Below are positions 1 through 55,200 of a DNA stretch of 55,200 bases, in pieces. This DNA comes from a virus. The notes below the pieces were generated by a model, which did not search any database, was not told the origin of the DNA, and worked only from the letters and a program-made list of their open reading frames with translations. The DNA lies in IMG/VR virus record IMGVR_UViG_3300031355_000002, positions 1 through 55,200 of that record, one strand, 5' to 3'. The position numbers were made by a program, and so were the translations under genes. The first letter of the stretch is position 1. Each line of letters starts with the position of its first letter.

Positions 1-145
1 GTCGGATGCGGACAACCGCTTTCTTGCCCGCAGGCACCGCGCCAGGGAACTTGATGACGAGTTCTGTCTCGCCCGCCGGGATGTTAACCGTCTCGTTCGC
101 CTCGAACGTCTCCTGCTTGACTAGACTGACTTCTACCAATGCCAT
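1..145 (-). CDS. Hypothetical protein, truncated by the window edge
   Basis: The first 48 codons of a minus-strand gene are present and the frame is still open at base 1. The ATG at 145 follows an AAAGGA ribosome site. The visible protein begins MALVEVSLVKQETFEANETV and is rich in short beta-prone stretches (NIPAGETELVIKF, AGKKAVVRIR). It sits directly downstream of the tail-spike gene in the same direction, so a virion or tail accessory role is possible, but I do not recognise the family. Confidence 0.75.
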   Translation of the reverse strand, partial: MALVEVSLVKQETFEANETVNIPAGETELVIKFPGAVPAGKKAVVRIR

Positions 146-164
146 TGTTCTGTCCTTTCGTGCC

Positions 165-193
165 CGTCAAAGAGCAGCACCACCGTGGCGCTG
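165..193 (-). terminator. Possible intrinsic terminator after the tail-spike gene
   Basis: Read on the minus strand, CAGCGCCA and TGGTGCTG pair over 8 bp (one G-T) around the 3-nt loop CGG and are followed by CTCTTT. It lies between the spike stop (202) and the next start (145). The U-tract is short, so termination may be partial. Confidence 0.4.
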
Positions 194-201
194 CGAGTTT
201 C

Positions 202-2889
202 TTACGTTCGCCGCCCTATCAATGTGACCTTCAGTCCTGCTCCAGCAATCGTCGACCCGATCTGGTCGATGTCGATAGTGATTTCGGCATCATCAGCAAG
301 AGCCGCGTCGCTGATGACAGCGGGAGTGGTGGCTGTCGTCGACGTCTTTTCCGTGGCATCGATTGAGAGCTTCGTGGACAGGATGGATACGCCACCCTCG
401 TTGATGTCCACGATCAGGTCGGCACCTGTGGGCGCGGTGCCCACGCTTGCTCGCGGCGTCTCCGTCAGTGTGAATGCGTATGGCATTCGGAACGTCAGCT
501 TGGCCGCGCCGGTCGTGAGCGGAGTCGTCTCGTCGCTCACTGCGAAGATGATCGACTCGTTCGGCTTCCCCGCGATTGTGACGTCCGCTATGCCTGTCGC
601 CGCCACGATCACAGTGCCGGTAACCTCTGTTGCAAGCATGCGTAGGATAGTCCCAGCACCGACATTGTAGCCTGTGCACTTGCCAACAACCAAGCGCGCG
701 ATGGAAGTCGCCGTCGCGAGCTTGATAGTTCCCAGGTTTTCGACAAAGCCGTGGATGTTGCCGCCCGCTACCATGTTGATAGCTTCGCCCGAACCAGAAG
801 TGACCCACTGCGCGTCAATGAACAGGTTGCCGCCGGTCATGTTGATGGCGTTGCCGCTTCCGGTCGTGCACTGGATGCGGTTTGCTTTTACGTGAGTGTT
901 CCCCGCTCCGCTGTTCTCGAAGCAGTTAAGAGTCGCGTGCGTGCTGAGAATCTCGTCTGCCTCGATGTAACTAGCTCCGGATCCTGACTTCACTACTGTC
1001 GGGAATGCCCCGTCGTTGATGAAACGCCTCGCCACGACCCGCGAGTCCGTGATAAGCGTCTGCTTGCCCTTCAGCGTTGCGTGCGGCGCGTAGACGTTGA
1101 CCCACTGCGTGTGGATTATGTCCTCGTCGTACTCGGCGTCGTCGAGGACCTTGATGGTGATGGCCGTCGCTTCTGAGGAAGGGGAGAGCGCGGCAGCAGC
1201 AATTCTTGCGGCGTCAATCGTCAGCTTCGGCTTGTCCGGATAGGTGCCAGCATTCGCATCACTGCCGTGCTTGGCGACGTACAGGACCTGTTGGCGAACC
1301 CCGAAGAGACCTTCGGTTACAAACGTCGTGCCCTCACGATCGACTCGGGTTCGCTTGGTACTGCTCGCGTGCATGCTGTAGTCACCCAGCAAGTTGCCCG
1401 AGCACCTGTTGCCGATGTAGTTACAGCCGTCTGTCGCAGCCGATTCCGCGATCCCATAGCCGTTGTTATCGTGACAGGTATTGTTCCGGATGTCGATGTC
1501 GTCGCCTGCGTTCTCGATGCCGTTCTCTAGACACCCAGAAGCAGTGTTGTCGTCGATAGTCGAATCCGTCAGGCCACTTCCGATCTTCAGCCCGTCCTTG
1601 TGCCCGTTGATGAACTTGTTGTTGGTCACTTTGAACCGGGTGCCAGAATCGAGCCTCAAGCAATGCTCGTCGCCGGTGTTGTCGAAGATGTTGCCGATGA
1701 TCGTCACGTCCGATATGCCAGTGCCAGTTATCTCGGGCCCAGAGTTGCCAGATCCGTCGAACGTGATGTTGTTGACATCCATCACGATCTTCTTCGTGGT
1801 TCCAACGCTGTCGTTGATCCAGATCTGCTCTTGGATGTTGATGATCGTGTTGCCACGTATGACAACGTCTTCTATCTCCGCACCCGCCGCGCCGTAGAAT
1901 GCGATGCCCTGACTGCCGCCAGGAGTATCACGGTCAACGTAGTTGTACATGATTCGAACGGCATTGAGTTTGCGGTTGACCGCAATCGGCCACCTGAACA
2001 GTCCCTTGGTGGCCGCGCCGAACAGGTAGTTGCTTTCAACGGTCAGACCGATGACGTCGATGTCCTCCCCGTCCGCACGGACGAATGTGATCCCTCCGGT
2101 CGCGAAGTTCGCGGAGATGTTCCTGACGGTCAATCTGTTGATGACCGCAGCACCGGAACCTATCGGAGCGAAGAGCGGCGTCTGACCGCCAGCGCCTCCG
2201 TTGTACAGAACGCCGAAGCCTTCGAAGTTGATGTCGGACGCGGGAGCGGTGATGGCTATCGGGTTGTCGCCTGCGTAGGTGATGTCCAAGATGGACGCAG
2301 CCGAACCTCTAATGGATATGTTGCTCTTGCCGCTGATGTTGATCTGCGAGGCGACTGTGTGCGTACCGTCTGCGAGCCAGACGAACGAATTGCTGGAGAG
2401 GCCGTTGAGGATCGTGACCAGATCGTCGCCAGGCTCTACGATGTAGTACTTCTTCATCACCAACGAGCCGTCTGCCTTGCTTACGCCTATCTGACCGGCG
2501 ACCGAGGCCGTCAGCAGATTCTCGAGAGTTACTTCGTCGACCCCACCCTTCTCGTGTGTCGTGGCATGAGGTCCAAAAGATTCCTGTACCCACGCACTAC
2601 CATTGTACGTGAAATACTCAGTTTCTGCATTAACATAGGCGGTTAGGCCTACCACAGCGGAGGTGAATTCCCAAGTGGCTCCATTCCACTCCGCGACATT
2701 GTCCTCTTGTCCTGCCCAAGCACCAGTTGCTGTGGCAGCTACGATGTAGCGATCTCCGGGAGTTGGTGATCCGGGAGGAGATGAGGTGGTTCGGTTGATG
2801 ACCGGGTCCACCCATGTGATTCCTGCACCGCTCCCTAGAGCGCCTCCCCGAATGGGAACAGCAGTTCCGGCAATTATTGGACCCGGCAT
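202..2889 (-). CDS. Tail spike / tail fibre with right-handed beta-helix
   Basis: An 895-residue virion protein, probably the receptor-binding spike. Residues about 35-105 resemble the DUF2793 phage tail module (PTPGDRYIVAATATGAW, then EWNGATWEF and FTYNGSAWVQ). From about 170 to 700 there are repeated short strands with N/D/G turns (for example NNTASGCLENGIENAGDD, RNNTCHDNNGYGI), the hallmark of a pectate-lyase-like parallel beta-helix. The C-terminal ~130 residues form a different beta-rich region. The ATG at 2889 follows AGGAGG by 5 nt. Many such helices bind or cleave host polysaccharide, but no catalytic residues can be assigned here. It lies two genes downstream of the capsid gene, suggesting a compact morphogenesis operon. 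Confidence 0.8.
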   Translation of the reverse strand: MPGPIIAGTAVPIRGGALGSGAGITWVDPVINRTTSSPPGSPTPGDRYIVAATATGAWAGQEDNVAEWNGATWEFTSAVVGLTAYVNAETEYFTYNGSAWVQESFGPHATTHEKGGVDEVTLENLLTASVAGQIGVSKADGSLVMKKYYIVEPGDDLVTILNGLSSNSFVWLADGTHTVASQINISGKSNISIRGSAASILDITYAGDNPIAITAPASDINFEGFGVLYNGGAGGQTPLFAPIGSGAAVINRLTVRNISANFATGGITFVRADGEDIDVIGLTVESNYLFGAATKGLFRWPIAVNRKLNAVRIMYNYVDRDTPGGSQGIAFYGAAGAEIEDVVIRGNTIINIQEQIWINDSVGTTKKIVMDVNNITFDGSGNSGPEITGTGISDVTIIGNIFDNTGDEHCLRLDSGTRFKVTNNKFINGHKDGLKIGSGLTDSTIDDNTASGCLENGIENAGDDIDIRNNTCHDNNGYGIAESAATDGCNYIGNRCSGNLLGDYSMHASSTKRTRVDREGTTFVTEGLFGVRQQVLYVAKHGSDANAGTYPDKPKLTIDAARIAAAALSPSSEATAITIKVLDDAEYDEDIIHTQWVNVYAPHATLKGKQTLITDSRVVARRFINDGAFPTVVKSGSGASYIEADEILSTHATLNCFENSGAGNTHVKANRIQCTTGSGNAINMTGGNLFIDAQWVTSGSGEAINMVAGGNIHGFVENLGTIKLATATSIARLVVGKCTGYNVGAGTILRMLATEVTGTVIVAATGIADVTIAGKPNESIIFAVSDETTPLTTGAAKLTFRMPYAFTLTETPRASVGTAPTGADLIVDINEGGVSILSTKLSIDATEKTSTTATTPAVISDAALADDAEITIDIDQIGSTIAGAGLKVTLIGRRT

Positions 2890-2898
2890 AGCTTCCTC

Positions 2899-3192
2899 CT
2901 ATCCCATCTTCGGAATGTACCAGAGCTTCGTGCTGGAAGCTGCGGCGCATTGATGAATGATTGGACTTGCTTGCGCGGGGACCGGAATAGAGTCGTTGGG
3001 GTCGAGCCAGATTTCCCCGTCGTGTTGCGCATCGTCCTTGGCGAGAGAGTTGATACCCATGCCTAGATAGACACGAGCAATCCCGATATTGGTAAGACTT
3101 CCACCAACACCTTCCACCGTGATTCGGTGGAGAGTGTCGTCGCACTCGATGGTTGCCCACTTCTCATTGACTGTGATATTGGCAGCAGCCAT
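2899..3192 (-). CDS. Hypothetical small virion-associated protein
   Basis: 97 residues beginning MAAANITVNEKWATIECDD; mostly beta-prone, no signal peptide or membrane segment. The ATG at 3192 has a strong AAAGGAGG site 6 nt upstream, so expression is likely high. It lies between the major capsid gene and the spike gene and ends 9 nt before the spike start. Position and size would fit a head-decoration or head-fibre protein, but this is inference only. Confidence 0.7.
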   Translation of the reverse strand: MAAANITVNEKWATIECDDTLHRITVEGVGGSLTNIGIARVYLGMGINSLAKDDAQHDGEIWLDPNDSIPVPAQASPIIHQCAAASSTKLWYIPKMG

Positions 3193-3219
3193 CTCATCCT
3201 CCTTTCGGAAATGCGGCTA

Positions 3220-3254
3220 GGGGCACCTGTTCGCTCGCGCTACTAAGGTGCCCC
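3220..3254 (-). terminator. Hairpin downstream of the major capsid gene
   Basis: A perfect 9-bp stem (GGGGCACCT / AGGTGCCCC) with a 17-nt loop lies 12 nt after the capsid stop. No run of T follows on the minus strand. It may be a leaky terminator, an RNA-processing site or a 3' stabiliser for the capsid message. Confidence 0.4.
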
Positions 3255-3265
3255 CGAGATGGCCG

Positions 3266-4366
3266 CTAGTTGTTGACGCCGCTCTGGCGAGCGAGGCCGA
3301 GGCCTGACTCGAGAACGACAGCGGTGTACCACTTCACGCGGTACCTTCGAGCGTCCTTGGTCTCCAGGGCCCCGATGTCCTCCACTTCCACCGTCGGAAG
3401 CGTACGAGACACGAGTCCGTGGAAGCCCTCTTCCTCATCCATTGCGGCGTAGAGGATGGAGGCGTGAGTCGCCGCTCGAGTCGTCCACGTCACGGTGTTA
3501 TCCACCGTGGTGTTGCCGGGTGTGGTATCCCACGACGGCTCTGAGCTGCCGGAGGTTCCACCAGTCGTCGCTTCGAAGAGCAGCCCGGTGTTGCCAGTCA
3601 CCGAGGTGACCTTGGCGCCCGTTGCGTAGACAGTCGAGACTGCCCATACCGACAGCGTTGCTCGGCTGGTGCCCGACGGGTCTTCGTCAATGGGGATCCA
3701 GTCGTTCTTCAGGATCGGACGACCGCGGTACGCCGAGAACACGGTCCCGCCAATCTCGAGCGTCTCGGGCGTGGTGCCACCGAGTGCCCTCTGAAGAGCG
3801 ATATACGACCGGAGCGTCCGAGAGTTCATCACGAATGCCCGCATTCCGCCGACCTTGACTGCGTCGATGAGCCAGTCGAGATCGTCGTAGCCGAGTGCAG
3901 CTCCGGCGGCGCCATTGTCCTGGTTCTGCGTTGCAGCCAGGCCCGAGGCGATCTTGAGCATTCCGTCGAACTCGTTTGCGTCCACGGCAGAGTCGCCGGT
4001 GATCATCTTCTCTGCGAACAGACGGCCGACAACCTTCGACTTCTTGCTGATCTGCACAGCAGTCTGGTTGTTGGTGTCCGACGTCTGCGACTGCAGATAC
4101 TGGTCCACGTCGACCTGGCCGATGATCCGGCGCAGTTCCTGGGACAGCTTGGTGAACGTCGCTGCCGACTCGGACAGCGTGTCATTCACCGCGTAAAACG
4201 CCGCGGAACCCAGGTCGTTCTCGCGGTTGTAGTCATACGACTTGCCATCGAACGGCTTGAACGGCACGACACCGAACAGGTCGTCACTTGTGATGACGTT
4301 GTCGATGACGCCTGCCTGAAGCTCAGGCAGTGACAACTTTTCTGCTTCCGTTTTCAGGAGAGCCAT
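3266..4366 (-). CDS. Major capsid protein (HK97-like) with an inserted beta domain
   Basis: 366 residues. I chose the ATG at 4366 (MALLKTEAEKLSLPELQAG) because AAGGAAGG precedes it by about 9 nt; an in-frame start 33 nt upstream lacks a site. The sequence reads like a phage major capsid protein: an N-terminal arm, a VGRLFAEKMITGD segment, AFVMNSRTLRSYIALQRALGG and the C-terminal KWYTAVVLESGLGLAR. Between about residues 233 and 298 lies an extra module (WAVSTVYATGAKV, FEATTGGTSGSSEPSW, TVTWTT) of the kind seen on phage tail and decoration proteins. It interrupts the capsid fold just before SILYAAMDEEEGFHGLV. It follows the scaffold gene, as expected. Identity rests on sequence feel and gene order. 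Confidence 0.8.
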   Translation of the reverse strand: MALLKTEAEKLSLPELQAGVIDNVITSDDLFGVVPFKPFDGKSYDYNRENDLGSAAFYAVNDTLSESAATFTKLSQELRRIIGQVDVDQYLQSQTSDTNNQTAVQISKKSKVVGRLFAEKMITGDSAVDANEFDGMLKIASGLAATQNQDNGAAGAALGYDDLDWLIDAVKVGGMRAFVMNSRTLRSYIALQRALGGTTPETLEIGGTVFSAYRGRPILKNDWIPIDEDPSGTSRATLSVWAVSTVYATGAKVTSVTGNTGLLFEATTGGTSGSSEPSWDTTPGNTTVDNTVTWTTRAATHASILYAAMDEEEGFHGLVSRTLPTVEVEDIGALETKDARRYRVKWYTAVVLESGLGLARQSGVNN

Positions 4367-4407
4367 CGTCACAATCCTTCCTTGGCCACACGGAAGCAAT
4401 CTACTCG

Positions 4408-5364
4408 CTAGATAGCGGAGTTGCCTCCGGGAGTGGCCTGATTCTTTGCAAGTCCCGCGGCAATCTTGTCAGTGGGTGACAAATGCGATGTGTCTTTTCC
4501 ACCAACTTGAGTACCACCCTGTCGATGGCCGGTTCCGCCTATACGCTTAACGATGAAGAGGTTGGCAAATTCGTCTTGCCCTTTCATGTGCTCGACGTAC
4601 TGGTCGACGGTCATATTCTTCATGACCATCTTGTCGCCCTCTTTGACTTCCGCGTCGATGGAAGTCTTGAAGATGCTAGTACCATTACCGTCGTCGTCCA
4701 GCACCTCGGTGACTTTGACCTTCGGAGCAATGAGACCTACAAGCTGCTTCGCGTTGTAGGCATCATGCTTCGACGCTGCTCGGAGAATCGCGTTCTCCCT
4801 GCGGTCATCCTCGTACCGCCCCTTCCACGTGTCACGTTCAGCAGAAACACCATCTAGTTCCGTCCTGTGCTTCTCGTCGGCTCGCTTCTTCTCGGCTTCG
4901 GCCTTCTCGCGCTCGGTCAAGAGTTCGGCCTGAAGACTTGCAGCCCGGTCGTCCAACTTCTTTCGCTGGGCTTCCGTCAGATCCTTCGCCTTCTTGAGCT
5001 GGTTGACTTCATCCAACTGCTTCTGGATCTGCTGTTTGTACTTCGCCTCCATCTTGTCCTTCTCGCGCTTGAGGATGGCGTTGACCTGCTTCTGATTGAA
5101 AGTGTTTCCGTCACCGTCTCCGCCACCAGAGCCGGAGCCAGACCCACTCCCGTCACCGCTGCCATCGCCATCACCATCGCCAGAACCACCGGTGCCACCG
5201 TCACCGTCTCCGGATCCACCAGCACCTGAACCAGCCCCCGCTCCATCGCCGTCTCCTTCGTGATGACGGAAACTGCGAGTCGGGTTGAACGACTCCAAAC
5301 GTCTCGGCTGCATCCACGACACGAACCTCTGACCTGCTGCACGATTGAAACGATACCGACCCAT
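4408..5364 (-). CDS. Capsid scaffold-like protein, Gly/Asp-rich and coiled coil
   Basis: 318 residues. Residues about 36-85 are a low-complexity Gly/Asp/Ser tract of GDGDG and GSGSGSG units. Residues about 90-190 are strongly charged and coiled-coil-like (KREKDKMEAKYKQQIQKQLD onward). The C-terminal third includes a beta-prone region (SIFKTSIDAEVKEGDKMVM) and ends KNQATPGGNSAI. A long central coil directly upstream of the capsid gene matches phage scaffold (GP20-type) proteins. The ATG at 5364 follows AAAGGAG by 7 nt. The Gly/Asp tract is unusual for a scaffold and resembles the acidic linkers of the protein at 43387-44637. Confidence 0.75.
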   Translation of the reverse strand: MGRYRFNRAAGQRFVSWMQPRRLESFNPTRSFRHHEGDGDGAGAGSGAGGSGDGDGGTGGSGDGDGDGSGDGSGSGSGSGGGDGDGNTFNQKQVNAILKREKDKMEAKYKQQIQKQLDEVNQLKKAKDLTEAQRKKLDDRAASLQAELLTEREKAEAEKKRADEKHRTELDGVSAERDTWKGRYEDDRRENAILRAASKHDAYNAKQLVGLIAPKVKVTEVLDDDGNGTSIFKTSIDAEVKEGDKMVMKNMTVDQYVEHMKGQDEFANLFIVKRIGGTGHRQGGTQVGGKDTSHLSPTDKIAAGLAKNQATPGGNSAI

Positions 5365-5409
5365 CTTGCTGCTCCTTTCGACTCCCGCCTATTTCGCCCG
5401 GCGGTTAGG

Positions 5410-5432
5410 CTAAAGGTCGGGAACGCCCCGAC
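5410..5432 (-). terminator. Short hairpin after the connector gene
   Basis: GTCGGG-GCGTT-CCCGAC forms a perfect 6-bp stem with a 5-nt loop, followed by CTTTAG on the minus strand. It starts at the stop codon of the 5432-5917 gene. It is weak as a terminator and may attenuate readthrough into the scaffold and capsid genes. Confidence 0.3.
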
Positions 5433-5917
5433 TATACTCTTGTCAAGTCAATGGCCTCATCGCTTATCCACGGCGCAAGCAAACGCGCAGCGGTTGGGCT
5501 GGGTAGTCCGAAGTTGTCGTCGGCGAGCGCCATGCTACCACGACCCGTGTCGTAGGTCTCAGCAGCGTCACCAACTTTCTTGGACTTAAGACCGGCCTTG
5601 CTTGACAGTTGTTCAAGTGTCTTGCCTTGAAGAAAAGCTATTGCGAGTTCGCAACAGGCGTCTTGCACTTCAGTGGGTACATCACCGGACTCGTCGGCAC
5701 ACCCATCATCAACGCTCCGGGGAAACTCACGAGCCTGGTCGGGGTCACACTTCTCATCGACGAGTGGGAGGAGGTCAATCATGCGAGTGGCTTGCTTCAA
5801 CCCCTTGACCCTGTCCGCTGAGTCTGCATCATCCCATGCAGCAGAGTTGAGCCTCTCAGCAAAGTAGGCGGTGCCATATGTCTCGTCAGCGTACGGTGTG
5901 ATTGATGCGTATGTCAT
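5432..5917 (-). CDS. Head-tail connector / adaptor (DnaT_2-like family)
   Basis: 161 residues. The pattern YADETYGTAYFAERLNSAAW, then GLKQATRMIDLLPLVDEKCD, EFPRSVDDG, EVQDACCELAIAFLQG and ending PSPTAARLLAPWISDEAIDL matches the phage family often labelled DnaT-like ssDNA-binding protein. These proteins lie between portal and capsid genes and act as head completion or adaptor proteins. The start overlaps the upstream stop as TAATG. The DNA-binding label is a family name, not something seen here. Confidence 0.7.
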   Translation of the reverse strand: MTYASITPYADETYGTAYFAERLNSAAWDDADSADRVKGLKQATRMIDLLPLVDEKCDPDQAREFPRSVDDGCADESGDVPTEVQDACCELAIAFLQGKTLEQLSSKAGLKSKKVGDAAETYDTGRGSMALADDNFGLPSPTAARLLAPWISDEAIDLTRV

Positions 5918-6255
5918 TACAGGTGCGCCCCTTCCTGCTCGACTAACGTCGGCATCTCCTCAGCGTCAGGGAAGACGAATCGGAGGTCACCCTCAAACTC
6001 TGACGAGAGCAGCGACAGCGCATATTGCGTACCCTCGTAGTACTGGCTGAGATTCTGTGGGAACAGCCCACCTGAGACACTAATCTCGAACCGGTTGTTA
6101 AAGATCACGTCTTCGATCTGCCTCTTAATGAAATCGTCTTCCACCACGACGCTCAACGATTCCATCAACCACTCTTCAGGCCGAGACCAGAAGAATTCGA
6201 GTGAGCCTATGTGCTCATCGAAGTGAAACACTTGTATGGCAACGGTCAGCGCCAT
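5917..6255 (-). CDS. Hypothetical protein in the head-gene block
   Basis: 112 residues starting MALTVAIQVFHFDEHIGSLEF. I chose the ATG at 6255 because it forms TAATG with the stop of the minor-head gene and has GAGG about 8 nt upstream; an ATG 24 nt earlier lacks a site. No known motif is visible. It is acidic with several aromatic residues. Its place between the F-like head protein and the connector suggests a neck or head-completion role. Confidence 0.7.
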   Translation of the reverse strand: MALTVAIQVFHFDEHIGSLEFFWSRPEEWLMESLSVVVEDDFIKRQIEDVIFNNRFEISVSGGLFPQNLSQYYEGTQYALSLLSSEFEGDLRFVFPDAEEMPTLVEQEGAHL

Positions 6256-9083
6256 TAGTAACCTCGCAAGAATGCCCACATCATTCGGAAATGCTCGTAG
6301 TCCTTCGTGAGCATGTTGGTAAAGTCTGTGGAATCCGCGAGTGGACCAACACCCATGCTGGTCACTTCGTGGATCCCATCTGAATACACCCGGCCAACGT
6401 ACTCGTCGTAGAACTTATCCCTCTTGACCTTCTCGCGTCGATACCTTCGTCTCGGAACCGGTCGTTCGCCCACAGTGCGAGCAGAGCTCCAACTCAACGA
6501 CCTCCTTCGTTGGTGACGATTCCTGTACTCCAGGTGATGCCCAAACTCGTGCCAGATGGTATTCTTCGACTCCTTCAACTGGTACTGGACTTGGTTGATA
6601 CTCTTCCAAGCAGCAGCACGTACACGCCGCTCGAATAGATACGTTATACGGTTCAACTGACTGTCTTCAAGGATTGATTCATCACAGGCCCGCAGAATCT
6701 GGTCCATCCACTGTCTGTATTGTTTCGCTTGATCTGGGCTCACCCCTCCTGAGGCCAGCTGATCAGCAAAGTTTCTGTAGATTTTTCGCCTGGTCTCCGT
6801 GAGAGCAATGCCTTCACCCTGTCCATTGAGTTGGGCGAGAGCCTTAAGCACATCATCAGGGTTCAAGACTTTTGCCTGGCTTTCACCAAACATCAGTGAG
6901 TCAAGCTCAGCCTTAGCCCTTTCGAGCGCCTGCTCAAGATTACGCTCCCGCTTGGTTACTTTCTTCATCCTACCAAGCTGTTGCTGGCGGTAAGTCAGTG
7001 ACTTCTCTGAGAAGCTCTCGCGAGTTTTCCTCAGCTTCTGCTGTAGGGTGCTGACTTGGTTACCGAGCTTAAGCTCTCGATCTGCGATTCTCGCTAGCTC
7101 CCCACTCAACTCCTTGGACTTGTCGAAGTCCCTGTTACGAATTGCCCGCTGCTTCTCACGTCGTACCCTGTTGTACTCTTGAGTCGCTGACTTGCGTTTC
7201 TTCTTCGCTTCAGCAGCGGCCTTCTCGAGATCCTCTACCTCTTTGGACAATGCCTTCAAATCGTCCGGGATCGCAATGTCATCCGGGACGTTAGCTGGTT
7301 TTGGTGCCTTGGGCCCAGGCTTCTTCTTTGCCACAGGTTTGCGGCCCTTTGTTTTGGGCACAGGCTTGATGGGTTTCAAGTCGGCCTTTAGGGCATCAGG
7401 CACCTTGCGTTTGAATGAGCGAGCACGTTTTGCCAGACGACTACGCGACTTCTTGAACTCGCCAAGTTGCGCAAGTAGCCCCGCATCGTCAGGCGTCTTC
7501 TCAAGGCCTGCCAACGTGCTGCGTATGTTATTGTCTATGTCGTCGATCTGGTCCACCAGGCCATTGTAGACCTGCGCGTCACGATTGACAAGCTTGGGCT
7601 TCGGAGCAGGAGGTTTTGGAGGCGTAGGTGGTTTTGGAGGTCGTGGCCCACCACCTGGGAGCTTACGCATAATACCGCGCTTCTTCTTCATGAGCTTTGC
7701 GCGTTGCTTCTTCAGTTCCGACTTGGACGCCTCCGATGCAGTTGCAATCTTCCCTTCGACCTCTTCAATCTCTGCCTTAACTTCTTCCAGTTGACGTTCC
7801 GCCCTTGCAATCTTCTTGGGATCGGTAAGCTTGGGAGGCGGGGCCTCAGCAAATGTCTCGAGTGCTTCTTGACCTTCGGTAGGTGGATCGTACCAAAGGT
7901 CCTTCGCAATAGCCCGGTCCTCAGCAAGTATTCGACCTTCAGATGGAACGCGGATTCCCTTGGCACGGGCAAGCGCCTGTACTTCAGCGTTGCGCGGATT
8001 GAGTGCGGCCGCTCTTCGAATAATCTGTCTATCGGTGCGACGTTTAAAGTCTGGACCAATGATGTCATCAAAGCCGATGATGCCCTTTCTAAAGAGCTCG
8101 CTTTTCGTTTTGCTTCCTGTAAGAGCTCGCGTCGTAAGTGATGGCTGCTTTCGAGCCCACTCGTCAGCAGTTGTGCCACCTCGGATGAAACCATCACTCT
8201 CAACTGTATGATCTCCCCTGACCTTGTAATTCCGTACCCGTGTAATATCTTCATCCATGAGCTCCTGAATCTCTGGGTCTCGAAATACTGGGACGAGAAT
8301 GGATCGACAATTCCAGTGAGCGGGAGGCCCGGGCGGTATATCTTCTAAGCCCCACGTCCGACCATGCAGCATCATGCATATCTCGGAGGTACGATCATCC
8401 AGCACAGCCTCCCATCGATACCCGGCGAAGATATCTGAGTTCGCTTGGATGATGGCCTTCTGCGCATCGTTGTATGCTGCGTTGAGATTGGTGCGAGCGA
8501 CTCTCTCGGCCGCTGCTCTGTCAATGTCAAGAGCTTCACCGATCTTGGTGGCTGTGTCACGAACTGACTCACCATTGACGACTGAGTTGGTCAAGATGTT
8601 ACGCACCTGCTGCTGTGCATCGTTGACTGTGTTGGCGAGCGCAGTGCCGGGACCGACACCCATCACTGGATGTTCAGCCGCAGCATACGCTGCTTCTGGG
8701 AAGATCTGCGAGAAGGAGCCAGATATCTGTGTGCGTATGTCACCGGGCAATGACTTCGCTGCAAGCTCAAAGTCACCGACAGCCAAGTCGAAGGAAGCCT
8801 CTTTCATCGAGAGCAGAGAGGTATTGACTTGACCGAACCCGCGCTTAAGCAGGTCATTGACATCTCGTACTGTGCCTTTGGCCTTTGCAATAGCTCCGGG
8901 CGAGTCGATGTACTTCCCAGCCTTGGTGTATTCACGCATATTCTCTCGAATAGTGCGCTGAGCTTTGCGCTTGACCGAGAGAAGCTGCTTCCGTAGGATC
9001 TCCGCTTGCACTTCCTCAACAGGTCGGAAGGCGTCATGTCGATCTATGAGTTGCTGGTAGAACGTCCTCGGTTTCTTCGCCAT
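6255..9083 (-). CDS. Mu F-like minor head protein fused to a zinc-metallopeptidase-like domain
   Basis: 942 residues. About residues 165-275 are the Mu F / SPP1 gp7 head-morphogenesis domain (AAERVARTNLNAAYNDAQ, YRWEAVLDDRTSEICMMLHG, GPPAHWNCRSILVPVF). About 430-740 is a long Lys/Glu/Arg-rich coiled coil broken by a Pro-rich stretch near 480. The C-terminal ~130 residues contain WHEFGHHLEY, an HExxH zinc motif at about 845-849, and about 56 residues later HEVTSMG, whose Glu could be the third ligand. This pairing is typical of gluzincin-type peptidases attached to some phage head proteins. The start overlaps the upstream stop as TAATG. It lies between portal-side genes and the connector, consistent with a minor capsid role; protease activity is inferred. 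Confidence 0.8.
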   Translation of the reverse strand: MAKKPRTFYQQLIDRHDAFRPVEEVQAEILRKQLLSVKRKAQRTIRENMREYTKAGKYIDSPGAIAKAKGTVRDVNDLLKRGFGQVNTSLLSMKEASFDLAVGDFELAAKSLPGDIRTQISGSFSQIFPEAAYAAAEHPVMGVGPGTALANTVNDAQQQVRNILTNSVVNGESVRDTATKIGEALDIDRAAAERVARTNLNAAYNDAQKAIIQANSDIFAGYRWEAVLDDRTSEICMMLHGRTWGLEDIPPGPPAHWNCRSILVPVFRDPEIQELMDEDITRVRNYKVRGDHTVESDGFIRGGTTADEWARKQPSLTTRALTGSKTKSELFRKGIIGFDDIIGPDFKRRTDRQIIRRAAALNPRNAEVQALARAKGIRVPSEGRILAEDRAIAKDLWYDPPTEGQEALETFAEAPPPKLTDPKKIARAERQLEEVKAEIEEVEGKIATASEASKSELKKQRAKLMKKKRGIMRKLPGGGPRPPKPPTPPKPPAPKPKLVNRDAQVYNGLVDQIDDIDNNIRSTLAGLEKTPDDAGLLAQLGEFKKSRSRLAKRARSFKRKVPDALKADLKPIKPVPKTKGRKPVAKKKPGPKAPKPANVPDDIAIPDDLKALSKEVEDLEKAAAEAKKKRKSATQEYNRVRREKQRAIRNRDFDKSKELSGELARIADRELKLGNQVSTLQQKLRKTRESFSEKSLTYRQQQLGRMKKVTKRERNLEQALERAKAELDSLMFGESQAKVLNPDDVLKALAQLNGQGEGIALTETRRKIYRNFADQLASGGVSPDQAKQYRQWMDQILRACDESILEDSQLNRITYLFERRVRAAAWKSINQVQYQLKESKNTIWHEFGHHLEYRNRHQRRRSLSWSSARTVGERPVPRRRYRREKVKRDKFYDEYVGRVYSDGIHEVTSMGVGPLADSTDFTNMLTKDYEHFRMMWAFLRGY

Positions 9084-9409
9084 TAGTCAACCTCTAGAAG
9101 ATCAACCGTCTTTCCTGCTAGCTCGTGTGTGCAGTCATTAAGGAACTGGATTTTACCATCAGTGATAAACGAGTGACACCTGGGTCGACCATCGCCACCT
9201 TCTGTCAACACTGACGGTTTAAACGTTGGCTTCTCAGTGCTGCCATTCCAAGTCCAGCATGGAGTCCCCGCCCTAGTTGTGTTGCCCATGACAACTGGCA
9301 GGATCCGGTATGGGTAGGGACCAGGAACGTTAAGCTTCACATGAGTTGCCTCAGCAGGCTCACATGGGCGATATGTGTTCCCGTCTTGCTTGAGAGGTTT
9401 CGCTTTCAT
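9083..9409 (-). CDS. DUF6527-like small protein
   Basis: 108 residues. The core KPTFKPSVL, then RCHSFITDGKIQFLNDCTHE and AGKTVDLLEVD matches DUF6527-type proteins common in phages and mobile elements. Conserved Cys and His residues suggest metal binding. No established function. Its stop overlaps the next start (TAATG); GAAGGAAG precedes the ATG at 9409. Confidence 0.7.
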   Translation of the reverse strand: MKAKPLKQDGNTYRPCEPAEATHVKLNVPGPYPYRILPVVMGNTTRAGTPCWTWNGSTEKPTFKPSVLTEGGDGRPRCHSFITDGKIQFLNDCTHELAGKTVDLLEVD

Positions 9410-9410
9410 C

Positions 9411-9635
9411 CTACTTCCTTCTCTTGCAGGTCACAAGCCTAACCCCACGTCCCCTACTAACAGTGGCGTAGCTTCCTTTCACACACTCATCTGGTGGAAA
9501 CTGTCTGAATCGGTAGCTAGTGCCAGTCTCTCGACTCGTTCTTGGTCTCTTCCCTGTCACCCTTCGAGCTATTGATGCGGCTCTTGAGCGTGATTTAGCT
9601 ACTGACTTACTGACCACCACTGATTGGATTGCCAT
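9411..9635 (-). CDS. Small basic hypothetical protein
   Basis: 74 residues, strongly basic. It begins MAIQSVVVSKSVAKSRSRAA; the second half (SYRFRQFPPDECVKGSYATV, then GRGVRLVTCKRRK) resembles a short conserved phage module with an FRQ-PP-KGS pattern. It overlaps the portal 3' end by 29 nt and the next gene starts 2 nt after its stop. It may be a small virion or portal-associated protein; function unknown. Confidence 0.65.
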   Translation of the reverse strand: MAIQSVVVSKSVAKSRSRAASIARRVTGKRPRTSRETGTSYRFRQFPPDECVKGSYATVSRGRGVRLVTCKRRK

Positions 9636-11358
9636 TTTCGTCTAGCTCCTCTTCATCACTCCCATCATCTACTCCGTCACCATCACCAAAGAGATCACCC
9701 TCTCCACCGATGATACGTGCAGTCCTCGCACTCTCCTCAGCAACAACTCGGCTATGCTCCTCATCGCCATATCCACGCATTGCAGCCGCAGTCTCGGCGG
9801 ACAACAGCCCAGTCGTCTTGTCTTTCTGGACGATCTCAGACCGAGTCTTGTCATCATCGAAGTATGGGGCCTCATCGATCTCTTTGTGTATCTTCGCCAG
9901 GTCGTCTTGAGTAATGTCTGGCATCAGCAGAATCTCAGCAACTTGCTTGTCGATCCTGCGTTGATACTCAGGTGATCGCACAGCAGAGCGGAGGCCCTTC
10001 AGTTTGCCCGCTTCTTCGATACGATCATCAGTCGTCTTCAGCGTGTACTTCTCGGGGTATGTGACCGTGACTTCCATGTTCTCTTCCCCAGACATCATAT
10101 GGAAGAGCTCAGCCATGTCACGCTCACCCGACTCGAGCGCACGGCCGAGGTAAGCGAGGCCCGCCTCTTCACCGACGCGATCTGCCATCTTGGACGCACC
10201 CGACTGCTCAACAGCCTTGACTGATAGGCTGACGAGAGCGAGGTCGACGAGCGTCCGGATATCCTTGATGAGTGTATCTTGTTTCTCCATCGAGACCTTG
10301 AGATTGTCGACTCCCGGGTTGATGAAGTCGGGGCGGTCTGTACCCTCTCTATATGTCAGCCCCTTGCCAATTCCGATACGTCGCTGCTTGTCCCCGCTAG
10401 TGGTTCCAGGGTCTCGTTCAGTCAGCGTATCCTCGCCCGATCCTGCGCCGTCCTGCCGTGCCTTCGTCCCTCGAGCGCGAATGCCCTGGACACCCTTCGG
10501 CAACTGCTGTGTATAGATCGGGAAGTTCCCTCGCCAGAGGAAGTCCATGTCTGTGCTGGCCAGGTTCAAGAGGGCTATCTGATGCTCTGCTATCTCACCC
10601 ATCAGCGAGGCAACCAATCGGAATTCAACAATGGGGATTCTGTCGATGGGAAGCACACGGCATTCACCCATCGTCTTACCTGACTTGTCCATCGTCTTAA
10701 CGAACACGCCAGGCCCAGACATCTCACCAGCACATGGATCGTTGATCGGCCCCTCTGGCACCATCTTCATGTACCGATAAATCTGCTCAGCTTTATACGC
10801 TAGGCCCGTGTCTTCGTCGGTGAGCTCTCGAGTGAGTTCGAGAAGGACCGCTGAGAAGTTCCCGTTTTCATCATAGGCCCAACTCAGCATGTTCTCTGCG
10901 TTGAGAGCGTAGAAGTACGGGTTACCACTGTCTTCTGCTCGCGTCACACCTGACGAAGCTTCTGGTGCATCGACTACGACGAATCGCTTCCCTTGTGTGA
11001 GCAGCAGCGGGATGACATCCAGCACCATGAACGAGTTGATGGAGTTGTTGAAGCCATCCACGTTTGTATTCATGATCCTCTGGTACAAGTCAGATCCTGC
11101 GCGCTTTACATCAGGGATCCGTACAGCGAGAGCATTGCGGATGATATTGATGGCGCTCCGCGCATGGGCGGGTATGTACGTGATCTTCTTCCGAAGGATG
11201 AAGTCATCTGTATGCTCTCGCTTCGAATATCGTTCGAGATACCCATCTCGGAATGATATCCCTCCCTGATAACAGAGCCTCCACTTGATCCACTCTGCGT
11301 ACATCTCCATGTACTCAGGGTGCCGAATGCTTGTAAGCGTTAGCGCATCCTTAGCCAT
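9607..11358 (-). CDS. Portal protein (DUF4055-like)
   Basis: 583 residues. The N-terminal half contains YLERYSKREHTDDFILRKK, then NAENMLSWAYDENGNFSAVL; a central RIPIVEFRLVASLMGEIAEH is followed by ALLNLASTDMDFLW and FPIYTQQL. This order resembles DUF4055-type phage portals. The tail is Asp/Glu/Gly-rich (GDGDGVDDGSDEEELDENGN). Portals form the dodecameric DNA gate at a capsid vertex and dock the terminase. It lies downstream of the terminase on the same strand and upstream of the F-like head protein, the usual order. The ATG at 11358 follows GAGGGA. Confidence 0.75.
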   Translation of the reverse strand: MAKDALTLTSIRHPEYMEMYAEWIKWRLCYQGGISFRDGYLERYSKREHTDDFILRKKITYIPAHARSAINIIRNALAVRIPDVKRAGSDLYQRIMNTNVDGFNNSINSFMVLDVIPLLLTQGKRFVVVDAPEASSGVTRAEDSGNPYFYALNAENMLSWAYDENGNFSAVLLELTRELTDEDTGLAYKAEQIYRYMKMVPEGPINDPCAGEMSGPGVFVKTMDKSGKTMGECRVLPIDRIPIVEFRLVASLMGEIAEHQIALLNLASTDMDFLWRGNFPIYTQQLPKGVQGIRARGTKARQDGAGSGEDTLTERDPGTTSGDKQRRIGIGKGLTYREGTDRPDFINPGVDNLKVSMEKQDTLIKDIRTLVDLALVSLSVKAVEQSGASKMADRVGEEAGLAYLGRALESGERDMAELFHMMSGEENMEVTVTYPEKYTLKTTDDRIEEAGKLKGLRSAVRSPEYQRRIDKQVAEILLMPDITQDDLAKIHKEIDEAPYFDDDKTRSEIVQKDKTTGLLSAETAAAMRGYGDEEHSRVVAEESARTARIIGGEGDLFGDGDGVDDGSDEEELDENGNPISGGQ

Positions 11359-11704
11359 TGCTGTCCCTCGCTTTCAACGTGGCTGGATCGACGAACCACA
11401 GCCCTCTTTCCCTGACGACCGAAATCTTGAAGTTGACTATGACCAAGCTGAGGCTAGCCTGCTTGACCATGTACTCGATAGTGGTGGGCGTCCTTGAGAT
11501 GACTTCGAGATGTACGTCATTTGGGAGAAGCAGATGATACTTACCTAGTGTCTGCTGTAGGCCACGTGTAATCTGCGATTCTCCCATCCTCTCGTGAGTG
11601 CGCGTGATCATGGCCATCTTTCCCCATGACTGGGTTTCCCATGCCTTCAACCACGTAGCACACACAACCTCTGGAAGTACATCTACGCCGATCTGCTCAC
11701 CCAT
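11351..11704 (-). CDS. Hypothetical protein upstream of portal
   Basis: 117 residues starting MGEQIGVDVLPEVVCATWLK. A helical N-terminal half leads to a beta-rich end (HLEVISRTPTTIEYMVKQA, LVIVNFKISVVRERGLWFV). It overlaps the portal start by 8 nt and has an AAGGGG site. No family recognised. Confidence 0.7.
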   Translation of the reverse strand: MGEQIGVDVLPEVVCATWLKAWETQSWGKMAMITRTHERMGESQITRGLQQTLGKYHLLLPNDVHLEVISRTPTTIEYMVKQASLSLVIVNFKISVVRERGLWFVDPATLKARDSNG

Positions 11705-11715
11705 CGTCGATCCCC

Positions 11716-12477
11716 TTATCCGAGTACAGCTTTCACTTGACCGAGAAACTCAACGTTTGCTGCTCGACACTCCTCCAATGCTTCTGGATATGTCGTTGCT
11801 TGCTTCACACCGATTCGCCACCCACGTCGTGTGCTCAATGCGGGAGGGTGACGAAATCCATGGAATCTTGTGCTAGAAGGAACAGCAACGACTCGCCTCC
11901 CCAGCAGCGTTGCCCAGTAGGCGCCATGGTATGTTGTGGTGATGACCGTCCGTGCGCTGGCCAAGAAGTCAATCACCTGCTTAAAGTACTTCCCGACTGA
12001 CACATCCCGTGGACGTCGGTTCGTCATCTGTGGGAAGTCGTTAATGTTCAGTGAGCCCAACTGGTAATGCTCGTAACAGACAGCGTCTCTGATTGGCTCG
12101 GGGATATCATCAAACAGCGAGTCCATGCAGCTGGCGCAGGGAACCCACTTCAGTCGATGACCTGTGAAGTCACGCACACCCGCCAACGTAAAGCGCATCA
12201 TCCACGACGGCCACGAGATCTTCTGTTCGTTCATGTTGTGGCCGACACCCCAGGCAATCTTATGATCCGACTTGCCCATAGCGAGAAAGCGGAGATGCAT
12301 GAAGAGAGTCTCATGATACAGACCGCCACCTCCGACGATGAACTTCCCCTCCCTGTCTTGGCGGTCGAGGCTGCGTATATCCTTGGGCGTTGCTCCAAGC
12401 TCCGGGAAGTAGCGGCTCGGATGACACACTAAGTCACCGATGTTCTCAGTGTTGCGGACGTGGATGTTCAAGACCAT
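11716..12477 (-). CDS. Polysaccharide pyruvyl-transferase-like protein
   Basis: 253 residues. Features of the polysaccharide pyruvyl transferase superfamily are visible: a Gly-rich strand-loop (KFIVGGGGLYHETL, residues 46-58), a central AWGVGHN, and TTYHGAYWATLLGRRVVAVP (181-200), the usual signature for the nucleotide-sugar site. Family enzymes add ketal-pyruvate to exported sugars or are degenerate glycosyltransferase-fold proteins. It lies among small unknown genes between the terminase and portal blocks, so it is cargo rather than a core head gene. It might modify host surface polysaccharide or a virion glycan. The start is 3 nt after the preceding stop. Confidence 0.65.
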   Translation of the reverse strand: MVLNIHVRNTENIGDLVCHPSRYFPELGATPKDIRSLDRQDREGKFIVGGGGLYHETLFMHLRFLAMGKSDHKIAWGVGHNMNEQKISWPSWMMRFTLAGVRDFTGHRLKWVPCASCMDSLFDDIPEPIRDAVCYEHYQLGSLNINDFPQMTNRRPRDVSVGKYFKQVIDFLASARTVITTTYHGAYWATLLGRRVVAVPSSTRFHGFRHPPALSTRRGWRIGVKQATTYPEALEECRAANVEFLGQVKAVLG

Positions 12478-12479
12478 GG

Positions 12480-12887
12480 CTACCCCACCACTTCCTGGAA
12501 GTCACCACGCTGCAAGAATAGCCATTTCCCAACGTTGTAGAGTGTGTCCACGACCGGCGAGATGGCGAGCATGACCGTAGTGAAGATCCACCAATGCTCA
12601 TTCTGGAACGGCACGTTGTTCCGCAGGTAAATCCACACGCCACCGCAGATGAGGTTGACGTAGTACGGAGCAAGATACACATGGGCGCTCGGCTTCCATC
12701 CATCGAACGTCAGCCAGCGTGTGTATCCCCAATACCAGCGAGCGTTGCGCTTGTGTGGGAACACGTTGAACTCGATGACTGTTCCACCTGTCGCGGTTAC
12801 TACGATAGCATGAGCCAACTCATGCCGTATTGTGCTGAGGATCTGGTAGAGCGGATAAGCAAGGATGTGCCACAGATAGATCGACAT
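12480..12887 (-). CDS. Membrane metalloprotease-like protein (M50-type HExxH)
   Basis: 135 residues. I chose the ATG at 12887 (ATGA overlap with the upstream gene, AGGGAGG 6 nt upstream). The first hydrophobic helix carries HELAHA (His22, Glu23, His26), the zinc motif of site-2/M50 intramembrane proteases. Further hydrophobic stretches occur near residues 72-88 and 100-115, and SPVVDTLYN near 115 resembles the third-ligand NPxxD motif with Ser for Asn. Small HELAH membrane proteins are known in prokaryotes, but the short length leaves activity uncertain. Confidence 0.65.
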   Translation of the reverse strand: MSIYLWHILAYPLYQILSTIRHELAHAIVVTATGGTVIEFNVFPHKRNARWYWGYTRWLTFDGWKPSAHVYLAPYYVNLICGGVWIYLRNNVPFQNEHWWIFTTVMLAISPVVDTLYNVGKWLFLQRGDFQEVVG

Positions 12888-13444
12888 CACTTGCCTCCCT
12901 TCTTGGCCTTTTCGCTGAATGTGAAGTCTTCATTGCGCAACGATGGCAGCTCACCGTGCAGCGTTCGTATCTTAATGAGCGTGTCCTTGGTTAGCTTCAC
13001 CGTGCGCCTCGCTTCAGCATCAGCTTCTCTGAGCCTCGCCTCTGCCGTCTTGAATGCAGCGTCCGCCATGTTGATCCTCCGACGCACATTGTCAACGTGC
13101 ACTCGCGAGCGTTCGAGCAGCTTGCCTGACGAATCGAACATCTCGTGAGAACCGCGGACGAGCTCATTACAGATGCCGATCAGTTCGTCCATCGATTCAG
13201 CGAGCTTCTTGAAGTCATCCCCGACTGGGCCCTTCTCAATGAGCTTCTCTGCCCTCTTGACTTCGGCCTGGATGACCGCCTTCTCCTGCAATGCGACTTC
13301 CGACTGTCGGGCCTTTCGTATGGTCGGGTTACCGTAGCACGTCCAGCAGATATCCAACCGTACAAGCGTCAGGTTGGTTCCAACTGGACCTTTGCCACAA
13401 ACCTTGCAGGTCTTCCGACCGTCTGCTCTACTCTTTTTTGCCAT
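12887..13444 (-). CDS. Zinc-ribbon plus coiled-coil hypothetical protein
   Basis: 185 residues starting MAKKSRADGRKTCKVCGKG. Two CxxC pairs (CKVC near 13-16 and CWTC near 33-36) form a likely zinc ribbon. The rest is a long charged helix or coiled coil to residue ~165. An upstream in-frame TTG start is possible but less likely. The gene overlaps its upstream neighbour by 17 nt. No function assigned; the zinc ribbon plus coil layout recurs in the plus-strand block. Confidence 0.65.
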   Translation of the reverse strand: MAKKSRADGRKTCKVCGKGPVGTNLTLVRLDICWTCYGNPTIRKARQSEVALQEKAVIQAEVKRAEKLIEKGPVGDDFKKLAESMDELIGICNELVRGSHEMFDSSGKLLERSRVHVDNVRRRINMADAAFKTAEARLREADAEARRTVKLTKDTLIKIRTLHGELPSLRNEDFTFSEKAKKGGK

Positions 13445-13691
13445 CTTCGACCGCCTTCTCAAACGGGCTGCTTACAGACAGGAGGACTGGTGGCTGGGTT
13501 TCGCCCGACAACACCCACAGCCATACCTTCCCCGTCTTGAGAAGCTCGGCCTTCTCCTCCTCGCTCAGTTCCCACTGCGAGATGCAGTATCTCCCATCAC
13601 GAAAGACTGGGAGTGAAAGACACTCCTCATCAGTCATCGATTCGGGTTTGTGCAGTACGCCGTTCGCCTCCTCGAATTCCACCGGTTTCAT
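13428..13691 (-). CDS. Small conserved-type phage hypothetical protein
   Basis: 87 residues. The pattern MKPVEFEEANGVLHKPESM, then LPVFRDGRYCISQWELSEEE and KVWLWVLSGETQPPVLLSV resembles small phage proteins with an ISxWxxS/T...GKVWLWV core. AAGGGG precedes the ATG at 13691. No function known to me. Confidence 0.7.
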   Translation of the reverse strand: MKPVEFEEANGVLHKPESMTDEECLSLPVFRDGRYCISQWELSEEEKAELLKTGKVWLWVLSGETQPPVLLSVSSPFEKAVEDGKKE

Positions 13692-13718
13692 GGGATCCCC
13701 TTTTCCGACGGTACAGAG

Positions 13719-14006
13719 TTACTCCTTGCATCCGACGATCAACGCGCAATGCGCTGCGTTCTCACACTTGCTATGGCAGCGTGGACCGTAATTCTTATTG
13801 AGGTCTCCACCACAATCGCAGAACGTGGCGTTGGAAAGTATCACAGTACGGAGAGCAGTCGCTAACGCCTTGCGCCTCTCGTCTCGACGATCCAACTCGG
13901 TGATGATGTCGATCCGAACCCGGACGCGGTGTTCCTCTGGGTTTACTGCATACGTTTTACAGAGTTCGGACGATGACTTTGACAGTAGATCGCTAGAACC
14001 GCTCAT
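13719..14006 (-). CDS. Cys-rich small hypothetical protein
   Basis: 95 residues. A helical N-terminal two thirds is followed by a Cys cluster (FCDCGGDL, RCHSKCENAAHC) likely to bind zinc. AAGGA stands 5 nt before the ATG at 14006. Not recognised. Confidence 0.65.
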   Translation of the reverse strand: MSGSSDLLSKSSSELCKTYAVNPEEHRVRVRIDIITELDRRDERRKALATALRTVILSNATFCDCGGDLNKNYGPRCHSKCENAAHCALIVGCKE

Positions 14007-14090
14007 TGGTGTCCTTCTTTCGGGCAGACAGGTGGTGCCGGGAATGATGCATCACCACTACGTGTCACACCACCTACCCATCACCCGCAC

Positions 14091-14513
14091 TCACTCCCGA
14101 TCCTTCAAGTCGTACTTCTCGGCGCCATTGATAGCACCCCGTAGATATGCGATTATGCGTTTGACGTTGTCCTTCCCGATCCCGGCGGACACGTTGATCT
14201 GCTGCGACTCAACATAGCCTAACGCTGCATCGACCACGAGATAGAATTCCTGAGGCACCTTGGACTTCAGCAGCTTTTCGAGTTCAGCTATGGGTAGCGC
14301 AGCGACCTGCCCTGTCTGTAGGAAGTCGATGAGCTCCGAGGCATACTTCTTGATGTCTGCCTTCTGCTTCTCGACGAACTCAGCCTTCTCGTACTCGAGC
14401 GAGATGGTCGTCGACCAGTCACCACCTGCTCTTAACGAAGAACGCTGGAAGTTGAGACCGAGGGGCATTCCACATCCACTGCATACGAGCAACACGACCA
14501 GTGCGTACTTCAC
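14091..14513 (-). CDS. Predicted lipoprotein
   Basis: 140 residues from a GTG start with AAAGG about 8 nt upstream. The N terminus (MKYALVVLLVCSGCGM) is a signal peptide with a lipobox-like LLVCSGC, implying lipid attachment at Cys14. The mature part is helical and charged (EKQKADIKKYASELIDFLQT, then QEFYLVVDAALGYVESQ). It could be an outer-membrane spanin-like or superinfection-exclusion lipoprotein; neither is shown by the sequence. A promoter-like element lies immediately upstream. Confidence 0.65.
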   Translation of the reverse strand: MKYALVVLLVCSGCGMPLGLNFQRSSLRAGGDWSTTISLEYEKAEFVEKQKADIKKYASELIDFLQTGQVAALPIAELEKLLKSKVPQEFYLVVDAALGYVESQQINVSAGIGKDNVKRIIAYLRGAINGAEKYDLKDRE

Positions 14514-14553
14514 ACGACACCACCTTTCCTAGATATGCTTAACGTGAGGCTGG

Positions 14554-14582
14554 ATCATATGGGACGGTCACCACTGAGTCAG
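14554..14582 (-). promoter_or_regulatory. Candidate sigma-70-like promoter for the lipoprotein gene
   Basis: On the minus strand CTGACT (-35), a 17-bp spacer and TATGAT (-10) lie in the gap between the 14586 stop and the GTG at 14513. The spacing is ideal and the -10 matches 5 of 6 consensus bases. A CTGACT-17-TAATAT arrangement also precedes the terminase small subunit. Confidence 0.35.
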
Positions 14583-14585
14583 CCT

Positions 14586-14957
14586 CTATTCCAACGCTTT
14601 GTAGCAGGTCTGTACGGTATGCTGGTCACCCTCATCTAGCGTACCACTGAGCCTCTCCTGTATGATGCCCAAGGCAATCTGTAGTGAGCTGGTAAGAGCT
14701 TTGATCTTTTGGCTGTCAACGTCACCCACTTCTTTCACCAACTCCAAGGCGGACCTGGCAATCCTTCGGTCATCGTCGTTCATCGCACGATGCCGGAGCT
14801 GCCTAGCAGTCGTATGCAACGACCGTTTGAGCTGACCCACTGTGGCGCGCAGCTTATCGAGCTCCACGTCTACTTCGTCGATGTAGTAGTAGTTCGCGCC
14901 TTCCTCTTGCTCGAACATTACATGTGAATCATCACACGCTATTTTAGTCAGAGGCAT
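14586..14957 (-). CDS. Hypothetical helical protein
   Basis: 123 residues starting MPLTKIACDDSHVMFEQEE. Mostly charged helices (VDVELDKLRATVGQLKRSLH, ALELVKEVGDVDSQKIKALT). AAGGAG precedes the ATG at 14957, which overlaps the upstream gene by 14 nt. No recognisable motif. Confidence 0.65.
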   Translation of the reverse strand: MPLTKIACDDSHVMFEQEEGANYYYIDEVDVELDKLRATVGQLKRSLHTTARQLRHRAMNDDDRRIARSALELVKEVGDVDSQKIKALTSSLQIALGIIQERLSGTLDEGDQHTVQTCYKALE

Positions 14958-15168
14958 TGGTCTTCTCCTTATCGTTTCTGTAAGCTAGGAGTAGAGACCC
15001 CAGCCATTCCTGCTCAGTCTCTGAGATTCCCGCACCATGATCCACCGACCCACACTCTGAGCAACCCCACTCAGTGCCGATTTGAAAGCCATTCACATCG
15101 CGGACTGTCTTGTTCATGAACAGACGACGTGCCTGGCATGAGTGGCAGTATGATTCAATGGTCTTCAT
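14944..15168 (-). CDS. Zinc-ribbon mini-protein
   Basis: 74 residues. Two Cys pairs (CHSC near residue 8, CSEC near 36) separated by a beta-prone stretch form a treble-clef or zinc-ribbon-like knuckle. AAGGAT lies before the ATG at 15168. Function unknown. Confidence 0.7.
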   Translation of the reverse strand: MKTIESYCHSCQARRLFMNKTVRDVNGFQIGTEWGCSECGSVDHGAGISETEQEWLGSLLLAYRNDKEKTNASD

Positions 15169-15170
15169 GG

Positions 15171-15479
15171 TTATCCTTCTGGTCGCTCGATTGTCATACC
15201 CACATGAATCTTGATACCGCGTCCCATGGACCAGCCGCTCATCGTCAGCTGAAGTTCATTACGGAGACGGCGCAGTACCTCTTCTATGGCACCGTCGTCT
15301 CCCCTCATCTTCCGGCAGTCATCAGTGACCCAAGCATGGAGAGCCGGAATTCCTTCGAGTTGTAGCGACACTATTGTCCTCCCGGCCACTTGAATGCTTC
15401 GGCCTTCCCCCACAACACCGCCCAGGCATCTTTGATACGACACCATAACGAACCGAGGAGTGGACGAGCAGGTATCCAC
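15171..15479 (-). CDS. Hypothetical protein, GTG start
   Basis: 102 residues. I used the GTG at 15479 because AAGGA lies about 7 nt upstream; an ATG 33 nt downstream has no site. The middle (SIQVAGRTIVSLQLEGIPAL) and the end (SMGRGIKIHVGMTIERPEG) are beta-prone. No family recognised. The start is less certain than for its neighbours. Confidence 0.5.
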   Translation of the reverse strand: MDTCSSTPRFVMVSYQRCLGGVVGEGRSIQVAGRTIVSLQLEGIPALHAWVTDDCRKMRGDDGAIEEVLRRLRNELQLTMSGWSMGRGIKIHVGMTIERPEG

Positions 15480-15491
15480 CTGCCATCCTTC

Positions 15492-15560
15492 TCAGTCTGT
15501 GTAGTTTGTGCGTGGTCGATCAACGTATAGAGTTGCCACATCACTCACCATCCTATTCAT
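15492..15560 (-). CDS. Possible 22-residue mini-gene in a small gap
   Basis: The gap 15480-15591 holds an ATG (15560) frame of 22 codons (MNRMVSDVATLYVDRPRTNY...) ending just before the ribosome site of the next gene. Its own ribosome site is weak. It may be a translational coupler or chance. Confidence 0.2.
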   Translation of the reverse strand: MNRMVSDVATLYVDRPRTNYTD

Positions 15561-15591
15561 GACACTCGACAGTGCATCTTTACGGGCATGT

Positions 15592-15771
15592 TCACTTACC
15601 CTCTGTGTCATTCAACCGATCTGATTCCTCCATTAATTCGTCCTCAATTTCGCGCCGTAATACAGCTAACACACCGAGAACTTCCACATAAGTGATGTCA
15701 TACTCCTTGCGAAAGTAATCAAGGACATGATGAAATCTGTCAAGAAGCTGATCTTGAGCTTTTGCTCCCAT
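15592..15771 (-). CDS. Small acidic helical hypothetical protein
   Basis: 59 residues starting MGAKAQDQLLDRFHHVLDYF; the start forms TGATG with the upstream stop. It is one long amphipathic helical region with an acidic end (EIEDELMEESDRLND). No function recognised. Confidence 0.6.
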   Translation of the reverse strand: MGAKAQDQLLDRFHHVLDYFRKEYDITYVEVLGVLAVLRREIEDELMEESDRLNDTEGK

Positions 15772-16481
15772 CACTTACCGTCCTTCGTATCATCGGGGAA
15801 TGGAGCATCCTTTGATCTCCATAGATCGACACCATTGTGACAGATACCATTCTTGTCGTCTCGACCGAAACGGAATTCACAGTGGTCATGGTGCTGGCAA
15901 TTGTCGCAGACACGGGCCTCTTCGTCTTCGTCTTCTTCGTCTTCTGCGTATTCAGCATCCTTCTGATGCACTTCCTCAGCCCCTTGCATGATGGCGGCGA
16001 GAGCATCTTCTGGATGCTTATCCTTGAAGTCAGGCGTCGTGCTCAGCATCCCAGCGGCAATGTGAATCGCCGTCTTCTGGAACTTGATGATAGAGATGGC
16101 AATATCGACTGTACGGCCACCCTCTTCGAGCCTATCGCCGTACTCTTCGATGACGAATGCTGTGAGCTTGTCGATCTCTTGTGAGACCTTCTGAAGCTCA
16201 TCACTGACCTTGCCAACCTCGGAGAGCGCGACGACCGCTTCCTGTGCCTTCCGAAGAGGCTCTGGTACTTCCTTCCAAAGCTTTGCTATTGCCCTCGCTG
16301 ATTTGGGGTCCTTGGCGACCAGGGTCTCGAGGCGCGTCAATGCTTCATTCTCTGTCTGTCCTACTGAGTGGAAGCCAGCACACTCGAGGTCCCACCCCTT
16401 GCCGTTCGGCCACTGTGTGAGCTTTGCGGGTTTGCCTGCCAGTGATCGTTGCAGATTCAACAGCCGTTCTGAGACTTCCAT
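15771..16481 (-). CDS. Hypothetical protein with C-terminal Cys/His cluster
   Basis: 236 residues. The N-terminal ~50 residues (GKPAKLTQWPNGKGWDLECA, then GFHSVGQTENEAL) look like a small beta fold; the middle is helical. An acidic EDEEDEDEEA stretch is followed by CDNCQHHDHCEFRF and GICHNGVDLW, a probable zinc-binding knuckle. No family recognised. Translation is coupled to the downstream gene by TGATG. Confidence 0.65.
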   Translation of the reverse strand: MEVSERLLNLQRSLAGKPAKLTQWPNGKGWDLECAGFHSVGQTENEALTRLETLVAKDPKSARAIAKLWKEVPEPLRKAQEAVVALSEVGKVSDELQKVSQEIDKLTAFVIEEYGDRLEEGGRTVDIAISIIKFQKTAIHIAAGMLSTTPDFKDKHPEDALAAIMQGAEEVHQKDAEYAEDEEDEDEEARVCDNCQHHDHCEFRFGRDDKNGICHNGVDLWRSKDAPFPDDTKDGK

Positions 16482-16482
16482 G

Positions 16483-16746
16483 CTACACTCCCCTTATCGC
16501 ATGATTGATAGAAACTTCATCGTGTTTGACTACCACGACGAATGGGCCATCTGACCCAATAAACACGATGTACTTATCCTGCCCTGCTCGTCCGCTCTGC
16601 AGCTGCTCAGCCAAAGCATTGACCGCGCCTTGTGATTCCCTGTACCTCTTCTCCGCGTTGTCTCTACGCTCGAGCATCACGGTCATCTCGTTATGTGCCG
16701 CGATATATTGCTTCGCTAGCGTGTGGAGTTGTTCATCAGTCATCAT
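16483..16746 (-). CDS. Small coiled-coil plus beta-strand protein (family member 1)
   Basis: 87 residues. The first ~50 form a charged coil (MMTDEQLHTLAKQYIAAHNE onward). The last ~35 are strands (KYIVFIGSDGPFVVVVKHDE). The same plan occurs in the genes at 17185-17454 and 17454-17723, suggesting duplication. The start is ATGA-coupled to the upstream gene with GGTGGAG ahead. Confidence 0.65.
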   Translation of the reverse strand: MMTDEQLHTLAKQYIAAHNEMTVMLERRDNAEKRYRESQGAVNALAEQLQSGRAGQDKYIVFIGSDGPFVVVVKHDEVSINHAIRGV

Positions 16747-17195
16747 ACTCCACCTCCATCGGTGAGCTTCTTTGCCTTGAACTCTTCGAAGACCATCGGC
16801 TCTTCCTTGTCGATGATAACACCGTCAGTGTCACGCGCCAGATCGTACAGATAACTGCAGTACTGACGATACTCCGAGACCATGCGACGAAGATTCCCTA
16901 TGGCCTCGGGTACCGCGTCCTTGACGAACGTAGCAGGCGTGATGATGTCGAGATGAGCGATTAGGAACTTCCGAATCTCATCGATGTGCTCAGCAGCTGT
17001 GCGCATCTTTTCGTAATCCTCCGGACCTTTAAACGTCATATCCTCAAGGATCTCAGAAGATACACCGAGCTGTTGCTGCAACTCGAGTATCCAGCGTCGT
17101 GCCTCATGCTCGCGCTCAGTCTTGTACTCTGATGGATCGAGCAGTTGCTTACGGAGCGTTTCCTTAGGTGTTGCTTGTCCTTGCTTAGGATCCAT
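16743..17195 (-). CDS. Hypothetical helical protein
   Basis: 150 residues starting MDPKQGQATPKETLRKQLLD. I chose the ATG at 17195 because GGGAGGGG lies 6-8 nt upstream; earlier in-frame starts would run deep into the neighbouring gene. It is largely helical (REHEARRWILELQQQLGVSS, EAIGNLRRMVSEYRQYCSYL). No motif recognised. Confidence 0.65.
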   Translation of the reverse strand: MDPKQGQATPKETLRKQLLDPSEYKTEREHEARRWILELQQQLGVSSEILEDMTFKGPEDYEKMRTAAEHIDEIRKFLIAHLDIITPATFVKDAVPEAIGNLRRMVSEYRQYCSYLYDLARDTDGVIIDKEEPMVFEEFKAKKLTDGGGV

Positions 17196-17454
17196 TGTCA
17201 TCCCCTCCCACCACGAACCCATCCACAACGCTGATGTTCCCAGCAGTTCCGATGAGCAGCACAGTGTCCTGGACAATGACTGCACGTGGTTCGGTCGCCA
17301 TCTTCAACTCGGCGAGGACATGAGCATGCTGGTCACGTTTCTTCTTGATCTTGCTGATTGCATCCTTGATTCTCGATTCTTGAGTCTTGAGGTCTTCGAG
17401 GTCACCCGTGTATCGTATATAGTTCCGAGCAGCTATCTCGTGTCTACCCTCCAT
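17185..17454 (-). CDS. Small coiled-coil plus beta-strand protein (family member 2)
   Basis: 89 residues starting MEGRHEIAARNYIRYTGDLE. A coil to residue ~48 is followed by strands (PRAVIVQDTVLLIGTAGNIS). The start forms TGATG with the upstream stop, with GAGGAG ahead. Confidence 0.65.
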   Translation of the reverse strand: MEGRHEIAARNYIRYTGDLEDLKTQESRIKDAISKIKKKRDQHAHVLAELKMATEPRAVIVQDTVLLIGTAGNISVVDGFVVGGDDNGS

Positions 17455-17723
17455 CACTTGGTCTCCTCTTCTGCCAGGTAAACAGTGACGCCTGTCTCGT
17501 GAACCACATGAACGACTACAGCATTGTCAACGATCCAGGTTCGAGTGCGAATGTTGTTGCCAACCTTGTTGAGCAGCTTCTTCGCGATCTCCTCCTTCTT
17601 CTTCTTGAACTCATCAAGCTCACGCTCCAACGAGCTGATGTCCTGCTCGATCTTCGTTGCTTGATTCCTCACGACCACCAACTCTTCGGCCAGTGTCTGA
17701 CCTTCGCCCTTCTTCTTGTCCAT
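17454..17723 (-). CDS. Small coiled-coil plus beta-strand protein (family member 3)
   Basis: 89 residues starting MDKKKGEGQTLAEELVVVRN. I prefer the ATG at 17723, since AAGGA lies about 8 nt upstream, while the ATG at 17732 would sit on top of that site. A coil to residue ~55 is followed by RTWIVDNAVVVHVVHETGVT. Confidence 0.6.
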   Translation of the reverse strand: MDKKKGEGQTLAEELVVVRNQATKIEQDISSLERELDEFKKKKEEIAKKLLNKVGNNIRTRTWIVDNAVVVHVVHETGVTVYLAEEETK

Positions 17724-17769
17724 CGTACTCATCCTTTCACTGATCCCCGTACTACAGATACTCGTACCG

Positions 17770-17801
17770 CGGGATAACCGTCGCTTATGACGATCATCCC
17801 G
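17770..17801. other. Imperfect hairpin in an intergenic gap
   Basis: CGGGATAACCGTC and GACGATCATCCCG pair over 11 of 13 positions around GCTTAT. No T-run follows in either direction. It lies between the 42-residue basic gene and the small coiled-coil genes and may affect mRNA stability. Confidence 0.3.
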
Positions 17802-17811
17802 TAGACAAGTA

Positions 17812-17940
17812 TTACTTCTTCTTTACCGGGCAAGACTGACCCGCCTGTTGGCGTCGGCCTTTCCCGCTACCGGTGCGTGATTGGAAACTACCTTTGAACG
17901 GCCCTGTTCCATCACGCTTGCCACGTTGCTTTGCGCCCAT
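17812..17940 (-). CDS. Short basic protein, 42 residues
   Basis: A complete small gene with GGAGG 6 nt before the ATG at 17940. The product starts MGAKQRGKRDGTGPFKGSFQ and ends in KKK: about a third Lys/Arg, Gly-rich and probably disordered. It lies 14 nt downstream of the terminase large subunit on the same strand. The strong ribosome site argues that it is translated. It could bind DNA or RNA by charge; function unknown. Confidence 0.6.
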   Translation of the reverse strand: MGAKQRGKRDGTGPFKGSFQSRTGSGKGRRQQAGQSCPVKKK

Positions 17941-17954
17941 GATTCACCTCCTTC

Positions 17955-19517
17955 CTAATATGGGTTGTCGACCTCTCCTTCCTCGCTTTCGTTGATGAGC
18001 TGGATAGCCCTGCGCAATGCCATCTCTGCACCATCAGGACCATCGTCATAGTCACCGTTTGGAAAGTCCATGAACTGCTGGCGCATGATCACAGCCCCTG
18101 GCGAACGACGCTTGAACTTCACTCGCTTCCTTGTGATGTACGAAGTCCATCGCCGGATACGGACTGGCTTCGGGATCTTCCCCGTACCTATGCCCTCAAT
18201 AGGAACGAGTATTTTCTGGCGTACTGCTTCGTTCTCACACTCAGGTACGATAAGTTCCTGGAACTGCTCGTCCTCTACGACTGCCACATCAGCTTCGAAC
18301 TCTGACGCTAAGTCAACGTATCTCGCCACCATATCTTGCATCGGACGGCGTGACATATCAGCATCAAGATAGATATTCAGTTTCTCATCTATGGCCAGCA
18401 TCACGATAGCCTGGTAGTCACCGACCTTGTCACGTTTGCCCTTAGATGGGTCGAGCGCCATCACTCGGACGATGCAGTCATCCGGCCACTCGTCGAACCA
18501 GACGTCCTCACCTTCGAAGAGATCAGGCATCCACTCACACTTGGACGGATCGATGGGGTTGTTCTGCTTCTCGGACTCAAATGCAGCGTGCCCCTCTGAT
18601 GCTCGCATGAACATTAGAGCGTAAAGGTCTTCGAGCTCTGGCCACAGCACACGCGCTGATTCTACCATCTCCTTTTCATGCTGCTCATAGAATCGCTGAG
18701 CGTTAGCGTCTGCCTCCTCGACCGTCACCGAGTTGTCTCGAAGAATAAGCTCCCACTGCTCCCACAGGTCCATCCGATCTGGCCACTGCTCCATCGCAAC
18801 GTAGAACGACGTTTCCCAACCCGGCAATCGGCTGCAATGTGAGACGAGACAGTCGCGGTGCACTATCGTACCCGAGACAATAATATTCGTACCAGGTGCA
18901 CCCGCCTTGAAGGCACCCTTAGTTGCCCAGTCTCGAGTAGTGGACCGAATCTGCTTTGAGTACGCTGCTTCATCACCTTCTGGATCATCGATAATGAGGA
19001 GCGTTGGTCGATCCGCTCCCTTGCGTCGACCACGTATTTTCTGACCAGTGCCGAGAGGTTCGACTCTGATCCCATTCTTTGTGAGAATGCCCTCACTGCT
19101 CCACTGCTTGCCCTTGCCACAGACGGTAGGGTAATCTCTAGCGAGCGCATCATTGTTCTCCAACTCTTCTTGAATACCTTGGACGTGCTTCACCGACTGA
19201 CTATATGTGTCAGCCACTGGGATGATGTACTTCTCACTCTGCGTACAGATCGACCACATTGGGAGCAGGAAGTTGAAGAAGGTAGACTTCGCATAGCCTC
19301 GCGGGAACACCTCTGCTGCGCGAACACCCCGCTTCTTCGACCAGCGACGTATGCGCTTGTCCATCTCGTGGTGATGTCGACCCCACGGCCGAGTGAAATA
19401 ATGCGGGAAGTACTTCTTGCCCCACGGCAGCAACGATGAACGACCAGACGTTCGGCTCGACAGCGTCTTGGCTATCGTCCTGCGTATGGTGTCGCGGATC
19501 TCTGCTTGTCCTAGCAT
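17955..19517 (-). CDS. terL: Terminase large subunit
   Basis: 520 residues: ATPase plus nuclease that packages DNA into proheads. The deviant Walker A is FPRGYAKST (71-79), Walker B LLIIDDPEGDE (173-183), and a C-motif-like IIVSGT follows. The nuclease half begins MALDPSKGKRDKVGDYQAI, with the first catalytic Asp, and continues through ADVAVVEDEQFQ and a C-terminal Asp-rich region (GDYDDGPDGAEM). The length is normal for the family. The start lies 1 nt after the preceding stop. The small subunit and the portal are on the same strand, as expected. Confidence 0.92.
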   Translation of the reverse strand: MLGQAEIRDTIRRTIAKTLSSRTSGRSSLLPWGKKYFPHYFTRPWGRHHHEMDKRIRRWSKKRGVRAAEVFPRGYAKSTFFNFLLPMWSICTQSEKYIIPVADTYSQSVKHVQGIQEELENNDALARDYPTVCGKGKQWSSEGILTKNGIRVEPLGTGQKIRGRRKGADRPTLLIIDDPEGDEAAYSKQIRSTTRDWATKGAFKAGAPGTNIIVSGTIVHRDCLVSHCSRLPGWETSFYVAMEQWPDRMDLWEQWELILRDNSVTVEEADANAQRFYEQHEKEMVESARVLWPELEDLYALMFMRASEGHAAFESEKQNNPIDPSKCEWMPDLFEGEDVWFDEWPDDCIVRVMALDPSKGKRDKVGDYQAIVMLAIDEKLNIYLDADMSRRPMQDMVARYVDLASEFEADVAVVEDEQFQELIVPECENEAVRQKILVPIEGIGTGKIPKPVRIRRWTSYITRKRVKFKRRSPGAVIMRQQFMDFPNGDYDDGPDGAEMALRRAIQLINESEEGEVDNPY

Positions 19518-19518
19518 C

Positions 19519-19731
19519 CTATCCCCGAGTCATCAACTTCAGACGAGCATCCTCTTCGACTTTGTCCATCAGTTGAATCGAGCGTCCGTCTTCGTGCATC
19601 ATCCATCCATCGAATCCGAAATGCGCTTCCGCCATACTGTGCAACGTGAGGTATGGTTGGCCACGCTCTAATTGGAAGACTTTAGGTTTGAATCCCCGCT
19701 GACTCGGCGTTACCGTCACCTGAATCTTCAT
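19519..19731 (-). CDS. Hypothetical protein between terminase subunits
   Basis: 70 residues starting MKIQVTVTPSQRGFKPKVFQ. AGGAGG lies 9 nt before the ATG at 19731, inside the 3' end of the small-subunit gene (50-nt overlap). A beta-prone first half leads to a helical second half. Not recognised. Confidence 0.65.
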   Translation of the reverse strand: MKIQVTVTPSQRGFKPKVFQLERGQPYLTLHSMAEAHFGFDGWMMHEDGRSIQLMDKVEEDARLKLMTRG

Positions 19732-20293
19732 AGTCGTCTACCTCCTGTGGGGTTCGTTGCTCGAGCGTCTTCATCAGTTCATCCCCTAGCTCGGTAACGA
19801 ACTTTGAACAGTCTTCTTCATCCATGTACTTCGATGCGACATTCTCAGCCAGGTCGGCAACTTGCATTGCGATCTGCACTGCCTCCTGCGCAATCATCTG
19901 TTTGGCATTCTGGAGGATGAGTGCGTCTGGGACCTTGCCCTCGAGTCGATTCCACAACTCCTGGAAGAACTTGAACTCACCGAGCTCGGACTGCATCACT
20001 GCGCGACGAATCATCTTCTCGGCGCGGGTGATCCGGTCGCCTCTGTGCTGTGTGGGTTCAGAGACTACACGCTTGAGTATTGCTGTGAGAGAGGGAGTAC
20101 GGGGACGCCCGGCAGATGCTTGCGGGTCGAGGTTGACCATTCCCGCTCGAGAGCCGGGGTTGTTTCCCGATCCTACACCGGGCATCCTGATTGAGCGTCG
20201 ACCCTTCTTCTTCTTTGCTTTCTTCGCCTTCTTCTTAGGTGACTTCTTCTTAGTTGTCTTCTTCGCCTTCTTGGATGCCTTCTTCTTTGCCAT
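19682..20293 (-). CDS. Probable terminase small subunit with Lys-rich N-terminal tail
   Basis: 203 residues. Residues 1-33 are almost all Lys, Ala and Ser (histone H1-like). Then come PGSRAGMVNLDPQASAGRPR, TPSLTAILKRVV and a helical region RAEKMIRRAVMQSELGEFKF, ending ELWNRLEGKVPDAL. This resembles small-subunit-like phage proteins with an R-K-S/P-L-T motif. Position immediately before terL supports the assignment. The basic tail could aid DNA binding at the packaging site. AGGAGG precedes the ATG; a candidate promoter lies upstream. Confidence 0.65.
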   Translation of the reverse strand: MAKKKASKKAKKTTKKKSPKKKAKKAKKKKGRRSIRMPGVGSGNNPGSRAGMVNLDPQASAGRPRTPSLTAILKRVVSEPTQHRGDRITRAEKMIRRAVMQSELGEFKFFQELWNRLEGKVPDALILQNAKQMIAQEAVQIAMQVADLAENVASKYMDEEDCSKFVTELGDELMKTLEQRTPQEVDDYEDSGDGNAESAGIQT

Positions 20294-20338
20294 ACCGTTA
20301 CTCCTCCTACTCTCTCCGGCTACTTTTTGGTCAGCTGT

Positions 20339-20367
20339 ATATTAGGGGCAGTATCTGCAGAAGTCAG
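20339..20367 (-). promoter_or_regulatory. Candidate promoter for the packaging/head operon
   Basis: On the minus strand CTGACT, a 17-bp spacer and TAATAT stand about 46-74 nt ahead of the terminase small-subunit ATG. The match is moderate (4/6 and 4/6). A phage sigma factor (32092-32616) could use a different consensus, so this is tentative. Confidence 0.3.
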
Positions 20368-20410
20368 CGGTTTTTGGCAAGAAAATGGTATGTCCACTGA
20401 GGTGACCTCT

Positions 20411-20442
20411 AAAGAAAAGACCCCAGGTGGTTAAACCTGAGG
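20411..20442 (-). terminator. Intrinsic terminator after the small membrane-protein gene
   Basis: On the minus strand CCTCAGGT and ACCTGGGG pair over 8 bp (one G-U) around TTAACC, followed by TCTTTTCTTT. It lies about 36 nt after the stop of the 20478-20795 gene and before the packaging operon, so it insulates the two units. Confidence 0.65.
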
Positions 20443-20477
20443 CCTCTTCTTCAGAATGTACAGATGTACGTCGTCAG

Positions 20478-20795
20478 CTACGCATTTGCTCCGGTGAACC
20501 TCCCGCTTCGGACTGTGGGCCTCCAGGCGGTCGCCGGGTTGATAGACTCGCGCACAGTGGCAGCCCCGCACCTCACGCTCTCCGTTTCGTGAATGGTCGG
20601 CGGTGGCGTCCAGGCCGATCTGTGCTCATAGTTATTCACATTGGTGAACGCCGTCTGCACCACACTGGAGCAGGCAGAGCATTCCATGCACATCTCCATC
20701 TGGGTGTAACTCTCCGGCGGTCCGGTGCACACCACTGCCACTGCCACTGCGATCAACAGTAGCAGCAGTGCAACGACTCCGATCAGGCAACGCAT
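20478..20795 (-). CDS. Small membrane-anchored or secreted Cys-rich protein
   Basis: 105 residues. MRCLIGVVALLLLLIAVAVA is a long hydrophobic N-terminal segment (residues 3-22), either an uncleaved anchor or a signal peptide. The remainder holds several Cys (EMCMECSACSS) and is Thr/Ser-rich. AAAGGAGG precedes the ATG by 5 nt, indicating good expression. The gene is 44 nt downstream of the resolvase gene and followed by a terminator. A spanin or inner-membrane immunity role is conceivable but unsupported. Confidence 0.65.
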   Translation of the reverse strand: MRCLIGVVALLLLLIAVAVAVVCTGPPESYTQMEMCMECSACSSVVQTAFTNVNNYEHRSAWTPPPTIHETESVRCGAATVRESINPATAWRPTVRSGRFTGANA

Positions 20796-20839
20796 ACGTG
20801 CCTCCTTTCAAAGGCCCTCAGTGAATACTTCGAAACGTA

Positions 20840-21364
20840 TCATTTCTTCCGGGATCTAGCAGCCCGTTTCTTGGACTTCCTGGCCGCGGAAAGCTTCTCC
20901 ATCCCACCTTTCCTGAGATACCAGTCACCTATCCCCACTGCGTCTGCTTCGTTGTGATCCTCTCCAGCCCAGTCCCAGTACTTCCGAACCCGCTTCTGCG
21001 TGATCTCCTTCGGAACCGTACCCTTCCACATCCTCACTGGAACCAATCGAACTCGAGCGGGATCAAGCTTCTCTCGCAGAGCCATAACGAGGCCGAAGAG
21101 CTTCAGAATCGCACCCGAATTCCGAGCGGCTGCACCCTTCCCCGAATCGTAGTGACTCGGAAGCTCGATCAACACTACACTGCCACAGGGTATCTCAGAG
21201 TAAACCTTGCGGATCATCTTATCGTGTGACTCGGGCCATTCAGCAGCAACCTTCAAAACGCCCGAGTCGACCAGCTCCCATTCATCATTCCTCCACTCTC
21301 CAGTCGAGAAGAACGCCCATCCGAGCGCTTTCACCGACGGGTCCACACACAATACAGTGCCCAT
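20840..21364 (-). CDS. RuvC-like Holliday-junction resolvase
   Basis: 174 residues from the ATG at 21364 (AAAGGAG upstream). The RNase-H-like fold is visible: VLCVDPSVKALGWAFF with Asp8, VVLIELPSHYDSGKGAAARN with Glu67, a helix AILKLFGLVMALRE, and DHNEADAVGIGDWYL with Glu139/Asp141. These match the acidic catalytic set of RuvC. The C terminus is a basic tail (KSKKRAARSRKK). It would resolve branched replication or recombination intermediates before packaging. It is the first leftward gene from the divergent control region. Confidence 0.85.
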   Translation of the reverse strand: MGTVLCVDPSVKALGWAFFSTGEWRNDEWELVDSGVLKVAAEWPESHDKMIRKVYSEIPCGSVVLIELPSHYDSGKGAAARNSGAILKLFGLVMALREKLDPARVRLVPVRMWKGTVPKEITQKRVRKYWDWAGEDHNEADAVGIGDWYLRKGGMEKLSAARKSKKRAARSRKK

Positions 21365-22049
21365 ATCCGCTCCTTTCGCGATCGATAGCAGCATGGTAAT
21401 TTCATCAGACACAATACGATATACTCCAACAGATCGAATGCAGATTCTCTTCTGGAAGTCTCCAAAACCATACCACGAGAATCTATGCTACTAGAGTATG
21501 GAAGAGAATCGCTTCTCACAATTCGCCCAATAGACCCCGTCAGCACGCTCCAATCGCCGTTTTGGCCAAACGTGCCCGCAGTTGCCTCATACTCAAGGAT
21601 AACCGAAAGACAGACGATACCTGCGTTGGAGACGCTTAGAATCCTCCCTAGCCGGCTCTGGGCACACAAATTCGCGTACCTGCGTCTCTGAAAACTTCAC
21701 GGAAGCCCATTTCGACTGGCGTGCTAGAGTTTGTTCATGAAGTTGAAAACCACCACAAAACACAGATTCTTGTCGGGCTACTCCGGTGCATATATATGTA
21801 TGATGTAAGACCACCACTTTGCTCCCAGCCCATCCTATCTCCCCGCCAGCGCGCTTTTAGACACTTACACTCATATATATATATACATATACATGTTATC
21901 TCTTATATATAATATCATATGTAATAATATATCTCTCTCACACACACGTACTGCTGGACGTCCCCCGCGTGTTTGTGTGTGCGACGACAACGCCCCGTGT
22001 CTGTATCTATATATATATGTATGAGTGAAAGATTCTCCCAAACGGGCGG
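21365..22049. promoter_or_regulatory. Gene-free divergent control region
   Basis: No convincing gene is present between the leftward resolvase and the rightward early operon. The left part (21440-21520) has three GAGAATC-type sites in alternating orientation. The right part (21868-22027) is AT-rich with a long imperfect inverted repeat and runs of CA/TG. The rightward promoter lies at the right end. A replication origin or switch is plausible. No good leftward sigma-70 promoter was found. Confidence 0.5.
21868..22027. repeat. Nested inverted repeat, AT-rich
   Basis: Arms 21868-21893 and 22002-22027 are reverse complements at 23 of 26 positions (CACTCATATATATATATACA-type). Inside, CACACACACG (21939-21948) faces CGTGTTTGTGTGTG (21968-21981). 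The outer arms are separated by 108 nt. Such a structure could extrude as a cruciform or melt easily. Confidence 0.6.
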
Positions 22050-22077
22050 TTGACTTTCGCTGCGCGTACATTATAAA
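22050..22077 (+). promoter_or_regulatory. Sigma-70-type promoter of the rightward early operon
   Basis: TTGACT (22050-22055), a 16-bp spacer and TATAAA (22072-22077), each 5/6 to consensus. Transcription would begin near 22084, about 17 nt before the first ATG, with AAAGGAG between. This is the best promoter match in the window. Confidence 0.65.
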
Positions 22078-22100
22078 CACGCGACGGAAAGGAGCGCGCC

Positions 22101-22382
22101 ATGAAGAGGTTGGAGTGGACGAGAGACGACAATGATAGGCTGCTGGCCAAGCTTGACGACATCGAGATGCTCATAGGCTGGTGGTGGACTGAAGACGATG
22201 AGATACAACACGCTTACTACAGGATCTTCGAGAAGGGTAAGCAGATCAAGAAGAGCAACGTCCTCCACGGCAAGACTGCAATCAGACGTACAATGACTGC
22301 TGCACGTAAGAAGGCCGTGGACATTCTCAGAGAGCGATACCTAAGACTTCAGTCGCTGCTCGAAAGCTACGGAGAGATCTAG
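22101..22382 (+). CDS. Hypothetical protein, first early gene
   Basis: 93 residues. It begins MKRLEWTRDDNDRLLAKLDD and is charged and helical with a WWW triplet at residues 27-29. AAAGGAG lies 6 nt before the ATG. As the first gene after the strong promoter, it is likely an early host-takeover protein; no family recognised. Confidence 0.75.
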   Translation: MKRLEWTRDDNDRLLAKLDDIEMLIGWWWTEDDEIQHAYYRIFEKGKQIKKSNVLHGKTAIRRTMTAARKKAVDILRERYLRLQSLLESYGEI

Positions 22383-22383
22383 A

Positions 22384-22872
22384 ATGCAAACGTTCCTACC
22401 ATTCCCAGACTTTCAGAAGAGCGCTCGTATACTCGATAACAGGCGACTCGGCAAACAGCGGGTTGAGACACTTCAGATTCTGAGAGCTCTGACATATCCA
22501 AACGCTGCATGGCGCAATCATCCCGCTGTGAAGATGTGGAGAAACCATCGCCATGCGCTCGCACTCTACGGCGTCACTATATGCCGTGAGTGGCGATCCC
22601 GGGGATTCTGTGATCGTACAGAGGCCAAGATTGCACGATTCCTCCCGTGTCCCCTGAACCAAAAGCAGCACAGACATCACTGTCAGATTAGCGAGTCACA
22701 GACACAAGTGAGAGTCGAATACTACGACTACTACTGGGAGTTCCCACTACCGAGCTGGTTCGGCTCTGAGAAGTTCCACCGAGCGCATCGGTCGAACCTG
22801 AAGCGTAAGGATTCAGTTTATTACAAGAAGTTCCGGATCTCCAGCCGCCTGCCGTACGTGTGGCCAGTATAG
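22384..22872 (+). CDS. Pyrimidine-dimer DNA glycosylase-like protein
   Basis: 162 residues. MQTFLPFPDFQKSARILDNR, then RLGKQRVETLQILRAL, WRNHPAVKMWRNHRHALALYG and PSWFGSEKFHRAHRSNLKRK, ending LPYVWPV, match the MSMEG_6728 / endonuclease V-like pyrimidine-dimer glycosylase family. These proteins excise UV photoproducts. The start is 1 nt after the preceding stop. A repair gene near the head of an early operon is common in phages. Confidence 0.8.
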   Translation: MQTFLPFPDFQKSARILDNRRLGKQRVETLQILRALTYPNAAWRNHPAVKMWRNHRHALALYGVTICREWRSRGFCDRTEAKIARFLPCPLNQKQHRHHCQISESQTQVRVEYYDYYWEFPLPSWFGSEKFHRAHRSNLKRKDSVYYKKFRISSRLPYVWPV

Positions 22873-22885
22873 GAAGAAGCCAACA

Positions 22886-23296
22886 ATGGAAGACCTTGTA
22901 ATGAAAGCGTTGGTCGACGCACTCCGGACGATACACAGTCCCGCTCAGATGCTGGACTACTTCTTGAGGAAGTACCCACATGCACAGACCAGCCCAAGAA
23001 GATGGTGGTGTCTACTCTTTGAAGAGATCCGTCGATATTTCCATGGCCAGATGGCTGCAATGATTCCGATGGTCGCCTATATGAACTATCAGCAGATTCT
23101 CAAAAGCGCTGAGACTCTGTTCGTCGCTCAGTCACGCTCAATCATCCACGTATTGGAACGGAGGATCACCACATTCTACCAGAAAGAATATGATCCTTCT
23201 GAGCAACTAGCGTATATCCACACCATACGCAAGTCACTGCTCAATATAGCCAGCGCCATAATGATAGCGAAGGGGATGCAGAATGCCGGAAAATGA
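22886..23296 (+). CDS. Hypothetical helical protein
   Basis: 136 residues starting MEDLVMKALVDALRTIHSPA. Largely helical with a central AMIPMVAYMNYQQILKSAET. AGGAAG lies upstream. No motif recognised. It overlaps the next gene by 14 nt. Confidence 0.65.
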   Translation: MEDLVMKALVDALRTIHSPAQMLDYFLRKYPHAQTSPRRWWCLLFEEIRRYFHGQMAAMIPMVAYMNYQQILKSAETLFVAQSRSIIHVLERRITTFYQKEYDPSEQLAYIHTIRKSLLNIASAIMIAKGMQNAGK

Positions 23297-23654
23297 ACAA
23301 ACAGCACACTGGCCGAGACTCTTCACCTGCCCCATCACAAAGGAAGACGTGGAGCGGGACGACCTCGGAGAGATCATGGTCAACCCCACCTTCAGCGACA
23401 AAGACAAGATGATAATGAACCTCTTTGAAGGCTGCTTAGACTGTGACATGAGAGATACGTGCCTGGGGCCAGTGCCATACGTGCCGGCGACACGTCCTCC
23501 GTGCATCATAGTTAAGAGGGAATTCCGTGGAGAGTCTCTGAGCAAAGAGATGCCACACGATATCGAGCAGCTGATCCTCGACAGCGACTCACCCCAGCCA
23601 AACAAAGAGGGCAAGTACGTCCTCACAATCACATGGGAGGCGAGCGATGACTAA
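23283..23654 (+). CDS. Cys-containing hypothetical protein
   Basis: 123 residues. It contains FTCPITKEDVERDDLG and a Cys cluster CLDCDMRDTC, suggesting metal binding. The end (GKYVLTITWEASDD) resembles the strand that opens the following paralogous family. Not recognised. Confidence 0.65.
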   Translation: MPENEQTAHWPRLFTCPITKEDVERDDLGEIMVNPTFSDKDKMIMNLFEGCLDCDMRDTCLGPVPYVPATRPPCIIVKREFRGESLSKEMPHDIEQLILDSDSPQPNKEGKYVLTITWEASDD

Positions 23655-23919
23655 AACCAAACTCCAATGGATGGAGTGGGCTAGAGGATACGAGTGGCGC
23701 ACGAACCTGCGCGGAGCCCGTCTCGGTCTGCGTGTGTTTAGACCATGGAGGAACGACCCCACCTGGAGCTACCAGGTGCGATACATGGGCACACAGGCCA
23801 AAGAGGACAATGGTTTCACCTCGGCCGAAGAAGCTAAGCTCGCCGCGGAACAAGCTGCGCTTGACCTCCTGCGCTCATACTCGAAGCAAATCGCTGAAGA
23901 TCTGGAGAAACTGCTATGA
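23647..23919 (+). CDS. Tandem small-protein family, member A
   Basis: 90 residues. It shares a layout with five near neighbours: an opening K-L-x-W strand (TKTKLQWMEWARGYEWRTN), a central W-x-Y-x-hydrophobic strand (TWSYQVRYMG), then S-A-E-E-A-K-x-A-A-E and a C-terminal helix. Function unknown. The gene overlaps both neighbours by a few bases, implying coupled translation. Confidence 0.7.
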   Translation: MTKTKLQWMEWARGYEWRTNLRGARLGLRVFRPWRNDPTWSYQVRYMGTQAKEDNGFTSAEEAKLAAEQAALDLLRSYSKQIAEDLEKLL

Positions 23920-24206
23920 GCCTGAAACCCCGATTGAGCTGGACCTGGTGGCCAAAGAAGTTCTGGGGCGTGACGATCAAACACAAAGACGACCCCAATC
24001 TTGAGTTTGACCTCACAGTCTGGGAGGAACACCCGGGTGAGTGGAGTTTCAACATAGACGTCTTCGACTCGGCTAACAGCATGTGCAACACGAAACCGCT
24101 AGCAAGTGCGGAAGAGGCCAAGATCACTGCCGAAGTGACCTTGCTCACATACTTCAAAGTGATCCAGCAGCGACTAGCACAGATGGAAGAGGAGTTCGTC
24201 AAATGA
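23916..24206 (+). CDS. Tandem small-protein family, member B
   Basis: 96 residues. Same layout: LKPRLSWTWWPKKFWG, then EWSFNIDVFD, then LASAEEAKITAEVTLLTYFK. The ATG forms ATGA with the preceding stop. Confidence 0.7.
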   Translation: MSLKPRLSWTWWPKKFWGVTIKHKDDPNLEFDLTVWEEHPGEWSFNIDVFDSANSMCNTKPLASAEEAKITAEVTLLTYFKVIQQRLAQMEEEFVK

Positions 24207-24478
24207 AACCCAAGCTTGAATGGAATATCGCCGGTGGTGATGACAAGTACACCAGATGGGATGCCTACGTCAACCCCAACTTGGTGATTCAGATCCACAA
24301 GTGGGAAGATGACGATTTCTACCGGTACCAGATCATCTCGCCGTGGCTCAGGGAAGAGTTGAACGGACTCGTGTACGACGCACTAGAAGAAGTCCAAGCT
24401 TTCGTTGAGTTGAGAGCATTGGGCTGTCTCAAGGCGTTGGAGAAGGAGATCCACAGAGTAATGGAGGCCCTAACATGA
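24203..24478 (+). CDS. Tandem small-protein family, member C
   Basis: 91 residues from the ATG at 24203 (ATGA overlap). MKPKLEWNIAGGDDKYTRWD, then FYRYQIISPW and a helix DALEEVQAFVELRALGCLKA. It keeps the K-L-x-W opening and the aromatic-Y central strand but lacks the exact AAE motif. Confidence 0.7.
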   Translation: MKPKLEWNIAGGDDKYTRWDAYVNPNLVIQIHKWEDDDFYRYQIISPWLREELNGLVYDALEEVQAFVELRALGCLKALEKEIHRVMEALT

Positions 24479-24762
24479 TGGATGACACACATCCGACGAA
24501 GCTGACCTGGCGTCGAAACTACAGGCTGTTCGAAGCGTTTCTTAACGACTCTGATGGAGACCCAGCATTCCATCTGATGATAGAGAAGATCCCCGCCGGC
24601 TTCTACTTCCAGATCGTGGGGATCAACGACGCCATCAAGACGATAGCGAAGAAGACCTACCCAGACATCGTGACTGCACAGCAAGCTGCAGAGAAACAGA
24701 CGCTCAGCATCATAGGCAACATGATCGCCGAGTTGGCTTATATGAAGGGCATACTCGAATGA
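24475..24762 (+). CDS. Tandem small-protein family, member D
   Basis: 95 residues. HPTKLTWRRNYRLFEAFLND, then FYFQIVGIND and TAQQAAEKQTLSIIGNMIAE. ATGA overlap with the gene before; a second ATG 3 nt later is also possible. Confidence 0.7.
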   Translation: MMDDTHPTKLTWRRNYRLFEAFLNDSDGDPAFHLMIEKIPAGFYFQIVGINDAIKTIAKKTYPDIVTAQQAAEKQTLSIIGNMIAELAYMKGILE

Positions 24763-24962
24763 AGTATAAGGTCAAAGTCTGGTGCAACGACTGTACCGGC
24801 GTTGACGAGCAGGGATGCAACGATGGCTTCCCATGGTACATCACCGATGACGACAGCAACATCCGCCTCTTCGACACTGAGGCTGAAGCAGATGAAGCGG
24901 GATGGAAAGCGGTAGACGGTGTCGGCCCGTGGAGGTTCGAAGTGGAGGAAGTCGATGAGTAA
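24759..24962 (+). CDS. Small acidic protein inside the paralog array
   Basis: 67 residues. MKYKVKVWCNDCTGVDEQGC has Cys 9, 12 and 20; the second half (NIRLFDTEAEADEAGWKAVD, then PWRFEVEEVDE) resembles small phage proteins with an F-D/T-T-x-x-E-A pattern. It is not a clear member of the flanking K-L-x-W family. ATGA-coupled. Confidence 0.65.
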   Translation: MKYKVKVWCNDCTGVDEQGCNDGFPWYITDDDSNIRLFDTEAEADEAGWKAVDGVGPWRFEVEEVDE

Positions 24963-25230
24963 CGACAAGCCCAAGCAAGTCTGGACGCAGCAGGGAACAC
25001 ATGAGCTATGGGTGGCGAAGGTCCCGCCCATGTTCATTATGCGAGTGTTCCGCGTCGACTCCGGATACACGTACACGGTCGCCATCAAGGGCAACTTGGA
25101 GCAGCTCCTCTCGCGCACCGCATACGGCACACCCGAGATTGCCCAACTGTGGGCTGAAGTGTCCACGCTTGGATACATCAACGATAAGATCGGCGAGTTC
25201 GAAGACCTACGAAAGAAGCTGATGACATGA
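24955..25230 (+). CDS. Tandem small-protein family, member E
   Basis: 91 residues from the ATG at 24955, overlapping the previous gene by 8 nt. KPKQVWTQQGTHELWVAKVP, then YTYTVAIKGN and PEIAQLWAEVSTLGYINDKI. It has the family layout with V for L in the opening motif. Confidence 0.7.
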   Translation: MSNDKPKQVWTQQGTHELWVAKVPPMFIMRVFRVDSGYTYTVAIKGNLEQLLSRTAYGTPEIAQLWAEVSTLGYINDKIGEFEDLRKKLMT

Positions 25231-25475
25231 AGCTAGACTGGCGACCCAATGGACATGTGGATCTCTTCGGATGGATATACGCTTTCATATTCAGCTGTGG
25301 AGATCGCTGGCAATACACAGTACACATCACTGGAGCGTCCAACAGACTTCATGGCGTCACCGAGGGGTACGCAGAAATGGATGAAGCGAAAGAGGCGGCT
25401 GAGAAACACATCATCGAGCATATAACATATATCCAGAAACAACTCGGAAGCGTTTTGGAGGTAATGAATGGCTAA
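25227..25475 (+). CDS. Tandem small-protein family, member F
   Basis: 82 residues. MKLDWRPNGHVDLFGWIYAF, then RWQYTVHITG and MDEAKEAAEKHIIEHITYIQ. This is the most compact copy. ATGA overlap upstream; 8-nt overlap downstream. Confidence 0.7.
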   Translation: MKLDWRPNGHVDLFGWIYAFIFSCGDRWQYTVHITGASNRLHGVTEGYAEMDEAKEAAEKHIIEHITYIQKQLGSVLEVMNG

Positions 25476-25899
25476 GCCAGGAATACAGTCAGAGAAGCTG
25501 CAGCAGTTGAGGCAAGCATGGTTCGATTTCCATGATTCTCCACAAGACCCGATTGTTCAGAAGATATTCCGGACGGGGTGGCTGCACCACCTGAACATGG
25601 ACAACACGGTAGGGATCATCATCGAGCTGATGGAGGAAGGTCACTTACGCAATTGTCCGATCTCTCAGAGGCATGAGGGCTGTGAAGAAGCATACCGTGA
25701 GACCTGTGCTCACGTCCACTGGATCTTCAACAACGTACCGATCCGGATTCTCAGGGTTCCGACGATTCTCGGTCTCGCTGGTCACATCTTCCGCGTTGTC
25801 ATTAACATGGAGGACGAAGAGATACCAGAAGTGCCAGAGGGAACAAGCGACGCTGAGCAATTCTTCCAACTCAAGAAGATGGGGCATGAGGGGAACTAA
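25468..25899 (+). CDS. Hypothetical protein
   Basis: 143 residues starting MAKPGIQSEKLQQLRQAWFD. Conserved-looking segments include DPIVQKIFRTGWLHHLN and CEEAYRETCAHVHWIFNNV. Acidic C-terminal third. GGAGG lies upstream (TTTTGGAGGTAATG). Not recognised. Confidence 0.65.
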   Translation: MAKPGIQSEKLQQLRQAWFDFHDSPQDPIVQKIFRTGWLHHLNMDNTVGIIIELMEEGHLRNCPISQRHEGCEEAYRETCAHVHWIFNNVPIRILRVPTILGLAGHIFRVVINMEDEEIPEVPEGTSDAEQFFQLKKMGHEGN

Positions 25900-26090
25900 T
25901 GATGGCAACCAGAATCGAAGAGCTAGAGGCTCGGATCGCGGCACTCGAAGAGGGCAACGTTTGCCGATGCAAGGTCAACGTAGACGGGGATATCTACGAG
26001 ACTGGCTGCGAGAGAGACGTGTATGGTGGGCATGAGTGGGCTAGCTACAACTACTGCCCATTCTGTGGGAAGAAGATCGTTCGTGAGTAA
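25899..26090 (+). CDS. Zinc-ribbon mini-protein
   Basis: 63 residues. A short Glu-rich helix (RIEELEARIAALEEGN) precedes Cys residues VCRCKV, GCERDVYGG and YCPFCGKKI. The CPFCG knuckle indicates zinc binding. The start forms TAATG with the previous stop. Confidence 0.65.
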   Translation: MMATRIEELEARIAALEEGNVCRCKVNVDGDIYETGCERDVYGGHEWASYNYCPFCGKKIVRE

Positions 26091-26325
26091 CTTCACCTAT
26101 ATTGAGATTCCTGGTTGGGAAACCTACGGCGAGTTCAAGCGTCGTCCGTTCCACTGGTGTGACGATGCTCGATTCCTAGTGGGAGACGTGGCTTGCTGCT
26201 TCTCTTGCCACTACGACCAGGACGAGTTTGGCTATGAAATCTGCGGCTTCGAACATGACGGCGTAGAGTTCGAGGTCTGCTGTGCGCTGTCTGGTGCCTT
26301 CGACAAGATGAGGAATCCAAGATGA
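26083..26325 (+). CDS. Cys-rich hypothetical protein, GTG start
   Basis: 80 residues. The GTG at 26083 overlaps the previous stop (GTGAGTAA); an in-frame ATG 60 nt upstream would overlap far more. The product MSNFTYIEIPGWETYGEFKR contains WCDD, ACCFSCHYD and EVCC. The start is less certain than for its neighbours. Confidence 0.6.
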   Translation: MSNFTYIEIPGWETYGEFKRRPFHWCDDARFLVGDVACCFSCHYDQDEFGYEICGFEHDGVEFEVCCALSGAFDKMRNPR

Positions 26326-26519
26326 GGCGTTTCTTTCAATGGCTCAGCTGGCTGTGGCGCGGCAAGCCGATGAACATACGCAGCGGCTACCACTGTGGCT
26401 GTTGCGGGAAGTGGGTCTGGATGACATTCTCGATCCGTGACTATGAGGATACATGGGGCCCGACAGCGATTGGCTTATGTGAGGAGTGCAAAGGTGAAGA
26501 TTCAACAGTTCAAGCTTGA
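26322..26519 (+). CDS. Zinc-binding mini-protein
   Basis: 65 residues. A Trp/Arg-rich N terminus (MRRFFQWLSWLWRGKP) is followed by HCGCCGKWVW and LCEECKGED, giving two Cys pairs for zinc. ATGA overlap with the previous gene. Confidence 0.65.
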   Translation: MRRFFQWLSWLWRGKPMNIRSGYHCGCCGKWVWMTFSIRDYEDTWGPTAIGLCEECKGEDSTVQA

Positions 26520-26817
26520 ACCGTACAGCGAAGCCACTCAGCGGTTGAGGATACACTCCGGCAATCGCTTCATGCACATGGACTGCATGGGACATCACAT
26601 CGTCCTCTGGTTCATGGTCAACGAACAGTCAACCGAGAAGGACGTTGACTTCAGAGTGATCAAGACGAAGGCGCGGGGACATGGGATTGCTGCAATGCCT
26701 CCATTCCACTGCATCTACCTCGGGACAGCGACGAACGCACTGCTCGAAGCATTCCACGTCCTGGCTCTTCAGCCGGGCAAGCCCCACAACGACTTCCCGG
26801 AGAGGATACGGGTATGA
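26494..26817 (+). CDS. DUF7352-like hypothetical protein, GTG start
   Basis: 107 residues from the GTG at 26494, with GAGGAG about 7 nt upstream. KIQQFKLEPYSEATQRLRIH, then MGHHIVLWFMVNEQ and PFHCIYLGTATNALLEAFHV resemble a small phage family with an L-W-h-V...H-x-x-Y-L-G-T pattern (tentatively DUF7352). It overlaps the previous gene by 26 nt. Confidence 0.6.
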   Translation: MKIQQFKLEPYSEATQRLRIHSGNRFMHMDCMGHHIVLWFMVNEQSTEKDVDFRVIKTKARGHGIAAMPPFHCIYLGTATNALLEAFHVLALQPGKPHNDFPERIRV

Positions 26818-27167
26818 GAAAGCTCGGTCGACAGAAGAAGCCGCGGTGCAAAAAGATGATTATGAGGGGCTTCCATCACCACCAGTGTCAGCGAGCAGCC
26901 TGGAAGGATGGGTATTGCAAGCAGCACCACCCGAAGTCAGTTGCTGAGAGGCGCAAGAAGAAGGAAGAGAAGTTCAATCGGATAGCCGAAGTACGCAGGA
27001 AGCGAGACGAGAGATACCAACTCCTCAGCAAACTACCCAAGGCCGTGAGATCTGCGTGGCCTATGGTGAAAGATAAGTGGAAGAAGATCTGCCCGGACTG
27101 TAATGGCATCGGTGAGTGCGAGGAATGCTGGTATCTCACACTCAAGAAAGCAAGGGACATAGACTAA
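26814..27167 (+). CDS. Basic zinc-finger-like protein
   Basis: 117 residues. RCKKMIMRGFHHHQCQRAAW, then GYCKQHHPKS look like a Cys/His knuckle (C-x-x-x-GYCxxHHP). A Lys/Arg-rich helix follows, then KKICPDCNGIGECEECWYLT with CPDC and CEEC, a DnaJ-type or zinc-ribbon pattern. Likely nucleic-acid binding; function unknown. Confidence 0.65.
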   Translation: MRKLGRQKKPRCKKMIMRGFHHHQCQRAAWKDGYCKQHHPKSVAERRKKKEEKFNRIAEVRRKRDERYQLLSKLPKAVRSAWPMVKDKWKKICPDCNGIGECEECWYLTLKKARDID

Positions 27168-27307
27168 TGGGCATTGGAACTGGAATCGCAATCGCGGGCA
27201 TCTGGATTGGTGCGGGGATTGCCTGTCTCAATGATTACTTCGGTGAGTACAAGTGGGCAATCCTCTTCTTCGCGTCCCTCGGCACATTGATAGTGGCGGT
27301 GCTATAA
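27167..27307 (+). CDS. Small membrane protein, 46 residues
   Basis: From the ATG at 27167 (TAATG overlap). MGIGTGIAIAGIWIGAGIAC is the first hydrophobic helix and KWAILFFASLGTLIVAVL the second, joined by a short NDYFGEY loop. A two-helix hairpin is typical of phage inner-membrane effectors or holin-like proteins; no further evidence. Confidence 0.65.
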   Translation: MGIGTGIAIAGIWIGAGIACLNDYFGEYKWAILFFASLGTLIVAVL

Positions 27308-27501
27308 TGCAGGAATTCAAAGACGACTACCCAGAGAACACACCACCCAAGACGGTGTGGACATGCCGAGACTGGTACTTCGATGAACCGACGAAGCTCA
27401 CAAAGCGGGATGTCGAAGAGACCGAGTGTTCAACTTGCTCTGACAGAGCCGAGTGCAAGGGACCGGTTGAGTACCAGTTGAAAGAAGTTGATGATGCCTG
27501 A
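27307..27501 (+). CDS. Cys-containing small hypothetical protein
   Basis: 64 residues from the ATG at 27307 (TAATG overlap). MQEFKDDYPENTPPKTVWTC, then ECSTCSDRAECKGPVEYQ form a probable four-Cys site. The Cys layout echoes that of the 23283-23654 product (CLDCDMRDTC). Confidence 0.65.
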   Translation: MQEFKDDYPENTPPKTVWTCRDWYFDEPTKLTKRDVEETECSTCSDRAECKGPVEYQLKEVDDA

Positions 27502-27733
27502 GAAGCTACCGGTCGGCACACGGATCCGGTTCCTGCGGGAACTATCACAAGGCCCCACCGGCGATACGCCAGCATTCCTGTTCGCTCCGAAGGGTGGGCT
27601 GGGAACAGTGGTCGAGGATCCGCGTGGTTGTTGGGAGGGTCATATGGTCAAGTGGGACGGGTTCCACCGACCATTTGGTGCGCAACTCGGCGTGGAGTTT
27701 GAAGTGCTGTCAGTTGATAAGGATGGTAAGTAA
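27491..27733 (+). CDS. SH3-like small hypothetical protein
   Basis: 80 residues; start at 27491 or 27494. LPVGTRIRFLRELSQGP, then GGLGTVVEDPRGCWEGHMVK, WDGFHRPF and EFEVLSVDKDGK give a beta-barrel-like strand order (G-T-x-h-x-F...G-x-G-x-V...W-D). Function unknown. Confidence 0.65.
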   Translation: MMPEKLPVGTRIRFLRELSQGPTGDTPAFLFAPKGGLGTVVEDPRGCWEGHMVKWDGFHRPFGAQLGVEFEVLSVDKDGK

Positions 27734-27927
27734 TGAAAGTCGAGGTTCTATTCCATTCGAGCTCAACACCGAAGATCATCAAAGATGCGGTATCCGTCTA
27801 CACCAAGGGTCTCTTCGTTTGTGTGCAGAAGAAGTCGGGGCTAATACTAAAATGGCCAGAGTCTAACGTGTTCCAGGTAGCACACATGCATGGAATGCAC
27901 GAAGGATCTTCGATGGGAGGTCGTTAA
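27733..27927 (+). CDS. Small hypothetical protein
   Basis: 64 residues. MKVEVLFHSSSTPKIIKDAV, then YTKGLFVCVQKKSGLILKWP is beta-prone and could bind nucleic acid or metal (HMHGMHEG near the end). TAATG overlap. Confidence 0.6.
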   Translation: MKVEVLFHSSSTPKIIKDAVSVYTKGLFVCVQKKSGLILKWPESNVFQVAHMHGMHEGSSMGGR

Positions 27928-28241
27928 TGGGCTGGGGCAACTCGAAGTGCCAGGGATGCAGTCAGAAGGAAGAGAAGATCGCAGAACTGCAGAAACAAAC
28001 CAGGATATCCGAGGCCCATTGCATAGAGCTAGGTGAGAAGGTCAAGAAGTTGGAACGCGGCATCCAGAAGCGTGACGGGCACATGCTCAAATGTCCAGAA
28101 AGCAAGAGACGTAGACGACTTGAAGAGATCAACAAGAAACTGATAGAGGCCTTGGAAGAAGCAGTATACGCAGCAACACACAACACATGCACAAATCGCG
28201 TCAAGTGGCAAGCTGTAATTGCCAGGGCCAAAAGAAAGTAG
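27927..28241 (+). CDS. Zinc-knuckle plus coiled-coil protein
   Basis: 104 residues. SKCQGCSQKEEKIAELQKQT begins with a CxxC pair and continues as a coil, then HMLKCPESKRRRRLEEINKK. Same plan as several genes downstream (Cys pair followed by heptad-like KVKKLE). Confidence 0.65.
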   Translation: MGWGNSKCQGCSQKEEKIAELQKQTRISEAHCIELGEKVKKLERGIQKRDGHMLKCPESKRRRRLEEINKKLIEALEEAVYAATHNTCTNRVKWQAVIARAKRK

Positions 28242-28267
28242 ACCACTAGTCAACCAGGAGGTAAGTG

Positions 28268-29263
28268 ATGGCACTCGGGAATGATGACTATATCGACAGG
28301 TTGGAACGCAAGTGCAAGAAGCTGGAGCAGAAGCTAAACCTCGCAGAAGCAAAGACATCCAAGGTTGAAGTTGAGCTGTCTGACAGGCTCGTGAAGTTCG
28401 ACCAGATGGCCGACGACTTCAAGAAGGATGCCGACAAGGCCGAGTTCAAAGCTATAACACTACAGCAAAGGCTGTACGAAATAGCAGACGAACGCGATAG
28501 TTGGTGCAAGATAGCCAAGAGACTAGAAACAGAAAAGCAGCAGTTAGAGGCCGAACTAGAGAAACAGATGACAGAGGTCGCCAAAGCTGATGCATTAGAG
28601 GCCGAGACAGCATCACGCGAGGTGGACGCTATAGCTCGTGCCGAAGCTGCCGAGGCCACAGTGCGGACCATGTCTGCGAAGATCGAGGAACTAGAGAAAA
28701 CTCAGAAACGCCTTATGAGCGAACGAGTACGGCTAGCAGGACTTGCAGAGAAGGCCGAGGTAAAGATCGAGGAGTTGCATCAGAAGCTCCTGTCACACGC
28801 ACAACAAGAGCATCCTCACGAATACGAGGAGTTGGTCGAGGTACTGCACCGTGAGGAAACGCTTAAGGCCAAGGTCAAGGAGTTGGAGCAGCGGCTATTA
28901 CTCATTCCACCCAAGTTTGCGCCCACCGTATCAACTGTGGCTGGCCTGATTGCGGAAGCGGAGAAGATCGACAAACGCAATGTGGAACTGGATGCCAAGG
29001 TAACGGAGCTGGAGGACGATTTTCGCCGCATCAGCAATGAGTGCGACACGCAACAGGCCCGGGCAGAGGATGCAGAGCAACGCGCCGAGAAGGCCGAGGC
29101 CGAGCTGAAGCAATCCAACGATACCATTGAAGGAATGCAGACCGAGATCGAAGGATACGGGGCCAAGGTCAAGGAGTTGGGGGCACTGCTGGAGCGGTCG
29201 GGTGCATCTGAGCAGGCTTCTACTTCCCCAGACAAGGAGGCAGACAATGCTTCGGATCAGTGA
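28268..29263 (+). CDS. Long coiled-coil protein
   Basis: 331 residues, almost entirely a charged coiled coil. Heptad-like blocks recur: KLEQKLNLAEAKTSKVEVEL, IEELEKTQKRLMSERVRLAG, ETLKAKVKELEQRLL and GAKVKELGALLERSG. A short proline break (LLIPPKFAPTVSTVAG) lies near residue 215. GGAGGT precedes the ATG at 28268. The C-terminal tail EQASTSPDKEADNASDQ is repeated in shortened form at the ends of the next two genes. Possible structural or host-interaction role; unknown. Confidence 0.7.
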   Translation: MALGNDDYIDRLERKCKKLEQKLNLAEAKTSKVEVELSDRLVKFDQMADDFKKDADKAEFKAITLQQRLYEIADERDSWCKIAKRLETEKQQLEAELEKQMTEVAKADALEAETASREVDAIARAEAAEATVRTMSAKIEELEKTQKRLMSERVRLAGLAEKAEVKIEELHQKLLSHAQQEHPHEYEELVEVLHREETLKAKVKELEQRLLLIPPKFAPTVSTVAGLIAEAEKIDKRNVELDAKVTELEDDFRRISNECDTQQARAEDAEQRAEKAEAELKQSNDTIEGMQTEIEGYGAKVKELGALLERSGASEQASTSPDKEADNASDQ

Positions 29264-29516
29264 GATCAAGCGGCTTATGAAGATCAAGCAAGCTGTTGGC
29301 GCTCCGTTTGAACATAACAGGGCCGACAGCACCAGATCGAAGGACGACCAGAAATGCCGCAAGTGCGGGAAGACTGGTCATTCACTTGACGAGTTTCTTT
29401 CACCGTACGACGGTCTCTGTGCAGAATGTTCTCCAAACTCTGCCACCAACGTAAGGAAGCGCATCGAAAAGGCTTCTACTTCCCCCTCCGAGGAGGTAGA
29501 CGATGCCACTGAATGA
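29247..29516 (+). CDS. Zinc-knuckle small protein
   Basis: 89 residues from the ATG at 29247 (GGAGG upstream, inside the previous gene's end). QKCRKCGKTGHSLDEF, then GLCAECSPNSATN give two CxxC pairs. The tail EKASTSPSEEVDDATE copies the previous gene's tail. Confidence 0.65.
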   Translation: MLRISEIKRLMKIKQAVGAPFEHNRADSTRSKDDQKCRKCGKTGHSLDEFLSPYDGLCAECSPNSATNVRKRIEKASTSPSEEVDDATE

Positions 29517-29793
29517 CGACCTCGCCGAACTGAGGCTGTATGTCGAAATGCGATTGAGCAAGGCAGAGAGTTACGTCAGCGAAAGCGAACGTGGGCAAAA
29601 CCGCAGGAACGGATGGGAGAAGTGGCACCGTCACAATCTCCCAAAGCGCGAGATGGCGCGGGATAAGTGGCTGCGGATACGAAACGGTATCGACGCCTTG
29701 CTTCGGAGCCAGAGTGCCGAGAAGTCATTCTGCCCGAAATGCACGTCGAAAAGTGCATCTGATAAGGCTTCTACCGGTAACAGGGGTGAGTGA
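29503..29793 (+). CDS. Small hypothetical protein with C-terminal Cys pair
   Basis: 96 residues. A helical, basic body (ERGQNRRNGWEKWHRHNLPK) ends in FCPKCTSKSASDKASTGNRG. The tail again has the K-A-S-T motif. GGAGG upstream lies in the repeated junction. Confidence 0.65.
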   Translation: MPLNDDLAELRLYVEMRLSKAESYVSESERGQNRRNGWEKWHRHNLPKREMARDKWLRIRNGIDALLRSQSAEKSFCPKCTSKSASDKASTGNRGE

Positions 29794-30230
29794 TGGATCA
29801 AGAGCTACTGAAAAGGCTTGGCAAAGAGCATTGTGCACTATGCGGCCGAGGCCCCAAGCCGCCCGGCTACTGGCTAGAGCTTCAGCAAGATCCTCTGGTT
29901 CCGGGTCAGTGGATATGTGGTGCATGTGGCAGCAAGACGGAATTGCGTAAGGCCCAGAAGTGCATCGCGGAGTTGGAAGCGAAGTTGGCCGAAGCGGACT
30001 CTGCTAATGGAGCGTTGATGGCAATGCGCGACCGAGCAGAGAACAAGGTCAAGGAGTTGCAGAAGCGCGTCTTGGAGTTGGAGTCCGAGCGTAAACTAGA
30101 GGCCGATGGTAGCGAAGATTTGAATCGCGCCGAGACCGCATTTGCTCTCGTAGCCGGCCTCCGAGCCAAGGTCAAGGAGTTGGAGGCAGCGCTAGACGAG
30201 AAACAGAAGCAGAGGAGGATGAGTGATTAA
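29793..30230 (+). CDS. Zinc-ribbon plus coiled-coil protein
   Basis: 145 residues. HCALCGRGPKPPGYW and QWICGACGSKTEL form a four-Cys zinc ribbon in the first 55 residues; the rest is a coiled coil with NKVKELQKRVLELE and LRAKVKELEAALDE. The start forms TGATG with the previous stop. Confidence 0.7.
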   Translation: MDQELLKRLGKEHCALCGRGPKPPGYWLELQQDPLVPGQWICGACGSKTELRKAQKCIAELEAKLAEADSANGALMAMRDRAENKVKELQKRVLELESERKLEADGSEDLNRAETAFALVAGLRAKVKELEAALDEKQKQRRMSD

Positions 30231-30477
30231 CCTACCGAAGCCAAAGACGTGTTGCGCGATTGGCAGCTATGACCACACGGTGCCAACGGTAGTGGCGGGG
30301 CGGGTGCACGGTGTGGACCTCTGCATTTCGGACATAGTGGCCGCGCTGAATGCGGCGAACATCGAAACGATTGGGTCGTGCTGTGGACACGGTACGCAGC
30401 GCGGATACGTGCAGCTTGCAGACGGCAGGATGCTGCTAGTAGACATACAATCAGATGGCAATGCGGAGGTGGAATAA
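30223..30477 (+). CDS. Small phage protein with GSCCGHG motif, GTG start
   Basis: 84 residues from the GTG at 30223, preceded by AGGAGGATGA. The core VDLCISDIVAALNAANIETI, then GSCCGHGTQRGYVQLADGRM resembles a conserved small phage protein; the CCGHG segment may bind metal. Function unknown. Confidence 0.65.
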   Translation: MINLPKPKTCCAIGSYDHTVPTVVAGRVHGVDLCISDIVAALNAANIETIGSCCGHGTQRGYVQLADGRMLLVDIQSDGNAEVE

Positions 30478-30788
30478 TGGGCCGCGTAGGTACTATCAGG
30501 GACGTTAAGCGGATGTTGGCGCTGGACGCGGAAATCGCTGCGCTGCAGAAGAAGCAACGGGCGCTGTACGAATCCATAGATGGCTGGAAACCGCCAGCAA
30601 AGTTGCGGCCCATGATGCCAGAGGACGTCAAGGTCGGACAAATCTACTGGGGCCATGTCGATGACCCAGAGGAATGCTACTGGAACGAGATCGCAGAGAT
30701 CATCGGTAGGCCAGATGACGAGTTCAAGGCATGGTGCGCTGCAGACGGCTGCCGGTACGGGATCTGGGAGAAGTGGGTCCAGGTCTAG
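30477..30788 (+). CDS. Small hypothetical protein
   Basis: 103 residues from the ATG at 30477 (TAATG overlap). MGRVGTIRDVKRMLALDAEI, then a short coil, a KVGQIYWGHV strand and a C-terminal GCRYGIWEKWVQV. No family recognised. Confidence 0.65.
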   Translation: MGRVGTIRDVKRMLALDAEIAALQKKQRALYESIDGWKPPAKLRPMMPEDVKVGQIYWGHVDDPEECYWNEIAEIIGRPDDEFKAWCAADGCRYGIWEKWVQV

Positions 30789-30813
30789 CTGAAAGATTAT
30801 CAGGGGGCAGCGA

Positions 30814-30930
30814 GTGACATGGAATGGCGGCGCCGGGCAACCGGCTGACTACAGCGTAGGGGGCACGACGTGGCGACAAGTGGCTATGACACACAGAGGC
30901 CCGAAGCCCAGGACACCCGTTGCAGCTTGA
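30814..30930 (+). CDS. Possible 38-residue gene, GTG start
   Basis: The gap 30789-31009 contains an open frame from GTG 30814 to TGA 30930, with GGGGG about 9 nt upstream. The product begins MTWNGGAGQPADYSVGGTTW and ends RTPVAA. The W-N-G-G-x-x-P-A-D start resembles longer small phage proteins, so this may be a degraded remnant. The remaining 79 nt up to 31010 hold only the next ribosome site. Confidence 0.35.
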   Translation: MTWNGGAGQPADYSVGGTTWRQVAMTHRGPKPRTPVAA

Positions 30931-31009
30931 TATCTGCACGCAGTCGCCACCATCGCGTGGGCACGCCCTGCCGCCAGGCCGCTGGTCGTTGCGGAAGGAC
31001 AACGAAGGT

Positions 31010-31252
31010 ATGAGTTACGCGGACGACATCAGCAGGGCCGATGCCATATCGAAGTCTGAGGACTGCTGTGACCGAGCGCTGCAGACGCTTCGTGCCGCGG
31101 CACATCAGCTGAAGCTGGCCTGTGACGCCATGAAGGAATCAGGAATGGCGAGAACAACCGGCCTGCAAAAGGCGTTGAAGGAAGCCGGCAATATGTGCGA
31201 AGGCACACACAACCTGATCATGGACAAGCTGAGCGAGTGGGGACGGCGATGA
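31010..31252 (+). CDS. Small helical hypothetical protein
   Basis: 80 residues from the ATG at 31010 (GAAGG upstream). MSYADDISRADAISKSEDCC, then QTLRAAAHQLKLACDAMKES. All-helical. An in-frame ATG lies 90 nt upstream without a site. Confidence 0.6.
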   Translation: MSYADDISRADAISKSEDCCDRALQTLRAAAHQLKLACDAMKESGMARTTGLQKALKEAGNMCEGTHNLIMDKLSEWGRR

Positions 31253-31283
31253 CCTCCGACTCCATGTCGGCAGGGGGTGAGAA

Positions 31284-31622
31284 GTGAAGTGTTCGCTATG
31301 TGGGGCACATATTAGCGGCGTTTTCGGCGCGGACTACCGGGACTCAGTTACTGGATTGCAGATCTGCCGCGGGTGCTTCACATCAACCGGCTGTAGGAAT
31401 TGCGCCGAGAAGGACAAGCGCATCGCGGAGTTGGAGGAGCGAGACCAGAAGCATATCGCGGTCGAGTTCAAGGCACAAGCGGACCTTGAGAAGGCCGAGG
31501 CTGAAGTCAAAGAGCTGAAGTCTCAGCTCAAGCACCTGGAGACGAAGCGACTCGCCCTCGCCAACAAACTGATCGACATTGCGAGGATGGCAATGGAGAT
31601 CGCCGAGAAAGAGAGGGAGTGA
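31284..31622 (+). CDS. Zinc-ribbon plus coiled-coil protein, GTG start
   Basis: 112 residues from the GTG at 31284 (AGGGGGTGA upstream). MKCSLCGAHISGVFGADYRD, then ICRGCFTSTGCRNCAEKD supply several Cys pairs. A coil follows (AEAEVKELKSQLKHLETKRL). Same design as the gene at 29793. Confidence 0.65.
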   Translation: MKCSLCGAHISGVFGADYRDSVTGLQICRGCFTSTGCRNCAEKDKRIAELEERDQKHIAVEFKAQADLEKAEAEVKELKSQLKHLETKRLALANKLIDIARMAMEIAEKERE

Positions 31623-32095
31623 TGATTTGTGCCAACTGTGGCGGCGATGTGAGCTTGTGCGTATGCACAACTAAGCCACATGAGGAGTTTGCCAAGCGGA
31701 ACAAAGACATCCAGGAGCTAAAGGCCAAGGTCAAGGAGTTGGAGGCAGTCGTGGAGCGGAAGGACATAGAATTGATGACTGCCACGAATCCGGTTGTGCC
31801 AAAAGAAGAGTGGAAGCAGTACATTGGCGAGTGGAAGACACGCGCCGAGCGAGCCGAAGCCAAGATCAAGCGTGACGAAAAGCGCACAGTCCAGGAACAC
31901 CGTACATTCGACCACAACGAGAAGCTGCTAAAGGGGCAGCTCGAAACCAAAGACGCTCTGTTGCGTAATGCTCTCGATGACTTGAAGTACATCGTGACGT
32001 GCCTTGAGTGTATTGAGAAAGCCACGATGAAAAGCATACCGCTGGCTGACCGTTTCCGAACCACAATGGCCAATATTAAGGTAGAGATCCAATGA
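31622..32095 (+). CDS. Cys-knuckle plus coiled-coil protein
   Basis: 157 residues. MICANCGGDVSLCVCTTKPH opens with Cys pairs; DIQELKAKVKELEAVVERKD carries the recurring K-A-K-V-K-E-L-E unit. A further helical region ends with LKYIVTCLECIEKATMKSIP. TGATG overlap with the previous gene; ATGA overlap with the sigma factor. Confidence 0.65.
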   Translation: MICANCGGDVSLCVCTTKPHEEFAKRNKDIQELKAKVKELEAVVERKDIELMTATNPVVPKEEWKQYIGEWKTRAERAEAKIKRDEKRTVQEHRTFDHNEKLLKGQLETKDALLRNALDDLKYIVTCLECIEKATMKSIPLADRFRTTMANIKVEIQ

Positions 32096-32616
32096 CACAC
32101 GAACCTGATCAAGACTTCATCGTAAGTCACGCAGCGTTGATTGCTAGCTGGACGAAGCGGAAACTCCAAGAGATAGGGTTCACTGTCTCGACCCACGACT
32201 TCGAAGACATCCTCCAAGAGGTCAAGCTCAATATATGGCGAAGACAACAGAAAAGCCAGCTCGATCCGAGATGGATTCCTAACATCGTCTGGTACGCCAT
32301 CATCGATCTCTTCCGCAAGGACCCCTGTTTCGACCGCTCGACTGGGCTGCGTAGATGGACAACCACACGACTCGAGCATCATCATCATGGTCTCCTATAC
32401 GACGAGCAAGAAAAAGTAGATGGTGTGGAAGACTTCGAACTAAGGGATCTCCTAAGCGAGGCTTTGGATCCCCGGGATTTCGTTATACTTGAAGAAGTTG
32501 CTGCTGGTCGGACACAAGCCGTAGCCGCAGAGCGGGTGGGTGTCAGCGAAGCTACAGTTTCTAACGTGATACGTAAGTGCAGAGCGTGGGCATACAGCAA
32601 GTTCAGGGTGGCCTAG
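32092..32616 (+). CDS. Phage RNA polymerase sigma factor (sigma-70 family, ECF-like size)
   Basis: 174 residues. Region 2 is visible at about 36-75 (HDFEDILQEVKLNIWRRQ, then WIPNIVWYAIIDLFRK), the core-binding and -10 recognition segment. Region 4 at about 118-172 (LSEALDPRDFVILEEVAAGR, TQAVAAERVGVSEATVSNVI) carries the -35 helix-turn-helix. No anti-sigma domain. It would redirect host RNA polymerase to phage middle or late promoters, probably the leftward packaging and head genes. The start is ATGA-coupled to the previous gene. Confidence 0.85.
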   Translation: MTHEPDQDFIVSHAALIASWTKRKLQEIGFTVSTHDFEDILQEVKLNIWRRQQKSQLDPRWIPNIVWYAIIDLFRKDPCFDRSTGLRRWTTTRLEHHHHGLLYDEQEKVDGVEDFELRDLLSEALDPRDFVILEEVAAGRTQAVAAERVGVSEATVSNVIRKCRAWAYSKFRVA

Positions 32617-32617
32617 C

Positions 32618-32707
32618 ATGAGCGAAGTCGAACTCTACAGGATAATGACCATCGGCCTCATCTTAGTGGCGGCCGTCTTTCTGATTGGAGCGTGGCGGAA
32701 CAGATGA
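32618..32707 (+). CDS. Single-helix membrane peptide, 29 residues
   Basis: ATG 32618 has AGGGTGG about 9 nt upstream. The product MSEVELYRIMTIGLILVAAV continues FLIGAWRNR, a single transmembrane helix with a basic end. Its stop overlaps the next ATG (ATGA). Such peptides can be holin-like or regulatory; unknown. Confidence 0.55.
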   Translation: MSEVELYRIMTIGLILVAAVFLIGAWRNR

Positions 32708-33255
32708 TCAAGATTAAGTCAATCAACATAGAGAAAGGTGAGCTCGAGCAGGTATTCTCGATTCTGCCGAGTAGCGAGCCAGATCCTGACTGGGTATTTG
32801 TTGACTCAGCAGGCAATGAACACCGATGGGAGAAGCTGAGAAGTGGAGCCTGGCGTGTGCCAACGCTTAAGTTCGTAGAGGGCGAACCACCAAGGTGTGA
32901 ATGCTGTGACCAAATAACCGGCGAGCCCGACGCCTGGTGGGAGGCACCGACTGGCGAACGAGTAGAACTGGGAATGCGGCCGTACACAGGACCCGAGAAG
33001 GTGCACACACTTCCAGGCCTACCACCGGAAGTGTATTTCGAAGTCGAGGCAGACGAGTTGTCTGAGTTGGTGGACATAACAACCAACGAGTCGAAGCTCA
33101 TTGACCTATCGTTGTGCATTGTAGAGGGTAGCATAGATCAGAAGCTAACGGGCAGAGCTGCCGCAATCAAGTGGGCCGACTTAGATGGTGTAGTAACCGC
33201 AACGCTACTGGCCAGGGGTGCCGTTGAGAGCGAGGAGAAAACTGATGTCCAATAG
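32704..33255 (+). CDS. Hypothetical protein
   Basis: 183 residues from the ATG at 32704. PDWVFVDSAGNEHRWEKL, then VPTLKFVEGEPPRCECCDQI and WWEAPTGERVELGMRPYTG resemble the core of small phage proteins with an H-x-W...P-T-L...C-x-x-C layout. Beta-rich with one zinc-like Cys pair. Confidence 0.65.
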   Translation: MIKIKSINIEKGELEQVFSILPSSEPDPDWVFVDSAGNEHRWEKLRSGAWRVPTLKFVEGEPPRCECCDQITGEPDAWWEAPTGERVELGMRPYTGPEKVHTLPGLPPEVYFEVEADELSELVDITTNESKLIDLSLCIVEGSIDQKLTGRAAAIKWADLDGVVTATLLARGAVESEEKTDVQ

Positions 33256-33679
33256 GGAACTGACTCCTCGGGAAGCCGAACTGTTCGAGCTGCTGATGGT
33301 CAGAAGTGGGCAGATTGAAGCATTGAAGAAAGCCCACAAACAACACTGCCGAGATATGCAGGACTCCATTGACCGGGAGGTTGGGTATACTCAGGTTGCC
33401 CGTAACAGACTCGCAAAGTTCTGCCAGGAGATCGGTGTCAACCACCAGCAAGACAGCGCAATCACCGAACGTTTACGCTTGCTTCTCAACTCAGAGAGAG
33501 CGGCAAAAATTCTCAAGAAGCACCCGCCGAAAGAAGTGGTCGATGTCCTCAAGGATTGTCACACCACGTTGCAAATGCTAACACAAGGGCCAGACCAGGT
33601 CAGCGAGTACGTTGAGAAGTTGGTCAGGCAGGTCGGTGATATCGTGGAGAAAGCAGAGGAAGCTCATGCCAAGACATAG
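33245..33679 (+). CDS. Hypothetical helical protein
   Basis: 144 residues from the ATG at 33245 (GAGGAG upstream; 11-nt overlap). MSNRELTPREAELFELLMVR and helices to the end (VSEYVEKLVRQVGDIVEKAE). No motif. Confidence 0.65.
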   Translation: MSNRELTPREAELFELLMVRSGQIEALKKAHKQHCRDMQDSIDREVGYTQVARNRLAKFCQEIGVNHQQDSAITERLRLLLNSERAAKILKKHPPKEVVDVLKDCHTTLQMLTQGPDQVSEYVEKLVRQVGDIVEKAEEAHAKT

Positions 33680-34157
33680 AAACTACCGCAAGGTACTTCA
33701 CAGAGCCCACGACTTCCGCCGGCGAGCACACGGCATTGCGGAGGAGGTGTACGGATCGAAATGGGAGAAGCTGAACGAGCGACAGCCAGGGCTCAACGGT
33801 GGTTTCGGGTATTTGGAATTACTGCTGAACGACTCGCGCTGGGCACACAGTCCATTTCTCGCGTATCGCCTGCGGTGGGAGAAGCCTTTGAAGCCATGGC
33901 GCGGGATTTCAAAGCGGGACGCCATGGTTGCGGCGTCAGTGATACAATGGCTTGGCACAAATTGTGGTAAGGCATTCATGGACGAGTGTGAGAAGGAGAT
34001 AGATCGACAGAAGAAGATCCTGCGCGCTGAAGAGAAGCGTAAGCACACGTTCAAGTATTACGCGAAAGCCATGGTGCCTGGCTGGTGGGCCGCTGTCAAG
34101 AAGAAGGAAGAAGAGTTACGCAATATCAGCAACTCATGGAGCAGGAGAACATCGTGA
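33666..34157 (+). CDS. Basic hypothetical protein
   Basis: 163 residues from the ATG at 33666 (AGAGGAAG upstream). PRHRNYRKVLHRAHDFRRRA, then NGGFGYLELLLNDSRWAHSP and a basic helical C terminus. Possibly DNA binding by charge. Unrecognised. Confidence 0.65.
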   Translation: MPRHRNYRKVLHRAHDFRRRAHGIAEEVYGSKWEKLNERQPGLNGGFGYLELLLNDSRWAHSPFLAYRLRWEKPLKPWRGISKRDAMVAASVIQWLGTNCGKAFMDECEKEIDRQKKILRAEEKRKHTFKYYAKAMVPGWWAAVKKKEEELRNISNSWSRRTS

Positions 34158-34408
34158 GGCCTATACCAAAGACTTCATTTCCGAAGGAAGTGCGTGGTAG
34201 AGTTGAGGCCGTCAATAAGGCCATCAGAGCTTACTCGCGTCCTGGTCATGGGGTCAATCATGAGTACCAATTAAGGACCCACGGCCGATGGCTTCCCCTG
34301 GCGGTCGACTTGGTCCGTGCTTTCGAAGACTTGTATACTGCATGTGGTTGGAAATTCAAATGGCCAAAGTACTTGGTTAAGGCAGCTAAAGATGCGGGGA
34401 TGATCTAA
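34154..34408 (+). CDS. Hypothetical protein, GTG start
   Basis: 84 residues. GTG 34154 forms GTGA with the previous stop and has AGGAG 7 nt upstream, better than an ATG 18 nt earlier. MRPIPKTSFPKEVRGRVEAV, then GRWLPLAVDLVRAFEDLYTA. Confidence 0.6.
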   Translation: MRPIPKTSFPKEVRGRVEAVNKAIRAYSRPGHGVNHEYQLRTHGRWLPLAVDLVRAFEDLYTACGWKFKWPKYLVKAAKDAGMI

Positions 34409-34710
34409 TGAAACCGATGCCCGAGAAGGATCGCAACTGTGGGAACTGTGCGCACCAAGCCACCATGGTCTGCGTCACGACGTGTGAGGCCAACGGTCCG
34501 GAGGACCTCGGTAGCAAGTGGGAGGAATCGAAAGCATCCCTCGAGCATCGCGCAGACACTCGCATCGAAGAACTGGAGAGCGGCATCAAGAAGTACCTGG
34601 ACATAGGCATGTGCAAGCATCCGGTGTGCGAGAATACTGATGATGATGTGGAGATCATATCATGCACCGAGCGGGGCCTGTGTGAGACGCTATACGGAAA
34701 GAAGGACTGA
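34408..34710 (+). CDS. Cys-rich hypothetical protein
   Basis: 100 residues. RNCGNCAHQATMVCVTTCEA and CKHPVCEN, then ISCTERGLC provide four Cys pairs in two clusters separated by a helix. TAATG overlap. Probable zinc binding. Confidence 0.65.
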   Translation: MKPMPEKDRNCGNCAHQATMVCVTTCEANGPEDLGSKWEESKASLEHRADTRIEELESGIKKYLDIGMCKHPVCENTDDDVEIISCTERGLCETLYGKKD

Positions 34711-35180
34711 TGTCAGTCAAGCGGGTCAAGCCAGTCATGTTGAAGTGTTCGACCGCGAGCTTATGCTCTCGTCCGTACGAGAGGCACAGGCATGGCTGTC
34801 CGAACTTCGGCAAGCGCAAAGGTTGCCCGCCCATTCAGCGGTGGAGGAACCACTGGATCGAAGCTCGAACGTTCATGGCCATTTGGAATGTGTTCCCATT
34901 TGGTGAGCACGTTAAGAAGATGCGCAAGGCACATCCGGACTGGAGCAAGCGTCAGGTCGAGTGCTGCTTGTATTGGCAGGGGACAGCGAGGAAGCAGCTC
35001 AGGGCCAAGGTCGACGAGTTCAAGAAGAAGCATGGCTCCAGCTGGAAGATATACTACGTACCAGAAGCATTTGGGTTGAACGTCACCGCCACCATGGCGA
35101 AGATCGGCGTTCACTTGGAGTGGCCTCCGAGGAAGGTCACATATCAAGTTGCAATCGCTGTACAGAAAAGGAGGACGTGA
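34710..35180 (+). CDS. Conserved phage-type Cys protein with CPNFGK motif
   Basis: 156 residues. LCSRPYERHRHGCPNFGKRK, then GCPPIQRW resembles the Cys cluster of predicted metal-binding proteins such as DUF2284. The rest (EHVKKMRKAHPDWSKRQVEC, CLYWQGTARKQLRAKV, YYVPEAFGLNVTATMAKIGV) is strongly patterned, as in a real enzyme or metal protein. A metal or iron-sulfur site is likely; the reaction is unknown. Confidence 0.65.
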   Translation: MSVKRVKPVMLKCSTASLCSRPYERHRHGCPNFGKRKGCPPIQRWRNHWIEARTFMAIWNVFPFGEHVKKMRKAHPDWSKRQVECCLYWQGTARKQLRAKVDEFKKKHGSSWKIYYVPEAFGLNVTATMAKIGVHLEWPPRKVTYQVAIAVQKRRT

Positions 35181-35479
35181 TGGCGAAGAAGAAGCAGGAG
35201 AAGCTGGTCGGCCCGCGGAACACGGTGAGCTGTGTGTACTGTGGCAAGCAAGTGACAAAGCGCAAGTCAATGGCGCTGGAGGCACAGCCACAGTACCGAA
35301 TCTGCTGCACTCACGTCTGCCTGATCTGTGGCCAACCGCTGCGTCCTGAAGACGCCATAAGTGCGTTGGTAAAGAAGGAAGGTGGTGAGGTAGTCGGAGA
35401 CGTTCATCGCAGTCATATATACAAGCCTTCGAAGCAGCGGAGGAGTCGGAACAAATTCACGAAGAAGAGGAGCGCATGA
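35180..35479 (+). CDS. Zinc-ribbon protein with basic tail
   Basis: 99 residues from the ATG at 35180 (TGATG; AAAGGAGG upstream). SCVYCGKQVTKRKSMALEAQ, then CCTHVCLICGQPL forms a zinc ribbon; the C terminus KPSKQRRSRNKFTKKRSA is basic. Nucleic-acid binding is likely. Confidence 0.65.
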   Translation: MAKKKQEKLVGPRNTVSCVYCGKQVTKRKSMALEAQPQYRICCTHVCLICGQPLRPEDAISALVKKEGGEVVGDVHRSHIYKPSKQRRSRNKFTKKRSA

Positions 35480-35886
35480 TGCCGGGATCAAAAGATTGCC
35501 TCTTGAGTCAAGAGGGTCGATGTGAATGCATTGGCCACGAGTGTCGTGGGTGTAAGAAGTTCGAAGCAACGCCAGCTGCAGAAGAACGGATCATGCGCAG
35601 TGAAGAGAAGAAGGCCTTCTTATTCTTGCTGGCTCACGATGCCGACAGCATCAGCGAGGTGGAGGTTGTTCGAGAGGGTGATGATAGTGGGTGGTATCTT
35701 CTCATACACCCCGCAGATGTTGGCGACACATGCAAGAAACCATTGGAGGATACCTTCGAGATACACGGTTACCACGTAGACGAACTCATCGAGTCTCTGC
35801 GCCACTTCTTCTATGATGAATTGCGTAAGCGGATCAAGAACACGCGGCGTCAACTCAGGGAACTTACGGAGGGGATCGATGACTAA
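35476..35886 (+). CDS. Hypothetical protein with N-terminal Cys cluster
   Basis: 136 residues. DCLLSQEGRCECIGHECRGC is a dense Cys cluster; the rest is a mixed fold ending in a helix (YDELRKRIKNTRRQLRELTE). Not recognised. Confidence 0.65.
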   Translation: MMPGSKDCLLSQEGRCECIGHECRGCKKFEATPAAEERIMRSEEKKAFLFLLAHDADSISEVEVVREGDDSGWYLLIHPADVGDTCKKPLEDTFEIHGYHVDELIESLRHFFYDELRKRIKNTRRQLRELTEGIDD

Positions 35887-36238
35887 GTTACTACCTATTT
35901 TGCTGCTCGGACTTTTCGTCGGCTGCGCTAAAGCGCCAGAGGATATAATACGCGAAAAGACGAAGGAACACGCGACAGCTGCACTAAAGGCTCCGTCGAC
36001 TGCGGAGTTTGGACCGATTACCGTATATCCAGCGGTTGACCTTTCAAAGCTACCGCTTGAGGTCACCACGATGTGCATAGCGAAAGACCGCCGGCTAATC
36101 ACAGTGTGGATGACCACTGGGTATGTTGATGCTGAGAATTCATTCGGAGCGAAGATACGAACCGACTATGACTTCTACTTCTCAGTTAAAGAGGGTGAGC
36201 CAGTCGTGTTTCTGTACGCGAAGTGGAGGAAGAGATGA
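35879..36238 (+). CDS. Predicted lipoprotein
   Basis: 119 residues from the ATG at 35879 (GGAGGGG upstream). MTKLLPILLLGLFVGCAKAP is a signal peptide with lipobox LFVGC, so lipidation is predicted at Cys16. The mature domain (TAALKAPSTAEFGPITVYPA, then VWMTTGYVDAENSFGAKIRT) is small and beta-rich. An envelope role such as superinfection exclusion is possible. Confidence 0.7.
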   Translation: MTKLLPILLLGLFVGCAKAPEDIIREKTKEHATAALKAPSTAEFGPITVYPAVDLSKLPLEVTTMCIAKDRRLITVWMTTGYVDAENSFGAKIRTDYDFYFSVKEGEPVVFLYAKWRKR

Positions 36239-36654
36239 GAAGTACATGCCCAGACTGTGGCCGTAAGCACATAGCCGAAGCAATCGTCTCGCTGGGCGAG
36301 GCGCGTCTTGGCTATCTGGATCATGTGTGGCTTGCCATAGGTCAGTTGTCTCACGCAGAGCAAGAGCTGATCGAGCGATTCCCCGACATCGCGCTCTATC
36401 TGCGTGAACAACGGATTGAGTTGCAGCGCGGGAGAGACGTACTGCTACTTCCTGTGATCCGCCTGATCTCAAGCTACATCGAAGAGGAGGGTCACGTATC
36501 AGACGAGAACTTCAGTGAGCGTCCGCGTGACCTGGCGTTTTCGTTCACAGACTGGAGTGACCTCGAGTATATTAAGAGGGCCGTGAAAGCGGCATGGATC
36601 AGAGCTGGTGGAGAGTCTGATGAACCGAGGGAGAATCAGAACCATGGCAGCTAA
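36235..36654 (+). CDS. Conserved-type phage protein with CPDCGRKH motif
   Basis: 139 residues from the ATG at 36235 (ATGA; GGAGG upstream). STCPDCGRKHIAEAIVSLGE, then LGYLDHVWLAIGQLSHAEQE matches a small phage family with a CPDCGRKHLA start. Helical throughout; one zinc-like Cys pair. Confidence 0.65.
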   Translation: MRSTCPDCGRKHIAEAIVSLGEARLGYLDHVWLAIGQLSHAEQELIERFPDIALYLREQRIELQRGRDVLLLPVIRLISSYIEEEGHVSDENFSERPRDLAFSFTDWSDLEYIKRAVKAAWIRAGGESDEPRENQNHGS

Positions 36655-37045
36655 GAAGAAGCCAAAGGCCAAGAAGGCGCCGCCAGTTAGCAAGGAAGTC
36701 TACGAGCGCGTACTCCAGATGGAGCGCGACAAGCAGGCGTCGACTCGACTCAGCCAGATGGGTAAGTATTCTGGGTGGTCAATCAGCCAGATCGTCGAGA
36801 AGATGCTCGAGATTGACGACACGCTACACTCGTCTATTGAGGGCGCCCAAGAGATGATCAACGAGAGTGAGGAGTCAGTAGCTAAGTCGATTCTTGATGG
36901 CAGCTTCAACGACGCCGCCGAGGACATCATATCGAACGCCAAGAAAGTTGAAGAAGAGCTTACCCTCTTGGCTCACGTTCTTCAGCAGAGATGCGAGAGG
37001 GCTCAGGATACGTTCACTGAGAAGGTCGACGAGTTCAGGGAATAA
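36644..37045 (+). CDS. Hypothetical helical protein with Lys-rich start
   Basis: 133 residues from the ATG at 36644 (MAAKKKPKAKKAPPVSKEVY). An in-frame ATG at 36620 with GGAG upstream is also possible. The body is helical, with an acidic middle (IEGAQEMINESEESVAKSIL). Confidence 0.6.
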   Translation: MAAKKKPKAKKAPPVSKEVYERVLQMERDKQASTRLSQMGKYSGWSISQIVEKMLEIDDTLHSSIEGAQEMINESEESVAKSILDGSFNDAAEDIISNAKKVEEELTLLAHVLQQRCERAQDTFTEKVDEFRE

Positions 37046-37048
37046 CAC

Positions 37049-37645
37049 ATGACCAAGGCTGAGTTCAAGAAGATACACAGCAAAGCAAGCAACATGTCTG
37101 AGCTCGCTCGGCTGCTCAAATGTACGCGCCAGACAGCGTATCGCTGGTGCGAACGGTTCGGGTGCAAGCTAAAGGTAGGTGTGCCCGGAAGTGAGCCAAG
37201 ATATACAGATGCTCAGATGAGGAACGCATGGAAACGAGCAGGCGGGAACATCGCTGAAGCTTCAAGAATCCTGGGGTGCACTTACGTCACTGCGCTTACT
37301 CGTATCAAGAAACTTGGGCTCAAGCCTAAAGGTAAAGCTGGAGTGACTATTCAGTCGAAAGTCTACGGTGACTTCAAGTTCCTGGTCACCGTGCAGGACA
37401 TTGCTAGTAAGTACAGTATCGACTCGCGCACAGCCAAGCAGATGTTGATGAGTGAGTACAAGAAGCATCCACTCCCGGGCGGGAATGTGAAAAACGTCCG
37501 TGACATCAAGTTGGCGAAAGCTATCGATGACGACCCATCGATCCTCGAAGAGGCTCAGACAAGATCGGTGAAGAGACTACGTGACTTGACCGGCATACAG
37601 AAGCCGTGGATTGTTCGATATCTGAAGAGAAGGGGAACTGAGTAA
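37049..37645 (+). CDS. Multi-HTH DNA-binding protein
   Basis: 198 residues with three helix-turn-helix-like segments: NMSELARLLKCTRQTAYRWC (about 14-33), NIAEASRILGCTYVTALTRI (about 71-90) and TVQDIASKYSIDSRTAKQML (about 112-131). A fourth possible one is near the C terminus (VKRLRDLTGIQKPWIVRYLK). Tandem HTHs suggest binding to repeated sites, as in origin or transcription control. It is directly upstream of and overlaps the ligase gene (TAATG). Confidence 0.65.
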   Translation: MTKAEFKKIHSKASNMSELARLLKCTRQTAYRWCERFGCKLKVGVPGSEPRYTDAQMRNAWKRAGGNIAEASRILGCTYVTALTRIKKLGLKPKGKAGVTIQSKVYGDFKFLVTVQDIASKYSIDSRTAKQMLMSEYKKHPLPGGNVKNVRDIKLAKAIDDDPSILEEAQTRSVKRLRDLTGIQKPWIVRYLKRRGTE

Positions 37646-38514
37646 TGGCGAAGATTTGGGCACCACAGCAACTGAAGCCGAAGAAGTGGAAGGGTCAACC
37701 ATTCCGCTACGCTCATGAGAAACTTGATGGGTGGAGAGTCACCGGATACAAGCAGAGTAGCGACAGTGTCTTAGTCTTCGGCAAGGATCACCGACCACAT
37801 CTCGAATACATCGAGAGATTCCCGAGGCTCAAGAAGACAGAGTGGTACAGAGCGCTCAAGCGTGAACCGGTCCGCACAGCTTTCGACGCAGAGATAGTGG
37901 TTCCCGGCAAGCCAGCATCATTCGTGTCCACCGCACTGCGTGATCCAAGCATTCCCATCAAGATCGTCACCTTCGCGGTCCCATGGCTGAGGGGTAAAGA
38001 CTTCAACGCACCTCTGGTAAAGGTCCAGGAATATGTCGAAGAAGCAGGGCTGGACTTCGCTCGATGGTGGTACGTCGACCACAAGGCATTCAAAGATGGC
38101 GACAAAGACAAGATGCTCAAGTTCGCTGAGAAACTGGGGATCGAAGGCTTCGTCCTCAAGCAACACCACTACGAGGGCTGGTTTAAGGTCAAGGCAGAGC
38201 AGACAGTCGACTGTATTGTCACCGACTGGGAGGACGGTGAGGGCAAGTACGAAGGTCAGATTGGAGCTCTCGTCGTCTCAGTCCTTGACGAGAACACAGG
38301 ACACTGGATTGAGATTGCGAACTGCTCGGGGATGACCGACGCCGAGCGGAAGCAGATGTCGAAGCTTCGCAAGGGGAACAAGATTCTCGACCGGGTCTGT
38401 GAAGTCAAGTATCAGAACGTCTCATCAAAGGGCCGGCTGAGGCACCCGAGGTTCGTGAGGTGGCGCAGTGATAAGCTCGCCGAGGAATGCACGATTGATC
38501 AACTGGAAGAGTGA
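37645..38514 (+). CDS. ATP-dependent DNA ligase
   Basis: 289 residues, a minimal phage-size ligase. Motif I is EKLDGWR (Lys26 is the adenylated residue), motif III FDAEIV (80-85), motif IIIa TFAVPWLRG, motif IV EGFVLK (167-172) and motif V WFKVKAEQTVDCIV. The C-terminal part (GQIGALVVSVLDE to VCEVKYQNVSSKGRLRHPRF) is the OB fold. It seals nicks during replication and repair. The start forms TAATG with the HTH gene. Confidence 0.9.
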   Translation: MAKIWAPQQLKPKKWKGQPFRYAHEKLDGWRVTGYKQSSDSVLVFGKDHRPHLEYIERFPRLKKTEWYRALKREPVRTAFDAEIVVPGKPASFVSTALRDPSIPIKIVTFAVPWLRGKDFNAPLVKVQEYVEEAGLDFARWWYVDHKAFKDGDKDKMLKFAEKLGIEGFVLKQHHYEGWFKVKAEQTVDCIVTDWEDGEGKYEGQIGALVVSVLDENTGHWIEIANCSGMTDAERKQMSKLRKGNKILDRVCEVKYQNVSSKGRLRHPRFVRWRSDKLAEECTIDQLEE

Positions 38515-38553
38515 GAGCTGAAGGATTGCCGACCTCCTGACGGAAGGGAACTG

Positions 38554-38961
38554 ATGATGGGCCTTGATTGTTCACACGACGCTTTCCACGGGGCATACCA
38601 GGCATTCAACGGCCTCCGTCAGAAGGTGGCAGAAGCCTGGGGAGGCACGTACCCACCACACAAAGACAAGACCCTCAAAGAAGACATGTGGTACGCACCA
38701 GACGAATATCCAGATCCACAGAAAACAGCACCGGGCCTGTTCATCTTCTTCACACAGAGCGACTGTGGGGGCGCCATATCGTGGCTGGACTGCGCAATCG
38801 TAGCCAAGGAACTTGAGGAGCTGCTACCAAAAGTAGCCGAACTCGAGGACGGGACGCACAATCATATCCAATCAGTGGGTGGCTATGCCGCTGCGCTCAA
38901 GAAGTTCATAGCAGGGTGTAGGCAAGCTGCACATCTGAAAGAACCGTTGACATTCGGATAG
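38554..38961 (+). CDS. Conserved-type phage hypothetical protein
   Basis: 135 residues. GLDCSHDAFHGAYQAFNGLR, then GGTYPPHKDKTL and APGLFIFFTQSDCGGAISWL resemble a conserved phage protein with a GLDCSHDAFHGAY start. GGAAGGGA lies upstream. Function unknown. Confidence 0.7.
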   Translation: MMGLDCSHDAFHGAYQAFNGLRQKVAEAWGGTYPPHKDKTLKEDMWYAPDEYPDPQKTAPGLFIFFTQSDCGGAISWLDCAIVAKELEELLPKVAELEDGTHNHIQSVGGYAAALKKFIAGCRQAAHLKEPLTFG

Positions 38962-38970
38962 GAGAGATCG

Positions 38971-39330
38971 ATGAAACCACATTGTCCCCACTGTCATCAA
39001 GAGCTGGTGATCAGAAGTGGCAAGCATGGGAACTTCTGGGCATGTCCGGGCTACCCGCAGTGTCGGCACACTAAGGACTTCAACGACTGGATAGTTGAGT
39101 CCGTCGAGAAACTGGCTGTTGCGCTCGATAAGCTAGGAAGGTTGGCAGGAATTGACTGGAGGGATGAGTCAGACGAAGTTTCACGAGAACTTCGACAAAG
39201 TGATGAAGCTGATGATGCAGAAGCTCCGACCGAGGTTCGCAGCACATCAGTTCCATCAAGCAATGAAGGCGACCCACCACCTTTCGACGAGCTTCCGAGT
39301 AGACCTCCGGGAAATGGAGGGATGGTATGA
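38971..39330 (+). CDS. Topoisomerase-type zinc-ribbon protein
   Basis: 119 residues. CPHCHQELVIRSGKHGNFWA, then CPGYPQCRHTKDF is the C4 zinc finger found at the C termini of type IA topoisomerases. The tail is acidic (ELRQSDEADDAEAPTEVRST) and ends PPPFDELPSRPPGNGG. The last 160 nt overlap the next gene in another frame, and codon use there fits that other gene better, so the tail may be fortuitous. Confidence 0.65.
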   Translation: MKPHCPHCHQELVIRSGKHGNFWACPGYPQCRHTKDFNDWIVESVEKLAVALDKLGRLAGIDWRDESDEVSRELRQSDEADDAEAPTEVRSTSVPSSNEGDPPPFDELPSRPPGNGGMV

Positions 39331-39649
39331 GCCCATGACTAGCTTGGAGGAAGCTATCCTCCGAGGTGGTCAAGCAGTGGGTGGGTTGCGGTCAGCAGAG
39401 ATGTACTTCTCGTTCCACGGGCACATCACACTCGCCTGTAGTCGATGGGAGTGTATCTGGAGATGGGATGCCGAAAAGCAAGAAATCGAAATCAAGAAGG
39501 CTGATGAAGCATCAGCTGCGCGCCTTGAAATTCATCCGTGGCCACACAGGTCAAGCGGGCTCGTTCATGGCACCTGGTACGGGAAAGACGCTTACGTCAA
39601 TACGCTACGTGAAGGGAGAGCAGCACCAATTGGCTTTGGTGGTATGTAG
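39167..39649 (+). CDS. Hypothetical protein overlapping both neighbours
   Basis: 160 residues from the ATG at 39167 (GGAGG very close upstream). MSQTKFHENFDKVMKLMMQK, RLRSAEMYFSFHGHITLACS and RWECIWRWDAEKQEIEIKKA look like real protein with genome-like codons. It overlaps the zinc-ribbon gene by 164 nt and the helicase gene by 182 nt, each in a different frame. Its last ~55 codons may be non-functional. Confidence 0.5.
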   Translation, partial: SQTKFHENFDKVMKLMMQKLRPRFAAHQFHQAMKATHHLSTSFRVDLREMEGWYEPMTSLEEAILRGGQAVGGLRSAEMYFSFHGHITLACSRWECIWRWDAEKQEIEIKKADEASAARLEIHPWPHRSSGLVHGTWYGKDAYVNTLREGRAAPIGFGGM

Positions 39650-40877
39650 GCGAGACGACTTTATGACCTGGGAGCAGGAGCTGGAGATGGAGCGTCAGCG
39701 TGAGCCATTCATCATCGACTCTGGCAGGGTAGACCTGGGAGAAGCCACTGAATTCTGCATGGGTGATGGCAAGTGCCGGTGGATCTTGACCACGTATGAT
39801 CTGATGAAGAATCCAGAGATTGGTGAGTGGGTAGAAGGCGAGCTGTTCGATATTGTCATTGCTGACGAGTCTCACATGATCAAGAGATGGAAATCATCTA
39901 GGACTAAGGCGGTGATCCGCCGCACTCGCCACATCCCTGAGCGTATCGCAATGACTGGCTCACCGATCACCAACGAGCCGCTTGACGTGTTCAGTCAGTG
40001 TCTCTTCATCGATGATGGCAAGACGTTCGGCTCTAATGAATGGGCCTTTAAGCGGAAGTACTACCTCAAGTCAGGGCCAGGGTGGTACAAGAGACGTGGA
40101 GCAAAGGACGAGATAGCTGAGAGGCTGAAGAAGATTGCCTTCTACGTTCACGAAGACGACGCAATGAAGCTGCCACCTAAGAAGTCCATCATTAAAGGCG
40201 CTCCGATGTCGAAGAGCCAGGCAAAATCATACCAACAAGTTCTCGATGAGTGGGAGATACTCATCGGAGAAGATGTTCTGGAAATAGATCAGGTCATCGT
40301 CCAGCTAGCTAAGATGAAGCAGATTGCTTCTGGGTTCATCTACGACCAGGAAGGTAAGCCACACTGGATGAAGTCCGAGAAGATGAACCTCCTCTTTGAT
40401 CTGCTAGAAGACAAAGACTACATGGGCTCCAAGCCGAAGGTGGTCATCTGGGCATCATACACAGCAGAGATAGAAAAGATCGCTGAGATAGCTCGGAAGA
40501 ATAAGATCAAGTGCGTAACCTTCAGTGGCTCCAACCGCAAGAAGAAGGAGGCAGCTCGTCGGCAGTTCAGAGACAATAAACGCACTCGACTATTCATTGG
40601 ACAAGTAGACTCGGGTGTTGGAATGAACGAGCTGATAGTCGCTGACACAGCAGTCTACTTCAGCAACTCCTTTAAAGTCGTCTCCAGACAGCAGTCAATG
40701 CGCCGCATCAGAAGGCGAGGGTCTGAGAGACACAAGCGGATCACATATTACGACCTCATCACCGAGAAATCCGTCGATAGACATGTGCTCCAATCCATCA
40801 ATAACAACATGGGATTCGCCTCTATGATCCTGAGTAAGATACGACAGTCGAAAAACGTATCTGGATTTCTTCGCTGA
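39468..40877 (+). CDS. SNF2/DEAD-like superfamily 2 helicase
   Basis: 469 residues from the ATG at 39468 (GGAG 5 nt upstream). Motif Q/0 is LMKHQLRALKF, motif I MAPGTGKT (34-41), motif Ia ALVVCRRDDF, motif II DESH (133-136), motif III MTGSPITNEP. The second RecA domain has KVVIWASYTAEIEKIAEIAR and motif VI SRQQSMRRIRRRG. This set fits a SNF2-type translocase used by phages in replication or recombination. Start choice is affected by the overlap with the preceding gene. Confidence 0.85.
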   Translation: MPKSKKSKSRRLMKHQLRALKFIRGHTGQAGSFMAPGTGKTLTSIRYVKGEQHQLALVVCRRDDFMTWEQELEMERQREPFIIDSGRVDLGEATEFCMGDGKCRWILTTYDLMKNPEIGEWVEGELFDIVIADESHMIKRWKSSRTKAVIRRTRHIPERIAMTGSPITNEPLDVFSQCLFIDDGKTFGSNEWAFKRKYYLKSGPGWYKRRGAKDEIAERLKKIAFYVHEDDAMKLPPKKSIIKGAPMSKSQAKSYQQVLDEWEILIGEDVLEIDQVIVQLAKMKQIASGFIYDQEGKPHWMKSEKMNLLFDLLEDKDYMGSKPKVVIWASYTAEIEKIAEIARKNKIKCVTFSGSNRKKKEAARRQFRDNKRTRLFIGQVDSGVGMNELIVADTAVYFSNSFKVVSRQQSMRRIRRRGSERHKRITYYDLITEKSVDRHVLQSINNNMGFASMILSKIRQSKNVSGFLR

Positions 40878-40880
40878 GGG

Positions 40881-40908
40881 TTGATCTTTCGCGTCTGTGT
40901 GATAGAAG
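40881..40908 (+). promoter_or_regulatory. Weak candidate promoter before the nuclease gene
   Basis: TTGATC, a 16-bp spacer and TAGAAG. The block GGTTGATCTTTCGC resembles GGTTGACTTTCGC at the early promoter (22048) and has the same spacer length. It lies in a rare 56-nt gap. Match to consensus is modest. Confidence 0.3.
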
Positions 40909-40933
40909 TGCGATTTCCGGGAGGGATGCAAAC

Positions 40934-41977
40934 ATGGCCAAGCAGAAGAAGCTGATCCAAGTCGCTCCAGTCAAGCTCGTAAAGTTGCCGTCTCTGATAC
41001 TCGAGAATCCGTTCGAGGACCCACTCCTGCCTGAGAAAGTAACGTGGACTGCCTCTGCGTTGAAGACTTTCCGCAAGTGTCCACGCAAATACTTCTGGAA
41101 GTACATCATGCGGCTCAAGCCGCGCCGGAGAGAAGAGTCGCTGGCAATCGGCATCGTGGTCCACGAAGCGATAGGCAAGTGGTACGCAGGCCGCAAGGCT
41201 TCGATGAAAGCGATTTCCAACAAGACGGTCAAGACTCTCGAAGACGACCTCCTCAAGACCCAGGCCCTCTACGATCAGGGTGACTACGATAAGTTCTCTG
41301 CTGCGGTTGCTACCCTGCGTGGCATGCTGCGTGGATATGCAGCGAACTACAACCGGGACAGGCAGAAATGGAAGCTCGACCGTAAGAAGGTGGAGGCGAA
41401 GTTCAAGGTCGACATGGGTAACTTCTTCTTTGCGGGGAAGATCGACCTTCTGACGCTCGAGCAGAAGACCGACGTTCTGGTCGAACACAAGACCGCATCC
41501 AACATAGGCGACTCATATATCGACCGCCTTCCTCTCGACACTCAGGTCCGCGCATACATTCTCGGTGCAGAACTTGAGTTCGGAATCAAAGTCGGCAAGG
41601 TCGTCTACGACGTGATCCGGAAGTGTAAGCTGCGTCGGAAGAGTGACGAATCACCCGAGGACTTCAACGACCGCATTGCTCTCGACTATGAAAGTCGCCC
41701 GGGCTTCTACTTCTACCGCGAGCCCCTCAAGTTCAACCGCGCCTCCATCAAGAACTTCCGTTTCGAGATGCAGCAGACTAACGAAGTGTATCAGCAAATC
41801 GTCGATGGAGAAGAGCCGGAGAATCCTCGCTCGTGGTTGCCGAACGATGCTCTGTGCAACGAATACTTCAAGCTGTGTCCATTCCACTCTCTGTGTCTCG
41901 ATGGACTTTGCAAGGGTCACAATGCCCTCTACGAGCAGAAGAAAGATGAGCACGAAGAACTTGCTGATGGAGAATAG
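40934..41977 (+). CDS. Cas4/RecB-like PD-(D/E)XK nuclease with probable Fe-S cluster
   Basis: 347 residues. The fold motifs are in order: FRKCPRKYFWKY (Cys49), GIVVHEAIG (His77), FFFAGKIDLL (Asp171), LVEHKTA (Glu184, Lys186) and the QVRAY helix (Gln204). The C-terminal Cys set C308, C315, C321 and C326, with Cys49, could bind a 4Fe-4S cluster as in Cas4/AddB enzymes. It probably resects DNA ends for recombination. The GTG-free ATG follows GGGAGGG. It is next to the Sak4-like gene, supporting a recombination module. Confidence 0.85.
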   Translation: MAKQKKLIQVAPVKLVKLPSLILENPFEDPLLPEKVTWTASALKTFRKCPRKYFWKYIMRLKPRRREESLAIGIVVHEAIGKWYAGRKASMKAISNKTVKTLEDDLLKTQALYDQGDYDKFSAAVATLRGMLRGYAANYNRDRQKWKLDRKKVEAKFKVDMGNFFFAGKIDLLTLEQKTDVLVEHKTASNIGDSYIDRLPLDTQVRAYILGAELEFGIKVGKVVYDVIRKCKLRRKSDESPEDFNDRIALDYESRPGFYFYREPLKFNRASIKNFRFEMQQTNEVYQQIVDGEEPENPRSWLPNDALCNEYFKLCPFHSLCLDGLCKGHNALYEQKKDEHEELADGE

Positions 41978-42242
41978 CGAGCGGATTCGCTTCAACCAAT
42001 GCCTGGACGGAATGCTCATACTCTTCAGGATTGAGATGGAGCACAATGATGAAGCCGACTCTTACATGAGTGATGGTCGAATAGACATGGAACATCTTGC
42101 TTGGGCATTGAGAGATTACATACTGCAATACTTCGAGAATCACAAGGAATCAGAGAAGTGGCCACCACTTGTTGAGGCAGCCGTTACACGACGTCTAGAA
42201 CTATTCATCGTTGGAAGGGCATTTGACCATGGACATAACTGA
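41967..42242 (+). CDS. Small hypothetical protein
   Basis: 91 residues. I chose the ATG at 41967; one at 41946 is also possible. RIRFNQCLDGMLILFRIEME, then DMEHLAWALRDYILQYFENH. Acidic and helical. Unrecognised. Confidence 0.6.
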   Translation: MENSERIRFNQCLDGMLILFRIEMEHNDEADSYMSDGRIDMEHLAWALRDYILQYFENHKESEKWPPLVEAAVTRRLELFIVGRAFDHGHN

Positions 42243-42606
42243 CCTCTTTCCAAAACGAGAGCGTGTCCTCACCTCCGCTGAATTCTGGCACTTTGTGGAG
42301 AGCAGAGAAGACGTCAAGGTTCATGGAATGGTAGAGGCTGAAGATCCGAAAGACGACGCAGTCATCTTCGGCCTGACTGGGATCCCAGCAAGGACAAATA
42401 CTGGGTGGATGATTGTTTCGATGCACCCCACGGAAACGCTGTTTCACTCGCTAGAAACGTGGACAGAGATCTTCAACGGCGAACGAGACTTGAAGATTAT
42501 GAAACACTTTACCCGTATCGTTGGGTACTATTCTGAGCTCAATAACTGGAACATGTCGAAGATCGCCGAGTTGGCTGATCGTCGGCGCGGTCACTACGAA
42601 CTGTAA
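42229..42606 (+). CDS. Small protein with NrdD-like C-terminal tail
   Basis: 125 residues from the ATG at 42229 (GGAAGGG upstream). The body is unlike known folds to me. The end FTRIVGYYSELNNWNMSKIA, then ELADRRRGHYEL resembles the C-terminal tail of anaerobic ribonucleotide reductase (R-x-x-G-Y-x-S-x-x-x-x-W-N-x-x-K-x-A-E), but the CxxC zinc pairs and the catalytic domain are absent. Confidence 0.55.
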   Translation: MDITDLFPKRERVLTSAEFWHFVESREDVKVHGMVEAEDPKDDAVIFGLTGIPARTNTGWMIVSMHPTETLFHSLETWTEIFNGERDLKIMKHFTRIVGYYSELNNWNMSKIAELADRRRGHYEL

Positions 42607-42616
42607 GGAGGCAGAG

Positions 42617-43375
42617 GTGGCGAAGAAGAAGGCGAAGAAGAAGGGCAAGAGCCTGAAAAAGGTGAAGCCACTAGTCCTGCCGACCAAGAAGACGAAGCCG
42701 GCATCTGATATCACAGACTACATCTCGATGTTCTACGGACCCCCGGGTGTAGGGAAGACGACGTTTGTTAATGATATGGGGGACGTGCTGTTTCTCTCGA
42801 CTGACCGTGGTACGCGATTCATAGAAGCCATGAGAGAAGAGATTAGCACTGTCAGCAAACTCGAGCGAGTATTTAAGGCACTAGAAACAAAGGGAGCAGC
42901 AGACAACTACGATATGGTCTGCGTTGACCATGTCGATGACTTCTGCACTATGCTCGAAGACCACGTCCTTGACAAGTTGCGCGTCGAGTCGCTCGGAGAT
43001 GCTGGTTGGGGCAAGGGCTGGAAGATGTATCGTAAGATTATTGCCCTTTTCCTGCGCAGACTAAAGGCTCTCAACTTAGGCATCACATTTATTGCCCACG
43101 AGACAATCAAGACAGTGCGTAGCCGTGGTCAAGAACTAGAACGAACGATGCCCGCAATGAGCAAATCAGCCTGGGGGCTTATCATCCCAGTTTGTGACAT
43201 AGTGGGGTACTGCGGCTTTAAGACGATCAAGAAGGGAGGAAAACGAAAGGAGATCCGGACGGTCGAGTGCGAACCGAGGGAAGACCTCTACGCGAAAGAC
43301 CGGACGGACCGAGACCAGCCCGAGAAGGGCTGGGAACGGTTGGATGGTGCCAAGTTCGTTGAAACCTTTGAATAG
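42617..43375 (+). CDS. Sak4-like RecA-family ATPase (AAA_24), GTG start
   Basis: 252 residues from GTG 42617 (AAGGAGG 5 nt upstream). A Lys-rich tail (residues 1-28) leads to DYISMFYGPPGVGKTTF with Walker A at 41-49, Walker B YDMVCVDHVDDF (98-109) and KALNLGITFIAHETIKTVRS. This matches phage Sak4-type single-strand-annealing-associated ATPases. Such proteins aid replication-linked recombination. It is followed 11 nt later by an ssDNA-binding-like gene, a usual pairing. Confidence 0.8.
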   Translation: MAKKKAKKKGKSLKKVKPLVLPTKKTKPASDITDYISMFYGPPGVGKTTFVNDMGDVLFLSTDRGTRFIEAMREEISTVSKLERVFKALETKGAADNYDMVCVDHVDDFCTMLEDHVLDKLRVESLGDAGWGKGWKMYRKIIALFLRRLKALNLGITFIAHETIKTVRSRGQELERTMPAMSKSAWGLIIPVCDIVGYCGFKTIKKGGKRKEIRTVECEPREDLYAKDRTDRDQPEKGWERLDGAKFVETFE

Positions 43376-43386
43376 GAGGAGTACCC

Positions 43387-44637
43387 GTGGCAAAGAAGAA
43401 GTCGAAGAAGAAGTCAAAGAAGGGCAAGAAGGGCAAGAAGGGACGCAAGAGCAATAAGGGAAGTACAAAGCGCAAGAAGAAGCAGGAGACTGAGGACGAC
43501 GATGACGACGGTGAAGTCGAAGAGCACGGCAAGAGCGGAGCCGTCACCTTCGATGACATCGACGACTGGGACGATACCGAAGAGGCTCCGTCGTTCAGCG
43601 AAGTACCTGACGACAAGTACGAAGCAAAGATCGCCAGCGCAACGCTGAACCGCTCGAAGTCCTCGGGTCGTCGCCAGTGTTCGTGGGACCTCATCATCAT
43701 CAGCGGTGAGATGAAGGGTCGCCACGTCTTCAAGCACGATGGTCTCGAGGACGAGCAGCAGCGGTCCTACTTCAGGCAGGCTCTGGCCAAGCTCGGTATC
43801 GCATGGCCGAAGAAGAGCGAGCTGGCCGAGACTCTCTCTGAGCTTGAAGGAACCTTCGCTGCAATCACCGTCCGCACCAAGGGTGAGTTCCAGAACGTTT
43901 ACTTCGACCGCGCTCTCGACTCCGATGATGTCGGAGACATCGACGACCTGGACGATGATGGAGACGGAGACGGTGATGATGCTGCCGAGCTCGAGAAGGG
44001 TGACCGCGTCACCGCCGAGATCGATGGCGAGACGTATGCTGGCAAGATCATGAAGATCAAAGGCAGCAAGGCCACGGTCAAGTTCGATGACGGCGACAAG
44101 CAGACGCTGCCTCTCGACGAACTGTCCGCCGAAGACACCGACGATGACGGGGACGGGGATGACGACGGGGACGATGATGGAGACGGAGACGGGGATGACG
44201 ATGCTCCCGAACTCGAGAAGGGTAGCCGCGTAACTGCAGAGATCGACGGCGAAACCTACGCCGGCGAGATCAAGAAGGTCAAGGGCAAGAAGGCCACCGT
44301 GGAGTTCGATGACGGTGATACCCAGAAGATTGCCCTGGACGACCTCACCGCCGAAGACGATGACGGTGATGGAGACGACGATGATGGCGACGGAGACGAC
44401 GACGGGGACGACGGGGACGGTGAGGGCGTAGAGGTCGAGTTCGATGATGACGACCTCACATCGAAGGACAAGAAGAAGATCAAGAAGCTGGCGAAGAAGT
44501 ACAAGATGGACCCTGAGGACTATGACACCACAAGCGACCTGCTCGTAGAAATCGCGGAATATTGCGATATCTCGGGCACGTACAAGAAGGCGTCAAAGCT
44601 CATCAAGGAGTGCGAAGAGCACGAAGACGACGAGTAG
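43387..44637 (+). CDS. ssDNA-binding/DUF669-like protein with two SH3/Tudor-like repeats and acidic linkers, GTG start
   Basis: 416 residues from GTG 43387 (GGAGGAG upstream). Residues 1-33 are a Lys-rich tail. About 74-177 match phage DUF669-type recombination/ssDNA-binding proteins (PDDKYEAKIASATLNRSKSS, WDLIIISGEMKGRHVF, YFRQALAKLGIAWP). Two near-identical ~50-residue modules (201-250 and 276-324: LEKGDRVTAEIDGETYAGKI, ATVKFDDGDKQTLPLDEL) resemble Tudor/SH3 barrels. Asp/Gly linkers (DDDGDGDDDGDDDGDGDGDD) separate them. The end has a helical region and EHEDDE. It follows the Sak4-like gene; the acidic tail is common in SSB-like proteins. Confidence 0.7.
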   Translation: MAKKKSKKKSKKGKKGKKGRKSNKGSTKRKKKQETEDDDDDGEVEEHGKSGAVTFDDIDDWDDTEEAPSFSEVPDDKYEAKIASATLNRSKSSGRRQCSWDLIIISGEMKGRHVFKHDGLEDEQQRSYFRQALAKLGIAWPKKSELAETLSELEGTFAAITVRTKGEFQNVYFDRALDSDDVGDIDDLDDDGDGDGDDAAELEKGDRVTAEIDGETYAGKIMKIKGSKATVKFDDGDKQTLPLDELSAEDTDDDGDGDDDGDDDGDGDGDDDAPELEKGSRVTAEIDGETYAGEIKKVKGKKATVEFDDGDTQKIALDDLTAEDDDGDGDDDDGDGDDDGDDGDGEGVEVEFDDDDLTSKDKKKIKKLAKKYKMDPEDYDTTSDLLVEIAEYCDISGTYKKASKLIKECEEHEDDE

Positions 44638-44649
44638 AGCCTAAACAAT

Positions 44650-44680
44650 GGGGACTCTCGGTTCAACCCCGAGAGTCCCC
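44650..44680 (+). terminator. Strong 12-bp hairpin before the primase-helicase gene
   Basis: GGGGACTCTCGG and CCGAGAGTCCCC are perfectly complementary around the loop TTCAACC. The tail AGTCTTT is a poor U-tract, so it may be a partial terminator or an mRNA-protecting structure between the abundant ssDNA-binding protein and the helicase. Confidence 0.5.
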
Positions 44681-44696
44681 AGTCTTTGGAGCGTCG

Positions 44697-47528
44697 ATGA
44701 AAACACTCATCCAATTCATCAGGGAAACGATCGACCCAAAGGAGTACTACAAGAGCATCTTCCCAGAGATAAGTTGGGGAGGTGCAACTGAAGCTAGGGT
44801 CATCTCGCCGTGGACTGCGGAGAAAGATCCGAGCCTATCAGTAAACGGACAGACTGGAGCTTGGTACTCTTTCTCTGCCGATGATGAGTTTGGTGGAAAG
44901 TCGATAGTCTCATTCCATGCGAAATATCACGAATGCTCACAGAGTGATGCAGCAAAGCAGTTGTTCCAGCAATTCATCCATCCGACAGTTGACGAGCGGG
45001 CTATCCGTCGATGGGAACGAAGCCTCAATGGAACGCCCAGCGCGAAGAAATACCTCCGTGGCAGCAGACTAATCAGCCACAAGATACTAAAGCGATACCA
45101 GATTGGTTGGAACGGTAACCGATTCACTGTCCCAGTCAGAAATGAGTGGGGTATATGCGTGAATGTCAAGCTGTACGATCCACTAGCAAAGAAGCGCGGC
45201 CTACCCAAGATGCTCAACTATCACAAGGACGATGAGCCCAGGAAGTTTGGAACACCGCCGATGATCTTCCCGCTTCCTGTGTTGATAGGCTGCGAGGGTT
45301 TCATAGTCGTCTGTGAGGGTGAATGGGACGCGCTCGCATTGCTGTCCATCGGTATTCCGGCTGTAACGAGTACAGCGGGAAGCAAGTCGTGGCCAGATCA
45401 GTACACCCATCTATTCAAAGGGTTGGACGTTGTCATTGCATACGACAACGATAGTGCAGGGGAGAAGCACAGTAAGAAGTACGTGTTGAAGCACCTACTC
45501 AATGTTGCAAAATCAGTGAAGCAAATTAAGATTCCAAAGGTGTATGGCAAAGACGTTACCGACTGGATCCTCAACAAGAAGCTGATGCGCAAAGCTAAAT
45601 TCTGGGAGCGAGAATTCAAGAGGGCCAAACTGCTGGTGGAGAATCCTGAAGAATCACCAGACAACCCTGACGTAATAGATGTTCCATTGAACTACGCTAG
45701 CGAGGCTCAGTACTTTATGAAACGAGTGAGAGTCAATGCACTAGTGAGTGGCAAGGATACTGCACCCTATATGTTGCCCGCTAAGTTCAGAGTGACCTGC
45801 CAGCAGAACTGTGATGAGTGCAGATTAGCGGAAGAGGAATTCGTTGAGCGTACAATTGATCCAAAGACTCCACTAGTGTTGAACCTAACAGACGCGAATC
45901 AGGCATCCACTAGGAAACTAATGCTCGGGCTAGCGGGCATACAACCGAGGCCACACTGTAGTGCGAAGATAGACGTAGTCCAGACATTCAACGTTGAGCA
46001 GGTCTTGCTGATTCCGACGCTCGACAACACCAATGGTCAGTACGTGATGAGATCCGCATATTACGTAGGCCACGGTCTAGCAGCTAACCGATCATACCGA
46101 CTTGAAGGGATGACGCTTCCACATCCGAAAGATCAGCACACGACACACCTCTTTGACACTGCGCACCCACTGCAAGGTGAGATCGAGACGTTTGAGATGA
46201 GCAAAGACATCAAGAAGCAGCTCAACAGATTCAAACCTGGTAAGTTGAAGCCATTAGCGAAGCTCATGTCACTGGCAGAATGGCAATCAAGAAACATCAC
46301 GAAGATTCATGAGCGTCCTGACCTCCACGTTGCCGTGGATCTAGCGTTTCATTCGGTGAGAGCATTCAATTTCAACGGCGAGTTCATCAATCGTGGAATG
46401 CTCGACATACTCGTCCTCGGTGATACTCGGTGTGGGAAGGGCTACGTCACAGAACGACTCACACGATACTATGGCCTTGGTGACGTTGCCTCGGGAGAGA
46501 ACTGCACATTCGCCGGACTTGTTGGAGGTTTACAGCAAGTCGGGAGCAGATGGTTGGTGACTTGGGGTGTCATCCCGCTCAACAACAATCGCTTAGTGGT
46601 GATAGATGAAACGTCGTCACTCAGTGAAGAAGAGATCGGCCATATGAGTCGAGTAAGAAGCGAAGGTGTCGCAGAGATCAGCAAGATCATTAAGGAATCG
46701 ACACAGGCTAATACTCGACTCATATGGTTGAGTAATCCGCGGAGTGGTAGGCCGATCATGAGCTACAACGCAGGAGTAGAAGCCATCAAGGAACTAGTGG
46801 GAGCCAACGAAGATATCAGCCGTTTTGACTTCGCACTGACTGTAGCGACTGATGAGGTTCCAAGTGAGATCATAAACGCGCCGGCAGATAACAGCATCAA
46901 AGATGCCGACCTGTATCCAAAGGATATTTGCAGGTCACTTGTGCTCTGGGCGTGGTCGAGAGACCCTGACCAGATCGAGTTTAGCAGTGGCGCTACAAAG
47001 ATGATCATTAAGGAAGCTATAAATTTCGGCCACTCATACTCTCCAACAATACCTCTAATCCAGTCGGAGAACATTCGTATCAAGCTGGCCAAGATCTCTG
47101 CAGCCATCGCTGCAAGGCTGTTCAGCTGCGACAAAACTGGCGAGAAGCTCATCATCCGATCAACCCACGTCCGGTGCGCGTGTGAGTTTCTGAAGATGAT
47201 ATACTCCAAGGCGAGCATGAGCTATCACACATTCAGCCGATCCGCCCAGGCCATCTCCAAGATTAAGGATCCGTCAAGCATATTCGCCAATCTTGGCGCA
47301 CAGAGACGTGCAGCCATGGGTGGACTGCTTGAGATTCATCAAATCACTCCCGACAGTCTAGCTGACTTTACGGGAGATACAGTGTTGGCGAAATCGCTCA
47401 TTGGTGAGCTCGTTCGTCTGCGCTGTATATCAAGGATCGAGAAGAGCAACTGGTACTTGAAGAACGCAGCATTTAGCTCGTGGCTCCGGGACCAGATGCG
47501 AAAGGGCAGGAGGAGTAAGCATGGCTGA
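44697..47528 (+). CDS. TOPRIM primase fused to MCM-like AAA+ helicase
   Basis: 943 residues from ATG 44697. Residues ~33-75 match a DnaG/CHC2 zinc-finger-like domain by pattern (SPWTAEKDPSLSVNGQTGAW, then GGKSIVSF) but without its Cys. A TOPRIM domain follows: FIVVCEGEWDALALLSIG (Glu207) and LDVVIAYDNDSAG (Asp250, Asp252). About 340-500 contains VTCQQNCDEC and an OB-like N-terminal MCM region. The AAA+ core has Walker A LVLGDTRCGKG (573-582), VASGENCTFAGLVGGLQQ, Walker B LVVIDETSSL (633-642), sensor-1 RLIWLSNP and Arg finger EDISRFDF (Arg709). The C terminus is winged-helix-like. It should prime and unwind DNA at the fork. The identification is by motif reading only. Confidence 0.85.
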   Translation: MKTLIQFIRETIDPKEYYKSIFPEISWGGATEARVISPWTAEKDPSLSVNGQTGAWYSFSADDEFGGKSIVSFHAKYHECSQSDAAKQLFQQFIHPTVDERAIRRWERSLNGTPSAKKYLRGSRLISHKILKRYQIGWNGNRFTVPVRNEWGICVNVKLYDPLAKKRGLPKMLNYHKDDEPRKFGTPPMIFPLPVLIGCEGFIVVCEGEWDALALLSIGIPAVTSTAGSKSWPDQYTHLFKGLDVVIAYDNDSAGEKHSKKYVLKHLLNVAKSVKQIKIPKVYGKDVTDWILNKKLMRKAKFWEREFKRAKLLVENPEESPDNPDVIDVPLNYASEAQYFMKRVRVNALVSGKDTAPYMLPAKFRVTCQQNCDECRLAEEEFVERTIDPKTPLVLNLTDANQASTRKLMLGLAGIQPRPHCSAKIDVVQTFNVEQVLLIPTLDNTNGQYVMRSAYYVGHGLAANRSYRLEGMTLPHPKDQHTTHLFDTAHPLQGEIETFEMSKDIKKQLNRFKPGKLKPLAKLMSLAEWQSRNITKIHERPDLHVAVDLAFHSVRAFNFNGEFINRGMLDILVLGDTRCGKGYVTERLTRYYGLGDVASGENCTFAGLVGGLQQVGSRWLVTWGVIPLNNNRLVVIDETSSLSEEEIGHMSRVRSEGVAEISKIIKESTQANTRLIWLSNPRSGRPIMSYNAGVEAIKELVGANEDISRFDFALTVATDEVPSEIINAPADNSIKDADLYPKDICRSLVLWAWSRDPDQIEFSSGATKMIIKEAINFGHSYSPTIPLIQSENIRIKLAKISAAIAARLFSCDKTGEKLIIRSTHVRCACEFLKMIYSKASMSYHTFSRSAQAISKIKDPSSIFANLGAQRRAAMGGLLEIHQITPDSLADFTGDTVLAKSLIGELVRLRCISRIEKSNWYLKNAAFSSWLRDQMRKGRRSKHG

Positions 47529-47979
47529 GAAACTCATTCACTTCCCGGAAGATGTTCATCGGGTACTAACACTGATGGAGGCACACAAAGCCCCAAAGAC
47601 TATCCAGGGATTTGACTTGATCTGTCGGGAGGCAGATCAGCTTAGACTGGGATTGCTAAACAATGTCAACCGCTCAAGCGAAGACTGGAAAACACGGTTT
47701 CTGCTGATTGGCCATGCCGCACTTAGCATCGTCATTGAGTGGAACGCCTTCGCCTTTGCTGAGCTGCTGCTTAAGAAGCATACGCTGTACGGAATCAAGC
47801 CGCTCCTGTTATGGCGAGAGCTGGGTGTCTGTGTTCGATTAACCAACAAGATCGAGCGCATGAAGAATATGATGGCAGACCCGAGTGCAGACACTCAGGG
47901 TGAATCTTGGAACGACACACTCTCAGACATAGTGGGGTACTGTGTGCTGGGGTGGTGGTTGAAAGAGAAAGGGTACTAG
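47521..47979 (+). CDS. DUF1599-like (nucleotide-modification-associated) protein
   Basis: 152 residues. LLKKHTLYGIKPLLLWRELG, then VCVRLTNKIERMKNMMADPS and ESWNDTLSDIVGYCVLGWWL match DUF1599 / nucleotide modification associated domain 1: a G-V-x-x-R-L-x-x-K-h-x-R core with a final D-T-x-x-D-I-x-x-Y. It starts 8 nt inside the helicase end, and a dUTPase follows, which supports a nucleotide role. Confidence 0.7.
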   Translation: MAEKLIHFPEDVHRVLTLMEAHKAPKTIQGFDLICREADQLRLGLLNNVNRSSEDWKTRFLLIGHAALSIVIEWNAFAFAELLLKKHTLYGIKPLLLWRELGVCVRLTNKIERMKNMMADPSADTQGESWNDTLSDIVGYCVLGWWLKEKGY

Positions 47980-47980
47980 G

Positions 47981-48649
47981 ATGAACATTGACGACGTAGC
48001 AATGGACTCTATTGTAATGCCGGAGGGTAGTGTGATAGCGGCTATCTTCGAGCATCAGCACGACCTGACGATGAAGTACAAGGACATCGAAAAGAAGAAC
48101 GGCGCGAACTTTCCAGTGCCTCCCTGGAACATCGATGACAAGTTTGTCCAGTGGAGACTGAAGGATCTGTTCTGGCGCGTCACCGAAGAACTCGCAGAAG
48201 CACTCGACGGTGGCGGCTTCCGTGGTATGGCCAACTGGGAGAAGCGTTGGAATGATGATGCTGATGTCCGACACTTCTTCGAGGAACTAGCTGATGCGCT
48301 CCACTTCCTGGTTGAAGCATCACTAGTGGGTGGGCTCGAACCCGTAGACATTCAGGAGTACTGGGAGGCTGACATCGATGCTGGTGGGTCGACATCAAGC
48401 TCGGATATTCAGAAGAGCTGTGCCGATATCGTCTGGGCCATCGGCCTCGCAGCCAATTGCCTCAAGAACAAACCATGGAAACTGACTCAGATGCCAACCG
48501 ACAAACCGGCATTCAATCGACACATGATGGATGCATGGTGTGAATTTATCGACCTCTGGGAGGGGTTGGGCTGCTCCCAAGAATTCGTTTACAAACTCTA
48601 CTTCCGCAAGAACGCAGTGAATCAGTTCCGACAGAGGAGCAACTACTAA
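47981..48649 (+). CDS. Dimeric all-alpha dUTPase-like nucleotide pyrophosphatase
   Basis: 222 residues. Magnesium motifs are VTEELAEALD (Glu69, Glu70, Glu73) and HFFEELADALHFLVE (Glu101, Asp105), the EExxE and ExxD pattern of dimeric dUTPases (type 2). The end VYKLYFRKNAVNQFRQRSNY is also typical of them. It would hydrolyse dUTP (or a modified dNTP) to the monophosphate, supplying dUMP and keeping uracil out of DNA. Strongly linked to the flanking nucleotide genes. Confidence 0.8.
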   Translation: MNIDDVAMDSIVMPEGSVIAAIFEHQHDLTMKYKDIEKKNGANFPVPPWNIDDKFVQWRLKDLFWRVTEELAEALDGGGFRGMANWEKRWNDDADVRHFFEELADALHFLVEASLVGGLEPVDIQEYWEADIDAGGSTSSSDIQKSCADIVWAIGLAANCLKNKPWKLTQMPTDKPAFNRHMMDAWCEFIDLWEGLGCSQEFVYKLYFRKNAVNQFRQRSNY

Positions 48650-49497
48650 TGTCCTTAGAGATCCATGGCAAAGACATAACCCGAGTAGTGAATGCAGCAC
48701 TGCGCCACCACTTGGAGACTCCTCAACCAGACGCAGTGTTGAGCATAGAGACTCATATGTTCAATGTTACACTTGCTGCTGACTCCTGTGAGTATTCGTT
48801 GGACCTCGGTAAGCATGTTTGGTTGAACAAGTCAAGATGGACCAGGTTAATTAGGGAATATGTCTCTGCGGAAGATATCTGGCGGTTCCTTCGGCAGGCC
48901 ACGGAGATCTATAAGGGCACGGCGAGAAAAGGCGCAACTGCAAATATGCTCTTCAAAGACCCAGTGAGGTACGAGAAGAAGCATCGTTGGGGTGGATGCC
49001 TCATGGGCGCCACCTTCCGTGGAGAAGAAGGTAATCACCCCACCATTACCTTCTTCTCCCGGACAACATACATGGGCTACATGGGATTGCTGGATGCAGG
49101 CATAGCTCATATCATGGCGCAATACATAGCCAAAGACTTGGATGATTTGTCGGGGATCGGGTTCCGATGGCACATCACGAGTCAGCAACTTCATTGTTTC
49201 AAGACTATACCGTACATCTTCAGTCAGAAAGACCTAATAAAAGATCTGGAGAAGTACGCCAAGAAGACAGATGCCTGGTGTAAGAAACACCTCACTCCAA
49301 CGTGGAGATATATGACAAAGTGGTACAAGAAGATTCAAGAGGCATACGAAGAGCACGGCGTCAAGATGCTCAACAAAGAGAAATATGGTCCATTCCGCAG
49401 GATCAAGCGAAGGTGGCTCGAGTACAAGAGATACCTAAAGAAGAACATCCCGCCATCTTTGCTCATCTCCAACCTCGACTTTAACAAGGCGCTTTGA
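48649..49497 (+). CDS. Thymidylate-synthase-superfamily protein, divergent
   Basis: 282 residues. By eye it aligns to the thymidylate synthase core: RWGGCLMGATFRGE gives a nucleophile-position Cys117; PTITFFSRTTYMGYMGLLDA gives Arg138, and Asp149 falls 11 residues after it, where thymidylate synthase has the dUMP-reading Asn; FRWHITSQQLHCF gives His182. Spacing from Cys to Arg (21) is close to the family value (20). It may act on a cytosine or other nucleotide, or be a catalytically altered relative. The C-terminal ~70 residues are an extra basic helical region. TAATG start. Confidence 0.6.
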   Translation: MSLEIHGKDITRVVNAALRHHLETPQPDAVLSIETHMFNVTLAADSCEYSLDLGKHVWLNKSRWTRLIREYVSAEDIWRFLRQATEIYKGTARKGATANMLFKDPVRYEKKHRWGGCLMGATFRGEEGNHPTITFFSRTTYMGYMGLLDAGIAHIMAQYIAKDLDDLSGIGFRWHITSQQLHCFKTIPYIFSQKDLIKDLEKYAKKTDAWCKKHLTPTWRYMTKWYKKIQEAYEEHGVKMLNKEKYGPFRRIKRRWLEYKRYLKKNIPPSLLISNLDFNKAL

Positions 49498-49498
49498 C

Positions 49499-50035
49499 AT
49501 GAGCAAGAAAAGCAGACTCCGGAAGAAGCGGAACGAGAAGTGCAGGAAGTGCAATCTGTACAAGTCTACAGTGAATCGCTGCGTGATGGGTCGTGGGGAC
49601 ACTAACTCACCCATCATGCTGATCGGAGAGGCCCCAGGTCAAGCTGAGTCAGAGACCGGCAAACCTTTCATGGGTCGAGCGGGTAGACTTCTTAATGAGA
49701 TTCTGGTTTATATCGGAATCGACCCGTACATTACGAACTTCTGCAAGTGTCGACCTCCCGAGAATCGGACACCCGAGTTCAAAGAGCTTCGGAGATGCTT
49801 CACATACTTAGAGTCAGAGATCAAGATCATCAAGCCACGAGTCATTCTGATCATGGGCAAGACGGTAGCTAAGAAAGCGAAGTTTTCCAAGCAGCGGCTG
49901 ACAGGCAAGCCCTTCTCGTGGTATGATTCAATTGCCAGGATTACGGTACATCCTGCATATGTATTGAGGAACCGAACCAAGAAACCAATCTTAGTGGAAG
50001 CCCTAGAGTGGGCCAAGAGGGAGGCGACGAAATGA
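49499..50035 (+). CDS. Family 4 uracil-DNA glycosylase
   Basis: 178 residues. The active-site strand is LIGEAPGQAESETGKPFMGR (42-60); the HPAYVLRN motif holds His150. Cys15, Cys18, Cys84 and Cys100 have the usual spacing (16 between the last two) for a 4Fe-4S cluster. A basic tail (MSKKSRLRKKRNEK) starts it. It removes uracil from DNA, arguing against uracil-substituted phage DNA. Confidence 0.85.
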   Translation: MSKKSRLRKKRNEKCRKCNLYKSTVNRCVMGRGDTNSPIMLIGEAPGQAESETGKPFMGRAGRLLNEILVYIGIDPYITNFCKCRPPENRTPEFKELRRCFTYLESEIKIIKPRVILIMGKTVAKKAKFSKQRLTGKPFSWYDSIARITVHPAYVLRNRTKKPILVEALEWAKREATK

Positions 50036-50802
50036 GGATCTACACGAATGCACTCGAGGCGGTCAAAGAAGTCGAGCGTGACCTGTGGGAGATGGGGATC
50101 AGCGTTCATCCTCAGACGATGCAAGACAAAGACGTAGCCGACGATGAAGACTACGAGACGAAAGAAGTCAGGGGTTATGGCTTCCAGATTGTTGACGCTG
50201 CCTGGGACAAAGTTGTAGAGAACGCAGTCATCGAGCATATCCTTCCCAGAGAACAGTGGGAAGCAGTTAACGAATACATCTCTTTGGAGTACAAAGACCG
50301 CATCGGTACCGTCCAGCTGAACCCAGGTGGGTCATGGAAGGCACGCTCACAGATATGGAACGAGTTCATGCACGATGGGAAGTTTGCATATACCTATTCT
50401 GAGCGCATGGCTCCACAACTCTCTCGCATCATCAAAGAGCTGAAAGAACGGCCAGGTACGCGACAGGCCATCATAAACATCCATTCTAACATTCGTGGAT
50501 GCTGCGAGCCGGAATCGAGCGTGACGATCTGCGCGGATGCAGACCTCAATAATATGGGAGGACATGCACGAATTCCGTGCTCGATGTATTACCAGCTTAT
50601 GATTCGTGAGAATAAGCTAGACCTCATCTACACAATGCGTTCGTGTGATTTCCTGGTCCACTTCCCGGTAGACATCATGCTGGCTATGAGGCTGCAGACC
50701 TATGTGGCGAAGTGGCTCAGTCTTGGGGTGGGGTTATTCACCTATTTCACCGGTTCGCTTCACGCATACGTCAAGGACATGAGGGTGCGTGGCATCTTCT
50801 AA
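50032..50802 (+). CDS. Thymidylate synthase/dCMP hydroxymethylase-like protein
   Basis: 256 residues from ATG 50032 (ATGA overlap; GGGAGG upstream). Core motifs: PGTRQAIINI with Arg144, RIPCSMYYQLMI with catalytic Cys183, IYTMRSCDFLVHFPVDIMLA with Arg203, Asp206 and Asp214, and TGSLHAYVKD with His244. Asp214 stands where dUMP-specific thymidylate synthases have Asn (177 in E. coli); the Asp form is the mark of dCMP hydroxymethylases (T4 gp42). So the likely substrate is dCMP, giving 5-methyl- or 5-hydroxymethyl-dCMP. Confidence 0.75.
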   Translation: MRIYTNALEAVKEVERDLWEMGISVHPQTMQDKDVADDEDYETKEVRGYGFQIVDAAWDKVVENAVIEHILPREQWEAVNEYISLEYKDRIGTVQLNPGGSWKARSQIWNEFMHDGKFAYTYSERMAPQLSRIIKELKERPGTRQAIINIHSNIRGCCEPESSVTICADADLNNMGGHARIPCSMYYQLMIRENKLDLIYTMRSCDFLVHFPVDIMLAMRLQTYVAKWLSLGVGLFTYFTGSLHAYVKDMRVRGIF

Positions 50803-50822
50803 CAGATGTGCATGGAAGGGCG

Positions 50823-50978
50823 ATGGCAAAACGGCAGTCCGTAGAGAGTACGGTGACTGATATCGCTGCTACCGAAGGCGACAGCGACCATTGCCCGACT
50901 ATGCTGAAAGGAACAGACGATGACGGAGACAATCACGCCGAAGTCCATCGGAAACCTGGTACGAGAGTACAGGTATAG
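50823..50978 (+). CDS. Possible 51-residue protein
   Basis: ATG 50823 with GGAAGGG just upstream, in the gap before the HTH gene. MAKRQSVESTVTDIAATEGD, then an acidic KGTDDDGDNHAEVH. It overlaps the HTH gene by 59 nt in another frame, so it may be spurious. Confidence 0.35.
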   Translation: MAKRQSVESTVTDIAATEGDSDHCPTMLKGTDDDGDNHAEVHRKPGTRVQV

Positions 50979-51189
50979 GATGAGAATTAGCACAACAGAG
51001 CTGGCCAAGCGTGTTGGAATTTCACAGGCTCAGGTATCGCGCCTAGAGAATGGTCAGCAAGGGTTCAGGTCTGGAACACTCATTCGACTTGCAATTGTCC
51101 TCGGAGTGAAGCCATGGGTATTCTTTATGACATCTACTGAACGTCTCGCCGCAGAGAAGGCCAAGGGACTCAAGATAGAGAGCAAATGA
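50920..51189 (+). CDS. XRE-family HTH regulator
   Basis: 89 residues. RISTTELAKRVGISQAQVSR, then LENGQQGFRSGTLIRLAIVL is a Cro/C1-type HTH (about 23-60). AAAGGA is well placed. There is no dimerisation or protease domain. It could repress the candidate operators in 54.58 kb or 21.44-21.52 kb. Confidence 0.8.
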   Translation: MTETITPKSIGNLVREYRYRMRISTTELAKRVGISQAQVSRLENGQQGFRSGTLIRLAIVLGVKPWVFFMTSTERLAAEKAKGLKIESK

Positions 51190-51539
51190 TGAGCAAGAAA
51201 AAATCACCACCAAGGTGCCCATGGGTCGGAGCCAAATTCCACGGGTTCAAACATCCGGAAGAGCTGCATGTCTTTCGGAGACTGATGTCTGCGAACTCAG
51301 CTCTTCCTCAGAAACAGCTAGAGCAGTCAGCTCCTGATAAAGACCTTAATGGTAGAATCTCGCATCCAGAACCAACAACTACTACTTCAGCGAGGTTGCT
51401 ATCGCTAATAGACTGGGGCGTAATAAAAAGAAGAAGAGAAGGGAAGTACTTCGTCTATTGGGTCCCATTTACTACAAAGGCGTACATGAACCATAAGTAT
51501 CGCAACAGGAAGGTCCCATGGAATGAGCCGACCTACTAG
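51186..51539 (+). CDS. Hypothetical protein, possible winged helix
   Basis: 117 residues starting MMSKKKSPPRCPWVGAKFHG (ATGA overlap). Its later half ARLLSLIDWGVIKRRREGKY, then FVYWVPFTTKAYM resembles a winged-helix strand pair. It overlaps the dCMP deaminase start by 17 nt. Confidence 0.6.
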   Translation: MMSKKKSPPRCPWVGAKFHGFKHPEELHVFRRLMSANSALPQKQLEQSAPDKDLNGRISHPEPTTTTSARLLSLIDWGVIKRRREGKYFVYWVPFTTKAYMNHKYRNRKVPWNEPTY

Positions 51540-51945
51540 AGAGCAGATTCACATCACCACAGCCAAGATGTGGGCATTAAGATCTGTATGTAAGCGACTG
51601 AAGGTCGGTGCAGTCATTACTGACCTCTCTATGCGCCGCGTCCTTGCTGTGGGGTACAATGGTCCAGCTAGCGGGCTAGACCATGAGCGGTGCAATACCG
51701 AGGAAGGTAACTGTGGCTGCCTCCACGCAGAGTGCAATGCAATTGCGCGAGTTGACAATACGCTTCCTGGCAAGATAATATTCGTGACCATCTCTCCGTG
51801 TGTGATGTGTGCTCAGATGATCATCCAAGCCGGGATTACCAAGGTCTACTACGTGGATGAGTACAGGGATAGGGAAGGGCTATGGCTACTAGAGCGATGT
51901 CACGTCGAAGTCGAAAGAATACCAGAACGTCTGGTCCTAACCTAA
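51523..51945 (+). CDS. dCMP deaminase
   Basis: 140 residues. Zinc motifs: CLHAECNAI (His68, Glu70) and ISPCVMCAQMI (Cys93, Cys96). VGYNGPASGLDHERC is typical of ComEB/dCMP deaminases. It converts dCMP to dUMP, feeding thymidylate or drawing down dCMP. Its last 64 nt overlap the polymerase gene. Confidence 0.88.
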   Translation: MSRPTREQIHITTAKMWALRSVCKRLKVGAVITDLSMRRVLAVGYNGPASGLDHERCNTEEGNCGCLHAECNAIARVDNTLPGKIIFVTISPCVMCAQMIIQAGITKVYYVDEYRDREGLWLLERCHVEVERIPERLVLT

Positions 51946-53912
51946 GTGGCAAATACGTTGCTCTTGACGTTGAGACGACGGGGCTTGACCCATACCATGG
52001 AGCCAGGATATTCTGCTGGGCCTACTACACCGAGAAGGGTGAGTGGGGGTTCATGTTCAAGACCCCGCGGAACCTGGCATGGATTGAGCGTCTACTCAAC
52101 GATCCCGACAAGACAGTCATCTTCCACAACGCCAAGTTTGACCTCAAGATGTTCAGCTTCGAAGGCATCAACATATACTCGCTGAAGTGTCGCGTTGAGT
52201 GTACCCTTATCATGTCCAAGCTATGGGATGAGAATGGCCAGCACAACCTCCGCTATCTGTCGATACGCTATCTTGACAGAGACACCACAGACAAAGACGA
52301 AGTCGAAGGCTGGTGCAAGAGGAACAAGCGCAGGTTCGTCAAAGAGAAGGGCCGAGAGCCCAACTTCAAAGACGCGCCGAAGAAGATGGTGAAGCGCAGG
52401 TGTGTGTGGGATGTGGAGTCAACACTCAAGCTCTACGCCTTCCTGAAGCCTCGAATCAACAAGACCTGTGCATCACTGTATGAAACCGAAAGGCAGCTCA
52501 TTTTCGTCACCATCGACATGGAAAACACCGGTGTGATGGTTGACATTACGAGAGCCAAGAAGCTCAGGCGAAAAGCTCTCGTAGACCTCAGGAAGATCCA
52601 CGATGACCTCAACCGTATGATCTGCCCGCTGACGGTTCAAAAGAAAAAGAAGGGTGAGTACGTCGAAGTAACCATAGACGACTTCAACCCAAACAGCAGT
52701 TCCATACAGCTTCCCGCTGCGTTCAACAAAGTTGGCATTGAGCTCAAGTACAAAACGAAACCCAAGAAGGGTAGGAAGGGTGGATCGAAGACGGGAGGCG
52801 GGAACTGGTCGTTCGATGAGTATGCCATGGTTCGATACGTATCCAAACCACTGGCGTCCATCATACGTGACTCTGGAGAAGAGGGCTGGGAAACTGATCG
52901 ATGGTACAAAGCTCTTAAGACAGCCATCAAGAAACACTCGCTTAAGAAGCGAGAGCTTCTCCCTCCACTCATCCTCAAGTATCGTGAACTGTCCAAGATG
53001 GTCAGCACGTACTACGACCACATCATAGATGACGCAGTAAAAGTGCACAAGACACCGAGTGGCCGCGAGATCGGGGTGCTGCACTGCAACTTCAATCAGA
53101 GCGAGGCGATGACGGGTCGCTTCAGTTGCAGCAAGCCAAACCTCCAGAACATCCCACGTATCCTCGGTCCGCGTGAGTGCTTCATCCCGAGAGTCGGTCG
53201 TAAGAACTGGCACCTCGACTATGCTCAAGTTGAGATGCGTATGTTCTGCCACTTCTCGAAGGACAAGAAGATGGCAGCTGCAATCGATAAGGATATCCAT
53301 CTCGCTGTCGCTTGCGAGATATACGACAAGGCCGAGAAGAAGATATCTAAGGAACAGCGGAAGCGAGCTAAGGGTGTTAACTTCGGCATCATCTATGGGT
53401 CTGGTGCAGCAACGATGTCTGAGACGCTCACCAAGAAGGGCCTTCCGACTTCGAAGATGGAAGCAGCAACGCTGGTTGCGAGCTACCACCGCAAGTTCCC
53501 GTCTGTAAGACAGATAACAAATGAGTTTAAGGTGCAGCTGCATAGAGATGGATATGTACCCAATCCATTCGGTCGTCGATATCACGTCCCGACCAAGGTC
53601 GGATACAAGCTACTCAACTACATGTGCCAGGGGACATCAGCAGATATCATGAAGAAAGCAATGGTAGAGGCTTGGCTCTGGCTTAGGGAAAACGGGTTCA
53701 AGACTAAAATCATAATGACAGTACACGATGAGATAGTGTATGAGGTCCCCCCAGCTGAGGCGAAGAAAGTGATTCCCAAGCTACTTGAGATCATGGAAGA
53801 TCTAAAGGGATTCTTCGTACCAATCACGGTCGAAGCTGAGGTTGCACCGAAGCGTTGGAGTGCGAAGAAAAAACCTGAAGAAGTAGGCTGCAAGTGGGTG
53901 AAGAATGCCTAA
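51882..53912 (+). CDS. Family A DNA polymerase with 3'-5' exonuclease
   Basis: 676 residues from ATG 51882 (GGGAAGGG upstream). Exo I is LDVETTG (Asp29, Glu31), exo II FHNAKFDLKM (81-90), exo III near VWDVES (Asp177). Polymerase motif A is HLDYAQVEMRMF (Asp446), motif B KRAKGVNFGIIYG (494-506; Phe501 at the sugar-discrimination site) and motif C TVHDEIVYEV (His615-Asp616-Glu617). A basic Gly-rich insertion (KTKPKKGRKGGSKTGGGNWS) lies near 291-310. This is the replicative polymerase of the phage. Confidence 0.92.
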   Translation: MATRAMSRRSRKNTRTSGPNLSGKYVALDVETTGLDPYHGARIFCWAYYTEKGEWGFMFKTPRNLAWIERLLNDPDKTVIFHNAKFDLKMFSFEGINIYSLKCRVECTLIMSKLWDENGQHNLRYLSIRYLDRDTTDKDEVEGWCKRNKRRFVKEKGREPNFKDAPKKMVKRRCVWDVESTLKLYAFLKPRINKTCASLYETERQLIFVTIDMENTGVMVDITRAKKLRRKALVDLRKIHDDLNRMICPLTVQKKKKGEYVEVTIDDFNPNSSSIQLPAAFNKVGIELKYKTKPKKGRKGGSKTGGGNWSFDEYAMVRYVSKPLASIIRDSGEEGWETDRWYKALKTAIKKHSLKKRELLPPLILKYRELSKMVSTYYDHIIDDAVKVHKTPSGREIGVLHCNFNQSEAMTGRFSCSKPNLQNIPRILGPRECFIPRVGRKNWHLDYAQVEMRMFCHFSKDKKMAAAIDKDIHLAVACEIYDKAEKKISKEQRKRAKGVNFGIIYGSGAATMSETLTKKGLPTSKMEAATLVASYHRKFPSVRQITNEFKVQLHRDGYVPNPFGRRYHVPTKVGYKLLNYMCQGTSADIMKKAMVEAWLWLRENGFKTKIIMTVHDEIVYEVPPAEAKKVIPKLLEIMEDLKGFFVPITVEAEVAPKRWSAKKKPEEVGCKWVKNA

Positions 53913-53925
53913 TATGGTAACTCGC

Positions 53926-53983
53926 GATGGCGGGGAACCTCGGTTCTGGGGTTGCCTTGCTCCGCCGGGGTTTCCTGGCCATC
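53926..53983. repeat. Long imperfect hairpin after the polymerase gene
   Basis: GATGGC-GGGGAACCTCGG faces CCGGGGTTTCCTG-GCCATC, with GATGGC/GCCATC fully paired and the middle mostly paired. No T-run. It sits in a 117-nt gene-free gap; it could be a transcription pause, an mRNA 3' structure or a protein-binding site. Confidence 0.35.
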
Positions 53984-54029
53984 ATCTGTGAGTCTTGACG
54001 TTTGGGGATCCATTTCAAGGAGGTGTTCC

Positions 54030-54287
54030 GTGGCGAAGAAGAAGAGCAAGAAGAAAGGCAAGAAGGACAAGAAGGACAAGAAGGTCAGCAAGGGCGAGGA
54101 GTCAGTCAGCTCGTTGCTGAAGCTTCTTGAGGAGACAGACGACCAGGACGAGAAGCGCAACATCCGCGCAAAGCTGAGGGCCCGTGGTCACGAGGGTGGT
54201 CTGGGCGGCAAGAAGGCGAAGAAGAAAGCGAAGAAGAAAGCGAAGAAGAAGGGCAAGAAGAAGAAGTCTGACGAAGACGACGAGTAG
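54030..54287 (+). CDS. Lys-rich protein with RGHEGGLG motif, GTG start
   Basis: 85 residues from GTG 54030 (AAGGAGG upstream). Both ends are histone-like Lys/Ala/Gly tails (MAKKKSKKKGKKDKKDKK; KKAKKKAKKKAKKKGKKKK). The centre SLLKLLEETDDQDEKRNIRA, then KLRARGHEGGLGG matches the C-terminal module of the next gene. It could be a nucleoid-associated or internal capsid protein. Confidence 0.7.
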   Translation: MAKKKSKKKGKKDKKDKKVSKGEESVSSLLKLLEETDDQDEKRNIRAKLRARGHEGGLGGKKAKKKAKKKAKKKGKKKKSDEDDE

Positions 54288-54310
54288 CAACCACGCTTAC
54301 CCTTCAGGCA

Positions 54311-54352
54311 AACGCCCGGGCGCCAGTTCGCAATGAAGCGCTCGGGCGTTTT
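54311..54352 (+). terminator. Intrinsic terminator after the Lys-rich gene
   Basis: AACGCCCGGGCGC pairs with GCGCTCGGGCGTT (13 bp, one G-U) around a 14-nt loop and runs into TTTT. It closes the replication operon at the lysine-rich gene, so the next gene needs its own promoter. Confidence 0.75.
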
Positions 54353-54549
54353 GCAGTCAGGCGAGGCCCGACCCTCCACACACCCCGGTGGCGACCAGGT
54401 GGCGCCGAGGTCACAGACGAGCGCAGGCGAAAGCGGCTCTTTTAATGAATTGAGAGCCATCAATGCCACCCAAAATACCGATATTTAGCAAGGTATGTTA
54501 TATCAATAACTTACAATGCCACCTTTTTAAGCTGAGCGTAAAGCTGCTA
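54353..54549. other. Gene-free AT-rich stretch with short repeats
   Basis: No gene is seen in this stretch of the 341-nt gap between 54288 and 54628. GGCTCT...AGAGCC (54435-54458) forms a hairpin. CAATGCCACC occurs twice (54461-54470, 54514-54523). GTTATATCAATAAC (54497-54510) is an inverted repeat. These may be protein-binding sites. Confidence 0.45.
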
Positions 54550-54580
54550 TTGACCTGCCATGCCCGTATGGTAGTATAAG
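54550..54580 (+). promoter_or_regulatory. Candidate promoter of the Lys-rich SH3 gene
   Basis: TTGACC (5/6) and TATAAG (5/6) separated by 19 bp, or TAGTAT with a 16-bp spacer. It follows a terminator, so a promoter is expected here. Transcription would begin near 54587, inside the palindrome at 54584. Confidence 0.45.
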
Positions 54581-54583
54581 TAC

Positions 54584-54602
54584 GTCATACATAGGGTATG
54601 AC
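54584..54602. promoter_or_regulatory. Palindromic candidate operator
   Basis: GTCATAC-ATAGG-GTATGAC, a perfect 7-bp inverted repeat at the expected transcription start. CGTATG (54566-54571) and CATACG (54603-54608) make an outer pair. The XRE regulator at 50920 is a possible ligand. Confidence 0.5.
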
Positions 54603-54628
54603 ATACGACGTTGAAAAGGAGCAAGGCA

Positions 54629-55099
54629 ATGACGAAGAAGCAGACGACGAAGAAGAGCAGCAAGGGCGCGAGCAAGGGCAAGTCGACGAAGTCGACGAAG
54701 AAGACGACGAAGAAGCCAGCCGCAAAGAAGGACGCGAAGATCGCCGCCACCAAGTCGGTCTCGTTCAAGAAGGGTGACCGCGTGAGTGTGTTCACCGACG
54801 GTGGCGCCTGGAAGGGCACGGTCGAGAAGATGCACAAGTCCGGGACGGCGATGGTCGCTGACGACTCAAACACGGTCCAGCGCGTGAAGACGTCGCAACT
54901 GAGTGAGTTGCACCGCGGACGCCAGGCGTTGCTGACCTCGCTGAGCACGAAGGAGCTGCACTCCGAGATCGCGCAGATTGTTAAGGAGCTGAAGGCGACG
55001 ACCGACCGGGACGAAAAGAAGCGGCTTCGCCGCTCGCTTCGCCGCCGCGGTCACAAGGGCGGTCTGGGTATCTGCGCCGAAGTCGTTGAAGCGCGCTAG
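54629..55099 (+). CDS. Lys-rich SH3-like protein with RGHKGGLG module
   Basis: 156 residues from ATG 54629 (AAAAGGAG 7 nt upstream). Residues 1-42 are a Lys/Ser/Thr/Ala tail. VSFKKGDRVSVFTDGGAWKG (about 44-63) with its continuation to VKTSQL resembles the SH3/Tudor modules of the 43387 gene. The C terminus IVKELKATTDRDEKKRLRRS, then LRRRGHKGGLGI repeats the core of the preceding gene. Separate promoter, operator and terminators surround it. A DNA-compaction or packaging role is possible. Confidence 0.7.
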   Translation: MTKKQTTKKSSKGASKGKSTKSTKKTTKKPAAKKDAKIAATKSVSFKKGDRVSVFTDGGAWKGTVEKMHKSGTAMVADDSNTVQRVKTSQLSELHRGRQALLTSLSTKELHSEIAQIVKELKATTDRDEKKRLRRSLRRRGHKGGLGICAEVVEAR

Positions 55100-55116
55100 A
55101 CGACGTTCGATCCACT

Positions 55117-55147
55117 GGGGCCCCTGCACTTGCAGGGGCTCCTTTGC
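55117..55147 (+). terminator. Intrinsic terminator
   Basis: GGGGCCCCTGC pairs with GCAGGGGCTCC (11 bp, one G-U) around ACTT and is followed by TTTG. It lies 18 nt after the stop of the 54629 gene. The U-tract is short. Confidence 0.6.
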
Positions 55148-55163
55148 AGTGAAGAGAGAAACG

Positions 55164-55200
55164 ATGAGCAATCAATCACACGTAGTGGATGTCCGCGTCG
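55164..55200 (+). CDS. Start of a gene cut by the window edge
   Basis: ATG 55164 follows a weak GAAGAGAG site, and the frame stays open to the end (MSNQSHVVDVRV). Only 12 residues are visible, so no product can be named. Confidence 0.45.
   Translation, partial: MSNQSHVVDVRV

Follow-up and report, generated by a model that had tools for sequence, protein, structure and literature searches.

A DnaG-type TOPRIM primase and an MCM-type helicase in one protein chain of phages

Bacterial primases partner DnaB helicases, and eukaryotic primases partner MCM. In the accessible text of the papers cited here, T7 gp4 is called unique in holding primase and helicase activities in one chain (PMC12593628), AEP primases are described as fused to MCM-family helicases in bacterial mobile elements, the MCM helicases of the bacterial realm having formerly been known from phages only (PMC5862659), and for BcMCM a 3'-5' helicase activity and an ATPase stimulated by single-stranded DNA are described (PMC4538821). 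Three further papers (PMC7581432, PMC3890496 and PMC2974647) concern, in the same portions, other primases and helicases. The accessible parts of the genome papers of API480, vB_BboS-125 and Krampus mention a primase and no MCM, and a term search of those of the Youna2 paper found neither. AEP-MCM fusions, namely BcMCM, are already in print; a full-text search of the open-access literature, within its accessible text, found no description of a TOPRIM-MCM fusion.

The window, by which we mean the whole stretch of 55,200 nucleotides of viral DNA analysed here, encodes one chain that consists of a DnaG-type TOPRIM primase and a nearly complete MCM helicase. We computed the domain make-up of this protein, the family membership of both halves, the conservation of catalytic residues, the gene context and the exchange of primases among relatives; coordinates are collected in Table 1. 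Profile matches, the conservation of catalytic residues and an AlphaFold2 model of high confidence agree in confirming the fusion. The primase takes up residues ~1-310, the zinc/OB collar ~326-500 and the AAA+ domain ~501-842, and a winged-helix-like part forms the C-terminus.

Table 1. Features of the fusion gene and its surroundings (window positions)
Feature	Position	Strand	Basis or remark
DNA helicase neighbour, presumed accessory (phrog_62; in relatives annotated DEAD/DEAH or UvsW-like)	39366..40877	+	
PD-(D/E)XK exonuclease neighbour	40934..41977	+	Pfam, PHROGs
Sak4-like annealing/RecA-type ATPase neighbour	42521..43375	+	Pfam, PHROGs
SSB-like/DUF669 protein with two Tudor-like repeats, neighbour	43387..44637	+	Pfam, PHROGs
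Perfect hairpin (13 bp) immediately upstream of the start codon	44649..44681	+	z -5.48
TOPRIM primase-MCM helicase fusion, 943 aa	44697..47528	+	ATG at 44697, stop ends 47528
CHC2-type zinc-ribbon remnant, residues 32-63	44790..44885	+	strands kept in model; Cys/His ligand set lost
DnaG-type RNA-polymerase basal domain, residues ~100-200	44994..45296	+	DnaG chain profile matches; phrog_47/239 DNA primase
TOPRIM domain, residues 203-289 (E209, D250, D252)	45303..45563	+	Pfam match, residue conservation
Module boundary primase/helicase, residues ~314-337			homology boundaries
MCM N-terminal collar: OB fold, four-Cys zinc site (C368, C372, C375, C421)	45672..46196	+	structure alignment from residue 325; Cys counts
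MCM-type AAA+ domain, residues ~501-842	46197..47222	+	profiles and structure matches
Walker A GDTRCGKG, Gly at usual Ser/Thr	46419..46442	+	alignment
Walker B strand and D637/E638, residues 633-638	46593..46610	+	alignment
Sensor-1 Asn N680	46734..46736	+	alignment
Arginine finger R709 of SRFD	46821..46823	+	alignment
C-terminal winged-helix-like part, residues ~859-922	47271..47462	+	helix-helix-helix-strand-strand in model; relative L082 weakly matches TrmB/HTH_24
Family A DNA polymerase with 3'-5' exonuclease, neighbour	51882..53912	+	

An earlier note on this DNA had proposed that an open reading frame at 44697-47528 joins a TOPRIM primase to an MCM-like helicase. The frame is there and encodes 943 aa, every motif quoted in that note was located in its translation, and the proposed union is borne out by Pfam, PDB profile and structure matches. 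The motifs comprise VVCEGEWDAL (E209) and AYDNDSAG (D250, D252), and then GDTRCGKG (575-582), VVIDE (D637, E638), WLSNP (N680) and EDISRFD (R709). They are not chance resemblances, since Toprim_2 (E 3.9e-9, residues 204-289) and MCM (E 2.6e-6, residues 535-717) both match above their curated Pfam cut-offs. In an alignment of 69 rows, which holds the window protein and 68 selected full or nearly full-length TOPRIM-MCM loci and excludes AEP and helicase-only rows, E209, D250, K581, E638, N680 and R709 are identical in 69/69 and D252 in 68/69, and position 637 is Asp in 60/69 and otherwise Glu.

When the fusion protein alone was searched against the PDB, it matched MCM2 (1.6e-6) and A. aeolicus DnaG (1.4e-4); a profile of the 69 relatives matched DnaG 2au3 (4.4e-27), MCM2 (2.7e-10) and the T7 gp4 primase 1nui (2.7e-9). 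An AlphaFold2 model of the whole chain, built on the 69-row alignment, has a mean pLDDT of 92.7 and a pTM of 0.69, the latter value making the placement of the primase relative to the helicase uncertain. The best-scoring PHROGs v4 family, phrog_18685 (2.5e-71 over residues 326-850), has no function assigned, and several DNA primase families match within the first 311 residues; the profiles of phrog_18685, phrog_47/239 (DNA primase) and phrog_10371 (DNA helicase) match the two halves separately.

The TOPRIM-MCM architecture is recurrent, being found in dozens of isolated phages and many metagenomic viruses. The helicase half matches 52 of 50,697 phage records at E <= 0.1, two of which are a haloarchaeal virus with its own MCM (L011) and two phage vB_BboS-125. 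In 45 phage records a single match spans 80% or more of the whole protein; among their hosts are Microbacterium, Arthrobacter, Bacillus, Weizmannia and Paenibacillus. The earlier note had regarded fusion with a primase in one chain as rare; among phages, these 45 records speak otherwise. When viral contigs were searched with a degenerate pattern, 198 relatives emerged, of which the best 80 were taken, and a second scan gave 415, from which 75 loci were taken. Among genomes of 84,980 species, one per species, nine loci were found: L165 has TOPRIM, L166-L171 have AEP, L172 runs off the contig end, and L173, a 30-residue match, was left unused. Note that single-sequence scans, of viral contigs with the window protein and of genome contigs with an AEP-MCM protein (P0010), were empty, and that alignment queries found the relatives. 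The relatives are annotated as 'DNA primase/helicase', 'DNA primase', 'DNA primase small subunit' or 'DNA directed DNA polymerase'. An origin of the fusion in chimeric assembly or chance read-through is scarcely credible given the coverage in the 45 phage records and the same order on many separate contigs; no support for it was found, and one relative, L016, has a broken frame, which lies inside the helicase.

The primase half is of the DnaG type. Its TOPRIM domain (PF13155) has the Glu and DxD residues, a TOPRIM profile matches the window protein at 269 bits, and the basal domain lies ahead of it, where profile positions 4-134 and 135-295 match the DnaG chains 2au3 and 1dd9. A lack of TOPRIM similarity, which the earlier note had set against its own proposal, was thus looked for, and similarity was found instead, to 2au3 with the family profile. 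An AEP primase was not found: PF01896 has no match in the window record, and the AEP profile has none to the window protein.

The CHC2 zinc ribbon, in contrast to the TOPRIM residues, has lost its ligands in the window protein, in which S37, T40 and S58 replace C, H and C and Zn_ribbon_DnaG (PF01807) reaches 15.5 bits, under the cut-off of 24.9. The first Cys position is C in 61 of the 69 aligned members, S in 5, including the window protein, and a gap in 3. A full ligand set is absent from the window protein and its close relatives L012, L013, L014, L015 and L016, whereas L017 and L022, which belong to the same larger clade, have kept it. Template-directed priming is lacking both in Twinkle and in T7 gp4 deprived of its zinc domain. 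A Twinkle-like decay, in which the MCM-type helicase stays active but the TOPRIM half has ceased to prime and primers come from the host or another route, is an alternative that we consider possible though rather unlikely. It would suit the loss, in the window protein and L012-L016, of a ligand set that most other members keep, as well as the existence of full-length helicase-only frames (L082, L152 and L154), but the catalytic E209, D250 and D252 are conserved as above even in the zinc-less window protein, L012, L013 and L014, and the strands of the ribbon are retained in the model.

For the helicase half, Pfam MCM (PF00493; 27.2 bits against a cut-off of 23.3) is the sole helicase family that matches the fusion protein at E <= 1. 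Residues 325-849 align on the archaeal SsoMCM 6mii_E with Z 30.7 and rmsd 5.9 over 461 residues (VIA-align), and a helicase-only AlphaFold2 model (residues 322-943; pLDDT 91.7, pTM 0.86) matches SsoMCM 6mii with Z 30.4 and rmsd 6.1 over 450 residues. The match, which the earlier note had proposed as a check, extends over the N-terminal collar as well as the AAA+ domain, and the top Foldseek matches in the PDB are MCM chains. The predicted zinc site of the collar is well kept (C368 in 67/69, C372 in 68/69, C375 in 67/69, C421 in 60/69). The model also contains two strand pairs, of which 610-615/618-623 lies between Walker A and Walker B and 658-662/666-670 ahead of sensor 1; both stand where MCM has such pairs, and we take them to be its helix-2 insert and pre-sensor-1 hairpins. 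In the model, the last ~90 residues are ordered like a winged helix, and the structure comparison barely covers them. Since the structure alignments start at about residue 103 of SsoMCM, the N-terminal helical subdomain A, with the limits that we assume for it in SsoMCM, is absent from the fusion protein and the primase stands in its place.

A different clade for the AAA+ part, with only a resemblance to MCM, was the outcome that the earlier note had regarded as fatal. A DnaB/SF4 identity was rejected, because DnaB_C has no match in any of nine records (0/9; see below) and the matches are to MCM instead (MCM2 at 2.7e-10, Z ~30); SF3 and other AAA+ clades appear neither in Pfam at E <= 1 nor among the 50 structure matches listed. 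Sequence identity to solved MCMs is ~15%, and the Walker A is a variant, both of which would fit another clade; against them stand the MCM match above its Pfam cut-off with no further helicase family and a Z of ~30 over collar and AAA+ domain together, so that we judge a DnaB/SF4, SF3 or other AAA+ assignment to be very improbable.

The Walker A motif itself departs from the canonical form. GDTRCGKG is present in the AAA+ core, as had been reported, but it is not a canonical GxxxxGK[ST], because its last position is Gly582 rather than Ser/Thr. This position is S in 52, T in 9 and G in 8 of the 69 aligned members, and the 8 Gly582 rows together with L015 and L082 form one 10-row clade (support 99* in the helicase tree). 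In the whole clade of the window protein, Gly582 may mean that ATP hydrolysis is weakened or changed. One could thus suppose that the MCM-like ring is a loader, pump or regulator rather than a fork helicase, the loss of Ser/Thr marking a switch-like ATPase, and the presence in the phages of a second helicase of the phrog_62 type would agree with this. We consider it distinctly unlikely, because the remaining ATPase residues (K581, E638, N680 and R709) are invariant and the second helicase is DEAD/DEAH or UvsW-like in the annotations of relatives, with no DnaB_C match in the nine records.

With its Walker A glycine and missing zinc ligands, the window protein is one of the less typical members of its family, and activity should not be assumed for it from its relatives. 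For the same two reasons, the 'self-contained primosome' of the earlier note would be least certain for this member.

The genome context is that of a replication module. The phrog_62 helicase, nuclease, Sak4 and SSB-like genes lie upstream of the fusion gene, and nucleotide-metabolism genes and a family A polymerase lie downstream; the annotations of Hiddenleaf, Wollypog, BSP7 and Youna2 show a similar gene order. In this module, the relatives from Microbacterium and Arthrobacter carry genes for DnaE-like polymerases. We compared the window record with eight complete relative records (seven phages and one plasmid). MCM (PF00493) matches at E <= 0.01 in 9/9 records, above the cut-off in 7/9, in every case at the fusion gene and with a weak second match in one; seven of the nine have Toprim_2 and the other two AEP. 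DnaB_C was not found in any of the nine (control rings were found in 14/14 genomes), so there is no competing DnaB-type replicative helicase in these records. The completeness of the window virus record is not stated, and another helicase could therefore lie outside it. The hairpin before the start codon was considered as a family-wide regulatory feature and rejected, because arms of at least 9 occur upstream of 3/163 relatives, near-copies included, compared with 10/1630 random stretches.

Not all relatives carry the same primase. Phage vB_BboS-125 (P0009) and the B. velezensis plasmid p3 (P0010) match the window protein only from residue 322 or 337 on, P0009 with 27% identity over 657 aa (E 3e-69, from residue 322), and both have DNA_primase_S ahead of the helicase (3.9e-10 and 3.4e-10, respectively). 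Among 117 helicase halves, which are 167 minus 50 near-copies, 83 are joined to TOPRIM, 28 to AEP and 6 to neither. Three of these six (L062, L121, L164) end at a contig edge, and the others are the complete helicase-only frames mentioned above; a profile search of the available flanks of L082, L083, L152 and L154 found no primase. The joint is identical in every compared pair, at window residues 314-337.

Because the same helicase half is joined to TOPRIM in most relatives and to an unrelated AEP in others at the same joint, sequence comparison points to at least one exchange of primases on one MCM chassis, and there were probably two or more. Judged by alignment, the clearest hybrid of a TOPRIM-type helicase lineage and an AEP primase is L127, whose helicase shares 41.8% identity over 529 columns with the helicase of L050, a TOPRIM protein, and whose primase half aligns with its AEP relatives L128, L144 and P0010. 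Maximum-likelihood trees give two TOPRIM/AEP changes on the 117 rows, and two on a subset of 66 rows from which L008, L082, L165 and the rows without primase were removed and the remainder thinned by hand. On the full helicase module (66 rows), a single AEP clade was not rejected (p-AU 0.33), so one exchange would suffice there. In a rooted tree of the AAA+ core (41 rows), L127 groups with L050/L061, which have TOPRIM (96/89), and AEP forms one group in 0% of 200 bootstrap trees.

Taken together, the replication-module context, the absence of DnaB_C and the MCM match at the fusion gene make a replicative primase-helicase the simplest reading, and we think it likely that the protein is a hexameric MCM-type 3'-5' ring in which a DnaG-type primase replaces subdomain A, on a chassis that allows TOPRIM/AEP exchange. 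For the hexamer, its polarity, priming and use at the fork, we infer the following. Six copies would probably assemble as an MCM-type ring around one strand and move 3'-to-5', the primase of each copy sitting on the N-terminal tier in the position of subdomain A. MCM travels with its N-tier first; with the 3'-5' polarity of BcMCM, a primase located there would come upon the displaced strand at the fork front and could lay RNA primers on it for the family A polymerase of the phage. The conserved helicase half would have served as the chassis during phage evolution, with TOPRIM and AEP primases exchanged on it. For the window member, the weakest steps are hydrolysis of ATP by a Walker A that lacks Ser/Thr and priming by a primase that has lost its zinc ligands. 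To a bolder version we give an even chance: the primase would be an exchangeable cartridge, TOPRIM and AEP having been swapped more than once at one joint and always replacing subdomain A on the leading N-terminal tier, and the window clade would run its primosome with a Ser/Thr-free Walker A and, in a subset, a zinc-free primase.

These proteins bring a bacterial-type primase and an archaeal/eukaryotic-type helicase together in one chain in viruses of bacteria, with sisters that have a eukaryotic-type primase, and the TOPRIM-/AEP-MCM family shows replication machines built from exchangeable parts. It offers a natural experiment on which contacts between helicase and primase are important, on whether the two lineages co-evolve, and on how a front-tier primase on a 3'-5' ring reaches the lagging strand. 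In addition, the MCM assignment corrects many database entries that read just 'DNA primase'.

Compared with bacterial DnaG, the fusion protein has the zinc-ribbon fold, basal domain and TOPRIM, but no identified DnaB-binding C-terminal domain, in place of which the MCM collar comes next, and the zinc-ligand set is lost in the window protein. With archaeal and eukaryotic MCM it shares the four-Cys OB collar, the AAA+ domain with two inserted hairpins and the SRFD arginine finger, whereas it differs in having a primase instead of subdomain A and, in the window clade, the Walker A glycine; four archaeal MCMs are parted from the phage family by a long branch (support 100/100). Like T7 gp4 and Twinkle, it is a single chain in which a DnaG-type TOPRIM primase precedes a ring helicase; there, however, the helicase is of the RecA-type DnaB kind, whose expected polarity is opposite to that of MCM, and here it is an MCM-type AAA+. 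The closest counterparts are the AEP-MCM proteins P0009, P0010 and most of L092-L126, which by published description we take to be BcMCM's family of Bacillus prophages, the sequence comparison covering these AEP-MCM relatives. Their OB collar, AAA+ domain and C-terminal part are homologous to those of the window protein, and they share its primase-then-MCM order and its place in a phage or prophage replication module; they differ in the primase, which is AEP in them and TOPRIM in the window protein.

The glycine-type Walker A motif of the primase-helicase spans a whole clade of MCM-like ATPases, in which the rest of the active sites is intact. Three relatives have a helicase-only ORF of 610-622 aa, and profile search of the available flanking sequence found no primase beside these ORFs. 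In another relative, the interruption of the frame may be an error or mark a pseudogene.

Features of the window and of related loci (L-numbers); the module boundary is the joint between the primase and helicase halves
Feature	Location	Remarks
SSB-like DUF669 protein, then two Tudor/chromo-like repeats	window 43387-44637	Chromo_MORC2_6th 5.8e-9, two stretches
Perfect 13-bp hairpin	window 44649-44681	3' end 15 nt upstream of primase-helicase ATG
Walker A, Gly replacing Ser/Thr	window 46419-46442	also L012-L017, L022, L082, L157, L165
dUTPase_2-like, family 4 uracil-DNA glycosylase, divergent thymidylate synthase	window 47981-50802	clustered
Helicase-only ORF	L082:8777-10636	starts at module boundary
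Helicase-only ORF	L152:3886-5718	starts at module boundary
Helicase-only ORF	L154:5974-7842	starts at module boundary
Window-protein relative	L016:9998-12834	frame interrupted within helicase half; two ORFs

The hairpin ahead of the gene has a folding energy of -33.8 kcal/mol (folded stretch; z -5.48). A 14-bp hairpin lies at nearly the same distance in L022, and a comparable one is absent from most relatives of the gene.

The downstream cluster is a uracil-exclusion set adjoining the replication genes. Upstream, the SSB-like protein, which also contains highly acidic stretches, is a phage protein bearing eukaryote-like domains.

In phages BSP7 and Youna2 (L003, L007), queuosine-type genes (QueC/D/E, FolE) adjoin the primase-helicase, and visual inspection of L154 picks out a QueC-like ORF. 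These genes suggest that the three relatives carry 7-deazaguanine modifications in their DNA.

Follow-up and report, generated by a model that had tools for sequence, protein, structure and literature searches.

TS-B, a protein encoded in a 55,200-nt stretch of soil phage DNA (the window; record IMGVR_UViG_3300031355_000002), is a member of the thymidylate synthase (TS) superfamily and represents a family that has no name; PHROG 13667, which includes TS-B and for which no function is recorded, is thus placed in the TS superfamily. Its gene is paired with that of TS-A, a cytidylate-type TS relative, and hundreds of related phages share this conserved pair. We judge the chances evenly balanced that the block of genes listed in Table 1 is a cassette for cytosine modification at the nucleotide stage, with TS-A modifying C5 of dCMP and TS-B taking a further step; the phage DNA probably contains a chemically altered cytosine.

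Table 1. Genes of the block and probable active-site codons of the two TS-superfamily proteins
Feature	Coordinates	Strand	Evidence
DUF1599 protein (nucleotide modification associated domain 1), divergent	47521..47979	+	PF07659, 17.3 bits (cut-off 25)
dUTPase_2 / all-alpha NTP pyrophosphatase; candidate dCTPase/dUTPase	47981..48649	+	PF08761, E 2e-11
TS-B, divergent TS-superfamily protein, 282 aa	48649..49497	+	phrog_13667, E 2e-34; structure model; invariant residues
TS-B Tyr71 codon (probable active site)	48859-48861	+	
TS-B Cys117 codon (probable active site)	48997-48999	+	
TS-B Arg138 codon (probable active site)	49060-49062	+	
TS-B Asp149 codon (probable active site)	49093-49095	+	
Uracil-DNA glycosylase of family 4, encoded between the two TS-superfamily genes	49499..50035	+	TIGR00758; PF03167, E 1e-29
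TS-A, cytidylate-type TS relative, 256 aa	50032..50802	+	PF00303, E 2e-12
TS-A Glu86 codon (probable Glu58 counterpart)	50287-50289	+	
TS-A Cys183 codon (probable active site)	50578-50580	+	
TS-A Arg203 codon (probable active site)	50638-50640	+	
TS-A Asp214 codon (probable active site)	50671-50673	+	
dCMP deaminase	51523..51945	+	PF00383, E 3e-18; phrog_174, E 2e-44
Family A DNA polymerase, final gene of the conserved block	51882..53912 (start not certain: as listed, it lies within the deaminase gene)	+	PF00476, E 4e-72

A preliminary description of this DNA, whose interpretation as a whole is partly supported by the present analysis, had placed two TS-superfamily genes on both sides of a uracil-DNA glycosylase gene, with dUTPase and dCMP deaminase genes nearby. 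Open reading frames were indeed present at these positions, the glycosylase scored 145.5 bits against TIGR00758 (cut-off 125.3), and both of the neighboring enzymes were recovered by Pfam. The assignment to DUF1599 held in part: the window protein stayed below the Pfam cut-off, but 6 of 7 aligned proteins, this one included, matched the family weakly. The stop codon of the glycosylase gene and the ATG of TS-A share 4 bases; ORFs homologous to the dUTPase_2 gene were seen in many related loci. A Pfam scan of 20 further ORFs of the window revealed one weak pyruvyltransferase-like gene but nothing that would serve as a partner modification enzyme.

TS-A matched PF00303 with 47.2 bits, above the curated cut-off of 24.3, and its structure model (pLDDT 90) had MilA and AfhB as the best Foldseek hits (E ∼4e-15). 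Along with the TS fold it has the catalytic Cys183 and the phosphate-binding Arg203, both invariant, as is Asp214, in the largest alignment (152/152); the places of Tyr94 and His207 of the TS fold are taken by Tyr122 (152/152) and His244 (151/152). A dUMP-specific ThyA would have Asn177 and His147, whereas all 152 TS-A proteins have Asp at position 177 and Thr or Ser after the catalytic Cys. Position 86 is either Glu (66/152, the window protein among them) or His (85/152); by sequence anchoring Glu86 is the probable counterpart of Glu58, a place to which the automatic alignment did not assign it.

The kinship of TS-B to TS comes to light only with a structure model or with enlarged families; single-sequence and first profile–profile searches miss it. 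Single-sequence searches yielded no match in Pfam, NCBIfam or PDB; PF00303 matched none of 78 TS-B members, leaving them outside the curated profile; phmmer and profile searches against PDB found nothing; and the first hhalign comparison of TS-B with TS-A was not significant (1.4% probability). On the other hand, the TS-B model (pLDDT 94.5) had AfhB (9iqu) as the best Foldseek hit (E 6e-6), and all its significant PDB fold matches were TS-superfamily proteins, with cytidylate enzymes (the dCMP hydroxylase AfhB, MilA and T4 gp42) in the lead; a BFVD fold search agreed with this placing. TM-scores against solved TS structures were <0.5. Furthermore, once the TS-B family had been enlarged a single time, its profile reached a TS-A at E 3e-5, and an hhalign comparison of the enlarged families (P 1.4e-4; probability reported as 26%) aligned the Cys, Arg and Asp of one with those of the other. 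The nearest solved structures of both proteins are all cytidylate enzymes.

Four TS-B residues, Tyr71, Cys117, Arg138 and Asp149, were invariant throughout the largest alignment (146/146), and among 14 proteins at ∼20% identity they were the sole invariant columns; conservation of active-site residues at such a distance argues that TS-B is under selection as an enzyme. Judging from the order of elements, Tyr71 is the probable equivalent of Tyr94, and TS-B seems to have no region carrying Glu58, Trp80 and Trp83; no counterpart of the catalytic Glu (Glu60) was identified in it.

Arg and Asp are separated by 11 residues both in TS-A (Arg203/Asp214) and in TS-B (Arg138/Asp149), the spacing of Arg166/Asn177 in E. 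coli TS and of the Arg/Asp pairs of T4 gp42 and AfhB. This pattern is not a matter of chance, since the residues are invariant in both enlarged families, and the alignments bear out the earlier reading of Asp, not Asn, at this position of both proteins. According to work cited in PMC8670742, the TS of E. coli or L. casei switches from dUMP to dCMP when Asp stands at position 177, and in the MetaGPA study this Asp marks the TS genes of cytosine-modified contigs (PMC8670742). As to the meaning proposed for this residue, the invariant sites favor recognition of a cytidylate in general; by itself the Asp does not identify a dCMP hydroxymethylase, because it is shared by AfhB, a dCMP hydroxylase linked to FAD, and by MilA, which hydroxymethylates CMP.

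From the fold, the invariant residues, the gene order and the co-occurrence, which are observed, we infer substrates, reactions and base as follows. The dUTPase_2 protein would convert dCTP and dUTP to monophosphates; dCMP would be bound by TS-A with the phosphate on Arg203 and the base on Asp214, and Cys183 would attack C6, after which C5 would be modified. The group added to C5 would most likely be hydroxymethyl, with methylene-tetrahydrofolate as donor. Hydroxymethylation is favored because the window TS-A has retained a Glu (Glu86) at the position of Glu58/60/68 in relatives that use folate; folate use by TS-A is nevertheless uncertain, since TS-A groups with AfhB and His replaces the catalytic Glu in the majority type. 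TS-B would provide a second cytidylate site formed by its four invariant residues and would most likely carry the TS-A product one step on without the use of folate. The triphosphate that the phage polymerase incorporates could be made by a kinase, which in many relatives is dTMP-kinase-like, and the dCMP deaminase could supply dUMP for normal thymine synthesis. One could speculate, as a possible though rather doubtful extension, that TS-B founds a folate-free TS-fold family whose Cys, Tyr and Asp activate an already modified cytidylate, so that a second group is added at the nucleotide stage and actinophages and soil phages carry an undescribed modified cytosine.

In T4, gp42 works with dCTPase, dCMP deaminase and a kinase. 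The neighboring genes parallel T4 dCTPase, gp42, dNMP kinase and cd, a set for swapping dCTP for modified dCTP; T4 gp42 shares with TS-A the Cys, the Arg, the Asp (Asp179) and the Thr after Cys. T4 differs in having a beta-glucosyltransferase gene beside gene 42 and no TS-B. The modified cytosine that had been put forward as the product thus gains support, at the level of sequences and models, from invariant active sites, nearest structures and a T4-like gene set.

It is also conceivable, although we think it unlikely, that TS-A is an AfhB-like flavin-dependent dCMP 5-hydroxylase producing 5-hydroxy-dCMP, with TS-B modifying this product or helping. AfhB of phage HY126 (PDB 9iqu, 9iqc; Mosigvirus type) acts on dCMP and, like TS-A, belongs to the TS superfamily and has Thr after Cys and Asp at 177; it is the best phmmer match of the window TS-A, the top fold match of TS-B and among the best fold matches of TS-A. 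In a tree built without MilA, TS-A and AfhB formed one clade, with T4 gp42 outside (98/94 support). The catalytic Glu is missing in AfhB (Phe at the probable Glu58 place, at ∼20% sequence identity) and in His-type TS-A alike, and TS-superfamily 5-hydroxy-dCMP synthases are described in Mosigvirus (PMC13390438), whose genomes encode AfhB. However, the window TS-A is of the Glu86 type, and the folate-type hydroxymethylase MilA, absent from the tree, matches TS-A equally in fold and profile (best fold match, TM 0.73, rmsd 3.0; Asp186 at the same place). AfhB phages differ also in carrying sugar-modifying genes and glycosyltransferases (PMC13390438) and, by genome profile search, in having no TS-B. 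MilA for its part is a ribonucleotide enzyme of antibiotic biosynthesis, adapted to CMP by Lys133 and Ala176 (PMC5175136); at these positions TS-A has mostly Gln145 and Ser204.

Considering gene order, we saw TS-A directly downstream of TS-B in all 78 informative TS-B loci. When the TS-B profile was iterated further without restriction, it took in TS-A as well, and the presence of TS-B was therefore recounted with a TS-A-free profile: among 78 loci picked by TS-A, TS-B was also present in 66, and 12 had TS-A without detected TS-B, some of which could hold a TS-B too diverged to be found. Such a distribution, with TS-B only beside TS-A and TS-A sometimes alone, would be expected of an enzyme acting on the TS-A product. 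The earlier guess of two steps, with the TS-B protein doing something new, survives as a guess that this co-occurrence favors.

TS enzymes are dimers, in which phosphate-binding arginines come from the partner subunit. TS-A and TS-B might then be two different subunits of one hetero-oligomeric enzyme sharing the partner-arginine role, a somewhat remote prospect to which the near-obligate adjacency and the frequent overlap of the two genes across loci lend some weight; moreover, the second partner arginine is lost in TS-A (Arg127 to Gln in 138/152), and most TS-B members have a basic residue near the probable Arg126 counterpart. Against it speak the loci with TS-A only, other loci with two TS-B genes per TS-A, the pairing of TS-B with both the Glu and the His type of TS-A, the absence of TS-B/TS-A fusion ORFs, which were looked for as a sign of a complex, and the invariant full catalytic set of TS-B, superfluous in a subunit that only assists.

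The surroundings of the pair include dUTPase/MazG, dCMP deaminase, PolA and often a dTMP-kinase-like gene; 78 loci had the deaminase gene on the downstream side of the pair, and 75 had the family A polymerase. Since phages commonly carry dUTPase, dCMP deaminase and TS genes for nucleotide supply, the block might feed dTMP and dCTP pools only, leaving standard bases in the DNA. We regard this as improbable: though the lack of conserved hypermodification genes near the pair speaks for such a role, the invariance of Asp in two families, taken with the dUMP-to-dCMP conversion by Asp177 mentioned above (PMC8670742), argues otherwise. So does Microbacterium phage Triscuit, which encodes an Asn-type ThyA (Asn + His) as well as TS-A and TS-B; the pair is, therefore, not simply its thymidylate synthase. 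More improbable still is that TS-B regulates without catalysis, or binds nucleotides as a pseudoenzyme, a role that the apparent loss of the folate-binding segment and the kinship undetectable in single-sequence searches would suit, but in which the nucleophilic Cys, invariant in TS-B together with Tyr, Arg and Asp, would be expected to disappear.

The proposed cytosine-modification cassette resembles one from MetaGPA, a study in which domains of dCMP deaminase and pyrophosphohydrolase accompany TS (PMC8670742). An Asp177-type TS, the deaminase and the pyrophosphohydrolase are in common with the MetaGPA TS + carbamoyltransferase cassette (PMC8670742), but carbamoyltransferase was found in 0 of 44 TS-B phage records, where a second TS-fold gene stands in its place. 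Glycosyltransferase family 2 occurred in 4 of the 44.

For phages of this type from Gordonia, Mycobacterium or Rhodococcus, a search of the literature on modified DNA turned up no decisive evidence. The TS-B profile had no match in T4, Mosigvirus and ColaCorta genomes and only two weak matches in bacterial genomes, both in MAG contigs. If our reading is true, a two-enzyme cytosine-modifying module is spread over Gordonia, Mycobacterium, Streptomyces, Microbacterium and soil phages, which would affect how its carriers fare against restriction, type IV defence and CRISPR, and the TS-B family, annotated as hypothetical, becomes an enzyme with a predicted substrate. The family occurs in easily grown laboratory isolates, among them Emalyn (host Gordonia terrae 3612), Zuko and Triscuit. 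Another phage with the pair is Muddy (host M. smegmatis mc2 155), in which TS-A is gene 46 and TS-B gene 47; it is known for its use in treating Mycobacterium abscessus.

Two members of the thymidylate synthase (TS) superfamily form a module in phage genomes: TS-A, a 256-aa relative of cytidylate type, and TS-B, a divergent protein of 282 aa. In the window, a virus record of 55.2 kb, they belong to a compact gene run with the order divergent DUF1599 protein, dUTPase_2, TS-B, family-4 uracil-DNA glycosylase (UDG), TS-A, two small genes, dCMP deaminase and family A DNA polymerase. The dUTPase gene ends where TS-B starts, and the UDG and TS-A genes share 4 bases.

Coordinates of features in the window and in related viral loci
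Feature	Sequence	Positions	Strand	Remark
Compact gene run	window	47521-53912	+	
TS-B	window	48649-49497	+	
UDG, separate gene	window	49499-50035		
TS-A	window	50032-50802	+	
Glu86 of TS-A	window	50287-50289		
Pyrimidine dimer DNA glycosylase	window	22384-22872		PF03013, E 3e-25
Polysaccharide pyruvyl transferase, weak match	window	11716-12477	-	PF04230, below cut-off
UDG, separate gene	L009	8816-9412		
TS-A, two types	L025	7880-8584; 14719-15516		
Canonical ThyA	L005 (Triscuit)	10197-10994		Asn177

TS-B is present in 85 phage records; in IMG/VR, no fewer than 91 stretches have it. In a sample of 80 viral loci selected by TS-B, TS-A followed directly downstream on the same strand in all 78 whose contig reached far enough. 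In the reverse test, with 78 loci selected by similarity to TS-A and 6 kb inspected, TS-B was found near TS-A in 66, mostly directly upstream; the remaining 12 had no TS-B within the 6 kb, and searching the rest of their records with the original TS-B profile yielded none. Some loci (L094, L095, L124, L131 and L087) carry three TS-superfamily genes in tandem, two TS-B and then one TS-A. Another (L025) has two TS-A genes of different types on one contig, one adjoining TS-B and the other ∼6 kb further on.

The PF00303 match of TS-A exceeds the cut-off. Among solved proteins it is closest to AfhB (a phage dCMP hydroxylase) and MilA (a CMP hydroxymethylase), followed by L. casei TS with the N229D mutation; all three are of cytidylate type. 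The AlphaFold model (pLDDT 90) matches MilA with a TM-score of 0.73 and AfhB with E 4e-15. In a tree from which MilA was left out, TS-A groups with AfhB, apart from T4 gp42 (support 98/94). Counterparts of Cys, Arg, Tyr94 and Asp177 are invariant across the 152 TS-A relatives, and the position after the catalytic Cys is always Thr or Ser; it is Thr in gp42 and AfhB, whereas dUMP enzymes have His. Positions 177 and 147 were those that best discriminated TS of cytosine-modified from unmodified contigs in MetaGPA (PMC8670742).

TS-B had no match in curated libraries in profile searches; it belongs to PHROG 13667, where function is not recorded. Its model is confident (pLDDT 94.5) and has 24 matches in the PDB at E <= 0.001, every one from the TS superfamily and the top twelve cytidylate enzymes; since the TM-scores are below 0.5, TS-B is a distant member. 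Once the family is enlarged, sequence comparison agrees with the structure model: after one round the profile picks up a TS-A protein (E 3e-5), and aligning the two enlarged families with hhalign brings Cys117-Cys183, Arg138-Arg203 and Asp149-Asp214 into register at P 1.4e-4, though the probability that hhalign reports is only 26%. The preliminary description had placed Asp 11 residues past the conserved Arg in both proteins, as is borne out at 149 (TS-B) and 214 (TS-A). Four TS-B residues, Tyr71, Cys117, Arg138 and Asp149, never vary among 146 proteins, and they alone stay invariant among sequences with identity near 20%. Judged from the order of structural elements rather than from coordinate superposition, Tyr71 is likely the counterpart of Tyr94, and TS-B seems to have no segment bearing Glu58, Trp80 and Trp83 of TS.

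The catalytic Glu of folate-using members is Glu60 in T4, Glu58 in E. coli and Glu68 in MilA (PMC6400193). Sequence anchoring gives Glu86 as its counterpart in the window TS-A, and we lean to this protein adding a hydroxymethyl group with folate; against this, the aligned residue is His in 85 of the 152 TS-A proteins (Glu in 66), and AfhB has Phe. Flavin-dependent addition of a hydroxyl is the less favoured alternative. The Glu/His split may mark two chemistries. Part of the TS-A/TS-B family may already be described in a 2025 preprint on 5-hydroxycytosine biosynthesis that PMC13390438 cites.

T4 swaps cytosine for modified cytosine by means of dCTPase/dUTPase, dCMP-modifying TS, kinase, dCMP deaminase and polymerase. 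The set around the TS-B/TS-A pair is similar and probably serves such a replacement, its conserved neighbours being dCMP deaminase (78 loci), PolA (75), dTMP-kinase-like protein (68) and MazG/dUTPase (57). TS-B would act on the product of TS-A, in sequence, which suits the observation that TS-A was seen without TS-B, never the reverse. The modified base would probably be small, or else be finished while still a nucleotide, because carbamoyltransferase was found in none of 44 TS-B phage records and family-2 glycosyltransferase in only 4.

The annotations of Streptomyces phage Zuko and Microbacterium phage Triscuit show this block order too, and those of Gordonia phage Emalyn and Mycobacterium phage Muddy depart from it slightly. 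Triscuit also carries a canonical ThyA beside its TS-A. Only the window and one related locus (L009) were seen to have the UDG as a free-standing gene between the two TS genes; in many relatives a similar domain shares an ORF with DNA polymerase A. The window also encodes a pyrimidine dimer DNA glycosylase, and the pyruvyl transferase match lies in the structural half of the genome.
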